A stretch of 64,000 nucleotides of DNA, taken from Amphibalanus amphitrite. Lineage: Eukaryota; Arthropoda; Thecostraca; Balanomorpha; Balanidae. The notes beneath the pieces are model-generated. The model worked only from the letters and a program-made list of their open reading frames with translations. It had not been told where the DNA came from and ran no database searches. The stretch's first letter is position 1. Every line of letters starts with the position of its first letter. The stretch is from contig NW_024881986.1 in assembly GCF_019059575.1 (NCBI RefSeq), positions 345,501 through 409,500 on the forward strand, read 5' to 3'. The position numbers and the translations under genes were made by a program. Shown in pieces: positions 1 through 64,000 of this stretch.

Positions 1-385
1 CTAATTCTGTTTGTTGAGCCAGTGCAACGATACATCGCGTGCTGTGCAAGTAGGGAGCTCGCAATGTTATTACACCAAAAAATGTTATAAAATACTCACT
101 GAGAGGGAATGCCAGGCACTTAAGTTCTTCTTGCTCACCAGAATGTCGACTCCGGCTACACAGTTCACATGCAAGAACAACCTAACCGTCGAAGCAAAAC
201 ACTAGCTTTGCGTCACTAAAGCTGTATTTATGGCTGTAAGTGTGGCCAAACACTGCTACGTGATGCACTGCACCATGAACTGCAACATTGAACTGCAACT
301 GTAACATTGAACATCGAACTGCAACAAATGCTGCACTGCTACGCTCCCTGCGGTGTCCTTCCTCTCACTCTCTCACTCTCACTCC
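1..385. other. unassigned left edge
   Basis: No gene or complete repeat is recognisable. The stretch holds short repeats of a CTGCAACATTGAA type near 270-330 and a TCACTC-rich run near 365-385 that supplies the target site for the hAT element starting at 386. Confidence 0.4.
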
Positions 386-2446
386 CAGGGGCGTCGCCGA
401 CGGGGGGGGTCGGGGGGGGGGGGGGGTCGCGACCCCCCCACTCGTTAGAACCGGGGGGTCGACCCCCCCACTTTTGGCGATGCTGAGTATGCTTTTTTTA
501 GCTATCATGTCAGGGAAGTTGGCGTCAGCAACATCAACAAATACAACGTCAGATTCAGAATCGCTTCAAGAGCTCCCTAGTCCCTATTGCTTATAGGTCA
601 ATAAGCTGTGGGCTAGAACATCAGCATGACAATATGATTCTAGTCCCTTTTTATCCCTCAAATGAGCGAGCGCGTCAAAACTGACCCAAGCGTTCGTCTG
701 ATTGTCAAAATAATGGTTGCAGTCGATTCGTCGGATGACGTATCAGTAACTATGAGGTACCTGGCTAGCCTCACCCCTGCTACCCTCGGACCTGCCTGCA
801 TAGGGGAAATGGGTTCAATGATGGATCCCTCTGGAGCTTTCCTAATAAGACGCGCAAAAAGGAGATATTGCAACGAAACTTCCAGTGACCTCGAGTTAAT
901 GAATTTTACACCTATTATGAAAAATTGCCCTGATTCGAATATGGATGACCTTGGTTAACTTTTTTGAGTTTTATTTGCTTCCACTTACAAGTGTGGTTTT
1001 TGGGGCTGATTTCGAGTTTAGCGCCCGTTTGAACCGTTTGAAGTAGTTTTGATAAATGGTGGTTATGTAACATGTTACGAAGCTATCGTTGGTGGTTGTC
1101 AGTCACCCACTCTAGATGGCCGGCAGGAAACCTGCTCGTCGACCTGACCTGACCCGACCCGATCTACCCAAAATGCATGAAGTCATCATTTTTGTTCAAG
1201 ACTAACATCAAACTCGTACTAGGGACCCCGATAACAGCTAAGGCTCACTAAGTTCTAGCAGGCGGCCAGATTTTTCCTACTTTTGGGCGTTGACCTAAGA
1301 TGACCCGGCCAAGACCTTGAAATTGGGCATCATCGGCTTTCTCTCATCACGGGCAGCATCCTCGCTCTTCCGCGAAGCTCTACCTCGATCAGGGGCCGAA
1401 AGTATGCCTTAGCGTTACGTTGGTAAGCGTTTTACCTTAGCGACCCGTAAAATACGAATAAGAGCTAGCCTATACAGCAACACAGAAAGCGTATTCGATA
1501 GCTTTTTTTTAACTCTTTCGCCAACTTCGCCTCAGATATGACTTCGGGTCTATGGCTTGTGTACCATAGAGTCCAAACAGCTAAACGGACGGATTTTGCC
1601 GAAACATTTGTTATGTAACAACCTATGATTCAGTGAATGTGTATGATATTCAATATTCATGTAATCACCATCGTTTTTGTTTCGTCGAAACACGTCGCAT
1701 GGCTTACAATTTGAACTTGAATAGAAAACTTGACATCAGGTAAAGGTCATGACCTGACTAGAAAAGAACCTGCTGCATATGGATCGATCTGTGTTACTGA
1801 GCTGAACACACTCCAGGTGCTGTCATCGGCCATCGCTCTACAACGTCGCCATTAAAAATTGTTGTCAAAAATGTGTTATAGACCTTTGATGACCTAATCA
1901 CTGACCATTCCAGTCACCACTGGTCATTAGCTGCACCTTGTCTCTAAAATGAACAAGGTGCCATGGCTACAAAAGTATCTAGCGTTTTTAGCATGTTCTT
2001 TCAAAGCAGAAGGCATCGTGCTTTTTCCCATATCTTATCATCATTGGTGAGGTCACATACCTATTTGACCTGACTTCACTTCTCAGATGTAAAATCCCAG
2101 ATCCATGAACTGTTGGCACTTATAATCCCATTCATTACACCAAATTTCAGACTTATAGGAGTCAGGAGATAATCTATAGGAATGACAAGATTGCAGTTTT
2201 AAGAGGCATTAAAACTGAACTTGACATGACATTGTGACCTGACCTCAGGTGACCTGTGCTTGATTTTTATGCACGATGCAAAATTGATGTATTATAAGAT
2301 ATACCGCTGCTTTCGCGGCGCTGCGCGCCGAGGTTTTTCTCCGGGCACACGAAAAAACCGGGAGTGTGGCTAAAAACACCCCTACCCATCAAGACGAAGA
2401 CCGGAAACCCGACCCCCCCACTCAAAAATCCGTGGCGACGCCCCTG
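386..2446. mobile_element. non-autonomous hAT element
   Basis: The left end reads CAGGGGCGTCGCC and the right end GGCGACGCCCCTG, a terminal inverted repeat of the CAG...CTG hAT type. It is flanked by an exact 8-bp target duplication CTCACTCC at 378-385 and 2447-2454, the length usual for hAT transposases. G-run/C-run blocks lie just inside both ends. No transposase is visible. A 98-codon open frame at 662-958 has no family I recognise and may be chance. The element has landed at the 3' end of the degraded minus-strand reading frame that ends at 2448. Confidence 0.85.
960..2260. mobile_element. AGGTCA-rich repeat core, related to TTAA elements
   Basis: This part of the hAT element resembles the cores at 31640-32100 and 43440-43800. 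Shared landmarks are an AACATGTTACGAAGCT motif near 1070, a GACCTGACCTGACCCGACC run near 1140, and a segment ending in a GCGAAGCTCTA motif near 1370. It is diverged and its TTAA ends are not visible, so it is either an old nested copy or shared ancestry of the cores. Confidence 0.45.
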
Positions 2447-2447
2447 C

Positions 2448-3020
2448 TCACTCCTCTTCCTCCGGATCGTCGAAATCGCTCTCCGGGAGAATGTCCTCCT
2501 GCCGCGCCGAGTGCGGCAAGCTCCTGTACTCCGTTTGGAACGGCTCCGGGATGTTCCCGTCGTCACAGAGCTTGATCAGATCGCGGTATTTTCCGCACTG
2601 ATGGGCAGCCGCTTGCTGTAGAGCTGCTTTGGCTCGATGGCAGGCGACGTGTCGCCAGGGTGTCGTCCTCGACCTCGTCCAGCCTGGATCCGGATGCTCT
2701 TCTCTTGGTTGTTGTAGTCTATCTCTACGTTGACCTCTGGTTCGCCACGAGTGATAGTCACCTTGCTCATGTTCTTCCAGGGCCCGCTTTCGGTGAGGCA
2801 TCGGCGCTGGATCGACTGCCAATCCTTCCAGTAGGTGATTTGATGCTCCTTGATGTCGTATGGGGAAGGGTCGTGCCGGGCGGTCCGAATGACTGCGCCA
2901 CTCACTCGGGGCGTAGACCAGGTGATGACGAATCGATGACGAAATATACGTATGTAGGACAGGTAGGTGTCTGAGAAACCCCCATATTCGACAGTCGTGG
3001 ATGGATTTTTTTCCGGCCAT
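2448..3020 (-). pseudogene. degraded unidentified ORF, transposase-like C-terminus
   Basis: Two overlapping minus-strand frames (2448-3020 and 2576-2905) look like one coding sequence broken by a frameshift near 2600-2700. The downstream frame ends in an acidic tail (DDPEEEE) just before the stop at 2448-2450. Its KYRDLIKLC...IPEPF pattern is reminiscent of C-termini of transposase-derived proteins, but I cannot name the family. The hAT element at 386-2446 inserted at its 3' end. Confidence is low. Confidence 0.3.
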
Positions 3021-3980
3021 GGATTAATCTACAGGACACTTTTACCAGTGTCTTTGCACGTGGCTGACCAGAGCCCCTTCACCACCCATAAACGACACCC
3101 TGGATGCGCCCCTGAGTCCTGGCGAAGACGGCTAGGATGTTCTTGCCTGAACCCTAAGTGTCAAAAATGTCACTTAGGTTGTTCTTGCACTCTATATCTC
3201 AGCACAGGACGCACTCAGCGGTACGGCTGTGCTTGCATCCGACGTGGCTCGTCGAGCTGATTCGACTGGTATATTTAACTCAATTTCGAAAAAAAATGAC
3301 ACTTAGGGTTGTCTTGCTCGGAACCCTCGAATTATTCAGACCATACCTATCATGAGTCATTATGAGTTAATGTTGCGTTTTCAGCTTTTTATTGTGTCTC
3401 AAAATAGCTACAAAAAGATGACAGCTCACCTCGTAGGAGCTTTACAGAGAAAATTGAACGTTCGAACCAAAGCGCTAAAATGGATCACTGACATCCAGGG
3501 ACACAGTCTTTTTCAATGTTGGGTGGCTCAACCTCTTATATAAGACAAACAGGGAGTTATCCAGGGATATCGACCGGTCCCGGTCTCGTAGCTCAATCGC
3601 TTGAGCGTTGGGCTCCGCGTGGCGAGAGCACGCGTTCCGGTTACAACAGTACGAGCTCGAAGCGTGACGGACGCTCGGTGTATGAGCATCCTGACGGCTA
3701 CGCCCTGACGGTATGGTTGCGGTTTGTGGCAGGCCAGTCGAAGGCAGTGAGGTCAAGCAGCGGTTCTAAAAAAGTGCGCCGAAGGCGCGCCAAATTTTCG
3801 AAACTGAACACGATTTGAGAGCAATCTTGGCATTTGCAACCACACGCGGGTCCATAGGGCTCAACGTCACCGCATGGTAAGTTGAGTACCTAAATAGTGT
3901 AAATACCTTAACCTGGTTTGCAGTATTACGCCCATGGCAGTTAACATTCGAAAAACGACAGTTTTCTTTTCTCGTATGGC
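3021..3980. other. unassigned repeats, no gene
   Basis: No gene is visible. A hAT-like right end (CTGGATGCGCCCCTG) occurs near 3101-3115 without a clear partner. An inverted pair ACCCTAAGTGTCA / TGACACTTAGGGT brackets about 3150-3310. A weak tRNA-like A-box (TAGCTCAATCGCTTGAGCG) lies near 3588, with only a poor B-box behind it. Confidence 0.35.
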
Positions 3981-3988
3981 GACAGCTT

Positions 3989-5162
3989 CAGAGGCGGATC
4001 CAGCTCAGAGTTTTTTTTTTTGGGGGGGGGGGCAAACCATAACAATTTATCGATTCTTTCCATGCATCGTCCATAGGCGTAATGTTAACCCGCGCACCGA
4101 CGGGGGTCTGCGCCAACTTAGTACCGACGGGGGGGGGGGGGCGGATGACCGCCCCCCCCCTGAGATCTCGAGAACGAAGCAAGATAGCGACAAGCGGTAA
4201 ACGGCATCGGATACGCACGGTCAAGATCTACAATTTTTACTAAGGTCATTTTCAGGTCAGGTCAAAGATGACGTCACAGGGGTCGAAAACGTCAAAATGG
4301 CGGCGCTAAATATGGAGAGAGTTTTTCTCGAATAACTTTCGAATTAGTCAAGATAGGAACAAACTAAGGGCATCATCGTGATCCTCTCGTCAATCCGCAT
4401 CGAATGATATATATGTTGACCTCGAAAGGTCAAGGTCAAAGGTTGACCTCAGGTCACGTGACCTCGAGGTCATCATGTATATCATTCGATGCGTCTTGAC
4501 GAGCTGAACACAATGAGACCATCCACGCGTCTGTATCTTGTTCCTGTACGGAGTTATTGGCCAAAAACCTTTGGTGACCTTTGATGACGTCACATGACCT
4601 CACAGCTGCCCAACAGCAAAACAGACCTCAAGGTAGTGAAGGTTGATCGTATATGAAGTCATGTATGGTATATGGGGCCATTCCGACCCGTTTTAGTGGT
4701 AAAAACAGGGAGTTGATTTTTCCCCCATTGACTTATAATGGGGAGGTCGCGAAATTGACCTGACCTTAGGTCACCGATATCAAAATTCCGAGATAAACAA
4801 ATTGTAGCTACTAATGACCTAATAACATCCTGCGACTTTCAAAGGCCTCCGACATCTACTGTAGCTCTGGCACGGTGACAAAGTTGCAAAAAAGTGACTT
4901 GAGGTTGGGTCATTCAAAGTGACCTGGTGACCTGACCTTGAAAGTTAGGAGGTTCAAACTTGCACACCATGTGTAAAATTGATAAGGGAATAGTCATATT
5001 AAATTTCGCGGCGCTACGCGCCGCGGTTTTCCCGCTATTCGCGAAAAACCTCAGGGGGGGGCGGATATCCGCCCCCCCCGTCGGTGCGCGGGTTAAAATT
5101 ATGCCGTTTGGGGGGGGGGGGGCAAATGCCCATTTTGCCCCCCCCCCCTGGATCCGCCACTG
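3989..5162. mobile_element. hAT MITE carrying a nested TTAA element
   Basis: The ends read CAGAGGCGGATCCAG and CTGGATCCGCCACTG and are flanked by an exact 8-bp duplication GACAGCTT at 3981-3988 and 5163-5170. Without the nested element at 4085-5096 it would be about 166 bp, matching the uninterrupted 155-bp copy at 54905-55059. It has no coding capacity and is a non-autonomous hAT derivative. Confidence 0.9.
4085..5096. mobile_element. TTAA-CCC element (piggyBac-like ends)
   Basis: It starts TTAACCCGCGCACCGACGGG and ends in the reverse complement of that sequence before TTAA. The host hAT copy at 54905-55059 shows the same site with a single TTAA (CATAGGCGTAATGTTAA), so the duplication is exactly TTAA. 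Both ends carry a G-run/C-run hairpin (about 4130-4159 and 5054-5079). The core has many AGGTCA/TGACCT hexamers and is inverted relative to 7340-7960. No transposase is present. TTAA plus CCC fits piggyBac ends, although other TTAA superfamilies exist. Confidence 0.88.
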
Positions 5163-5348
5163 GACAGCTTTTAGGACTTACAAGAGTGTAAAAGTTACCC
5201 CGGCCGCGCCGGGGTAGGCTGAAAGTTACCCCGGCCACGGCCGGGGTGGCCGGGGCATGTTCTCCACCCATGCGTGGGCGCCCATGATACGGTGCTGTCT
5301 CGGTAAAATGAAGACATCTCGAAATTATCGCCTTATGACTGACCTTAG

Positions 5349-8300
5349 ATGACGTCTTACTACGTCACTCTGACGTCATTTCACCACAGTGACGGCGAAG
5401 AGGTGGCCTCACTGAAGGCCGACACCTGTGACAAGTGTGACGCCACCACCAGTTGTGACGTCACCCCAACTACGGAGGAGATGGGGCCGGCGGCGTCCGG
5501 TAAGCTGAGGCCTCCCGCGCCTCGCGAGGCCAACATCTACCACCTTGACTCGAAGCTGTTGAAGATGGTGCTGAGCAAGGTGGACTGCAGGGACATGTTC
5601 CGCGCCAGGCGGGGTGAGTGTCCTGGCGACTGGCGAGGTCGTGTGTCACAATAACTATTATCCGAGTCGATGTGATGTGTTTCCTTAGCCAACTGAGAGT
5701 TCAGCAAGTTGGGAAAGTCTGGGTGGATATATAAACTCCAATGAATGGCTTGTAGCTATGTGAATTCCGGTTGCCATTATATGGAATATCGATGTTATAT
5801 TTTATAGAATTTCTAACGCTGCCTGTATTTGAACTCTGACTTTGATGTTTGTCGCTCGCTGGCATGCCGCCCGATCCCCCATGTTCCTTCGGTGCCGACA
5901 GTCTGCCGTCGGTGGCGGTCCGCTGTCGACGATATCATCGGCGACTGTCGGCGGGAGCTAACCGATCAGAAAACCCGCGGTGGAGAGGTGTCTACGCCGG
6001 CCACGGGCCTAGAGCTAGTAGTGAAGGTGCAGGACCAGCCGAAGATGACCGAATTGCGGGCGCCGACCGCTGAGACGGACACCGACCTCCGACTGGTCGG
6101 TGAGTCCTGTGTGAAACGCGCTACACGAACTGGTACGCTTTGTCCCGCTGTAACTGTCATCCCTTGTGTATATAAGTGATCACTGACTTCACTTACTGGT
6201 GACTTCACTGACTTCACTGACTTCACTGACTTCACTGATCACTTCACTGACTGGTGTTGCTTTACTCCAGCAGCCACCTGCCACGCCCTGGAGAAGGCCA
6301 ACCTGCGCGGCTTCAAACTGCGGGTCTCTGCCCTGCGCCGGCTGGCGCGTGCCAACGGCTCCAGTCTGCGTGAGCTGACGCTGCCGGCCGGTATCAACGA
6401 CTGGCAGCTGGAGGCGCTGCTGGAGCCGCTGAAGGCTCTGGAGCGGCTCGATGTGAGCCCGCCTGTGGAAAGCTCCGGCAAGTGGCTGCGGCTGCTGCCC
6501 AAGTCGCTGAAGAGACTGGACATCACTGGTGAGAAGGGTCGTAGGGTGCTGGTGTTGGTGGAACACGTATGTACATAAGTTTCTAGCACCGTTGCGTTTA
6601 CACGTATTTGCGGCACTAGATCTCGAGAATGGCGTAGTCGAAAAAGGAAAAGCATTAACTTTCCTGAAATTGCTGCATATTTTGTGTTGTGAGAAAAACT
6701 GTTAAGAAGGGAAGGGCGAATTTGCTCGACGATACTTCTTTGTTTATAAGGACATAAACGGGCCGAGGTCTGATAGGTAATTAAGTCTGAGGCATCAGTA
6801 ATACAATGTCACTCAAGGTCACTCAAGGTCTGGTTACAAGGCCACGCCAAGTGACCTCACTTTATAAAAAGTGTCAATGTTTGCCGTAGCTACATCGATT
6901 GACCGATCGGTTTGAAACATGAAGCTGGGGGGATCCAGAGCGTCGTAAGCCTCGTCGTAGCTGCAACGTGTCGCAAGTTGTGTAGTAAGTCGTTTTTGAA
7001 GGGATCAATCGATGAGTAGCGTTACTTAACCCTATTCCTGGCGGGGGGGCCTCAGGAGCCCCCCCCCCTGAGGTTTTTTGGTTATTTCTCCCAAACGCGT
7101 TGAGCTAGGAAGCTCAAATTTTGTGACTTTTTCTAAAAGGCTTCTACGCAACAGGTCTGAAAATTTTGAGTTGATCTGACCTCAGGTCAGGTCACCAGAG
7201 GCGGTTTGGTGACCCTACCTCAGAAAAGTTTGCAATCACGCCAGAGCTAGAGTTTTTGACCGATCAATTTCTTCTCTTCAGGCTTTAGTTAGGGTACCAG
7301 TATGTGCAATTTGTATATCTCGGAATTTTGATATCGGTGACCTAAGGTCAGGTCAGTTTCGCGACCTCCCCATTATAAGTCAATGGGGGAAAAATCAACT
7401 CCCTGTTTTTACCACTAAAACGGGTCGGAATGGCCCCATATACCATACATGACTTCATATACGATCCACCTTCACTACCTTGAGGTCTGTTTTGCTGTTG
7501 GGCAGCTGTGAGGTCATGTGACGTCATCAAAGGTCACCAAAGGTTTTTGGCCAATAACTCCGTATAGGAACAAGATACAGACGCGTGGATGGTCTCATTG
7601 TGTTCAGCTCGTCAAGACGCATCGAATGATATACATGATGACCTCGAGGTCACGTGACCTGAGGTCAACCTTTGACCTTGACCTTTCGAGGTCAACATAT
7701 ATATCATTCGATGCGGATTGACGAGAGGATCACGATGATGCCCTTAGTTTGTTCCTATCTTGACTAATTCGAAAGTTATTCGAGAAAAACTCTCTCCATA
7801 TCTAGCGCCGCCATTTTGACTTTTTCGACCCCTGTGACGTCATCTTTGACCTGACCTGAAAATGACCTTTGTAAAAATTGTAGATCTTGGCTGTGCGTAT
7901 CCGATGCCGTTTACCGCTTGTCGCTATCTTGCTTCGTTCTCGAGATCTCAGGGGGAGGGGGCCGAATCGGCCCCCCCCCCGCCAGTTTCTTGTCCCGGCG
8001 GAGCCCGCCAGGAATAGGGTTAAGTAGTAAAGTCTATCGCAAATAGCCTGATTTGCGACACAACTTGCGATTTTGAAATAGCAGTCGTAGGTTGTGTCGC
8101 AAGTTGACCTTGCCTTGAGGAAGAGGTCACAGGTCACAGGTCATTCGGGTCATGGTCACGAAATTTACACGGTAGGTGTAAAATTGTTTAAACTGTAGAT
8201 CCTGAAAATTTGGTTGCAATCCGTTGACGCTAACGCGAGTTATAGAGCTTGAACTGACGGGTCGTCTATTAGGCCTCAATCCGTGCCAGCGAGAGTGTTG

Positions 8301-11300
8301 AAAATGGTGCATAATATCCCAGTAAACATGCCGACGTCGGCCCGACGTCGGGCCGAGACTCGGCCCGACGTCGGCCCAACGTCGGTTCAACCTCGGCCCG
8401 ACATCGGCTGGACGTCGGATATGCCCGCATGTTCCGACGTCCAGCCGAAGTCCAGCCGACGTCGAGCCGACGTCGGGCCGAGGTCGTTTGCCGAGGTTGA
8501 CGAGATCGTTTGTCGTTGGACCGACGGGTCCGACGTCGGCATGTTTATTGGGACAACGCGCCAAAAATGTCAACCGGCGGCGGGATTCGAGCCCACCAGT
8601 CGCCGACGTCGGCATGTTTACTGGGACAACACGCCAAAAGCACCACCCGGTGATGGGATTCGAACCCAGTGTCATTTGAACGCGAGGTTAGTGCGCTAGC
8701 CACTACACCACGCAGCCAGTTAGCAAATTTAGTTTGTTTTGTTGGGTTATGCCCTTTCGGTCTGACAAGACCATTTCAGAGCCGGAAGGATGATTGGTCT
8801 TCTTGGCGAGCACCCTGGGTACAGTTCATATAGAGTCCCTGGTCCCATTGCTGTTACGTGACACTTATTGGAAAGGGCGACCCCACAATGGATTCATACA
8901 GCCACTCTTACACACCTGCACCAACGTTTCCCAAAGTGTCCCTTTGATTAGTGGCACTTTGGCAAAGTGACACTTGCCGACTGGCCTTTCTATATGAACT
9001 GGGCCCGGCCCTGGCGAGTTGCCGTGGCTGAGCCTGACCAAAGGATAGGCCGAGCAGCCCCCAAGCACTCACCGCACCCGGCTACGGGCGAGCTCGGCTT
9101 ACGGGCAATCCCAAATGGGATAAAGTTTCCCGTCCAGTCCGGATCAGGGGGTTGCGGCGTGGAGGAAGATTTGAGTTTTCTGAGGATCAATTTTGAATAC
9201 AGAAGCTCTTTATGAAACATGAAACATGTATTTTATATTATTTTAACGGTCAAAACAGCGGCCGATGTCGGTCCGACGTCGCCCCGACGTCGGCCCGACG
9301 TCGGCTGGACCTCAGCAATTGATCTCGGTCCGACGTCGGCTGGACCTCGGCTGGACGTCGGAACATGCGGGCATATCCGACATCCAGCCGACGTCGTGCC
9401 GAGGTTGGACCGACGTCGGGCCGACGTCGACATGCCGATGCCGAGTTGCCGACGTCACTCCGACGTCGGCCGACGTCGGGCCGACGTCGGCATGTTTACT
9501 GGGATGTTATATTCACATTTATTGGGGTATTCGGGGATATGAAGTAGCCTAACACCATTCCAGCAACTACTGGCGAATCCAGAAAGGCGGTCTTGGACGT
9601 TGCAAGGGGCATCCCCCAAAATATTCTCCCAATTCCAAAAACGACGTGTCCCAGCTGACCCCGATGACCTCCAATGAGCTCTGTGATGACCCCAAGTTGA
9701 TCTTTTTGACCTGACCTGTCCCAGATGACCTCCGTGACACCCTATTGAGCTCTCTGATGACTCCAAGCTGACCTCTGTGACCTGACGTGTCCCAGATGAC
9801 CCCCATGACCTCAAATAGAGCTATGTGATGACCCCAACATGACCTTTGTGACCTGACGTGTCCCAGATGACCTCCGTGACCTCCAATTAAGCTCTCTGAG
9901 GACTCCAAGCTGACCTCTGTGACCTGACGTGTCCCAGATGACCTCCATTTGAGCTCTGTGATGACCCCAACTTGACCTCTGTGACCTGGCGTGTCCCATA
10001 TGACCTCTGTAACCTCTAAGTGACCTCTATGATGACCCCAAGCTAACCTCTGTGACCTGACGTGTCCCAGATGACCCTCATGACCTCCAATAGAGCTCTG
10101 TGATGACCCCAAGTTGACCTCTGTTACCTGACGTGTCCCAGATGACCTCCGTGACCTCCAATTGAGCTCTCTAATGACTCCAAGCTGACCTCTGTGACCT
10201 GACGTGTCCCAGATGCTCTCCAATTGAGCTCTCTGATGACCTTTAGTTGACCTCTGTGACCTGACGTGTCCCATATGACCTCTGTGACCTCTAAGTGACC
10301 TCTCTGATGGCACCAAGCTGACCTCTGTGACCTGACGTGTCCCAGATGGCCCCAATGAATCAGAATCAGAATCAGAATCAGAATCAGTTTATTCGAAAAA
10401 GGTCCGCGTAAAACGGGGCTTTTCACTTTCTCACGTCAATCAGTAAATCAAAGCATTCTTCTAAAGCATCGATTCTAGATGCCCTATAGCCACGAATCTC
10501 CTGTGATGACCTTCAATGGAGCTCTGTGATGACCCCAAGTTGACCTCTGTGACTTGATGTGTCCCAGATGACCTCCGTGACCTCCAATTGAGCTCTGTGA
10601 TGACCCTAGGTTGACCTCTGTGACCTGACGTGCCCCCAAGTTGCCCTCTGTGACCTGACGTGTCTCAGATTACTTCCGTGGTCTCCAATTGAGCTCTGTG
10701 ATGACCCCAAGTTGACCTCTGTGACCTGACGTGTCCCAGATGACCTCTGTAACATCCAATTGTGACCTCCATCTACAAATTTCTTACCTCTCTGTGACCT
10801 CAAACTCTCGGAACTCAGTTCTTCTAAAGCATCGATTCTAGATGCCCTATAGCCACGAATCTCCTGTGATCGATCCCAAATTTTATGGCAAATCACGTGA
10901 GCGTTAGCAACCACAAGTCACCCAGTTAACCCGGCAGTTGCTGGGGTATTTCGCCACCCACCGTTTGCTGGGGGGGGGGGGGCGTTAAACGCCCCCAGCC
11001 GATAACTCGAGAACCAATAGGCGCAGCGAAACGCACGAGGCGGCAAACGTTTGATTTTCGGGGATATGTGCCTACCCGGTTGACCTGACCTTGACCCTGA
11101 CCTATGCTTGACTGACCCCTATATGGAGCTGACACTCTTGTAGGCCTTATAAGATGGATTGTGCACCGTTTTGACAGAGTTTATGGCGAGAGGCGCCCAT
11201 TGCGAAGTCCTGAAGTCCATGCTACTGAAAGCCCGATTTCAGGTGTTTGACCTGACCTTGACCCGACCTGTGATCTCAAAATTCAACTTTAAAGTACTCA

Positions 11301-14300
11301 TCTGAAGCGTCTCGTCGCGTAATTTGGGGCGTAGAACACGATGGTGACATTCATTTTATCATATGTGTACGTGTTTGACTCAAAAAGTTCAATTTACTGC
11401 CTGGACGTCGGACCCGGCGGCCGCAGTGCACCTGCACACGTGCGGAGAGGGGCGCTGGAGGCTACTCTGGAGCTTCTGCCATTCCGCGGCGCGACTGCTG
11501 GCAAAACGGCGGCGATTGAGGCGGTTGGGAACAGCTGCAGCAATGGTGATGGCGGTGATGGCGACATGGCGGTTTGGGACTTCATCTCAGCGCGGCCGCC
11601 GCCCAGGCGCCGCTGCGCCCGGCTGCTCAGCCACCTACCGGATGGCGGGGTGGCCCTTACGGCCCTCACGCCCGTTCGGTCTGCGGCCACGTTGTGGGGT
11701 GGCGGTCGCGGGGTTAGCGGCGTTGGACTTCGTCCTTTATCCAGACTGCACCGTACCATCTGAACGGATGGATCTGCCAAGAAAGATGACATCCAAGGCG
11801 GCTATGAGGCGATCACAAAGCTTCACCAAGAGCTTCTCCTTCATGGGGCCGGCCGGCCGTTAAGTCGCAACACCGGCTGCCGAGTGCCAACAGCTGCGTG
11901 CGCTGGCGCCGACGCGTTGTGGGCCGCGCTGCTGACGCCCAAGCTGCGATATCAACCATCTATGAATAAGTTGGGTACCTTATGGGGCAAATCTTGCGCA
12001 TCTTTTGATAAAAAAATTTGACCGGGTCATGTCAGGTCACGGAGTTATGACGTCACAAAGGGAACAGCCTCCGGCCGGATTTTCACAAACTGAGTGCCAA
12101 CGCCCGAGGTTTCCTGCCGGTGGTACGGACATCGGTTGATGGATCGTAATGAAACTTCCCATGCATGTTGGGGCAAGTATTGGCTATCATATGGTATAAG
12201 AAACTTGACCGGGTCAGGTCAGGTCACGGAGCTATGATGTCACAAGAGGAACAGCGTCCGGTACTATTTTTGAAAAGCGCCCGAACCACTATTTTGCTAA
12301 TTCTTGTCACCTCAATGGGAATATGCAGCAATATTAGCTTCTATAGGGAGCAAATGGACCTCCCAAATCCAAAAATACAATCAGATTTCAAAAATTTAAA
12401 TTTTGATTTTTCGAATTTCTGCCGCCGACTGTGACCTTGCCGACTTCCGGCGCTCCCAACGCGCCATTTTTAGAGCTAGGGAAACGAAATACATACCAAA
12501 CGATAGAGAATTGATCAAGGAACACGATAGTGAAGGTTTCAAGTCGATATCTCCCACCGTTTTGCCGCAATCGCCGCGGAAAGTTGAAAAAGTTTGATTT
12601 TTTTCGGAAAATTTTACCTTTGACCGGTCAAAAGTAGGTCAAATGTTGACCTAGGACCAAAAAATATACCACCAATCGCGAGATCTCGGCGAGAGCAATC
12701 CGTTGGTCTTTTCCGCTAAGCTCTACGACGCTCCGTTTTCAAACGCCAAGGGGGGTCGCACCAACCCCCCCCCCTGCATGGGCGAAGGTGGCAGATCGCC
12801 GTTTACGGGCGAGGGTTAAAGGGACCCTCCCACCTTAACATTAGTTTTGAGTTGAGATAGCCAAGTTTGCGGCCAGGCTCAGAAACCACCATTTATCCTG
12901 GTCGCAACCCCCGCAGCTTTATGGTGTTCAAGAAATTTCTTCCCTTTACTTGCAGGGTGGGACCAGCGTGGTCCCTTTCTCTTAACCATTACGGGAATCT
13001 GATGACGTCATCAGGCTTTCGAACGTCCGTTAAATGTTTGACTAAAACGTTTTGTAGCACGCGGTGGTATATGCTGCTTTGCGCGCAACAAATGCCGCAC
13101 TTTCAAATAAAGTCGCTAGGAACAGCGGAGATCCCAAAAAGTAAACAAAAGTAAAAGTCTAATATCTTGAAAACCGGTGAATATTTTTCGATGAAATTTG
13201 GTAGATATTCGTTTTTGCTCTTTCTGAACCCAGCGACATCACTTTCATGCCAATTCATTAACTTTTTTGAAGGTGGGAGGGTCCCTTTAAATCGCGCAAT
13301 GCAATTGAACCATGGTAAAGACAATGATAAATGAACTGAGAGCTGACATGCCCCATGCTTTGTGTGTGTATGTGTGTGTGTGTTTTTTTTTGTTTTTTTT
13401 TTTGGCGAGTCGATAAAAGTGGTTTTGGACACTGGATGAGTTTTTTAGGGGTGTGGTGAGGGGGGATGTAATTCCACAGACTTTCTGTCAGATTCACTAA
13501 TGCAGTAGGTCTGTGCGGTGTTTAGTTATCGGAGCATTCTTTGAAAGTCGTGAATAGGGCCACCGAGTACCTAAAGCCGTGATATTCCCCCACAAAAACT
13601 TCTTTTAAATAACCGGGGATAGGTACATGAGCAGAGTAAATGCTATTACGAACGCCTATCACAATGCTGAGCGAATAGGAAAATCCATAGATGGAGAATT
13701 GTGCCGCGTTACGGGTGCTCGGGCGCAGCCAATCCACCGTTACCCCAGCGGTGACCTTGACCCGCATCGTCTGTCTCGGCTCCAAAGCCAAACCGGCGTG
13801 GAATTGGGAGCGTTCGAGCACTCATGGTCCAGCGCAATTCTCCACCTAAATCCATTCCTGATACACATTTGCTTGCTCATAGTCATGTAACCCCGGTAAA
13901 TTCACCCAACTTTCATATTGGTCGCTCCATAGACAGATGGCCACAGAGATCAACTTAAAAGGCCATTGTTGCATTCATTTAGTGGAGATCATTAAAGAGC
14001 CGTGACAGGCCACAAGTCGCGTGACATCATACGTGTAACGACCAATGACGTCGGCCTGCAAAACCCAATGGAAGTGGCTAGCAGCGTGCAATAAAACAGG
14101 GCGCTGCTTTCTAAATGTCTGTCGTGCGCCATAAATGAATATATTCTTTGTAGCCTGGCAACTCAGTATCTTTTTTTAACTATTGTACTAGTATTTAATA
14201 ATTTCATAATTTTATAATTGTGCTTACGCTTTATGTTGATATTAGTGATAAATCCTTAGATAAAGTAAATCGATGTGATATTTAATAGAAAAATAGCAAA

Positions 14301-17300
14301 CTAACGCACCATTCATTCGAAAGCTGGGGAACCTACTAAAAAGAACTACTAAAATTCCTGAGGAACCAAAGGATCAAATGGGGATTAAATAGACGCCTGC
14401 TATTCCGTCGTGAAAACGGCCTGTGAGAACCTTGCCCGCGTCATCTTCGATCCAGACTGGGTCGACAATGCCCGTGCTGCTCACAGCGCACCATGCAGTG
14501 CATCGGGGCGGGTGCAGCTGATGTTCTGCGACCTCGTCTGAGGGCTTCTCGCTCCAGATCCGGTTTTCCAGATCAGATCCAGATCCAGATCCAGATCAGC
14601 GCCTTTGTGTCAGAACAACTGAATTGGTTTCGAAGTAGAACTGCACTATCTTAGCCTTTTCCTTCGTACAGTAATACGGCATGATGAATGAAAGCACTGA
14701 TGCTGTCAACTACATAGGGCCTGTTCCATTGGCTCCTCTAACCTCCTCAAAGCTCCTCAAAGCTCATGAAATCGTTCCAGTGGCTCCTCCAACCTCCTCA
14801 AAGCTCCTCTGAAGCTCGCCTCAAACCTCCTCTAACCTGCTCCGAAATGAAAGGTGGTTTTTCGGATGAGGCTATGGACGACACAAATGGCGCGGCAAAT
14901 ACAAAACAGATGCACCGTGCTTCCTAGTTATCGGATGAAACTAGGCAAGTTAGCCGATATTCGAACGCATTTTATTAACCGTCGTGCAAATATCGTACCA
15001 GAGAAGTGAAATGGGTGAAGGTTGAAGGTTGAAATGCGTGAAATGCGTTTATGAGTGAAATGCGCCAGGATTGCAAACATTTTCTTTCCACAAACAGCTG
15101 ATACCTCCTCTGAACTGCGTTCCAGTGGTCACCGAAATCGGGACGAAATACGGCCTCCTCCAACCTCCTCAAAGCTTATCTCATCTTTTTTTCTGAGGAG
15201 CCAAAGGAACAGACCCATAGGGTCTGTTCCTTTGGCTCCTCAGAAAAAAAAGATGAGAGGAGCTTTGAGGAGGTTGGAGGAGGCCGTATTTCGTCCCGAT
15301 TTCGGTGACCACTGGAACGCAGTTCAGAGGAGGTATCAGCTGTTTGTGGAAAAAAATGTTTGCAATCCTGGCGCATTTCACTCATAAACGCATTTCACGC
15401 ATTTCAACCTTCAACCTTCACGCATTTCACTTCTCCGCTACGATATTTGCACGACGGTTAATAAAATTCGTTCGAATATCGGCTAACTTGCCTAGTTTCA
15501 TCCGATAACTAGGCAGCATGATGCACCTGTTTTGTATTTGCCGCGCCATTTGTGTCGTCCATAGCCTCATCCGAAAAACCACCTTTCATTTCGGAGCAGG
15601 TTAGAGGAGGTTTTAGGCGAGCTTCAGAGGAGCTTTGAGGAGGTTGGAGGAGCCACTGGAACGATTTCATGAGCTTTGAGGAGCTTTGAGGAGGTTAGAG
15701 GAGCCAATGGAACAGGCCCATATTTCCAAAAAACTATTCTTTCGTCTCGTGTATTGAACACGTGAATTTAACCCTCGCACGACCAGGCCATTTCTCATAA
15801 CACGAACGACCAGGGGGGGGGGGGGTTGTTACGACCCCCCCCTGGCGTTTCGAAACGGAAAGTCGTAGAGCTTAGCGGAAAAAAACCAACGGATTGCTCT
15901 CAACGAGATCTCGCGATTGGTGGTATATTTTGTGGTCCTAAGTCAACATTTGACCTACTTTTGACCGGTCAAAGGTCAAATTTTCGGGAAAATAGACTTT
16001 TTCAACTTTCGGCGGCGATTGCGGCAAAACGGTGGGAGATATCGACTTAAAACCTTCACTATCGTGTTCCTTGATCAATTCTCTATCGTTTGGTATGTAT
16101 TTCGTTTCCCTAGCTCTAAAAATGGCGCGTTGGGAGCGCCGGAAGTCGGCAAGGTCACAGTCGGCGGCAGAAATTCGAAAAATCAAAATTTAAATTTTTG
16201 AAATCTGATTGTATTTTTGGATTTGGGAGGTCCATTTGCTCCCTATAGAAGCTAATATTGCTGCATATTCCCATTGAGGTGACAAGAATTAGCAAAATAG
16301 TGGTTCGGGCGCTTTTCAAAAATAGTACCGGACGCTGTTCCTCTTGTGACGTCATAGCTCCGCAACCTGACCTGACCCGGTCAAATTTCTTATACCATAT
16401 GATAGCCAATACTTGCCCCAACATGCATGGGAAGTTTCATCACGATCCATCAACCGATGTCCGTACCACCGGCAGGAAACCTCGGGCGTTGGCACTCAGT
16501 TTGTGAAAATCCGGCCGGAGGCTGTACCTCTTATGACGTCATAACTCCGTGACCTGATATGACCCGATCAATTTTTTTTTTCGGCAAAAGATGCGCAAAG
16601 GTTGCCCCAGAGGGTATTGAAAATTTCAGCCCGCTACGACAAGCCGTTTAGCGTGCACTTCGAAAAAACCTCAGGGGGGGGGGGGTTGATACAACCCCCC
16701 CCTAGGCGTTCTAGGGTTAAATGCAGTAAGTACCTCCAAATACCAAAACAAATGTGTCAACATTTTCAGAAACACCCTGTACAAGGCGTAAAACAATGTG
16801 GTATTCAAAAAAGCCTTGTTATACAAATACAGAAGCAACGTGTACCAATCCCATCGCCTTTTTTCTTCCACCGGTATTTAACTGATCGCATAGGGGATGT
16901 ACTGATTAGGAGCCGGAGCCGGAGCCGCCGGAGCCGGACCATTTTACTCGGAGCCGGAGCCGGAGCCGGAGCCGCCATGACATTTCACCCGGAGCCGGAG
17001 CCGGAGCCGATTTTTTTCTCCGGAGCCGGAGCCGGAGCCGGAGCCGTCTGAAATTTCCACGGCTCCGCATCCCTGCTTAAAATTAATACCATCTCATCCT
17101 TGTCGCCATAATGTAGTGACCGACGTCGCTATCTCCTTCTCGTGCCGCATCGCCTGCCCAGCCAGAGCCTCGTGTCCCTTCACCGAAGACTGTATTCACC
17201 TTCTCAAGCAGTCCCCTTTATGCCCTCCGCCCACGTCCGCAAAAACCGTCGCGCAGTCACCACTATAGAATACAACACAACTGTGGCGCACAACAAACTG

Positions 17301-20300
17301 AATCGTCTCTTCCAAGGCCGCGGATAACGCAGTCACTAAATCACTGCCGTATCCGATACTACACTCCTTTTCCGCTACGACACAACTTGCGACGGCATTG
17401 TGTCGCAACTTGCGACGTGTCGTAGATGGACTTGCGACGCCCTGGATCCCCCCGGCCTCAGCTATTGATAAGAGCAAGTCTACACAAAACGTATATCTTA
17501 GAATTAAGATATCGTTTACCTAAGATCGCGTCAATTTTACGACCTCTCTGAAAAAAAATTGAAAAGCTCCCTTTTGGACGAACGTCATTCTAAACACTTT
17601 CAAACATCGGATTACAAGTAAACATGACACACTGAACCGAAAAATGGCACCCGTGACCCCTCGCTATGTCCCTGAGGTCATCCCAGGTCACGAATGGTAA
17701 CCAACAGTTTTCGGCTAATAACAGCTTTCATGGTATAGGCACGCTAGAACGATGAAAGTGTCTTAGATGTGTTCCGCTCGACGATGTGGATTACGGATCG
17801 ACTGATATGCAGTACGCCCTGTCAGGCCATGGCCTTGACCTGAGGTCAAATTTTAAAGTTGACCTTTTAAGATCAAATTATAGTTTATTCGATGTGTTTT
17901 GATGATAGGAATACGGTGCTGCTCAAAGTAAAGTTGTGCTAATTTTTTATAGTAAAAAGTTGTTACCGAAAATCTGTTTCCACAAAAAACGTCTATTTTG
18001 ACAGTTTCTGCCCTCCTGCAGCATAAACCGTAGAAGCTAGGTTAAATCTTAGAAAATTAGTCAGGAAAAGCGTTAAAAGAGCCATTGAGTGCGCTTTTTC
18101 AGCGGGGCTCTATCCGTTCCTGAGCTATGCGCCGATTTGTCGAAAATTGTCGAAGTTTGACCTGGAAAATGGCGACACTTTATCTTTGGTGACCTCTGGT
18201 GACCTGACCATTGACCTGCCCTTAAATGTGACAGCAGTAATTTCTTCATTATTTTACGCTCTTTCGAACAGCACCTACAGCGTGTCGCTACGTGGCCCAG
18301 GAGCCGAGTTAGTAGGGAGTTGGACTGGCCAATTTCACCACTGGCCACTTTGATCACTGGCCATAACGATCATTTCCACAAATATGGCCTACACATTCCT
18401 TGGACACTTCAAACACAGGACACTCCATCCATATAGCCTCTTTTGGACAATATGAACCAGCTGGCCTGTGTGAAAATATCCTATTTGCGGCCAATTGGCC
18501 ACAATAGGACAATGAAATTTTGGGACGTTATGAACCATGTACCCAAGGCACTGGTCATTTCGAACACTTGGCACATCATGCCCTGGACATTATGAACCAC
18601 GGCCAGAATGAATGCTCCCCGTTCAAACACCCCCTCCCCAGTAGGGCTTTGAAATCCAGGACCCCAGAGGGTCGCGGGTTAAAAACGCCCCCCCCCCCTC
18701 CGTCACGACGCGGGTTTACGGATAATTGTATCCCTCTTCACAGGATCCGGGATGACTGAAACGCCGGTGGATCACCCCCGATGGCCGACGTCTGGACTGG
18801 ATGTTGTTATACGGCTAGCGACGGACACACTTCTGGACCAGCTGGCTGTTTTGGCGACCCACACAGTCACAGGACTGGCAATAGTTGGTGAGCAGCAGCA
18901 TGAGTAAAGTATAGAAAGTTACGAAGTGTTGTGTATGTTGCATTATGAACGGGAGATGTTACTCTTCTGTTGTCTCAAATTACTCTAAAAGAATACAAAA
19001 CTCATTGCGCCTGTCGTCCGGCTCTCGCCGGTATTGCATGCCTGTGGTGTCGCGACTGGGGCGCTAATTCATCGTTCGGTTAGGCACCTCAACAGCGACG
19101 AGCTCGATTTGCTCGAGGTTAACCAGTTAGAAGTGTGGCCCACATCAAGGAGTTCAGATTAAATGCTTGTGAGTTGTGGAGAACCCGATATTATGCGTTA
19201 CGCGCTTCGTAATTATTTTATCTTACTGCTGGGATCTAGGCCACGGTGATCGCAACGTGTGTACATAAGCACTTATGGCTTCTGTATTTATGTTTTACAG
19301 ACTCACCTTTCGTGACACCGGAAGCGACGGTACGCCTCCTGGCTGCCCTCATCAGCTTGAAGGACGTCACTTTTATCGGATCCGGCGTCATTTGCGACAC
19401 TGTGCTAGCCGCCCTCCACGTCTGCTGCCAGCTGGATACGGTGCAGCTCAAAGACACCCGGCCCCTCACGGACATCCCTGCCCTGACCCAGTCAGAGGTG
19501 GCAGCGGTCAGCAGGTCAGTCGGCCGGACGGCGACGGCGGATATTAGGTGTATCTGGATAGACCGCAATAACCCCAGCGATAACCGTATTCGTTGGAGGT
19601 ATACATAGGAGTACGGGCACAGGGACGTTGAAAATGAATAAAGCAATACAGACACTTTGATGCAAGTAATTAAATGTATATGAACACAAACAGACAGACA
19701 GACGGACGGGCAGATACGTAACTGCGCTGGTACTATTTTAATATAATATAGAAATAATGTATGTGGGGTCAGGGGTGGCATAAAACTCATTGTATCGTGT
19801 GAAACATTTGTAGCAAACTGCAGCACCAGACTGGGCCAACTTGAGATGGCCGGAGGCACACATGTTCTGTTATGAACGACATTGTAAATACATGGTGTCT
19901 CCGTGTTGAGTCGACCGCTGGTGCCACTGTGTGACTGTGTCCCGTATACTGACCTGTTCTGTTTTGTTATGATCTGTTGCAGGATGGCAGTGACCTGCAG
20001 GAAACTGAAGACACTGTTAATTGGATCCTCAACTGAAAACTACCAGGCCGTCCTGACCGCCCTGCACGAGACAGACCTGGGATGTGACAGTGGCCAGTCC
20101 CGTACCATCGATTTCAAGGTCCCAAGTAAGTGACCTCTGCCTCTGACCACCCACACCAGCCGACACGGCGCCACCGGCCTCTCGGACACACACTGACGCA
20201 CGTGACGTCACCAGTACTGACGTCACACTTGGTGACGTGTATCCCCGTAAGTGGCGTCACGATATCAGTATCAGCCCTCATGACGTCATTACTCAGTGAT

Positions 20301-20481
20301 ACACACGTTGTCATTGTGTTCGTTTATGTATCTGTAGGTGACGTCATCAGTTTGAGTTGCCCCATGTAACATCACTAGCAATCAGTGTGTAATCTGACGT
20401 GTTCCGTTTCCAGAGTCTGTATACGACAAGCTTACCAAGCCTCCCAAACGCAGCAAAATCTCTTTGAAGTACTTTGGCTAG
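5349..20481 (+). CDS. F-box/leucine-rich-repeat protein, copy 1 (7 exons)
   Basis: Exons are 5349-5613, 5902-6099, 6271-6528, 18744-18887, 19301-19514, 19983-20125 and 20414-20481 (TAG). Every junction is GT-AG and the phases agree (1,1,1,1,2,1), giving 430 codons including the stop with no internal stop. The exon 1-2 junction builds an F-box: LLKMVLSKVDCRDMFRARR followed by VCRRWRSAVDD. Exons 3-6 carry irregular leucine-rich repeats such as LRELTLPAG and LERLDVSPP. F-box proteins join SCF ubiquitin ligases through Skp1, and the LRRs usually bind substrate. The start is uncertain: ATG 5349 is open, but an acceptor (CACAG) at 5389 matches the position where copy 2 would splice from a coiled-coil exon. 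Intron 3 is 12.2 kb of repeats, so expression is not assured. Confidence 0.72.
6529..7025. other. start of intron 3, repeat fragments
   Basis: Intron 3 of copy 1 begins here. From about 6925 a GTCGCAAGT-rich sequence starts. Its reverse complement recurs at 17370-17460 and a related piece lies at 8040-8110, so the TTAA element at 7026 seems to have inserted into an older MITE. Confidence 0.4.
7026..8023. mobile_element. TTAA-CCC element
   Basis: The ends are TTAACCCTATTCCTGGCGGG and its reverse complement, duplicating TTAA at 7026-7029 and 8020-8023. Bases 7340-7960 are the reverse complement of 4140-4760 in the element at 4085, while the outer parts differ. The family thus shares a core behind different termini. 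Terminal hairpins lie at 7041-7070 and 7951-7980. It is full of AGGTCA hexamers and has no real coding frame. Confidence 0.85.
8318..9503. mobile_element. CGACGTCGG inverted-repeat element, copy A
   Basis: The ends are CCCAGTAAACATGCCGACG and its reverse complement. Each terminus is an array of the self-complementary unit CGACGTCGGCC and variants (8330-8620 and 9260-9495). The middle holds a tRNA-like stretch and a unique 500-bp section. The whole element is repeated in inverse orientation at 21228-22434. Flanks suggest only a 2-bp duplication (AT). I cannot assign the superfamily. Confidence 0.75.
8645..8717 (-). tRNA. tRNA-like pseudogene inside repeat
   Basis: On the minus strand an A-box-like TGGTGTAGTGGCTAGCGC is followed about 35 nt later by a B-box-like GGTTCGAATCCC. 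The acceptor and anticodon arms pair poorly and the base before the likely anticodon is C rather than T, so this is a tRNA relic or SINE head, not a working gene. The second copy is at 22040-22112. Confidence 0.5.
9640..10795. repeat. TGACCT minisatellite with DR3 spacing
   Basis: The repeat unit is roughly 70 bp. Each unit contains TGACCTCTGTGACCT and usually GATGACCTCCGTGACCT, i.e. two TGACCT hexamers separated by 3 bp. Units differ by small substitutions and deletions. A retrotransposon tail interrupts the array near 10350-10500. The long minus-strand reading frame through it (9567-10355) is a by-product of the repeat period, not a gene. Confidence 0.85.
10351..10505 (-). mobile_element. 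truncated non-LTR retrotransposon 3' tail
   Basis: Read on the minus strand, a short unique sequence runs into CGAATAAACTGATT followed by about five CTGATT units, the microsatellite tail style of many LINEs. A 48-bp stretch (10459-10505) recurs at 10823-10870, so the insertion or the array was later duplicated. Confidence 0.55.
10926..11398. mobile_element. TTAA-CCC element, 3'-truncated
   Basis: It begins TTAACCCGGCAGTTGCTGG, with a palindromic G/C hairpin GGGGGCGTTAAACGCCCCC at about 10977-10995. It matches 53442-53960 almost base for base for about 140 bp and then in blocks. Its right terminus is missing; similarity stops near 11398, where a GC-rich sequence begins. Confidence 0.7.
11400..11950 (+). 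other. GC-rich island, possibly degenerate LRR exon
   Basis: This compositionally distinct stretch inside intron 3 has overlapping open frames, including 140 codons at 11341-11763. Phrases such as LDVGPGG and ALWAALLTPKLR resemble the LRR style of exon 3, but splice sites are not convincing. It may be a decayed exon of the same family or a captured fragment. Confidence 0.3.
11950..12819. mobile_element. TTAA-CCC element, left end degraded
   Basis: Bases 12000-12650 are the reverse complement of 15930-16600 in the complete element at 15768. The right end is intact (GGGCGAGGGTTAA, TTAA at 12816-12819), with a GGGGGGT/ACCCCCC hairpin near 12750. The left terminus is lost around 11950. The right TTAA is shared with the next element. 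Confidence 0.75.
12816..13290. mobile_element. TTAAAGGRR-type MITE (T2/Kolobok-like)
   Basis: The ends TTAAAGGGACCCTCCCACC and its reverse complement lie at 12816 and 13290, giving a 475-bp element with TTAA duplication. Such termini match the TTAAAGGRR consensus of T2 MITEs described from Xenopus and placed with Kolobok. There is no coding capacity. Confidence 0.85.
13522..13845 (-). pseudogene. unidentified ORF fragment, paired with 36528-36716
   Basis: A minus-strand frame of 99 codons contains AGLALEPRQTMRVKVTAG. A plus-strand frame at 36528-36716 carries AGLALEPQQTVRVKVTAK. The match spans about 35 residues and many nucleotide differences are silent, so an ancestral coding sequence seems to have been copied twice. 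I do not recognise the family; both copies look truncated. Confidence 0.35.
13850..14713. other. unassigned intronic sequence
   Basis: No gene is seen. A CAGATC microsatellite lies near 14560-14600. The rest is moderately AT-rich and shows no terminal repeats. Confidence 0.35.
14717..15216. mobile_element. 500-bp inverted-repeat MITE, first of a head-to-head pair
   Basis: The ends are GGGCCTGTTCCATTGGCTCC and the reverse complement of GGGTCTGTTCCTTTGGCTCC. It is flanked by ATA at 14714-14716 and 15217-15219. Three-base duplications with GGGNCTGTTCC ends resemble PIF/Harbinger-type MITEs, although their usual target is TWA. The interior repeats CCTCCTCAAAGCTCCTC-type motifs. Confidence 0.75.
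15220..15719. mobile_element. 500-bp inverted-repeat MITE, second of the pair
   Basis: This is an inverted copy of 14717-15216 of exactly equal length, sharing the central ATA and ending at ATA 15720-15722. Together the two form a palindrome of about 1 kb with almost no spacer. A few substitutions separate the arms, so either one inserted beside the other or the pair arose by inverted duplication. Confidence 0.75.
15768..16720. mobile_element. TTAA-CCC element
   Basis: It runs from TTAACCCTCGCACGACCAGG to CTAGGCGTTCTAGGGTTAA. Terminal hairpins are GGGGGTTGTTACGACCCCC (about 15818-15840) and GGGGGTTGATACAACCCCC (about 16681-16700), which differ in sequence but both pair. The core is inverted relative to 12000-12650. 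No transposase. Confidence 0.85.
16897..17076. repeat. GGAGCC hexanucleotide repeat in a hAT-like frame
   Basis: GGAGCC units form three blocks separated by short spacers. The right edge reads GGCTCCGCATCCCTG, a CAGGGATGCGGAGCC-type terminus seen in hAT MITEs. No clean 8-bp duplication was found. Confidence 0.55.
17490..18682. mobile_element. TTAA-CCC element, left-truncated, with insertion
   Basis: It is collinear with the element at 24499-25691 (for example CGCTACGTGGCCCAGGAGCC near 18286), and its right end GGGTTAA ends at 18682. The left terminus is missing. A 280-bp foreign stretch (about 18330-18610) breaks it. Its right edge lies only about 60 bp upstream of exon 4 of the F-box gene. 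Confidence 0.7.
18330..18610. repeat. degenerate TGGCCA / GGACATTATGAACC repeats
   Basis: Imperfect units such as GGACAATATGAACCA, GGACGTTATGAACCA and GGACATTATGAACCA, alternating with CACTGGCCA, replace part of the TTAA element relative to its paralogue near 25620. No terminal repeats are visible. Confidence 0.5.
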
Positions 20482-20559
20482 ACGACTATCTTCCCGGTGC
20501 GCGTATTTACAAATTGCAACCGAGCTCCGCCGTGGGGTAAGGTGGGCAGGGGTTTTCGC

Positions 20560-21227
20560 ACTACGGCTGCGGTTGAACTACCGTCTGTGGTAGAAACTTC
20601 AGGACGATGGCGCGTTTCATACGAAATCTGGCGCAATGTTTGTTTGCTTCTGAACTTGTACTGTTATTGCTGTGAATTCTTGAAGTGGGAGTGTTTCAAT
20701 AACAATTGGTGGATTATTTGAGTTTCTTTATATAAACATAGAATAGTATCATGAAACATTGTGTGGAAACTGCAAATACTGATAATTGATATGATCAATT
20801 ACTTAGTTTGGGAATTGATGCACATTTTGTAGAGATTTGTCTGGCAAATGGTGTAACAACCCTCAAGCCTATCATGATCTGAAGCTGTTGTAACAAATCA
20901 AAATTGCTTTGATGTTACATAGTACCTTGTTGGAAAGACTGGAGCATGGTTCAAGATGATGTGTAAAAATTCAAGATTGGTGCGAAAGCTTGTGACTGAA
21001 GAATGAAAGCAGTTCGATATGATGGCTCAATCAAACGTGGAAATGGACGTCAAAAGTAGAGTTTCAACGTTCCAGCATGTGAGAATAACTTCAGAAATTC
21101 ATAGTTTTTGTAGTATTGCATTCTTTTTATGTACAGTTATAGGTTTTGTTAGGGTATTTCAAATTCATTGTGTCAGTTGAGATATAGATGGATTGCGGAA
21201 AATTTTAGAATCATTGCATGGTAGCTA
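20560..21227. other. AT-rich interior of the 8-kb element
   Basis: No gene is found. The sequence is AT-rich, unique in this window and without long open frames; it may be original cargo of the inverted-repeat element. Confidence 0.4.
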
Positions 21228-22434
21228 CCCAGTAGACATGCCGACGTCGGCCCGACGTCGGCCGACGTCGGGGTGACGTCGGCAACTCGGCATCGGCATG
21301 CCGACGTCGGCCCGACGTCGGTCCAACCTCGGCACGACGTCGGCTGGATGTCGGATATGCCCGCATGTTCCGACGTCCAGCCGAGGTCCAGCCGACGTCG
21401 GGCCGACGTCGGACCGAGATCAATTGCTGAGGTCCAGCCGACGTCGGGCCGACGTCGGGGCGACGTCGGACCGACATCGGCCGCTGTTTTGACCGTTAAA
21501 ATAATATAAAATACATGTTTCATGTTTCATAAAGAGCTTCTGTATTCAAAATATCCTCAGGAAACTCAAATCTTCCTCCACGCCGCAACCCCCTGATCCG
21601 GACTGGACGGGAAACTTTATCCCAGTTGGAATTGCCCGTAAGCCGAGCTCGCCCGTAGCCGGGTGCGGTGAGTGCTTGGGGGCTGCTCGGCCTATCCTTT
21701 GGTCAGGCTCAGCCCCGGCAACTCATCAGGGCCGGGCCCAGTTCATATAGAAAGGCCAGTCGGCAAGTGTCACTTTGCCAAAATGCCGCTTATCAAAGGG
21801 ACACTTTGGGAAACGTTGGTGCAGGTGTGTAAGAGTGGCTATATAAATCCATTGTGGGGTCGCCCTTTCCAATAAGTGTCACGTAACAGCAATGGGACCA
21901 GGGACTCTATATGAACTGGACCCAGGGTGCTCGCCAAGAAGACCAATGTCTCCATCCTATGATCCTTCCTTCCGGCTCTGAAATGGTCTTGTCAGACCGA
22001 AAGGGCATAACCCAACAAAACAAACCAAGTTCGTTAGCTGGCTGCGTGGTGTAGTGGTTAGCGCACTAACCTCGCGTTAGAATGACACGGGGTTCGAATC
22101 CCATCGCCGGCTGATGCTTTTGGCGTGTTGTCCCAGTATGCGACGTCGGCGACTGGGGGGCTCGAATCCCGCCGCCGGTTGATATTTTTGGCGCGTTGTC
22201 CCAATAAACATGCCGACGTCGGCCCCGTCGGTCCAACGACAAACGATCTCGTCAACCTCGGCAAACGATCTCGGCCCGACGTCGGCTCGACGTCGGCTGG
22301 ACTTCGGCTGGACGTCGGAACATGCGGGCATATCCGACGTCCAGCCGATGTCGGGCCGAGGTTGAACCGACGTTGGGCCGATGTCGGGCCGAGCCTCGGC
22401 CCGACGTCGGGCCGACGTCGGCATGTTTACTGGG
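21228..22434. mobile_element. CGACGTCGG inverted-repeat element, copy B
   Basis: This is the inverted counterpart of 8318-9503 over its whole length. The ends are CCCAGTAGACATGCCGACG and the reverse complement of CCCAGTAAACATGCCG. The terminal palindromic arrays differ in length from copy A. Flanks suggest a TA duplication. Confidence 0.75.
22040..22112 (+). tRNA. tRNA-like pseudogene inside repeat
   Basis: A-box TGGTGTAGTGGTTAGCGC and B-box GGTTCGAATCCC are spaced as in a tRNA, but pairing is incomplete and the anticodon loop is abnormal. A second isolated B-box (GCTCGAATCCC) follows at about 22159, so a tRNA-derived unit was duplicated and its front part lost. Confidence 0.5.
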
Positions 22435-22541
22435 TAGGTACTTGTTCGGTAAAAAGGTATGTGATGAATGCCATGAGAAGGTTTTTTATGATTCAATATA
22501 TGGTCGTTGTTGTACCTACAAAAATGCAAGCTTACCAGCAA

Positions 22542-22666
22542 CTACACCTTTTTAGGCGCAATTTCAAAAATTTAAAGACCAAATTCAAAAAGTTTACATT
22601 CAAAATGCACGTGAACGTTTTGAATTTGGTCTTTAACTTTTTGAAATTGCGCCTAAAATGCTGTAG
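22542..22666. repeat. long near-perfect hairpin, 49-bp stem
   Basis: The left arm 22542-22590 pairs with 22618-22666 with only about four mismatches, leaving a 27-nt loop. Core arm sequence: TTTTAGGCGCAATTTCAAAA. The size and shape are like a miRNA precursor or a very short foldback element. Confidence 0.7.
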
Positions 22667-23621
22667 TTTCTGAATCAAATCGAAAGTATATTTTGCCATG
22701 AATGTAAATATGTACCTGCAAAGTATGTCAATAAATTTGTGTGATGTTGACCAGAGAGTTTTATCATCTAGGCATTTATGTCGCTTCTTACATTAGGTGT
22801 TAAGCATAGTAATTACGGATGAATTTTGTGCCAATATCTTCAATGCACAATGTATGTAGCATGTCTACAACCCTCACTGATCCTGCTATAGCTATAGGCA
22901 TTTGGCACCAGCTTGACCAAGGGCATGAACTTCACAGTTGCACAACCTTTTGTCATGTACCACCACCAGTCACTTTTTTACTTAAGGTGCACACAACAAT
23001 GTGCAGAGGGCCTACACAAAAACAACATGATTAGTGTGCACTATGCACAGCATTGTACCCTGATTATTTGAATATTTTGATCACTCAACAGTCAGCAGTC
23101 AGGAGATAATCATTGAATATCACATTTATTATACATCACTTGTCAAACAAGAGCATGATGACACACATTTTGACAAGCAATTCCAATAAGTTGGACAGTC
23201 ACCTCCCTGGGCGTCATTTTTCCAGGAAGGTACCTACCTCTGCAGGTATTGTGGTAGGCTAGGTTGAATTGGGTTAAGTTAGGCGAAGTAAGGTGGTTAG
23301 GACCAGGTCAGACTGTAAGGCCTGGTCAGGTTGATTTTAATCTTTCATTCTAATTTGACATAGATACCTGTCACCTATGTTTTTGCTCAAGCCTGAATTT
23401 CATTAGGTAATGAGTTAATTTTGCTTTGTTTTTATCTGTCTTGTTTGGTGTTTTTGTCCCTTATATTTTGCCGCCCCATAGGCAAGGGTGGAGCTTTTCC
23501 AGGGAAGGTGGTGGAGCATGATTGGAGGCGCTCAACCAGACGGCATAGGAGGGCACGGTTTCTGAACGCGTACTGATGCCTGATTCAAGCCACGCTGTCT
23601 TCATGCGGGGCGGCGCGCTAC
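22667..23621. other. unassigned, no gene
   Basis: AT-rich sequence without convincing coding frames. Short variants of TAGGTTG/TAGGTTAAG occur near 23260-23330. Confidence 0.35.
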
Positions 23622-24502
23622 TTAACCCTATTAGTGGCAGGCTCCTGGCTACCCCTATTAGTGGCAGGGGGGGGCTGTTTACGACCCCCCCTTGATATCT
23701 CGAGATCTAACGGGCCGATTTTCAAAATTCAAACGGCATTCGACTTCGCTCAACGTGATCTACATTTCTAAAAAAAAAAAATTAAGAAAATGTCAAAAGG
23801 GGGGTTGAGGGGGGTAAAAACGGGCAAATTGCAGATACATTTTAGACTGCTTATCACGGCCAGGTTTCTGAACCAATCTTAACGTAACTTTTGCCGATCG
23901 ATAAAGAATGAACCAGGAATTCACATGGATCCTAAAAATATGCATTTTCAAAAATCATAGGCGGATACAGATCATTGAGATTGGGGGTACACAAAAAGTA
24001 TAGCAAATAAGGTTTTTGTTGGTACTGTTTCTAAAAAGGGTGGTAATGGTCTTGTTATGTTACAATTTTCTTATGAGAGAACGACTACAATTGTATTGGT
24101 CATGCATAGGCGGTGTCAGGGCACCTATGTTGGGAGGTAAAACATAACCCCCCTTTTTGGACGCCTGGATCCGCCTATTATAGCAAAAACGTGTCAAAAG
24201 AGGATGCACAATAACTTTGTATATGTTATCACATGATAAAACTGGTGCATACAGTTATAATACATCAGCATCGTGATCATCGCCCAAATGACTCGCTTCA
24301 CGAATAGGACCCCCCAATTCCCAGTGCTCTGGAGCCGCCCTTGGTAAAGTTATGAACTTGAAATTTTCAGGGAATGTGCCCAATTTAGTTTTAGGAAAAG
24401 TCAGAAAATTTCAGCATCGTAGCTTCAGCGGTTTCGGAGATATTCCCGAAAAACCTGAGGGGTGGATGAAAACAACCCCCCCCCTGCCACTAATAGGGTT
24501 AA
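23622..24502. mobile_element. TTAA-CCC element, chained to the next
   Basis: The ends are TTAACCCTATTAGTGGCAGG and its reverse complement. The left terminal motif is repeated once in tandem (about 23655). A hAT-like MITE is nested inside. The right TTAA (24499-24502) is also the left TTAA of the following element, so the two abut without spacer. Confidence 0.82.
23956..24180. mobile_element. probable nested hAT MITE
   Basis: CATAGGCGGATACAG at the left and CTGGATCCGCCTATT at the right form an imperfect inverted repeat of the GGCGGATCCAG type found at 3989 and 54905. The 8-bp duplication is not clear. Confidence 0.5.
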
Positions 24503-25691
24503 CCCGCGCCCTGCTGGGGGGGGGGGGTGTTTGAACACCCCCCCTGTGGTTTTTCGCGAATATCTCAAAAACGGCGGCGCGGAGCGCCGCCGTTTTTGGT
24601 ACACCTTATCATACATCGATTCTACACATGTTGTGAAAATTTCAGACCAAGGTCATTCAAGGTCAGGTCACCAGGTCACTCGAAGTGACCTCACCTCATA
24701 AAAAGTTTCAATGTCTGTCATAGCTACACCGAGTGACCGATCGCTTTGAAACTTTCAGCGATTGCTAAGAGCATTAGCATGTACAAAATGTTTATCTCAG
24801 AATTTTGATATCGATGACCTAAGGTCAGGTCAATTTTGCGACCTCACCATTATAAGTCAATGGGAGAAAATTGAAATGCGCCTGTTTTGGACGAAAGACA
24901 TTATAAACACTCCCAAACACTGAATTACAAGTGGTTTAGACACACTGAACATGAAAATGGTGTCTGTGACCCCTGTTTATGCCCTGAGGTCATCTTAGGT
25001 CACGAATGGTATCTAACAGTTTTTCGCAAATAACTTTTGATAGAGGCATGCTAGAGCGATGAAAACGCCTTAGATGTGTTCAGCTCGACGATACGGATCG
25101 ACTGATATGCAACATGACCCTTTCCGGTCAGGTCATGACCTTGACCTGAGGTCAAATTTTCAAGTTGACCTTTCAAGGTCAAATTATAGTTCGTTCGATG
25201 CGTCTTGACGAGAGGAACACGATGCCGGTAAAAGTAAGCTCTTACAATGCTTGGGTCAAAAGTTATTGCAGAAAAACTGTTTCCGAAAAAATCGGCTATT
25301 TTTGCAGTTTTTGCCCCCTGCAGGCAAAACCGTTGACGTTAGGTCAAATCTGAGAAAATTACTCAGAAAGGGCGTTAATAGGGCTATCGAATGCGCTTTT
25401 CCGCGGCGCTGTAGCTCTATTGGTTCCCGAGTTATGCGTTGGCTTCTTGGAAATTTTCGACATTCGACCTGGAAATCGGCGAAAATTTGCCTTCAATGAC
25501 CTCTGGTGACCTGACCTTTGACCTGACCAAAAAATTGACCGAAGTGATTTCCTCATTATTTTTGACGCTCTTTCGAACGCCGCCTTCCGCGTATCGCTAC
25601 GTGGCCCAGGAGCCGAGTTAGAAGGGGGGTGTTCAAACACCCCCCCCAGCAGGGCGTGGAAATCCAGGACCCCCAGCCGGGCGCGGGTTAA
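24499..25691. mobile_element. TTAA-CCC element, reference copy of the CCCGCGCCC subfamily
   Basis: It runs from TTAACCCGCGCCCTGCTGG to CGGGCGCGGGTTAA. Hairpins GTGTTTGAACAC and GTGTTCAAACAC within G/C runs sit at the two ends. Relatives are 33687-35566, 45899-47065 and the fragment 17490-18682. Its site GGCGTTAATAGGG at 25372 is the empty counterpart of the nested insertion at 34564. It is rich in AGGTCA. Confidence 0.88.
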
Positions 25692-27710
25692 AAGTCCCTA
25701 AAAGAACGGGAAGTGATGCCGATAGAACCTTCAACCATTCTGGGCTAACGCTTATGACTTGGAAAAAGTCGCGATCCCAATTCAATCGAAAACCTGTGGG
25801 CTCTTGTTCAGCAGTCGTTTGTCAAAGCAGTTAAGTCATCAGCACAAGTGTCTCCTGTCTTGGAATGTGACGGTCGTGTATATCGGGGAGATGGCGAGCG
25901 TGCGAACTGTTTGAACGCTTGTTTTGCCCGTAAGTTTAGCGACCCGGCGGTTGATGCACTGCCGGTGGCGCCGGTGCTCGGTGCCCCTGGAACAGACCGC
26001 TTCACTGTGCCGCGAGGCCGGGTCGCTCAGTTACTGCGGGAGCTGTCCCCGCACAAGGCCTGTGGCCCAGACGGCCTTAGCGCTCGCATTCTGCGTGAAT
26101 GTGCTGATGAGGTAGCCGTCCCACTTGAAATCATTTGTGAGATGTCTGTTTCTTGTGGGTACTTCCCATCCTATTGGAGACAGGCTAATGTTGTTAGCAT
26201 TCATAAGAAAGGTTCCAAGAAAATCCCTGACAATTACCGAGCCGTTTCCTTGCTCTCAATTTGCTCAAAAGTCCTAGAGAAGGTAGTTTTGGAGAATCTC
26301 CTGCCGGTCTGTCTTCCTGCCATCCCCGCCAACCAGCATGGATTCCTGCCAGGCCGCTCATGTGTTACTAACCTGTCCTGCTTCCTTGATCACTGCTGGT
26401 CCTCCATTTCCAAAGGTAAACAGACAGACGCCATTTACACCGACTTTTCGTCCGCCTTCACGTCTGTAAACCATGTCCTACTTCTTCATAAACTCCGCTC
26501 ATCCTTTCACATCACTGGCACTGCTCACTCCTGGCTTACATCCTATCTCAGCGATCGCATGCAGCGCGTTGTTTTGAACGGCAAGCATTCGGCGTGGACT
26601 GCTGTGCAGTCAGGCGTGCCCGAAGGCAGCATTTTGGGACCTTTGTTGTTCGCGTGCTTTGTTGCTGACATCCCGAAGTGTATGGAGACTGGCTGCCTGT
26701 TATATGCAGATGATGTCAAGCTGTTTCACCGAGTGGGGTCCGATGATGATGTTGCTTTACTTCAGGCGGACTTAGACAAGCTTCACGACTGGTGTAAAAC
26801 ATGGAAACTAAAACTCAATCCGGTTAAATGTCAAACGATCACTTTCACCCTTAGGACAACTCCCATTAGGTCGACATACAGGGTTAATGGTCATGTGCTT
26901 AATCGTTGTCAGGAGGTGCGCGATTTAGGCATCCTTTTGGACGCAAGGCTTACGTTTTCGCAGCATGTTGATGCCACCATACGGAAATGTAACAAGATGT
27001 TAGGCCTAATAATGCGCAGTGTACAGTTGCCTCGATGTCCCCGGCGGGTCAAATTCAATCGAACTGCGCTGCTTGCCGCCTACAAAGCTCACGTCCGCTC
27101 AATTGCTGAGTACGGCAGCGTTGTCTGGAGCGGTGCAGCAAAGACTCATCTTGTGCGGCTCGAGCGAATGCAGCATCGTTTTTTGATGTGGCTGGCATCA
27201 AACTCCGACGGAGACGGCTCCAGTCTTGATTACGTGTGTCTCCTGAACCGCTTTGGTTTGTGCTCGATTAAGTCACGCTTTGTACAGACCGATCTTTCAT
27301 TTCTAGTCAATGTGTATCGCAATAGGATTGACTGCCCTTACCTGATGGCAATCTTCGGACTAGCAGTCCCCAACAGACGCTCTCGACAGACAGGGCTGTT
27401 CCACGTACCGTTCGGTCGCGTGGACACTGTGAAGTCAGGGTTCACTGTCCGTATCCCTGTGCTATGTAACCGCTTCTTGCAACATACACCCACCGCTGAC
27501 ATGTTGGCATCATCGGGCTCCGTTTTATCGGACATCCGTGAGTTTGCTCGTTCTCAGGGAACGTACATGTAATGTGTTGTCATCGTTGTGTGCATGTGTT
27601 GTGTTGTGTTACCTAGTTTAAATTGACTGCCACTGTAAATGGGCTGCAAGGCCTGTAGTCGGTTAATGCAAATACAGAATACAGAATACAGAATACAGAA
27701 TACAGCAGGA
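25692..27710 (+). mobile_element. 5'-truncated non-LTR retrotransposon
   Basis: A reverse-transcriptase frame is followed by a short 3' end and a tail of about four AATACAG units (27667-27703), the LINE-type 3' microsatellite. The endonuclease region is absent: the preceding TTAA element ends at 25691. A TTAA insertion into a longer copy or simple 5' truncation could explain this. Confidence 0.8.
25758..27572 (+). CDS. non-LTR retrotransposon reverse transcriptase
   Basis: The frame is open from about 25758, just after an in-frame TGA, and clearly coding from 25848 to the TAA at 27570-27572. Counting from 25848 as residue 1, it shows an HKACGPDG block (69-76), a KKG..K..DNYR block (120-131), QHGFLPGR (163-170), motif A with D199 in YTDF, SGVPEGSILGPLLF (255-268) and the catalytic YADD (286-289). 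A thumb/connection domain follows. Motif A has AFTSV where AFDTV is usual. The lack of stops over 574 codons suggests a young insertion. The clade (CR1/RTE/Jockey-like) cannot be settled by eye; the upstream endonuclease is missing. Confidence 0.88.
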   Translation, partial: LGKSRDPNSIENLWALVQQSFVKAVKSSAQVSPVLECDGRVYRGDGERANCLNACFARKFSDPAVDALPVAPVLGAPGTDRFTVPRGRVAQLLRELSPHKACGPDGLSARILRECADEVAVPLEIICEMSVSCGYFPSYWRQANVVSIHKKGSKKIPDNYRAVSLLSICSKVLEKVVLENLLPVCLPAIPANQHGFLPGRSCVTNLSCFLDHCWSSISKGKQTDAIYTDFSSAFTSVNHVLLLHKLRSSFHITGTAHSWLTSYLSDRMQRVVLNGKHSAWTAVQSGVPEGSILGPLLFACFVADIPKCMETGCLLYADDVKLFHRVGSDDDVALLQADLDKLHDWCKTWKLKLNPVKCQTITFTLRTTPIRSTYRVNGHVLNRCQEVRDLGILLDARLTFSQHVDATIRKCNKMLGLIMRSVQLPRCPRRVKFNRTALLAAYKAHVRSIAEYGSVVWSGAAKTHLVRLERMQHRFLMWLASNSDGDGSSLDYVCLLNRFGLCSIKSRFVQTDLSFLVNVYRNRIDCPYLMAIFGLAVPNRRSRQTGLFHVPFGRVDTVKSGFTVRIPVLCNRFLQHTPTADMLASSGSVLSDIREFARSQGTYM

Positions 27711-27954
27711 GGTAAATGAAGAGCCACCCGCCATAAGCACTGCTCAACCGCAGGCACAGGTTTAGACGGCGTTGGTCCGCATCAAAGCCAGTGTGATGGA
27801 GAATCCATTGGCTGAAATGCTCCAGAACATTCATCACTGTGTTTTTATGAAAGGTGGCTACAAGCTCAGTTAAAAGAAAAAGTACCAGATTGTTTTGGTT
27901 TTTAATTACAGTGGGAATAAAGGTGTCCGGATAATTTCGTTACACCCCCTGTAA

Positions 27955-28455
27955 TGTTCAAATGGTTGGTAAATTCGAAATAAGCTCCAAAAACTAGCCT
28001 AGAAACATGTAAAACTCGAAAAAGGAACCGAGGTCATCAAAGGTCATTGAGCTGACCTGACCTTCAGGTGACCTTGACACCCACCCTAATGCATGGGACC
28101 AGCATCATATCACATGTTTCAACTTTCAACGCTTGAAACCACGTGAAAACTGCAACCGCGCGGCTAATGCGAGCCGACATACGCCGAATCGCGATTCGGG
28201 CCAAACATGGTCTCGAGAAATAGGTCACAGGTCAAAGGTCATTTGGGTCAGGGTCATGAAATTTTCAGGGTAGGTGTTAAATTGATAAAATCGGGGGCAT
28301 TGAAAGTTTCGTCGCGATCGGCCGGTTTTTACGCGAGTTACTCACGAAAAACCGATAAAGCGCACCCAAAAAGGCAGAAATATGCACATGCGATATCCTA
28401 TACTGCGAAAAAAGGTGCATCATTTTTTAACCTCACCGACAAATTGTAATTACCC
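27955..28455. mobile_element. TTAA-family core fragment
   Basis: This matches, in inverse orientation, the 43090-43510 part of the element at 43036, including CCCACCCTAATGCATGGGA and CATGGTCTCGAGAAATAGG-like blocks. Both termini are missing. Confidence 0.6.
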
Positions 28456-28896
28456 TAAGCTCAGGCAGACGTATGGTAGAAGATCCCCCAAGTGAAATAC
28501 ACTACGGCGGAAATAAAATACCCTACGGCGGAGCTCGGTTGCAATTTGTAAATACGCTCCCGGTGCCTCGTCCGCGCAGCGTATATTCGGATGCAGTATG
28601 AGCAGAGCATGGGTCCCGAAAAATTCCTCAGAAACTAGAGAAATTCTCGGACACACACGACGGGTACCATATGAATGCGGGTGAGACTAAATGCTTACTT
28701 CGAAATTTAAGCTGCGTTGCGGCATTGGCGGTTATGTGCGGCGTGTATGCCGCATGATTAGTAAGCGGCGACCACTAAATTAAAAACTCAACAGCTTTGA
28801 CCTGTTTTCAATGGATAACACTGCATACCAAAAATGTCCATCGCTCTCGTCATAGGATATTTAGATTTAAATAACTAACTTATCTACATCATCGTT

Positions 28897-29295
28897 TTGA
28901 ACCAAATTAACCCCAGGACCCCAGGACTACGGCAAACTCAAAAACGACAGACCCAAAATGGCACATGTTACAATCATGCCACCCCAGACCACATCCACTT
29001 GCCAACACATCAAGCCAACAATGCCATCACTGATATCACACAACCATCCTCAGCGCCTAGCATGAATTCTGACACAACACCATCACCCATCACTGCCGAT
29101 AGCCACACTAATAGTCGCTCTCCACCATCTCCAGCAGTTGATAACCCCAGCATATCCGCTCGTTTAGCACGCTACCGTGAACTGTTCCAACAAATAAAAT
29201 CAGAATTCAGGGCGCAAGGACTCGAGGTCGAGACTAGCCGCGACTATATGGACGATCCAGAGCTGGCTTACTACTTTACACGCGGGGCAAACTAA
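28897..29295 (+). CDS. hypothetical protein within the 2.19-kb element
   Basis: An open frame of 132 codons. The N-terminal 80 residues are Thr/Pro/Ser/Asn-rich and low-complexity; the C-terminus (LARYRELFQQIKSEFRAQG, then DDPELAYYF) looks folded and helical. I recognise no family. It could be a passenger ORF of the element or a captured host exon. Confidence 0.35.
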   Translation: MNQINPRTPGLRQTQKRQTQNGTCYNHATPDHIHLPTHQANNAITDITQPSSAPSMNSDTTPSPITADSHTNSRSPPSPAVDNPSISARLARYRELFQQIKSEFRAQGLEVETSRDYMDDPELAYYFTRGAN

Positions 29296-29404
29296 TGTTC
29301 CTGCGTGCCAGCTGTGTTAAGCTGTCAATGTCTCTGCTTTTTTGTAAAGTGTCTGTAATTTAACCATGCTTGAAGTGTACGATGAATATATATATACTTT
29401 CAAC

Positions 29405-29635
29405 TTGACCCTCGCCCGTATAGGTGTTTTTTTTTCCAGCCGCGAACGTATAAGGTATAACCCCTTGCCGTTTCGCTCCTGATCAAGCTAGAGCTTCGCG
29501 GAAAAAACCAGCGTGTTGCCCGTGACGAGAGGAAGCCGATGATACCCAATTTTAAGGTCCTAGGTCATCGGTTGACCTCCCAGGTCAGGTCAATGACCCA
29601 AAAGGCGGGAAAATTGGGACCTGTTAGAACGTTGG
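29405..29635. mobile_element. TTAA-family terminal fragment
   Basis: It starts TTGACCCTCGCCCG (TTGA in place of TTAA) and continues collinear with the reverse complement of 43740-43930, including TCTAGCTTGATC-type and AAGCCGATGATACCCAATTT blocks. The rest is lost at the satellite that follows. Confidence 0.55.
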
Positions 29636-29741
29636 ACGTGGTGAACGTGGGACCTGAAAAAGTTGCACCTCTATGTAATATGTGGGTTCGATATACTGTG
29701 TGACGTTCCAAGAACTATTTGGGAAAAGTTGCACCTCCGGA

Positions 29742-29970
29742 GAGACGGACGGACGGACGGAGAGACGGACGGACGGACGGAGAGACGGATGGACGGACGA
29801 AGAGACTGATGACGGACGGACGGAGAGAGTGACTGATGGACGGACGGATGGAGAAACGGACGGACGGATGGACGGACTGAGAGACGGAAGGGCGGACGGA
29901 CGGACGGACGGACTGAGAGACGGAAGGGCGGGCGAACGGACGGAGAGACGGACAAAGAGATGGACAGACG

Positions 29971-30033
<63 letters not shown>

Positions 30034-30039
30034 GTGAGT

Positions 30040-30138
<99 letters not shown>

Positions 30139-30155
30139 GAGGTGAGAGAGAGAGA
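29742..30155. repeat. GGAC tetranucleotide and GA dinucleotide satellite
   Basis: GGAC units interrupted by GAGA pass into a nearly pure GA tract (about 29973-30135). The long frames on both strands here are repeat artefacts. Confidence 0.9.
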
Positions 30156-30775
30156 AGGGTGGTGAGAAAAAAGAGGATCAGATGAAGGAAAAGACTTAGA
30201 GACATGGATATTACTTGTCAGAGACTCGGGGAGGACGGGAAGGAGACTGATACCTAAAGAGAGGAAAGATGATCGTGAGCAAGGGGTTTGGGAGATAGGT
30301 AAGGAGACAGGGGAAAATGAGATTTTATTGCTCCGGTCCCAATAACACTTCCCAAAATAAAATATAATTGGTCGTAATTATCGAATAAGAATCGGAAATT
30401 GTCAATTGAACGTCTGATTTGCTTACATCGATCCGCCCTATACCCTGTTTGACATGTTTGCACCAAAGCCAACTTGCAGGCTATACATCGAGCCAGTGGT
30501 ATATACTATACAATAAATACATCTCTCCCGGTGGTATACCTGCATAGAGCCGAGACCTCCGGCTGTATTTTCCCACGATCAGCCGGATTGCAAAGCCGTG
30601 TATTTTTCGTCCGTTGCAGGCGGCCGGCGCAATCTCCGTGAAAGAAGCGCTCCAGTGACAAAAGCACGAGCAGATCGCCTAAATGCCGGTGACCGCGAGA
30701 ATTTCTCTAGTTTCTGAAGAATTTTTCGGGACCCATGCTCTACTCATACTGCATCCGAATATACGCGTCCGCGCA

Positions 30776-31186
30776 TGTGCCGTCAGCAGTGTCGGAACTC
30801 GACAACAGATGGCAGCACCGTGTCCCGTCGGCAGCGCTGTTCTGTACACAATGCACATCTAGACCTTCATATCCAGAAGTACTTCGAGTCGCCCTGTCCC
30901 ATCGGGTCAGGCCCGTGGGTGCTTTACCGCCGTGCCAGGCTGGTTTCGGTTGAGTGGCCACCTAAATGATTGATCATTTGAGCACAGATTGCTACGTTTG
31001 TTGACACTGCTTTGATAGACACTAGTTATATTCCGAGTTTTATCACGCTCTGGGCCACTGTCCAGCCGTCGGTAAACCGTTGTCACCGTGCCGGAGGTAC
31101 CGCCGTGGTGACGTCACGTGTGTTGTGACGTCACGCTGGCTCACACCGCTGTGCTGTTGTGTTGTAGTTTCAGTTTAGACCAGAGA
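30776..31186 (+). other. 3' flank of F-box copy 1, resumed after insertions
   Basis: Homologous to 50560-50996 behind copy 2 (for example CAACAGATGGCAGCACCGTG at 30801). It contains two TGACGTCA palindromes near 31110-31135. No separate gene is supported. Confidence 0.6.
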
Positions 31187-31290
31187 GTGGTTGTAGCCAG
31201 GCTGGCACGGTCCACCGACATCAAAACAACGGTGCGTCAGCTGATTATTGGTCCTCCGATTCAGGAGAAATTATTAACGCGGGAACGCCG

Positions 31291-32683
31291 CACAGTGGGC
31301 CAGGCGCTTCAAAAAAGCGGAATTAAATCAATGAGCACAGCTGCGGTGCCAAAAATGATTCGTTACAGGGTAAAATATCATGCTAAAGCCGAATCCGATA
31401 TCCATTTTCAAATTTGATTGGTTACGCTAGGTCACTGACCTATGACGTCATTATTTAATTTCTGCGCTGCACATATGCCTGGGACAGGCGGGCACTATGT
31501 CGCATTGGCCGCGCGTTTGCAGTCTTTTCGTGGTTTCAAGCGTTCAAACATGTGATATGATGTTGGTCCCATGCATTAGGGTGGGTGTAAAGGTCGCCTG
31601 AAGGTCAGGTCAGGTCATTCACCTTCGATGACCTCGGTTCACTTTTTCGAGTTTTACATGTTTCTGGGCTAGTTTTTGGAGCTGAATTCGAATTTAGGAA
31701 CCATTTGAACATTTACGAAGTAGTTTTGGTGCCTTCGTAACATGTTACGAAGCTGTCAGAGGCGGGTTGACACCTACTACGAATACCCGGCAGGACCCAT
31801 ACTGGTTGACCTGACCTGAGCTGACCCGACCTGGCCTAAATGCATGAAGACATCATCTGTGATCAAAACTAACATGATATTCGTGATCAGCATCCCGAAA
31901 AACCCCTTAGCAGCCACACTATACGACGTTCTAACAGGTCCCGATTTTCGGCCATTGACCTGACCTCAGAGGTTACCATTTGACCTATGACCTTAAAACC
32001 GGGTACTGTTGGCTTCGTCTCGTGACGACCTACACGATGGTTTTTTTCCGCGAGGCTCTAGCTTAATTAGGCGCCAAACGCGAGGAGGGTCGCTTCCCCC
32101 TGTGCCGTCGAGGGATGCAAAACGGCCTATGCCGGCGAGGGTTAAACCCTTATTTGTCCATTTCGCGCAAAAATGCGCAAAATATTTGCATTGGGCAGCA
32201 AGCTATACACCTTGAGGAAAGTCAGGCAGCATATATCTTCGTGTTGTTCGGTGACGTTTTCTTTATATCCTTATATAAATTCATTGCGTCGTTGCACTAC
32301 TACGGTTCCGAACAGGCACTGTAAACCCCACCGCTACTAGTAAGCATGAAATAGTTCCCGGGAACTTGAGTACGAGAAACATGCGCAGAAATACCGACTG
32401 TTTTTTTAAAGCTATTTTGTACGGAATAATTTTAATGATTTTACGCTGAGAGCTTTTGAATCGGGGGAACGGAATATGGCACACAGCAGTCATTTCCATC
32501 TCCAGTCGGTAAGTCCTACTTTGCGACGTTATAGCATTATCTGCCTTGACATTGGGGAAAGGAAACTTGCTTATTCAGAAACTTTGTACATTTTTACAAT
32601 ACTCTATCCCATAATTACAGGAATTTCACCGAAGTTGATTTTCGACTTAATTCCGCTTTTTTTGATGCGCCTGGCCCACTGTG
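31291..32683. mobile_element. Transib/RAG-like non-autonomous element
   Basis: Both ends read CACAGTGGGCCAGGCGC inward, with similarity over about 38 bp. The target duplication is CGCCG at 31286-31290 and 32684-32688. A 5-bp GC-rich duplication (CGNCG-like) and CACNRTG termini are hallmarks of Transib. CACAGTG is also exactly the heptamer of V(D)J recombination signals. There is no transposase; the interior includes a TTAA-family sequence. Confidence 0.78.
31500..32145. mobile_element. TTAA-CCC element, left end degraded
   Basis: Collinear with 43260-43941. The right end is intact (GCCGGCGAGGGTTAA, TTAA at 32142-32145). The left half with its hairpin is missing or replaced. It lies wholly within the Transib-like element. 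Confidence 0.65.
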
Positions 32684-32688
32684 CGCCG

Positions 32689-33686
32689 GCGCTAAATAAA
32701 GGCGGTAGGATTCACGGCTTTGCATGATCGTGTGCAATGTTTTTTTTATAGTATCAAGCAAGGGGCATTGCTGGAGTTTTGCAAATAAATATTTTGTTCT
32801 CAGTTTGGCTATGCGATCGTGAACACTTTATTTTCATAGATACGATATGAAACAGGATAAACAGGCCAACCCAAGGCTTATGTAGGCCAACCTTAGACTT
32901 CGCATAGCCATGGACATTGCGTAGGAAGGTACTCGCCGATCGTACCACGATACCACGGGCAAGATATCAGACTTTTGGGAGTTTTGTGTCGCTGAAATGT
33001 ATTTTAAGTGCTAAGAAGGAAAATAATTCAATTTAATGATGTCATGGACAATGGACATTTAGCCATTCCAAGCATATAATTTGCCTGGCTTCGACAACCA
33101 GATAGCCAGGTTTATTTCAAGAGCTTCTAAAGAGGTAGTGGATTTAATATCGTTTCTATTACATTTTTTTGATAATCCTACATATCAGTAAACCTGCCAC
33201 GCTATCATTCTCGGCGAGCGAAGCGATTACCGGCACATCGTACCAATGCCAATGCAGCGTCGAGCGTCCGATGGTTTACGATAGGAATTATAACAATAGT
33301 TTTAAACTAGCGCTTTTTAGAACCATGGTCCGAAATGGTAATTCAAAGAAGCTCTTCCCCTTTCAACTCACCTGAAAAAGCTGCTTTCGTGTACCACCCA
33401 GCACCCGTTTCGTAGATATATCAAAATGATAACCGGAGGCGAAGATTATCTTAATGATCTACCACGATTCGTGGGGCTGACTAGTACCGACGGGGATCCC
33501 ACAAACACGACGGTCACATTCATTAAGCATGATGTACGGCGTAAAGCACCACAACTCGGCCCCAAAAGCGCAACCTTCTGAGATATCTTATATTTAGTTT
33601 CAATGCTGGTACTGGTGCAGTTTCAATGCTGGTACTCTGCTCATTTCTGTTCAATGAAGTTATTTCTCGCTTAAATGCGCCTCACA
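32689..33686. other. unassigned, AT-rich
   Basis: No gene or terminal repeat is supported. A short direct repeat TTTCAATGCTGGTACT occurs at about 33599 and 33622. Confidence 0.35.
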
Positions 33687-35566
33687 TTAACCCGCGCCCT
33701 GCTGGGGGGGGGGGGTGTTTGAACACCCCCCCTTGTGGTTTTTCGCGAATATCTCAAAAACGGCGGCGCGGAGCGCCGCCGTTTTTGGTACACCTTATCA
33801 TACATCAATTCTACACATGTTGTGAAAATTTCAGACCAAGGTCATTCCAGGTCAGGTCACCAGGTCACTTGAAATGACCTCACCTCATAAAAACTTTCAA
33901 TGTCTGTCATAGCTACACCGAGTGACCGATCGCTTTGAAACTTTCAGCGATTGCTAAGAGCAATAGCATGTACAAAATGTATATCTCAGAATTTTGATAT
34001 CGATGACCTAAGGTCAGGTCAATTTTGCGACCTCCCCATTATAAGTCAATGGGAGAAAAATGAAATGCGCCTCTTTTGGATGAAAGACATTATAAACACT
34101 CCTAAACACCGAATTACAAGTGTTTTAGACACACTGAACTTGAAAATGGTGTCCGTGACCCTTGTTTATGCCCTGAGGTCATCTTAGGTCACGAATGGTA
34201 TCTAACAGTTTTTCGCAAATAACTTTTGATAGAGGCATGCTAGAGTGATGAAAACGCCTTAGATGTGTTCAGCCCGACGATACGGATCGACTGATATGCA
34301 ACATGACCCTTTCCGGTCAGGTCATGACCTTGACCTGAGGTCAAATTTTCAAGTTGACCTTTCAAGGTCAAGTTATAGTTCATTCGATGCGTCTTGACGA
34401 GAGGAACACGATGCCGGTAAAAGTAAGCTCGTACAAGGCTTGGGTCAAAAGTTATTGCAGAAAAACTGTTTTCGAAAAAATCGTCTATTTTTGCAGTTTT
34501 TGCCCCCTGCAGGCAAAACCGTTGACGTTAGCTCAAATCTGAGAGAATTACTCAGAAAGGGCGTTAAAGGAAGACTGCCACCTTCAAAAAGTTTTCTCAG
34601 ATCGGCCTATGATTTATTCCCTGGACAAAACAAAATTTTAGAATTCACCTGACAAAGTATCATCACGTGAATCGCGAAAAAAAATGTCGATTATCATACA
34701 ATTATCAATCGGTTAATGTCTAGCGACAATGTTTACACATCACTAGACTTCAAGGTCATAAGATTATTACATTTTATTTGAAAAAGTAAGGTATTTTATG
34801 ATTTACTAATATATGATTTCATAAGAAATTGGCCATGTTTAATTTATTTTGCATTTAAGTTCGTAAAACATTTAAAAATCATGGCTCATTTGGAATGGCC
34901 GTCTGGCCCATGTTAAACCCCATTTCCCACACTTTTTTGGAAAAAATGAACTACTGAATATATAAGTTTAACTTTTATTTTGACACTCCAAAATTCTTCT
35001 CTGATCTCGAAACAATCAAAGTTTTGACATATATTTACCAAAAGATAAGAAAATTAATGTTTCAAAGTTATCGATAAACAGTAGAGATGTCGGTTTTCTT
35101 GGACTAAAAAAATGGCATCAAACTGAACTTTGGTCTCCGATTTCTCGCAAACGGGTTCGAATTTCGGAAAACCGACTTCAGTCTGGGACATAGGTGGCTC
35201 AGCTCTAGTGAAAACCGTTTTGTGGAAAAAAGGTGGCAGTCTACCTTTAATAGGGCTATCGAATGCGCTTTTCCGCGGCGCTGTAGCTCTATTGGTTCCC
35301 GAGTTATGCGTTGGCTTCTTGGAAATTTTTGACATTCGACCTGGAAATCGGCGAAATTTTGCCTTCAATGACCTCTGGTGACCTGACCTTTGACCTGACC
35401 AAAAAATTGACCGAAGTGATTTCGTCATTACTTGACGCTCTTTCGAACGCCGCCTTCCGCGTATCGCTACGTGGCCCAGGAGCCGAGTTACAAGGGGGGG
35501 TGTTCAAACACCCCCCCCCCCCAGCAGGGCGTGGAAATCCAGGACCCCCAGCAGGGCGCGGGTTAA
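33687..35566. mobile_element. TTAA-CCC element with nested TTAAAGG element
   Basis: TTAACCCGCGCCCTGCTGG at 33687 and GGGCGCGGGTTAA ending 35566. Outside the nested 34564-35250 insertion it is about 95% alike by eye to 24499-25691. Terminal hairpins are present at both ends. The reading frames inside follow the repeat and are not genes. Confidence 0.88.
34564..35250. mobile_element. TTAAAGGRR-type MITE, nested
   Basis: The ends TTAAAGGAAGACTGCCACC and the reverse complement of TTAAAGGTAGACTGCCACC give a 687-bp AT-rich element. The duplication TTAA is proved by relatives lacking it (25375 GGCGTTAATAGGG; also 18072 and, as CTAA, near 46220). Confidence 0.9.
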
Positions 35567-35804
35567 TCGTGTGCTGTGCTCCACAGTCCACAATCATTGC
35601 GCCGCGCGCTCTTCCTTCTTATCGGCCCCCTTGAGATCGTATCCATCAATATCTATTTGCTTCTAAGTTCTAATGACTTGTAGAGAAACAGTTTTAGAGC
35701 GTTTAACAAAATAATTGCATAACGAGCGATGGGAAAAGCCCAATCGTCCAACTCATAAAAAACATTGGGACACAAACAACTGGAAACTGTTGGTAGTTGG
35801 TACT

Positions 35805-35950
35805 TTCGCGCATAGGCGGCGGAACGGGGAGGGTTCCGGGGCACCGTGCCCCCATTTGATTTTGGCATTTTAACATGGGCTCTATGGGCGTTACATGGAA
35901 AGAATGGGACCAAAAGTCGGCAGTGCCGCCCCCCCCCCCCCTCCCCAGTT
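35805..35950. mobile_element. probable hAT MITE
   Basis: CATAGGCGGCGGAACGGGG at the left and a GCAGTGCCGCC C-run at the right. Its inner half (GAATGGGACCAAAAGTCG) is the inverse of 53390-53440. Boundaries are not exact. Confidence 0.5.
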
Positions 35951-36527
35951 GAGCTGGGCGCAGGTACTAAATAGCATCAAAGGAAATCCTATATTCATCT
36001 CGCCGCATTTAAGCGCACCAATCGAAAGACGACAGCGAGACCGCGCTGACAGGCAATCAACCTGGCCACATAAAACTAGCTAGTGCAAAGAAGATGTCTA
36101 TATAAACCACTGGACCATGCAAAGCGTTCAGTAAATAAAATACGAGTAAAGATGACGCGTTTGAGGGCAGACTGGCCAAACAGTGACGTTACACGCGGAT
36201 CTCAACACTGCACAACACATTCATCAAAAAAGATCTCGTGGATCCCTATATACGTCATAACTAACTAGCCCTAGTACGGGGGTATATAGCCATGGACGTA
36301 AATGGCCGGCTTAAGGCACAGGATCCCAATTGTCATCCCCATTACGTGGTCCCCAGAAGTCGCCAGGCCGAGAGCCAATGGCAGTTAAGCACATCTTACA
36401 CGTGCCGACAAACGTGACACAATGAATCCAATAATGAGTCCGCTAATAAGCCTGCCTAATTCTGCATGTAGGCTGCTATTTACCACCACGGCGGAAGGCT
36501 AAAACGCATCCATACAGCTCAACATAG

Positions 36528-36716
36528 GTGTCAATTCCCGCCGGGTTGGGGGTGCTCAAGCTCTTTAAATTCCCCGCCGGCTCGGCTGGCTTGGCTTTGG
36601 AGCCCCAACAGACGGTGCGGGTCAAGGTCACCGCTAAGGCAGCGGCGGATTTGCTGCGCCCGGGCAGTGGGCACCCTCAATTCGGTGAAAATCGACACCC
36701 ATGCAGCTCAACATGA
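36528..36716 (+). pseudogene. unidentified ORF fragment, paired with 13522-13845
   Basis: A 62-codon frame with AGLALEPQQTVRVKVTAK shared with the minus-strand frame at 13522-13845. No family is recognised; both ends look truncated. Confidence 0.35.
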
Positions 36717-36904
36717 CAAAACGCTGCATACAAGCGCACGTCCTCGCATTTAATTGACGCATTTAACTGCGTCACTAACCTCGTACACTGTACAACACTG
36801 GTGAGATGACTGTCCGAAGGAAACTGCCGACTTTGGCTGGCAACATTCAGGGTTGGTGACTTATGTACTGAGTTCGGCTGGCTGACAGCGATGTGACTTC
36901 AGGA

Positions 36905-37140
36905 CCGGTTGATGAACGGGCCATCCTAGCACCATACTACAGGAGCCCAGCTGGTCTTGGCGAGCGGCGGCGACTGGACGAGGCTGGACCCCTACTACAG
37001 GAGCCCAGCTGGTGCTGACGAGCGGCGGTTACTGGACGAACGGGTCAGCCTGGACCCCTATTGCAGGAGTCCGGCTGGTCTTGGCGAGCGGCGACGACTG
37101 GACGAGGCTGGACTCCTACTGCAGGAGTCGAGCTGGTCCT
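36905..37140 (+). repeat. tandem repeat, about 60-bp unit, four copies
   Basis: The unit contains CTACTACAGGAGCCCAGCTGG and GAGCGGCGGCGACTGGACGA. Part of the array is open in one frame (YYRSPAG.GERRRLDEAG pattern), so it may be decayed repeat-coding sequence. Confidence 0.6.
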
Positions 37141-37339
37141 GTCGAGGAAATAGTTCACCTTTAACATGGGATTTTAAACTGAGATAGCAGTCTGATAGAG
37201 CAGATTTTTGTATGCCTTATATTTGAACCGTTTGAGATATTCACCTTTTATCAGTGAATATTGGTGCTTAAATTCATGTTCTAGTGCTCATTTACAGCAA
37301 GCAGAAACCTCTTCAACACACACAGTGGCCAATCAGCGA

Positions 37340-37401
37340 TGAGAGCACTTACAGTCCTGTAAGTGCTCTCAAGGGATTCTGCTCCTGAGCAGAATCCCTT
37401 G
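37340..37401. repeat. twin perfect hairpins
   Basis: 37340-37371 folds as TGAGAGCACTTACAG / loop TC / its complement. 37370-37401 folds as CAAGGGATTCTGCTC / loop CT / its complement. They overlap by two bases and are bracketed by ATCAGC (37332) and GCTGAT (37406). Confidence 0.85.
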
Positions 37402-37409
37402 CAGAGCTG

Positions 37410-39170
37410 ATAGGTTGTTCAGCTGTTAGTGTTCACTCTAATCATTAAAATAATGAAATCCCTTTAGAAGAAGTGTGTAATTCCAAGTTAGAATACATTT
37501 AAATTTTATTCATCACATTTTTAACACACCTTTTTAAATTTTATTCATCAAGTTACTCACAGAAGGTGAACAATTTCTTTTAACTTTTACCTTGCTTCAA
37601 TGGTGACATGTAGCTCTTGCAGCAGAGAAGGCACAGCATTTGGCTGCAACTTCAAATATTTACTTGATGCTATGAATTATTCAGTTTTGAAATGCATACA
37701 GGTAGGTACAGTGAATCTTGGGTTCTCCTGTAAGAATGCCGACCGCAGAAGCAGAAGTTCATCCAAAGCTTGCGCCTGAAAAAGGGCCAGGTTTAATTAT
37801 CCTTATACCATAATCACATTTTTGCCTAATTTGTAAGAAATAGGTTTAGGTTAGCAGAAACAGGTAAGGTTTTGGCTAGACCCCCTGGGTCACAACAGAA
37901 GATGACCCCCGTGATTGGTGGGACCACCAGGCACCAGCACTGGCACAGTCCGTTCTGACCACCGCACACCTATCAGCCACATTTAAAATGCACTACACTA
38001 CATCCCCCACCACCTGACCACACCAGACCAAATCTGCACCGCGCTACACAAAATCCGCACTGCACCAAGCTAAATCCACGCCACACCAAAGCCTCACCAG
38101 CCGGACAAGCCAGCACAGACGAGATCTTGTCGAAATTGCCATGCTTTGCAGAGTGCATACTGGCCTACCTGAACCTGACCTTACCCAACATATGAGCCTG
38201 ACTGTGCTTAGCACTGGGAGCTCATTGAGACCAGGCCCCACAAGCCTAGTGGCCTCCTGAAACCTGATTTCCATATGGGGTGAGCTATTTAAGAATGGTG
38301 ATCGGATATCGAACGTGAGACAAGACAGCAATGAGCAGTGGGCGGTTCATGCAACCATAATCATGTTTCCTTCCCACAAGTATCAAAGCAAAATAAAAAA
38401 TAGCTACCTATCGAATTCAAATTTCACTGGAACCTCACCTGCATGGATCTTAAGTGAAAGGATCTTGATACATCTTGATCTGCACGAAAGATACATCTTG
38501 ATCCACTCATCTCAATCTTGTTTTTCTGCATCCAGGGCATGCAACACTTCTGGTCAAGGCCGTATATAGGATATCGCTTCTGGTATTTTTGGCACCACAC
38601 TCGACTGCTGAGCTCAAATGCAAATTGCAATCACGGTCATAAAATACTGAATATTGAATCGCAATGTATATTCAGTCGATGTACCCCTCGTTCGATGTCT
38701 CTCATGCGACGAAGATTGTACGTCGTCCGGCCAATCCCGTTCTAGATCAACGGGGGCTCGGCTGCAATTATGGAATGTGATTGGCCAAATGGCGTAGAAT
38801 CTTTGTCGTCCGAAAAACATCGAACAAGAGTAATGTCGCTACTGCGCCATTGTTGCATCGAATTCGCCCCATAGAAGCACGTGTTAACTCTCTCCCATAG
38901 GGCCCTGGGTAAACTCTCTCCATAGGGTCCTGGGTAAACTCTCCCCTTGTCTATTTTCTTTAAACGGGGATAGTTTGGACAACAAAATATTTTCAACCTC
39001 ATAAAAAATAAAACTTAATTTTTGATGTACCTCATTGATGCAAAACATCAGAAAAACATTAGAAATTAAGTCAAAGAAACCGATTGTTTATAAATGGACA
39101 GCTGACGGCATGCCTCCCGTGTCCCCTGGCTTGAAGCTTCGGCTCCGTGTTACCTTAGTATTCTATGACC
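37410..39170. other. unassigned end of the 7.97-kb insertion
   Basis: AT-rich then mixed sequence without a convincing gene. Short CACACCAAATCTGCACC-like repeats lie near 38020-38100 (also 42840-42890), and TAGGGCCCTGGGTAAACTCTC occurs in tandem near 38885-38945. Confidence 0.35.
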
Positions 39171-39994
39171 GTGGTTGTAGCTATCTGTGAGGGTGGCCGG
39201 TCCGGGCGATATCGGACCTCGCCCGTCACTGTGTCGGACCGTCGGTGGTCCGGTCGGCTGTGGTTCGTCTGGACCGGATATGTCCGGTTCGGTGTCGCTC
39301 ATGGGATAGCACGGGCTGATGGCGATTGAAATACTCAGTGGTTCAGACGTTCAATACACAAATGTTACTGCGATTTCCAAGCGCAACTATGTAGTGCTGT
39401 CATTTAGTGACGGTAACCCGTCAAAGGGATTGTAAGGCTTCTGACCATTATGCAATGCTTTGAACATATCATTCCATAATGTCATACGAAGTTGTGATAA
39501 AAAGAAGTCACCTACTTGAAGTGACGTGGAGCTCTAATGTCGGATGCTTCATAAAAAGTGCGTGCAACTTCAGATTGCCTAATATAATTGTTCCGTGAAA
39601 ATTAAGCCAAACCCAGAGAGTTATCAGTAAAAAGAAAAATCAGGTCATTTCCAGGAAATGCATCCCACAGGGGACGGGCGAATCATACTTTTTACCCTCA
39701 CCACCAGCCCAGCACCTCAGTTGACTGAACCGTTAGGCTGTACTGATTATCACACATCAAGTGTGTCTATGGTGATCAATGTGTCACCCAGCCGGTGCAG
39801 TGCGGCACAGCCTACCACTGCAGGCAGCTGATTGCTTGCTGAGAAACGGTGCATCGTTCTGCCGTCAACTGTAGACTGTACAGTGTGTATTAGTTATATT
39901 ACAGCTGTATGGACACAGCACGGGTACGGATCCGGGACACCTCACCATCGACTGGTGGATACAGGACACGGTCTAGTATCCAGCGGTGCGATAC

Positions 39995-40115
39995 AGCCGG
40001 TGGTCGTTATTTCTTTTAGAAGGCTGGATACCGCCAGTAGACACTATTTCTTTTAGATGGCTGGATACCGCCAGTGGCCATTATCACTTTTAGAAGGCTG
40101 GATGTCGCCAGTGGC
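39995..40115. repeat. 38-bp tandem repeat, about three copies
   Basis: Units of the type AGAAGGCTGGATACCGCCAG. The paralogous array at 52110-52340 has about six units, so copy number changed after duplication. Confidence 0.7.
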
Positions 40116-40834
40116 CCTATCACATAGAGAAGTGTCCAATAGGCCTTTCGGTTGTTTTACTAACCTCTAAAACGTGGTGAATATTGACGTAACGTTTATC
40201 ACTCAGTTCTAATCAATACCCTTACCTGAAAACGTTCGTGGTCCGACCATTGACCTTTGAAATTATGCATTGTTTAAAACAATATTCGACAAGAATGGTG
40301 GGTCGCCGCATATAGCGCATATAATCTGTACGTGCAACTCAATTTTGCAAGTAGTAATGAGCCAAAAAAAGGAATGAGGTTTGCTCTCTGGCTTATTGTA
40401 GCGTCAAGGTCATTCAATTTTGATGAACTTGTCTTGATGAGCACCTTTCTGAAGTTGAAGCTCTTGGGTATGCATTTAAGAATTTTATTGTGATGCTCCA
40501 AATTTGGACGGTTGTGGTGGTCAGCGGTCAAGTGATGACTATCAGTTGACTATACCAGAACTAGTGTCGCCCCCCACGGCTCCACGGCCTAGAGTGCCGC
40601 CATTTTCAATGAGTTGCCCCACCCCAAACGTTCCGCTGGATCCGCCACTGCCATCAATTGAAGTATTCATACTCGTCCCAGTCGGTCCACTGATACCTTA
40701 TCGGTGCAGAGATACCGTATCGGCTACAGCAATGTCACGAGCCCCGTACAGGGTGTCGATAGGGACAACACTGACATTGAGGCCCCGGGCGTCGGACAGT
40801 GCGACCTGGAGAGGAGCGATTATCTGACCCCGTG

Positions 40835-41345
40835 TGACCTACCGAGACAAGGTATACTGGCCTGGAGAGGAGCGATCTGCTGAGACATTGGAACCCACCG
40901 AGACAAGGTATAGTGACCTGGAGGGGAGCGGTCTAACGAACCTGTGTGACCCACCAAGACAAGGTATACTGACTTGGAGAGGAGCGCGGTCTGCTGAGAC
41001 CTTGGAACCCACCGAGACAAGGTATAGTGGCCTGGAGGGGAGCGGTCTAACGACCCCATGTGACCTACCGAGACAAGGTATAGTGACCTGGAGAGGAGCG
41101 GTTTTCTGATCCCATGTGACCCACCAAGACAAGGTATAGTGGCCTGGAGAGGAGCGGTTTTCTGACCCCATGTGACCTACCGAGACAAGGTATAGTGACC
41201 TGGAGAGGAGCGGTCTAACTACCCCGTGTGAGCCACCGAGACAAGGTATAGTGACCTGGAGAGGAGCGGTCTATCGAACCTGTGTGACCCACCGAGACAA
41301 GGTATACTGACCCGGAGGGGAGCGGTCTGCTGAGACCTTGAAACC
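40835..41345. repeat. 56-60-bp tandem repeat, about nine copies
   Basis: Units contain GAGACAAGGTATAGTGACC and TGGAGAGGAGCGGTCT. In copy 2 only a remnant remains around 54885-55090, split by a hAT MITE. Open frames here are repeat artefacts. Confidence 0.85.
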
Positions 41346-41490
41346 AGCGAGTCATTACATTCAGCATATGTTTAAGCGTAAGTCATTTTCATAATGATAA
41401 GGCATTCGCTACTATCAACTGAGTTTTGAGCGATGCATTTGGGGAAGGGAAGGTCGGGTCGGGTCAGGTCAGGTCAACCAGTAGGCGTCA

Positions 41491-43035
41491 CCCCTCTATC
41501 GTGTTTACCTGTTCACTGCCACTGACAGATGCATAACATGCTGCATCGGCACCGAAACTATATTCATAAGCTGTAAAACTTAAAAAAGTCAACTGAAGTC
41601 ATATATAGTCAATGGGCTTCACACACATCCATGCATATGATTCCACGATGTAGCATTTCACGTTGACGTGTCTGCATGTTTCTCATAAAAAGAAAATCGC
41701 AGAAAAAATACACCGTACGCTGAATCGTAATACTAGCTGACATGTGACAAAATATCGAGAAAAAGGTATGTGGTCAGAGGTCCGCTGAGTCAGGGTCATT
41801 AGCTTATAATAGTAATTAATAAATTAATTAACTCGAGAGAAGTAGAGAGCAGGGAGAGCTGGGACGCGGGGAAGTCTTGTTGACTGGAAATCGCTGTACA
41901 GGTAATCTTTGGATACCTGGAACGTCCAGGTGCCCGATAAAGAAAAACAATATCCACTCGGCACTTTGTATCTAGTCGAGGCACGTCACAGCCAAACGGT
42001 TATATTTTCCTGTTGCATATAAGATATATGCAACCGGAACTCGTATAGGAGATGATGAGGATATGAGATTGGTGGTAAAGAAATTCACATTTTTTTAGTT
42101 ATACTCTACCTAATATTCAGCATTTTGAAGTCGTTCACCGTCGGCGTCTGTCAAGTTATATGACTGTTATCTGTTATATGTGTGATAAGTTATCTGTAAA
42201 GTGACGGGGTATACTGAGATAGAGCAATGAGCGCCCGATAGGTGAGCCTCAGCGGCGCCGGTCCGCCGGTATCCTGAGGCGGCGCGGCGTGCAGGTTAAC
42301 GCATCTGACGAGTATTACGGCTGACAGAATGTGTCCGTACAAGTTGGGGACCCGCGGCGACGCCCCTGTTGCGTATGCCATGGCGAACATTATTTGTTTT
42401 CAAGGATATCTCACTCTAGGTGACCTGATCACCTGACCTTAAATGACCTTGGTTTGAAGTTTTATAAATTGTGTGGAAAAGATGCCTATTTATCATAAGT
42501 TTTGCCCAATACAGCGAAGAGTAACTTGGACGGGGTCAACGGAGAGTTACGACAGCACGACCTTTGGCCGGTCTCCTTGCTTACTGTTTCGGCCCAGCTG
42601 TCAAGCTGTGGTGACGCCTATTTCATGCAGGAGTAGTTTACAGCTGTTTTCACGACGAGCTATCCGGCGAAGGCATCTGATTTGACCAAATCTGCACCTA
42701 ATTTCTTTTACAGCAAATATCCTTATTTTATGAATTCATTTCAGTGTTTTCATCGATGATACTCTAATAATATGACAAAGCAGGCATATAAGCAAATAGT
42801 GCAACCCTAGCTGATAGCTACTATAAGAGACATACTAAACCTGATTTGACCAAATCTGCACCTGATCTGCACCAGATGTGCACCAAGTGTGTACCAGTTG
42901 GCCGTCGTGAAAACGGCTAATAGATAGGTACTACCGCTAGTGTAGGTTCGTGTATGATATAGGCCACGACCTTGCTTCTATGGCCCGCAGTATCAACAGA
43001 GTAGTTTTTCGTGTCCCCGCACCGCGGCTCTCACA
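41491..43035. other. intergenic spacer between gene copies
   Basis: No gene is supported. A hAT-like right end GGCGACGCCCCTG occurs near 42354-42366 without a partner. A small hairpin TTGCATAT...ATATGCAA lies near 42014. Confidence 0.35.
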
Positions 43036-43941
43036 TTAACCCTCGCATGTGTAGGGGGGGGGGGTCGGATGGACCCCCCCCCCATGGTTTTTCGCGAATA
43101 ACTCGCGTAAAAGCTACCGATCGCGACGAAATTTTCAGTACCCTCACATTGATCAATTTTACACCTACCCTGAAAATTTCATGACCCTGACCAAAATGAC
43201 CTTTGACCTGTGACCTCTTTTCCGAGACCATGTTTGGCCGGAATCGCGATTCCGCGTATGTCGGCTCGCATTTGCCGCGCGTTTGCAAGCTTTTCGTGGT
43301 TTCAAACGTTCAAACATGTGATTTGATGTTGCTCCCATGCATTAGGGTGGGTGTCAAGGTCACCTGAAGGTCAGGTCAGGTCATTGACCTTTGGTGACCT
43401 CGGGCGACCTCGGTTCACTTTTTCGAGTTGTACATGTTTCTAGGCTAGTTTTTGGAGCTGAGTTCGAATTTAGCAACCATTTGAACATTTACGAAGTAGT
43501 TTTGGTGCCTTTGTAACATGTTACGAAGCTGTCAGAGGCGGTTGACACGTACTACGAATGCCTGTCACGACACCTACTGGTTGACCTGACCTGACCTGAC
43601 CCGACCTGGTCTAAATGCTTAAAAACATCATCTGTGATCAAAACTAACACGATATTCGTGATCAGCACCCCGAAAAACCCCTTAGCAGCCACACTTTACG
43701 ACTTTCTAATAGGTCCCGATTTTCCCGACTTTGGGTCATTGACCTGACCTGGAAGGTCAACCAATGACCTAGGACCTTAAAATTGGGTATCATCGGCTTC
43801 CTCTCGTCACGGGCAACACGCTCGTTTTTTCCGCGAAGCTCTAGCTCGATCAGGGGCCAAACGGCAAGGGGGTGGGTCCAACCGACCCCCCCCCCCCTAC
43901 ACATTAGAAGCTGGCAAACGCCGCACACATGCGAGGGTTAA
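43036..43941. mobile_element. TTAA-CCC element, chained to the next
   Basis: TTAACCCTCGCATGTGTAGG at the left and CACACATGCGAGGGTTAA at the right. The terminal hairpins are GGTCGGATGGACC and GGGTCCAACCGACCC within G/C runs. It contains a full AGGTCA-rich core that serves as reference for the fragments at 960, 27955, 29405 and 31500. The right TTAA is shared. Confidence 0.88.
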
Positions 43942-44445
43942 CCCTCGCCCGCACATGCCATTTTCCCATCCTAGAACGGACATGGGGGGGGGGGGTGGCT
44001 GCCACCCCCTGCGCCGTTTCGTTCCTGTTGGAGATAGAGCTTCGCAGTAAAGATCAATTTTTTTTTTTGGAAGAGACGAATCCAATGCAGTACCCAGTTT
44101 TACCTTCTCAAGTCAATCATTGACCTTCCAGGTCAGGTCAAACTAAAAAAATGTTGCTGTTTTGGGTCACCGTTGGATATCAAGTGTTAGTGCGCTGCTT
44201 ATCATACACCGATGGCGATGCCGTTTTCTGGTGCCAAGCCAGCTAGAACCTCTTTGTCACACTACCCGGCTACCCGATCGCCGAAACCAAAACCGCAGAA
44301 ACTTGAAATTTTCAGTGGACATCAAGAAAGGATAGAGGAGCAGCTATACGAAAAATCAGGCTTCCAGCTCTAAAAATGTTGAGTGCAGAGCAGAAAGAAC
44401 TACCTGGGGTGGCAACCCCCCCCCCCATGTGCGGGCGAGGGTTAA
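43938..44445. mobile_element. TTAA-CCC element, second of chain
   Basis: TTAACCCTCGCCCGCACATG and its reverse complement bound 508 bp. Hairpins are GGGGGTGGCTGCCACCCCC and GGGGTGGCAACCCC. It ends 103 bp before the coiled-coil exon of F-box copy 2. Confidence 0.88.
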
Positions 44446-44547
44446 CGCTTTCAAGAAAGACTAATTACAGATGGTTTGTTTGTCATTGTCTCTTCTGATT
44501 ACTGGAAGCCTATAGGAATGGATACCTACTTATCATTTGTGTTTCAG

Positions 44548-44897
44548 ATGGACTTAGAAGATCTGTGCGGGGAGCTGGCTGCTCTTCGTAAAGAGTTTGT
44601 TGGTTTGAAGGGAGAAGTGACCACCCTGCAGGGGGAGGTGACTACACTGAAGGGAGACAACGCCACACTGAAGGGAGAAGTGACCACACTGAAGGGAGAC
44701 AACGCCACACTGAAGGGAGACAACGCCACACTGAAGGGAGACAACACCACACTGCGTCAGGAGGTGGTCCATCTACGTGAAGAGGTGGTCCGCCTGCGAC
44801 AGGCTGTCCTCGAGGAGCGCACCACTCGCGAGGTCGTCGTGGAGGAGCTGCGGCAGGAGGTCCGCCGGCGAGCGGCGCCATCCGGCCGTCCGCAGGG
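44548..44897 (+). CDS. coiled-coil N-terminal exon of F-box copy 2
   Basis: A TTTCAG acceptor at 44542-44547 is followed directly by ATG. 116 codons are open, with a donor GTGAGG after 44897 in phase 2. The next exon (acceptor CACAG, 45402) begins in the matching phase. The protein has strong heptads: a TLKGDNA/TLKGEVT heptapeptide repeated about six times (residues ~26-70), then a Glu/Arg-rich helix. It would place a coiled coil before the F-box. No counterpart was found before copy 1, where a hAT element and spacer lie instead. Confidence 0.6.
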
Positions 44898-45401
44898 GTG
44901 AGGCTGGGAGGCAGCAGGGGTGGCACCAGGGGTTAATCGGTGGGATGACACTAGGGACTAACAGTAACAGTAAGCCGGCCTTGATTGCAAGAGATGACTC
45001 TTAAGGTGTGGACAGCTGGTCTGTATGTCAAGCTGGTTGTGGAGGCAAGAGTCAAATTTGTTTGTGAAGAAACTTTGTAAGAGGTTATTCGGTTTTGTAC
45101 ACAGTTTGTCTGTTAGAGTACGCATTATTTTGTGGATAGTTTGTCTGTAAGAGTTGGTACGTACATCTTATTTTGTGAATAGTTTGTCTGTAAGGTGACA
45201 CTCGTTTTGGTAGCCAGCTTGTCTGTAAAAGACTGGGAGGCAGCAGGAGCTAGACAGGGTTTGGGAAAGGACTCTGTGGCCTTACCTAGGTCAATGGTAC
45301 GGTGCTGCCCCGGAAGTGAAGATAACTATCTGGAAATTATCGCCTAACCACTGACCTCTGATGACGTCACACCATGTCACTCTGACGTCATTTTGTCACA
45401 G
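44898..45401 (+). other. intron 1 of F-box copy 2
   Basis: A degenerate repeat of TTTGTCTGTAAGAG-type motifs lies at about 45100-45240. The last 100 bp resemble 5285-5389 before copy 1, including two TGACGTCA motifs. Confidence 0.5.
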
Positions 45402-45898
45402 TGACGTCGAAGAGGTGATGACGCTGAAGGACGGAACCGGCGACAAGTGTGACGTCATCAGCACCTGTGACGTCATCACCCAAGATAAGGAGGAGGCGGG
45501 ACTGGCGGGCGGTGACGTGCGAGAGGCTGTACCGCGATGGCCTTCTCTTATTTATCTCCTGGACCACGACGTGCTGAAGGTGGTGCTGAGCAAAATGGAC
45601 TGCTGGGAAATGATCCGCGCCAGGCGGGGTAAGTGTTCTGGCAACTGACATTGTTTGCAGGACGGTAGAAAAGATAATAGATCATGCTTCATTATGATAT
45701 ACAGTCCTTCTTGGAGTTCCTTTCCTAGAAACCGGCGAGCTCGGCACGAGACATTACATCACTGGCACTCCGGAACCGGGACAGACAGACTGGCCAAGGC
45801 CGTATAAAGACTGGCAAAGGGCAGGCTGGCACAGGATTCGTATGTGAATTCAGGGCTGCTCGGTATACTCTTTGTTATAGAATAGCTTCTTCTTTTAA

Positions 45899-47065
45899 TT
45901 AACCCGCGCCCGGCTGGGGGTCCTGGATTTCCACGCCCTGCTGGGGGGGATGTTTGAACACCCCCCCCCCCCCTTGTAACTCGGCTCCTGGGCCACGTAG
46001 CGATACCCGGAAGGCGGCGTTCGACAGAGCGTCAAAAATAATGACGAAATCACTTCGGTCAATTTTTTGGTCAGGTCAAAGGTCAGGTCACCAGAGGTAA
46101 TTGAAGGCAAAATTTCGCCGATTTCCAGGTCTAATGTCGAAAATTTCCAAGAAGCCAACGCATAACTCGGGAACCAATAGAGCTACAGCGCCGCGGAAAA
46201 GCGCATTCGATAGCCCTATTAGCGCCCTTTCTGAGTATTCTCTCAGATTTGACCTAACGTCAACGATTTTGCCTGCAGGGGGCAAAAACTGTAAAAGTAG
46301 CCGATTTTTTCGGAAACAGTTTTTCTGCAATAACTTTTGACCCAAGCCTTTTACGAGCTTACTTTTACTGGCATCGTGTTCCTCTCGTCAAGACGCATCG
46401 AATGAACTATAACTTGACCTTGAAAGGTCAACTTGAAAATTTGACCTCAGGTCAAGGTCATGACCTGACCGGAAAGGGTCATGTTGCATATCAGTCGATC
46501 CGTATCGTCGAGCTGAACACATCTAAGGCGTTTTCATCGCTCTAGCATGCCTCTATCAAAAGTTATTTGCGAAAAACTGTTAGATACCATTCGTGACCTA
46601 AGATGACCTCAGGGCATAAACAAGGGTCACGGACACCATTTTCATGTTCAGTGTGTCTAAACCACTTGTAATTCGGTGTTTGGGAGTGTTTATAATGTCT
46701 GTCGTCCAAAAGAGGCGCATTTCAATGTTCTCCCATAGACTTATAATGGGGAGGTCGCAAAATTGACCTGACCTTAGGTCATCTATATCAAAATTCTGAG
46801 ATAAACATTTTGTACATGCTATTGCTCTTAGCAATCGCTGAAAGTTTCAAAGCGATCGGTCACTCGTTGTAGCTATGACAGACATTGAAACTTTTTATGA
46901 GGTGAGGTCACTTCAAGTGACCTGGTGACCTGACCTTGAATGACCTTGGTCTGAAATTTTCACAACATGTGTAGAATTGATGTATGCGCCGCCGTTTTTT
47001 AAGATATTCGCGAAAAACCACAAGGGGGGTGACACCCCCCCCCCCCCAAGCAGGGCGCGGGTTAA
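45899..47065. mobile_element. TTAA-CCC element in intron 2 of copy 2
   Basis: Inverted copy of the 24499 subfamily: TTAACCCGCGCCCGGCTGG at the left and CAGGGCGCGGGTTAA at the right. It lies between F-box exons 45402-45628 and 47148-47345; the same intron in copy 1 is only 288 bp. Terminal hairpins are present. Confidence 0.88.
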
Positions 47066-47804
47066 AGATACCAAAGCTGTCTTTAAATGAACAATGACGT
47101 TCTCGTCAAAGTGCTCCTTCTTTTTTTTGTTCCTTCGGTGCCGACAGTCTCCCGTCGGTGGCGGTCCGCCGTCGACGATATCGTCGGCGACTGTCGGCGG
47201 GAGCTAACCGATCAACAAACTCGAGGTGGAGAAGTCCCTGCGCCGGCTACGGGCCTAGAGCTCGTAGTGAAGACACAGGACCAGCCGAAGATGACTGAAC
47301 TGCGGGCGCCGACGGCTGAGACAGACACCGACCTTCGACTGGTCGGTGAGTCCTGTGTGAAACGCACTAGACACGACATGGTACGCTTTGTCCCGCTGTA
47401 ACTCGTTCCTTGTCGATATGATGATATGAGCGATCACTTCTTCACTGACTAGTGCTGCTTCATTCCAGCGGCCACCTGCCACGCCCTGGAGAAGGCTAAC
47501 CTGCGCGGCTTCAAGCTGCGAGTCTCTGCCCTGCGCCGGCTGGGCAGTCTCTGCCCTGCACCACTGACCAATGGCCATGACAAATGTAGGGAACACGTGG
47601 CTTTTATGTTCCGCTTACTACTGCACTTTATCAAGTTGACAAAACGTAGCGCCTATCGTTAAACACATATCGTACTGATCATGCTAATGAGTATATGAAT
47701 TTGGCTATTATGTATGAGTATAATGCTTATACATCTTATTCTCAATAACGGTGGGCGCTCGAGGCTGCCACGCTATTATGGACTTGTTAGAAGGATGGCC
47801 TATA

Positions 47805-48602
47805 CAGGGTGATCCAAAAAATTTGGAACCCCTAACTTAAAATGTCTATAGGTCCGAAAGAATTCACTTTATTGACAAATTGCGAGCTCCATTAGAAAGA
47901 GCATTACGTTCTCTATAAAATAACGTCAAATTGGTGCATGTTTGTTGTTAAGCATTGGCACACTATTAACTTGTGGAATGAGCGTCAGAAAACTGAGTGA
48001 AACGAAATTGCCAAATTTAACAATGCGCTGAAATCCGTTAGCACTCTATCTGTTGTCTTTTTGCGAAATACACCTCTTCCAAATTCAATTTTATTTCATA
48101 AAAGTTAACACAGAAGCACACAGTAGAACAGATACACGCGTCCTAACTCCTAACTTCCGCTATTCATCACAGCATGTGCTCAACGCGAGCTCCGGGGGCC
48201 GTCACGCAGGCCTGCAATTGCTTGGGGACAGCTCCGACTGCGCGGGCCAGCAGTCTCTGGGACAACTGGTCCCAGCAGGCCGTCAGCCTTTCCTTTCCTT
48301 ACAATAGCACGTGAATGAGCTATTTTTATTGATGAATCTCCAACAAGCGACATGGTCAGAACAGCAAACCGGTAATCACTGATTTGCGCATAATGTTCAA
48401 AACCGTTTCACGAGTTTCGTGACACAAATTTTATAGGCATATGTCTAGGGCAATATTTATAATAATAAGTAGGTACAATCAACTTGGTTTTATAGATAAT
48501 TGAACGCTCTTTCTAATGGTGTTTGCAATTTATCAATCAAGTGAAAATTTCCTGACTTACAGACATGTTAGGTTACGGGTTCCATTTTTATGGATCACCC
48601 TG
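47805..48602 (-). mobile_element. TA-duplicating DNA transposon remnant
   Basis: CAGGGTGATCC...GGATCACCCTG termini flanked by TA at 47803-47804 and 48603-48604, the Tc1/mariner-type signature. A minus-strand stretch (about 48150-48300) reads RLLARAVGAVPKQLQACV and then RVEHML before a stop, resembling the C-terminus of an IS630-type transposase. Most of the gene is deleted. It lies in the zone where exons 3-4 of copy 2 were lost. Confidence 0.7.
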
Positions 48603-49338
48603 TATAAAGCAGTTGGATCTTACTACTGCGCTTTTCCACTATTCCTTTATTGCACTCGCTTGTCCGTTTCCCAAAAAGGCGTCCGTCTTGTTGGTATAGC
48701 ATATATTGCTGATAATATTATTCATCTTCAGTTCCAGCCATTCCAGTCGGTATGTGTGTCTGTCTTTATGTTTTACAGACTCACCGTCCGTGACACCGGA
48801 AGCGACGGGACGCCTCCTGGCTGCCCTCACCGGCTTGAAGGACGTCACTCTTGTTGTATCAGGCGTCATTTCCGAAACTGTGCTAGCCGCCCTCCACGGC
48901 TGCTCCCAGCTGGATACGGTGCAGCTCAGTGACACCCGGCCCCTCGCGGACATCCCTGCCCTGACCCAGTCAGAGGTGGCAGCCGTCAGCAGGTCAGTCG
49001 GCCGGACGGCGACGGCGGGTATTAGGTGTATCTGGATAGACCGCAATAACCCCAGGGATGACCGTATCCGTTGAAGCCTTGGAGGTATACATAGCAGTAC
49101 GGGCACGGGGACACTGGAAATGGAAACAAACGCGTTACAGAAGAATAGGCATCCAAAGACAGGCTTATTTATTCAGGTGATTGTGTTGATGCGATGCAAA
49201 CAGACAGACAGACGGACAAACGGACGGGCAGCTACGTTATCTGGACTGGACTGGTATTTTATATACATGTGGGCATAATATTGAGTGGTATAATGCTCAT
49301 ATACATAGTATCGTGTGAAACATAGTATCGTGGAGTCT

Positions 49339-49546
49339 GGCGGCTCCAGTGGCGCAGTTGGTAAGGCGTCGGTTCTGTGGTCGGGAGGACCCGGGTTCGA
49401 TCCCCGGTGCCGCCCGGCTTCCGGACTGGCGTCCCCAACTGTGTCACTGGTGGGTGGGGTGGGCTCCCGCCTTGCACCGTAGCCCTGAGGAGGAGCAGGA
49501 GCCCTCCCATAAATGGGAAAACATATCCCGTGTGGAGGACGAGGAA

Positions 49547-49577
<31 letters not shown>

Positions 49578-49580
49578 ACG
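49339..49580 (+). mobile_element. tRNA-derived SINE
   Basis: The head has A-box TGGCGCAGTTGGTAAGGCG and B-box GGGTTCGATCCCCGG (about 49350-49412). A body of about 130 bp follows, and then a tail of about seven ATAA units (49547-49577). Copy 1 lacks it at the same intron position (about 19800-19815). It is transcribed by RNA polymerase III when active. Confidence 0.85.
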
Positions 49581-50071
49581 TTGGTAGCTGATTGCAGCAC
49601 CAGACTGGGAACTTGAGATAGCCGGAGGCACATGTTCTGTTATGAATGGCATTAGACCTACATGGTGTCTCCGTGTTGAGTCGCCCGCTGCGCTGGTGCC
49701 ACTGTGTGACTGTGTCCCGTATACTGACCTGTTGGGTTTTGTTATGATCTGTTACAGGATAGCAGTGACCTGCAGGAAACTGAAGAACCTGCACCTCACC
49801 TCCTCACTCGAAAACCGCCAGGCCGTCCTGACCGCCCTGCACGAGACAGACCTGGGATTTGACGGTGGCCAGTCCCGTACCATCTATCTCTGGGTCTCCA
49901 GTAAGTGACGGCGTCTCTGACCACCCACACCAGCCGACACGGCGCCACCGGCCTCTCTGATACGCGCAGACACTGACGCACGTGACGTCACAATAGGTGA
50001 CGTGTATCTCCGTTAGTGACGTCACAGTATCAGTATCAGCCCTCATGACGTCACGTGTCAGTGATACACAC

Positions 50072-50337
50072 TAGAAATGTCAATCGGATACCAACTTTTT
50101 GGTTTACCGATACCAAACCGATACCAACTTGGTATTTGGTATCTTGATCCTAATGTTGTTGGTATTTTGTTGGTAGGTATTACGAATCCGGCTAATGTAT
50201 AAGAGGATACGAATTCGGTAAAAAGTTGGTATTTCCCTCATGTTCCCAAGTTGGTTTGGTTTCGGTATTTTTTTCATGGTTTTGGTTGGCATTTGGTTTG
50301 GTATCGGTATCCCGATTTTCCGTTATTGACATCACTA
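50072..50337. mobile_element. hAT MITE in intron 6 of copy 2
   Basis: TAGAAATGTCAATC...ATTGACATCACTA ends, flanked by ATACACAC at 50064-50071 and 50338-50345. Copy 1 has the single site (GTGATACACACG near 20299). The interior is rich in GGTATCGGTATC motifs. Confidence 0.85.
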
Positions 50338-51559
50338 ATACACACATTGTCATTGTATTTGTTTCTATAACTGTACATAGGTGACGTCATCAGTCTGAGT
50401 TGCCCCATGTAACATCACTAGCAATCAGTGTGTAATCTGACGTGTTCTGTTTCCAGAGTCTGTATACGACAAGCTTACTAAGCCTCCCAACGACAGTAAA
50501 GTCTCCTTGTACCACTATAAATAGACGACATACCTTCCCGGTGCGTCGTCCGCTCCGGTGCCGGCGGCAGTGTCGGAACTCGACAACAGATGGCAGCACC
50601 GTGTCCCGTCGGCAGCGCTGTACGGAGCACATTGCACACCTGGACCTTCATATCCAGAGTTGTTCGGAGCCGCCCTGTCCCATGGGGTCAGGTCCGAGGG
50701 TGCTTTACCGCTGTACCAGGCTGGTTTGGGTTGAGTAGCCACTTGATGGTCATTTGATTTAGGCACAGGCCACAGATTGCTATGTTTGTTGAGGTTGACA
50801 CTGCTTTGATAGACAGTGGGTATGTTCACTGTTCAGTATCCGAGATTTATCACGCTCGGGGCCAGTGTCCAGCCATCGGTGAACCGTTGTCACCGTGCCG
50901 GCGGTACCGCCGTGGTGACGTCACGTGTGTTGTCGTGACGTCACGCTGGCTCACGCCGCTGTGCTGTTGTGTTGTAGTCTCAATTTAGACCAGAGAGTGG
51001 TTGGAGCTAGCTGTGGGGTGTCCGGTCCGGGCGATATCGGACCTCGCCCGTCACTGTGTCGGACCGTCGGTGGTCCGGTCGGCTGTGGTTCGTTTGGACC
51101 GGATATGTCCGGTTCGGTGTCGCTCATGGGATATCACGGGCTGATGGCGATTGAAATACTCAGTGGTTCAGACGTTCAATACACAAATGTTACTGCGATT
51201 TCCAAGCGCAACTATGTAGTGCTGTCATTTAGTGACGGTAACCCGTCAAAGGGATTGTAAGGCTTCTGACCATTATGCAATGCTTTGAACATATCATTCC
51301 ATAATGTCATACGAAGTTGTGATAAAAAGAAGTCACCTACTTGAAGTGACGTGGAGCTCTAATGTCGGATGCTTCATAAAAAGTGCGTGCAACTTCAGAT
51401 TGCCTAGTATAAGTGCTCCGTGAAAATTAAGCCAAACCCAGAGAGCTATCAGTAAAAAGAAAAATCAGGTCATTTCCAGGAAACGTATCCCTCAGGGGAC
51501 AGGGGGAATCATACTTTTTACCCTCACCACCAGCCCAGCATTTCAGTTGACTGACCCTA

Positions 51560-51823
51560 AAGGCCTGGCTACACTATCCGTTTTCTGCGTGCGTTTTTTG
51601 CGGGTTTGCGGGTTTTGCGTAATATCGTTTTAGAATAAAAAACGAAATAACGTTTTTGTGATGTTTTTTATATTAAATTTTAGTTAATATAAGAGATGTT
51701 TTAACTTTTGTACCTAACTAATGCACAAGTCAACTAATGTTAAGTTTATATTTATAGCTTTTTTTTCTCGAACGATATTACGCAAAAAACGCACGCAGAA
51801 AACGCATAGTGTAGCCAGGCCTT
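51560..51823. mobile_element. TA-duplicating MITE
   Basis: AAGGCCTGGCTACACTAT...AGTGTAGCCAGGCCTT ends, with TA at 51558-51559 and 51824-51825. Copy 1 has the uninterrupted site (ACCGTTAGGCTG near 39733). It folds on itself for at least 35 bp through the CGTTTTCTGCGTGCG arms. Confidence 0.85.
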
Positions 51824-52109
51824 TAGGCTGTGCTGAATATCACACATGAAGTGTGTCTATGGTGATCAATGTGTCACCCAGCCGGTGCAGTGCGGCACAG
51901 CCTACCACTGCAGGCAGCTGATTGCCCGAGCGGGCAATTTCTCAGCGCTGAGAAACGGTGCATCGTTCTGCCGTCAACTGTAGACTGTACAGTGTGTATT
52001 AGTTATATTACAGCTGTATGGACACAGCACGGGTACGGATCCCTGACACCATACCATCGACTGGTGGATACAGGACACGGTTTAGTATCCAGCGGTGCGA
52101 TACAGCCGG

Positions 52110-52340
52110 TGGTCGTTATTTCTTTTAGAGAAGGTTGGATACCGCCAGTGGACACTATTTCTTTTAGAAGGCTGCATACCGCCAGTGGCCATTATCACTT
52201 TTAGAAGGCTGGATACCGCCAGTGGCCGCTATTATTTTACTGAAGGCTGGATACCGCCATTGCGGGCCATTATCACTTTTAGAAGGCTAGATGTCGCCAG
52301 TGGCTACTATCACCGGCATGATGTCGCCAGTGGCCCTATC
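52110..52340. repeat. 38-bp tandem repeat, about six copies
   Basis: Units of the type AGAAGGCTGGATACCGCCAG, expanded relative to copy 1 at 39995-40115. Confidence 0.7.
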
Positions 52341-52734
52341 ACATAGAGGGAAAGCGTCCAATAGGGCCTTTCGGTTGTTTTCTCAATTAGGTACTCCCCT
52401 CTAAAAAGTGGTGAATAGTGACGTAACGTTTATCACTCAGTTCTAATCAATACCCTTACCTGAAAACGTTCGTGGTCCAATCATTGACCTTTGAAATTTT
52501 GCATTGTTTTAAGACAATATTCGACAAGAATGGTGATTCTCCGCATATAGCGCATATAATTTGTACGTGCACTTCACTTTTGCAAGAAGAAGTGAGTTAA
52601 AAAAAGGAATGAAGTTTGCCCTCTGGCTTATTGTAGCGTCAATGTCATTCAATTTTGATGAACTTTAGGTCTTGATGAGCTCCTTTTTGAAGGTGAAACT
52701 CATGGGTACCTATGTATATGTTACGGGTCATATG

Positions 52735-52890
52735 CTAACTTGGGCAGTATGCAAACTACCCGGGCAGTATGCATACTACCCAACAGCCCGGGCGGTATGC
52801 ATACCGCCCGGGTAGTATGCATAGGTACTACCCGACCCCTTGGCAGTATACATACCGCCCAAAAGCTTGGGCAGTTTGCATACTGCCCAC
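52735..52890. repeat. GGGCAGTATGC palindromic cluster
   Basis: About nine direct and inverted variants of GGGCAGTATGC / GCATACTGCCC (also GGGCGGTATGCATACCGCCC, a full palindrome) occur in 150 bp. They create many alternative hairpins around the TATGCATA centre. Confidence 0.7.
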
Positions 52891-53354
52891 TTTCCGACTT
52901 TAAGTTGTGTTATACATATATGTCCACATTACGAAAATAAATGGCTCGCTGGGTAACAATAGATCAACCGAAAATAATTGTTTACCGTCAAACGTGATTG
53001 CTCGATTGTAGGATGGAATGAGGATTGGAATCAAAATCTTGAAAATACTTTTCCAAATTCCATTGTTGAATTACTAGTGGCAAGCAAGTCATTGTCATTG
53101 TGAAGCGTGAACTGAATGAAATGAAACGACGACATATGTAGTGTCAGCATTTGGCTTAGGCTTGGCACCTTGACCGTAGAGGGTGTTATTACAATTTCAA
53201 TACCTACTGCTGCATGCAATTATTTTTAGGTAAGACGTTATAAGTTGTTATGAAAACTCATCAAATTAAATTTTGAAAAGCCATCTCACTTTCCGAACGC
53301 AATTGCACTCGCAGTTTCTTCGCCAATTCAGCAAACGAAGGCATCTGAGCAGTA
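52891..53354. other. unassigned AT-rich spacer
   Basis: No gene, terminal repeat or array is recognised. Confidence 0.35.
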
Positions 53355-54530
53355 GCGGCGGAACACCTTCAATTAAGGGGGGGGGGGGGCACTGACGACT
53401 TTTGGTCCCATTCTTTTCATGCAACGCCCATAGGGCTAATGTTAACCCGGCAGTTGCTGGGGTATTTCGCCACCCACCGTTTGCTGGGGGGGGGGGGGGC
53501 GTTAAACGCCCCCAGCCGATAACTCGAGAACCAATAGGCGCAGCGAAACGCACGAGGCGGCAAACGAAAGAACGCGACGAGACGCTTCAGATGAGTACTT
53601 TAAAATTGAATTTTGAGGTCACAGGTCGGGTCAAGGTCAGGTCAAACACCTGAAATCGGGCTTTCAGTAGCATGGACTTCAGGACTTCGAAATGGGCGCC
53701 TCTCGTCATAAACTCTGTCAAAACGGTGCACAATCCATCATATAAGGCCTACAAGAGTGTCAGCTCCATGTAGGGGTCAGTCAAGCATAGGTCAGGGTCA
53801 AGGTCAGGTCAACCGGGCAGGCACATATCCCCGAAAATCAAAACTGATATTCGCAGCCTGTGACACATGTTTTATGGGTAATTTGGGGCGTAGAACACGA
53901 TGGTGGCATTCATTTTATCATATGTGTACGTGTTTGGCTAAAAAAGTTCAATTTAAGAAATACATGTATCATGGTCGTGAAGTAGTCACGAGAAATTGCC
54001 AAGATTCAGTTCAAGATTTTGGAAAATGCGGAACGATAATCAATAATCGAAGATAGCCATTTCATTGTTCATGGTATTGGCAGTCTAATGGTGTTTGCGG
54101 CATGTCTGTATGTCTATTCTGTGATTTTATATGATTTTTCGAACATATGCCGTTTTTGGTCGAAAACTCAGAAATCATGACGTCACTAAAACCTCGATAT
54201 CTCAAAAATTTTCCGACCGATTTTTTTGAAACTTTGTCGCAATAATCTTTAGTCAATTCCCTACAGGTACCCAAATTTGGAGCGCCAATCGCTGAAAGTT
54301 TCAAAGCAATCTGTCACTAGGTGTAGCTATATGGCAGACATTGGAACTTTTTATAAGGTGAGGTCACTTCAAGTAACTTGGTGACCTGACCTTGAATGAC
54401 CTTTGTCTGAAATTTTTACAACATGTGTAGAATTGATGTATGATAAGGTGTGCCAAAAACGGCGTTCGCGAAAAACCATTAGGGGGGGGGGTGTTCAAAC
54501 CCCCCCCCCTCCAGCAGGACGCGGGCTAAA
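53355..54530. mobile_element. hAT-like end with composite TTAA element
   Basis: CAGTAGCGGCGGAACACC at 53355 begins a hAT-type MITE like 35805. A TTAA element starts at 53442 (TTAACCCGGCAGTTGCTGG, same as 10926). From about 54160 the sequence instead matches the end of the CCCGCGCCC subfamily and finishes GCAGGACGCGGGCTAA near 54528. So two different TTAA elements appear to be fused. Confidence 0.6.
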
Positions 54531-54904
54531 CATGGACCTTCATCTAGTTTGTACTTTCTTGTCAAGGGCACTCAATTCGACCACCTAGTTTGCATGTGCC
54601 GCCAGCAGAAACTGCAACTTGCATATCCGGGGAGGGCAGTGTCTGCACACCGCTCGGCTCGTGTTGTCACGTTACCATGGTAACTCTGCTGACGTCATCA
54701 AATTGTTGCACCGCTCCGCGTCAATGGGTTAGTTCGGCCTCATGACAAAGGGACACAGGGGGAGGCACTGCGCAGTTCAAACCCTGTGACCCCAGACAGA
54801 GGCTGGAGGTCTAGGACGAAAGGTGTGCTGCTGAAAGACGTAAGGTAAGCGATTTCAGTTTCACCCGCGCCCCGCTGGGACTTGGAGAGGAACGACCTTC
54901 TGAC

Positions 54905-55059
54905 CAGAGGCGGATCCAGCTCAGAGGTTTGGGGGGGGGGGCAAACCATAAAAATTTATCGATTCTTTCCATGCATCGTCCATAGGCGTAATGTTAAAAT
55001 CATGCCGTTTGGGGGGGGCAAATGCCCATTTTGCCCCCCCCCCCCTGGATCCGCCACTG
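54905..55059. mobile_element. hAT MITE, uninterrupted copy
   Basis: CAGAGGCGGATCCAG...CTGGATCCGCCACTG with exact 8-bp duplication CTTCTGAC at 54897-54904 and 55060-55067. It interrupts the residual 60-bp repeat of copy 2. It is the empty-site reference for the TTAA insertion at 4085. Confidence 0.9.
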
Positions 55060-55329
55060 CTTCTGACTCCATGTGACCCAGCGAGACACAATTATCAGCA
55101 TTTTACTAAGCATTAGGTATTAGTTTTATAATTGTTAGGCATTCGCTAATCGCTATTATCAACTCAGTTTTGATCATTGTATTCATGTATTTGGGGAAAG
55201 TCGGCTGCGGTCAGGTTACGTCAACCAACAGGCGTCCGCCGGCTAGCCATAGGTAGGTATGTATGTATGTGCTTACTGGGGTATTCCACGATAGATCGTA
55301 CCAGGCCCGTCACCCTCATCTTTCAGATT

Positions 55330-56040
55330 TTAACCCGCGCCCCAGTTGGCGGTATCAGCCAACTTCGCCCTAGTGCTAGTGTGTGTGTGTGTGGGGGGGG
55401 GGGGGCATATGTTACCACCTACCTCTAACTCAAAAACTAAGAGGGCTAGAAAGACGCAGTAAAAAGCAGTCGATAGCTCTCAATGCGTACGTTTGAAAGT
55501 ATTTCGGTCATTAATCATCTTAGAGCAATATTGGGGTCACTGGAGGTCATCAAAGGTCAAAATTTGCCAAATGTCATTATATTTCTGAGAAAACATGCAT
55601 TTATCTCAGGAACTATGCTAGTTAAGAAAACGGATGGAAAAGCAATCGATAGCTTATGAACTTTTCTTTTGATAAGGTCATCATCAAAATTGACCTCAGG
55701 TCAATGGTTTAGCATCCAGAGGGCAAAAACTAAAAAAAGCTGTTTTACGAAATGTGTTTTTCGACAATAACTTTTGACTAAAACAGGCCACAACATTTCT
55801 ATTGCCAGAGTCGTGTTCCTCTCGCCGAGACGCGTCGAATGAAATATAATTTGACCTTGAAAGGTCAACTTGAAAATTTGACCTCAGGTCAAGGTCATGA
55901 CCTGACCGGAAAAGGTCATGCTGCATATCAGTCGATGCGTCTGAACAAGACAAACACAATGAGGCCATTCCCAACGTCCTATCTCTTTCCAATCGAAAGT
56001 TATTGACAAAAATCTGTTTGAAGCCTCAAATGACCTCGTG
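55330..56040. mobile_element. TTAA-CCC element, right-truncated
   Basis: TTAACCCGCGCCCCAGTTGG at 55330, a GT run with G-run near 55380-55405, then the AGGTCA-rich core collinear with parts of 46240-46560. The right terminus is lost near 56040. Confidence 0.6.
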
Positions 56041-56474
56041 TCGCCACGCCGTCCTCTGGTCTGTAGTTGCGTACAGCGACACTTGATTTGACTGACTGGC
56101 TGTGGTGCAGGGTGAGGAGAAAGTGGATTCTGGTAGAGGATGGGAAGGAATGCGGTAGCCGCCGAGTGACCACAGCCCCTCGATGGCGAGGCTGCTGTGG
56201 TCAGACGGATCTGAGATGCTCCGGGATCTCGATGGCGAGATTGACCGAAACCGACTGGCCGCCCCAGGAACGAGGAGGCCACGAGTGTTGTATCCCGATG
56301 GCAAGACACTTCACTCGCGGTCAGCTTCGGTGACTCGATGGCGAGACACCGCAGCCGCCTCCCTCCACACCCTCAATGAGAAAAGGAGAGAGAAAGTAGT
56401 GGGCCCCAGGACATAAAGACAGGTATCAGGAGCAGCCACGATTAGCACTGCTCGCACCGTCTTCCGCCACTTAT

Positions 56475-56753
56475 GTCACCGCCCACCACACAAAGATGCA
56501 CTTAGTAGGACGCTGTATTTGTTCTTTACCGTCCTCACCGCACGAGTCACAGACAGAGAGTGGGCCGGCGCAGCGAGCACCGGCCCCAGGTCACCTCGTT
56601 CCTCCCTCGCGGCACACGCCGGCGGCGGCCAATCACGACAGCGGGCCCTCACGTGACCCGAGCCGGGCCTCGCCTCGAGCGGGACCACCGGACGCACGTG
56701 GCCACCACATGGCTCGGCCGTAACCGGGCGGAGAGCGGCCGTCGGCCACTACA
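56475..56753 (-). repeat. putative 3' LTR of the BEL/Pao element
   Basis: It begins on the minus strand TGTAGTGGCC right after the polypurine tract. A plausible end is ...GGTGACA at about 56475 (TG...CA type). The partner LTR is not in the window, so the far boundary is a guess. Confidence 0.4.
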
Positions 56754-57055
56754 TACTCCCCCACCGTGTTGCGCCTCGCAGCAACACTACACAATGCTCA
56801 GCCGACGCGCCAATGCTACATATAGACATTATACATTCTCACGTTCGCGGCCTTTAGAACATAAATGTGTCTTCACTCTTCACAGTTACCAAAGTCGTTG
56901 TTACAAACATACAAGACATATAAACACCGCTGCCAGCTAACTTTTTTTAGCGATGGCTCAAACATTCACCTCACATATCAAACACTGTACGATTGCTCAC
57001 CGCACAGCGCGCCTCGCGAATGATTCTCAGCCACCAGGCAGCCCAGCTCCCGCGA

Positions 57056-59882
57056 TCAACGGCACTCTTCCTCCAGGAAGCAGATCTTTGCTGCTGGTCT
57101 GGTGTACGTCTTTCCGCAGGAGGTCCGTAGCGCAGCTGACCGGACTCTTCCGTCCTTACCCGGGAAGACCTGAACGATCCTGGCCAGAGGCCATGCTCCT
57201 CTGGGCAGATCGGACTCAGCCATGAGGACCAGGTCCCCTACTTGAAGGCTTCTTCTTTCCTGGCGCCACTTGCTCCGCTGTGTCAAAGTCGGTATGTATT
57301 CTCGAGTCCACCTTTTCCAAACGTGTTTAGCCACAGCTTGCGACTGTCTCCACCTCCGACGGCTGCACATGTCGTTGTCTCTTGTCAGGACTGGTGCCAG
57401 GTGTGGGGAAGCACGACCAAGCAGGAAGTGGTTAGGAGTCAATGCTTCGGGATCAGATGGATCGGAGCTCACATAGGTAAGTGGGCGGCTGTTTATCATG
57501 TGTTCGACCTCCGCGAACACAGTCAGGAGAACTTCATCGGTCAGCAGCTGAGATCCGACGACTGCCTGCAGGCACGTCTTGACCGACCTCACCATCCTTT
57601 CCCAAACACCACCCATGTGGCTGGCCGTTGGTGGATTGAACCTCCAGTCAATCTCCAAGGCGCTCAGGCGCTCAGGCATCTGCGCTAGCAGCACCTTCAG
57701 CTCTTCGCGTAGTTCACGGTTGCTGCCGATAAAGCTGGTACCGCGGTCCGAGAAGATAACTGCTGGCTGGGATCTGCGAGAGAAGAAGCGTCTGAGGGCC
57801 ATGATGCAGCTGTCCACTTCCAGCGAATGTGTCACCTCCAGATGAACAGCACGGGTCGCCAAGCACGTTATCAGCAGTCCGTATCGCTTCTCAGTTCTTC
57901 GGAACCGCTTCACTCGCAGTGGTCCAAAGTAGTCCACACCCACGTTCTTGAACGGATGATCGGCTTCGAGTCTCTGAGCGGGAAGCTCAGCCATCCTTGG
58001 TGGCGCCGGAGCAGCTCTGCGTCGATGACAATAGAGGCAACTGCGGAGCTGCTTCTTCACCTCTGCACGTCCTTGGGGAATCCAGAACTTCTGCCGTACT
58101 TCATTCAGCGTGTGTTCTGTCCCCGCATGACCATGACGGACATGCTCTTGCATGATGATGAGCCTGGCGAGCTCGCTTTTCCTCGGCAGTATGATCGGAT
58201 GTCGGGACTCCTCGGGAATAGATGCTTTCCCGATGCGTCCTCCAACACGGACCAGGCCATTGCTGTCGCAGATCGGTGTCCGCGAGAGCAGAGGACTGGA
58301 GGTCTGGATCGGCTGTCGCTGTTCCAGACATCGGAGTTCTTCCCCGTACGTTGTGAACTGCTCTTGTCTGATGATCCAGACTTCGGCCTCCACCATCTCA
58401 GAGCGTGATAGTGGACCTGATAATGGAGGTTGTCGGCCAGGCAAGAACGCCTTCAGGTTGTGCACAAAACGCTTGATCCAGCCGACAACTCGCTTGTACT
58501 TGATCCACGATGAATACTTCGCTGGGTCCGGTTCTTCTGGTCGTGTTGATGCTGCGATGACATTCACTGACGTCGCCTGTTTTTGTTCTTCGTTGTCTGC
58601 CAGTTCTGGATGCTTTTCCAGTTTCCTTTCTGTTGATGTTAGCCGGTAGTACGCCTGTCTTGAGTTGTCGGGGAACGTCGGATTTTCCTCACTCCACAGC
58701 AAGCAGGTTTCGTATCTCTCCCCGACCTTTTTGGTTTCTTGATCCAGAAGAGCCAATGCACGGAGATCTTCTCGAGATCTTGCGTCCTTGACGTTGATCT
58801 TCGTGCCGAAGGCTTCAGTGGTCCACCACTCTTGAACCAGCTCACTCAGGTTCTCTTCATCTGTTGACTGTTTGCGTACAAACATGACGTGCCGCGTACT
58901 ACGGCGTACCAGTGGCGACACAGATCCAGTCAGGGTCCAACCGAAATCTGTCCTCACTGCGACCGGTTGGCCGGTACCTCCCACTCTGATCTCCCGTTGC
59001 AGGACAGCTTCCAGTATGTTGGCCCCGAGCAGCAGCTCGACACGTGCACCACTGTACTGAGGAAAGTCGAGACCCTGCAGATGATTCCAGCTGGAGGTCT
59101 GTCGTCGGCTGATGCTGGGTGGAGTGACATTCAATCTTGGCACAGACCAAACTTCCGGGATTACGATGTGGCCCTCTTTGGCATCGGCAGAAATAGGGCT
59201 GACTGTCAACGGAACACGGATGGATGACTGTCTCTGTCCGCTTCCTTCGACGTTCTGAAGTCTGAGCTCTTCACGCTCCCCCTTCACACCGATTTCTTGC
59301 AGCACCTTCTCACAGCAGAGTGACGTTTGCGCCCCCGGATCCAGAAGAGCGACAACATCCTTGTCACCGCTCGGGCCGTGAACTCTGACAGGAACCAGTT
59401 GTAGAAGCGTGTCTGTGGCTTCCGTCATGGCTGCACCAACGATCGGATCTTCTCTGTTCAGGCGATTCTCTGTTCTGCCGCTGCTCTCCCCGCCCCCTGA
59501 ATCACCTCTGGGCGTATGTAGAAGCTTGTGATGTGTCGCCCTGCATCCATCTGTGCCACAGCGCTTGGCAGATCTACACGATCTGACGAAGTGCCCCTTC
59601 CTGAGACACGCCCAGCACAGTCGCTCCCGTCTCACAGTCACGAGCTTTTCCTCCAGCGCCTGGGCTTGAAAATCAGGACAGTTTTCCAGTTTGTGCTCCC
59701 CTTCGCAGACGACGCAGGGCCTGAGCCTATGGCTTTCCTCACGCGGTGAGGATGCGGAAGTGGCCAATGTCGTCCGCCTCGTCATGGTCTCTTTCGGAGT
59801 CACCACAGTCTTCCTCTTTTCGGGGTCACGGCTCGGGCGAGTGGTGTAGCTCAACACGTTCACCTGGATCTTCAGCCACTCG
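57056..59882 (-). CDS. BEL/Pao pol polyprotein lacking RT/RNase H
   Basis: The open frame runs to 60016, but codons upstream of 59882 belong to the inserted hAT. Residues are counted from 60016. CCHC-type knuckles lie at about 101-150; an aspartic protease with DPGAQ (226-230) follows. Around residue 470-485 the frame jumps from the pre-RT linker straight to a post-RNase H KYSSW region (500-504), so RT and RNase H are gone without loss of frame. The integrase HHCC-like zinc domain (about 605-665) and catalytic D695, D757 and E806 are intact, followed by the C-terminal DUF5641-type domain. Family pols are usually several hundred residues longer. The element would need RT from a relative. Confidence 0.88.
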
Positions 59883-62875
59883 CAAGGGCGGCGCCACCGT
59901 GGGGGCAGTGGGGGCAGGCTGCCCCCACTGGCAGGAGGCCGTGGGGGCAAGACTATGTTTTTGCCCCCACAAAATTTGGCTGATATTGACAAGGGAACAG
60001 AAGACCGGTGCAACATTCATGATAGGCGGTTATAATAGTACGACTGTTTTAGACGGTCCCCGTATCAAGTGCATCAGCAGAACGTTCGTTCTCGGACCGT
60101 CTGTCGCATTTCTCCTACTCCCACTCATTCTCCTACTCATTTTCATTCAACAGAAGGCTGCACTCGCCCCTCGAGCTTGACCTCCAGGAGGTTGAGAGGC
60201 AGTTTGTCAAAAGTCGGCCAGAGAAGAGATCACCCTCTTTTGGGAACCCTTAGACTGACACTGAGACTGAGCTCAGGGAGGTATGACAAAATGTGATAGG
60301 TATGTATGTTCGGGTTATCTGGTAATGTATGTGGGTCGCCCTAATGGAGCTTATTCTGGTATAGGTATCAATCGTGTGTGAGAGAATCGCACATATACGT
60401 TCTACGGGAAAGAGAGAACTAGGTATCGACTATTGTTGTGAGGAATACGCCATTTTACATCTCAACGAACAACATAACGTTTTCACAGGTTTGTGTCACG
60501 CAAGTCGCAATCTAGTTTTATAGTTTTATTTGTTCGCGACCCTAACCCGTCCGGGCCCGGGGGTAATCCTAACCACCGCAGCCCGGGGTAGCCCCCCCCC
60601 CTCCCCCACCTGTCTAACAACGTTAATAAGGCAGCTACAGAAACAAAAATGGTACCAAACGAAAGATATCTACGAGAAGATTCTAAAGCACCTAAACTTT
60701 TTGACCTCAGGCCAATTTTCAAGGTCAGAAGTCAAGGTCAAAGGCAAAAACCGGCACTTTTGTAGTGGTCTCACTCAAAGTACGTGTTCCAGAGGACGGC
60801 ATGGTGTATAAAACCGGCTAAAATGGATGGTAAACGAACGAAGAGAGTCTGGGGATTCGGATTCCGATGATGTGCATAACATTCAAATTCAAGGTCACGG
60901 TTATGCGCAAAACTGACCACAAACTTTGCATTTTTCTTATATCTTGTATACTAGATTCCGCGATGTTTTGAAATGTTTTGGAGCTTAGCGGACCCTTATT
61001 TGTGCTTAAGCTTACGATACAAGGCTGGTAGGGGAGAGCGGGGCCAGTTGAAACACGGGGTCAGATGAAACATGGCTTTATTTTCAACAGTATGCAACAT
61101 ATGGCGTTGCCGACACCACTGCGCATCCGCGCTCGACCACTTCCTTTGTCAACGGCGTTTGGGCGGCAAACGGACGTTAATTTTGATTTGACACTTGTTT
61201 TTGTGTTTTTGTGGGGCGTTTGGGAGAAATCGTTTTTATGAATATTTTGTGATATCTCATATACCTTTGTTTGCTGAAAGAAGAACTCCTGGCTCCGGAA
61301 TAACACTTTATTTGGCCCTTCATTCAGCATGATGCCGTCCCTCCAGCTCGTTTGACAGGTGCTTTACGGCGCGTGCGAGATGGCGGGAGCGGATGGGGTC
61401 AATTGAAACGCTTCTCTGAGGGTCAGTTGAAACAGGGCCACAGGCCGTTTCAATGGACCCCGGTGACCTTTGCAATGGTTATTGTTCAGGGGCTGTAAAC
61501 ATTAAAGGAAATAGTCCACCTTTGAAATGAGCTTTTAAACTGAAATAGTAGTTTAATAGAGCTCAACTTTTGACCCCTTTTTCTCCAGCCTTTTGCTTGA
61601 AAGCACACTATAGCCTGAGATATTTCTCATTTTCCTCATCCGCCCATTTTACCATAGTCTATGTACTTTATGTCACCTATTATGAGGAACTTTGCACTTC
61701 TAGCTTTCCAACGACCTATTGAATGTAGCATTTGGAAAAGTAAACCGGACAAAATATCTCCTTAAGAAAGTGGCCTTAAAGAGGAAAACATCTCATTGTT
61801 AAGGATAGGTGCAATTGACCCCATGGGCTGGTTCAATTGACCCTCGCATCGGGGTCATTTGAAACGGGTGTAGAGCTGTTTTATAAGCGTGCGTTTGGCA
61901 GCAAAATATGTTTGAAACATAATTTTACATATCTTAAAATAAAGCCAAAAGAGCATATTTTTTCATGGCATTGTGCATTTTTCGATATGACAACTAGATC
62001 TCGCTGTGCATGTCAATATATAAAAAGTGGTTCAACTGGCCCCGCTCTCCCCTACAGAGCACAGGGTCAAAGTCACAAGAGTATCCTTGCTAGAGACTAT
62101 TTCACTTATACAACTCAGGCATAATAATTAAGACATGTTTTGCCATCCTGATGCTCTAAATGAATGCTTATAGCAAAATGGATTCCAGAATCATGACCAG
62201 TGGCTACGAAATCATCACAAACGACCTTTCATGTGTAAAAGTCAACCAAAGGTCATTCGAGGTCACATGAAGTCAACATAAAACTTGACCTTTTCCAAAC
62301 AATTTACATGTATGTCATTCGACGCGTCTCGACAAGACGAATGCGAAGGTACCACTGCCGCAGCTCTAGGACCATTTTTGCTGAAGTTATTTGCGAACTA
62401 AACTAAAATCCCAGCTCAGGGTCGTTGACCTGACCTCTGACCTGAGGTCACCAAAAATACTTAAGTAATTTTTCTAGGTCAATTGCTACACAACCGTGCT
62501 CGTAATTTGTCTTTATCTCTAAAACTCTATTTTGGGCATCTGATTGAAGTTTACGTCTGTGACGACTGACGTCGAAGTTTGCCGTGCAGGAGTCTAGAAA
62601 AATCGGCCCTGAGACGTTATCAAGGAGGCTAGGTCCAATTTGTTTGCTTCAAAAGATGTCAAATTAATGGGGGATAAGGTACAGTAAGTTTCGTCTTTCT
62701 ATCCCTAAGCGTTCGTGAGGTATCGGAAATATTCGCCAGGGGGGAGGCGAAAACGCCCCCCCCCCTTCCCTTCCGGGCCCGCGATGCTCATGGATTTTGC
62801 AGATCGGCGTATCAGACAACAGTCGGGTCACCTCAATCTTGCCCCCACTGGCGAAAATTCGTGGCGCCGCCACTG
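59883..62875. mobile_element. non-autonomous hAT element inside BEL/Pao
   Basis: The right end reads GTGGCGCCGCCACTG; the left end CAAGGGCGGCGCCAC. Both have GGGGGCA/TGCCCCC runs inside. The exact 8-bp duplication GCCACTCG is at 59875-59882 and 62876-62883. Its interior carries an AGGTCA-rich stretch, a TA-type MITE (61031) and a TTAAAGGAAATAG end (61502) but no transposase. Confidence 0.85.
61031..62052. mobile_element. TA-duplicating MITE with GTTTCAA motifs
   Basis: GGGGAGAGCGGGGCCAGTTG and its complement (GGGGAGAGCGGGGCCAGTTGAACC) form the ends, flanked by TA at 61029-61030 and 62053-62054. Inside, GGGTCANTTGAAAC motifs recur about eight times in both orientations. No coding frame. Confidence 0.75.
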
Positions 62876-63995
62876 GCCACTCGCTAAACATCTCCAGATT
62901 GGGCTGGTTTGGTCGCATCCTGTAGACTTCTTGGCCCCACTGATAAGTCAGCTCGTCAGGGAGCTTGGCAATCACTCTGCGGAGGGTGTCGCTTGCCCCC
63001 AGATCATGATAGTAGCCCAGGGCTCGCAGAGTCATGACCGTGTTGCTGATGGCGGAGCTGAACCTCTCCATTGACGCCAAGCTATTCACACTTGGTGCTG
63101 GGGTAGAAAACATCTGATTGAGACTTGCCTGGCTGATTTCGTCTTTCCGACCGAAACGTTCATATAGCGTCTTCAGTGCTTGCTCGTACAGCGATCCATC
63201 AAACAAAAGCCCTTCAATGGCTTGGTGGGCAGGGCCCTCAACTGCTTGCTGCAGATGAGTCATCCGCTCTGCATTCGTCAGCGATGTCTGATTGTGGACC
63301 AGCACTTTAAAGAGGCTGATCCAACGAGGCCAGTCAGCGGGATCCCCTCGATAGGTGTGGAGGCTGAGGCTCGGTACACTCTTGGAGAACGCTGTTGACT
63401 GACTCGAGCGTGCTTGCTCTTGAGAAACATCTGGAATCATCCAGGTACTGGGATCTAGGGTTGTGGTTGCACTTCCAGCTGAGGCCTCAAGTGGTGCCCC
63501 AGTCGCAGCTTGATCGGCTGTCGTCGGCTGCACGGCGTCGTTCACAGCGCAGTTTTCGTATGCCAAATGGTGTGTGGCAGCGGCGTGACCTTCCTGCCGC
63601 TCGTCCCTATGTTGATCACGCTGAGAGTGCATGCCGCAGTTACCCATGGATGTCGCAGTGCCCTCACAGACACCTTCACGTGTTGGCTTTGCTTCTTCTC
63701 CCATCCCAGCGACAGCTTCGTCAAAGTCATGACGACGATCCCAATTCAGGTCATCTTCAGCAGCGCGATAGAGACGGACCTTTCTTGCTGCTCGATTTCG
63801 AGTCTCTTCAGCTATCTTCAGCTGAAGTGCACTGTCGCGCTCTTGAAGCTCCCACTCTTCTTGTTGTCGGAGATTCTCCATTTCGAGCTGAGCTTCACGT
63901 TGGCGTTTCTCCGCCCTTTGCCTCTCCATCATGTTACGGCGACTTTCTTCTACCTGGGCCCTGACGTCTTGTAGCTTGCAATCCGCATCCTCCAA
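62876..63995 (-). CDS. BEL/Pao Gag (DUF1759-type), partial
   Basis: The frame runs in from the right edge and leaves the element at 62876, where the hAT insertion begins. The N-terminal part is a charged coiled coil (Arg/Glu/Gln-rich, first ~110 codons seen). A low-complexity linker follows, then a capsid-like region with FKVLVH and ERMTHLQQAV motifs typical of DUF1759 Gag. The frame on the far side of the insertion is in register once one target duplication is discounted, so insertion was recent relative to decay. The true start is outside the window or at 63995. Confidence 0.8.
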
Positions 63996-64000
63996 TTCTA

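Follow-up and report, generated by a model that had tools for sequence, protein, structure and literature searches.

Transib transposons form a family related to the enzyme by which vertebrate antibody genes are rearranged. A repeat in the genome of Amphibalanus amphitrite, both ends of which begin with the V(D)J heptamer CACAGTG, raises the question of which class of transposon it belongs to and how far its ends resemble the signals of V(D)J recombination. The repeat lies in a stretch of 64,000 nucleotides of contig NW_024881986.1 (positions 345,501 to 409,500, assembly GCF_019059575.1), which was analysed as a whole and is hereafter called the window. Very probably, as set out below, the repeat is a single non-autonomous copy of a Transib-type DNA transposon, an element that moves by cut-and-paste.

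Structure and coding content of the element

The element comprises 1393 bp at window positions 31291-32683, with inverted ends of 39 and 40 bp and the pentamer CGCCG on both sides, directly before 31291 and directly after 32683. The left end, read from 31291 in the window sequence, is CACAGTGGGCCAGGCGCTTCAAAAAAGCGGAATTAAATC, and the right end, read as the reverse complement from 32683, is CACAGTGGGCCAGGCGCATCAAAAAAAGCGGAATTAAGTC. An earlier note on this DNA had given the coordinates exactly, including the CACAGTG start of both ends, the CGCCG target duplication at both flanks, and the locations of two A-rich blocks (31310-31318 and 32656-32664). The features of the locus are as follows:

31286..31290, + strand: left target-site duplication CGCCG, from the window sequence (exact 5-bp duplication in 60/63 elements)
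31291..32683, orientation arbitrary: whole element of 1393 bp, very probably a non-autonomous Transib-type DNA transposon
31291..31329, + strand: left terminal inverted repeat of 39 bp (the consensus arms match at 37/39 positions counted from the tip)
31291..31297, + strand: left terminal heptamer CACAGTG (61/63 left ends)
31310..31318, + strand: left A-rich block CAAAAAAGC, the nonamer-like block of the earlier note
31330..32643, no strand: interior, in which no credible gene was recognized (72 codons in the longest ATG frame; 10 frames Pfam-scanned)
32644..32683, - strand: right terminal inverted repeat, 40 bp in the window copy (one A more than the consensus)
32656..32664, - strand: right A-rich block CAAAAAAAG with seven A's (six in the consensus)
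32677..32683, - strand: right terminal heptamer CACAGTG (63/63 right ends)
32684..32688, + strand: right target-site duplication CGCCG, from the window sequence and the copy survey

According to the repeat finder, the outer 31 nt of the inverted ends, including the duplication, were 94% identical, and the inner 19 nt were 95% identical. Within the window, the 17-nt end CACAGTGGGCCAGGCGC was found only at the two ends of the element when up to 3 mismatches were allowed, with 0.09 matches expected by shuffling. The window was also scanned for CAC...GTG inverted pairs (14-nt inverted ends with up to 2 mismatches, 150-6000 bp apart) accompanied by an exact 5-bp flanking repeat, and this element only was returned.

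No credible gene was detected in the element, the longest ATG frame of which has 72 codons. Ten of the 38 frames of at least 30 codons were compared with Pfam; no family was above the cut-off, and one match was at chance level (E 0.091). Since there is no credible gene inside, the element is considered non-autonomous. Nine broken or lengthened copies (C1, C7, C11, C170, C182, C361, C405, C471, and C1241) were considered as candidate autonomous relatives. They consist of pieces of the element continuing across other sequence, and C361 and C1241 have one flank in common. No coding relative of any transposase class was recognized on inspection of these nine copies, and they were rejected as autonomous relatives, being the element interrupted by other sequence. 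A tblastn search with a Transib motif against 84 records (320,622 bases) yielded nothing better than E 3.5, and a 20-nt element end had no matches in a viral contig collection. The Transib C-terminal motif gave 47 matches in the viral contigs and 172 in the genome contigs, none of which was confirmed as a relative in these two collections, both of which may omit records near the genome itself.

Copy number and age of the family

The genome search with the element end proposed in the earlier note was performed over 807,550,619 bases (808 Mb) in 2644 contigs and recovered full-length relatives. With up to 3 mismatches allowed, a 26-nt pattern of the end matched at 108 places in forward and 112 in reverse orientation; the reversed pattern, used as a control, matched nowhere in either direction. 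From these end matches, the family is estimated at about 110 elements; the places of 100 of the 220 matches were listed. In a DNA search, the 40 copies that were scored among 4812 first-look candidates were 97-100% identical to the element. The alignment spans positions 1-1393 in 33 of them and 1-1360 in one, and the remaining six align over shorter stretches from the left. Examination of 70 loci gave 63 elements with both ends, the other seven loci having no second end long enough to match.

The mean divergence from the consensus was 0.73% (range 0.36-1.29) across 56 copies, an alignment that leaves out L037, the flanks of which repeat those of L035, and six elements outside the length range of 1360-1410 bp. 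The 56 copies contain 297 transitions and 268 transversions, and at 15 sites the same variant is shared by at least four copies. The window copy, which differs from the consensus by 1.15%, is among the more diverged ones. An earlier sample of 33 full-length copies had a mean divergence of 0.71%, with the duplication in 32 of them. The low divergence of the 56 copies indicates recent activity, and we read it, together with the shared variants, as a recent burst of the family.

The copies of two pairs, L035/L037 and L047/L048, lie on different contigs with identical 20-base flanks and may be segmental duplicates or unmerged haplotypes in the assembly. Partial matches to the element interior were observed near full copies at two loci, namely at the edge of L029 (element positions 213-475, 89.7% identity) and at 319-453 of L052 (element positions 665-799, 79%). 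These are perhaps older relatives.

Ends, target sites, and the likely transposase

The heptamer CACAGTG begins 61 of the 63 left ends and all 63 right ends; the two remaining left ends read CACATTG and belong to copies that share flanks. The consensus arms, derived from 33 full-length copies, agree at 37 of their first 39 positions. Copies lacking a 5-bp duplication had been named in the earlier note as grounds against its reading, and a count was suggested there: an exact 5-bp duplication flanks 60 of the 63 elements, is absent from three (L022, L050, and L066), and extends to 6 bp in none. This ground does not apply to the family. After L037 was dropped, its flanks repeating those of L035, 59 nonredundant duplications were available. 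In these, the first position is C in 48, the second G in 49, the third any base, the fourth C in 43, and the fifth G in 49. The motif CGNCG accounts for 22 of the 59, versus a background of 0.77% in the flanks. The base just before the duplication is C in 32 cases and the base just after it is G in 39, and the joined flanks give the palindromic target (C)CGNCG(G).

The full rule for Transib ends is CACWRTG-like. Three marks of Transib transposons, inverted ends starting with CAC, a 5-bp duplication, and a GC-rich CGNCG-like target, were found here. Passages of published reports describe the same features: PMC7204232 gives CAC-starting ends for Transib, PMC4735498 names CGNCG as the site used by transib in moths, and 5-bp duplications are reported in PMC3276498 for 532 of 533 hopper and 7 of 7 transib2 sites in Drosophila, together with the palindrome CCANTGG. 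The preference of Drosophila Transibs for CCANTGG differs from the CGNCG of the present family, the palindromes being of the same design in other letters, and a CGNCG-like target is neither unique to Transib nor common to every Transib. Judging from the same passages, the likeness to known Transibs (hopper and transib2 of Drosophila; HzTransib of Helicoverpa zea, PDB 6PQN and others) comprises the 5-bp duplications, the GC-rich or palindromic target, and the CAC ends. The element differs from them in having no transposase gene, and the comparison concerns the end rule, the duplication length, and the target. A Transib-like character at the DNA level, as proposed in the earlier note, is thus supported by the CACAGTG ends, the 5-bp duplications, and the CGNCG bias; the part of that proposal which did not stand is the parallel with a 12-RSS, treated in the next section.

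According to the proposed mechanism, a Transib transposase encoded by an autonomous relative at another genomic locus would bind the 36-40-bp ends and cut exactly 5' of each CACAGTG. The freed ends would then be joined to opposite strands of the GC-rich palindromic target (C)CGNCG(G), at points 5 bp from each other, and gap repair would produce the 5-bp duplication. From known Transib biochemistry, we infer that the enzyme would be a Transib one, acting by nick-and-hairpin cutting and supplied in trans; mobilisation in trans by a Transib transposase appears most likely.

A transposon of the RAG-like (RAGL) type, which carries RAG1L and RAG2L genes, is unlikely to have mobilised the element in place of a plain Transib. 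Such transposons (RAGL/ProtoRAG) have CAC-starting ends, 5-bp duplications, and non-autonomous copies in common with the element, as described in part of PMC7204232. The RAG1/2 enzyme also takes 5-bp GC-rich targets, and an excerpt of PMC11844651 reports a structure of RAG1/2 in which the 5-bp target is CGCCG, identical to the duplication of the window copy. Because RAG1/2 was captured on this target, the target bias alone cannot separate Transib from RAG and counts less against a RAGL origin. Beyond CAC, the protostome RAGL consensus CACTWMCAAACKTYKBB, given in a passage of PMC7204232, fits CACAGTGGGCCAGGCGC poorly when compared by eye; the element has GGC in place of the conserved AAA of positions 8-10. 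This comparison concerns protostome RAGL ends only. No convergent RAG1L and RAG2L genes lie between the ends of the element, which has no credible coding frame. We likewise give a low probability to the possibility that the master is a RAGL transposon (RAG1L and RAG2L) bearing the exact vertebrate heptamer CACAGTG at its ends, or that the host belongs to a Transib-lacking lineage, such as the vertebrates, from all of which Transibs are stated to be absent in a section of PMC8355894. In either case, if true, a recently active source of canonical-heptamer ends would stand nearer to V(D)J recombination than is known so far.

Another cut-and-paste superfamily (e.g., a hAT subgroup, CACTA, or Chapaev) ending in CACAGTG by chance is less probable still. 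Several superfamilies do start with CAC or CAG. The duplications, 5 bp long in 60/63 elements, differ from the 4-bp ones of Chapaev. They also differ from those of hAT (8 bp) and CACTA (2-4 bp), as listed in an excerpt of PMC9033116, and the target palindrome agrees with the Transib passages in PMC4735498 and PMC3276498.

The Transib assignment thus remains the preferred one, and the family adds a clean member to a kind of element already known rather than defining a new one. Gene-less Transib-class elements have already been recorded in Helicoverpa: part of PMC9033116 lists Transib-class MITEs that are likewise non-autonomous, with inverted ends and 5-bp duplications, at lengths of 75-564 bp compared with 1.39 kb here. 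The present family is recently active, has about 110 copies with the V(D)J heptamer at its ends, and shows a target, (C)CGNCG(G), derived from 59 nonredundant insertions. It offers usable natural data for the study of end and target choice by Transib-type transposases. The accepted history of RAG is unchanged by it.

Comparison with recombination signals and other features of the window

The consensus recombination signal sequence (RSS) has the heptamer CACAGTG and the nonamer ACAAAAACC. The element shares this heptamer with the V(D)J RSSs of jawed vertebrates and differs from them in having no significant nonamer, in its symmetric ends, and in being a dispersed mobile repeat. The reading of the ends as 12-RSS-type signals (heptamer, 12-bp spacer, and nonamer) is extremely improbable. 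Both ends do have a perfect CACAGTG, and in the window copy the left end scored 6/9 against the nonamer at spacings of 11, 12, and 13, and the right end 6, 5, and 7 of 9. A score of 6/9 was obtained at 39 of 1273 element-interior positions (3.1%) and at 3.4% of window positions. When the left end was shuffled 100,000 times, at least 6/9 was reached by chance at spacings 11-13 in 8.9% of cases, and in 17% when spacings 22-24 were added. The two ends are copies of each other and are not independent tests of the nonamer. Six A's are present in the A-rich block of 59/63 left and 58/63 right ends, and the 7/9 of the right end needs the seventh A, which occurs in 2 of the 63 copies (the window copy and one other). 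The block is not singled out, since the inverted repeat around it extends as far as position 39.

Pairing with a 23-RSS was not found: both ends have the same layout and spacing, and the consensus ends are identical at 37 of 39 positions. Because of this common layout, there is nothing like the 12/23 asymmetry of some Transibs that is stressed in a passage of PMC8355894. The 12-RSS parallel, which the earlier note had itself described as weak and possibly due to chance, was rejected on the basis of the shuffles (8.9%), the rarity of the seventh right A, and the symmetry of the ends.

A AAAAAAATC block at spacing 23 scored 7/9 at the left end (0.6% of shuffles) and 4/9 at the right end of the window copy; it was noticed post hoc and is not claimed as a signal. 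Such a block reportedly belongs to an end consensus published for Transib. Kapitonov and Jurka 2005, said to be the founding paper on Transib and RAG, reportedly gives a Transib end consensus.

Other repeats were observed in the window. A 604-codon open frame at 25758-27572 (+) has an RVT_1 reverse transcriptase domain (E 3.3e-30) and is apparently a LINE-type retrotransposon. Long frames at 57056-60016 (-) and 62664-63998 (-) contain DUF5641 and Integrase_H2C2, with DUF1759 in the second, an arrangement that we take to be that of BEL/Pao LTR retrotransposons. Two closely similar open frames at 19240-19608 and 48700-49074 (+), which form a repeated protein-like segment, had no Pfam match at E 0.001. 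Tandem arrays are numerous, including those at 9643-10358, 29738-30155, and 40803-41345. The window arrays include units of 71/142/275 bp and 56/112 bp, GA/GACG runs, and 11-bp CCGACGTCGGC-like arrays near 8331-9491, 21240-21480, and 22271-22421.
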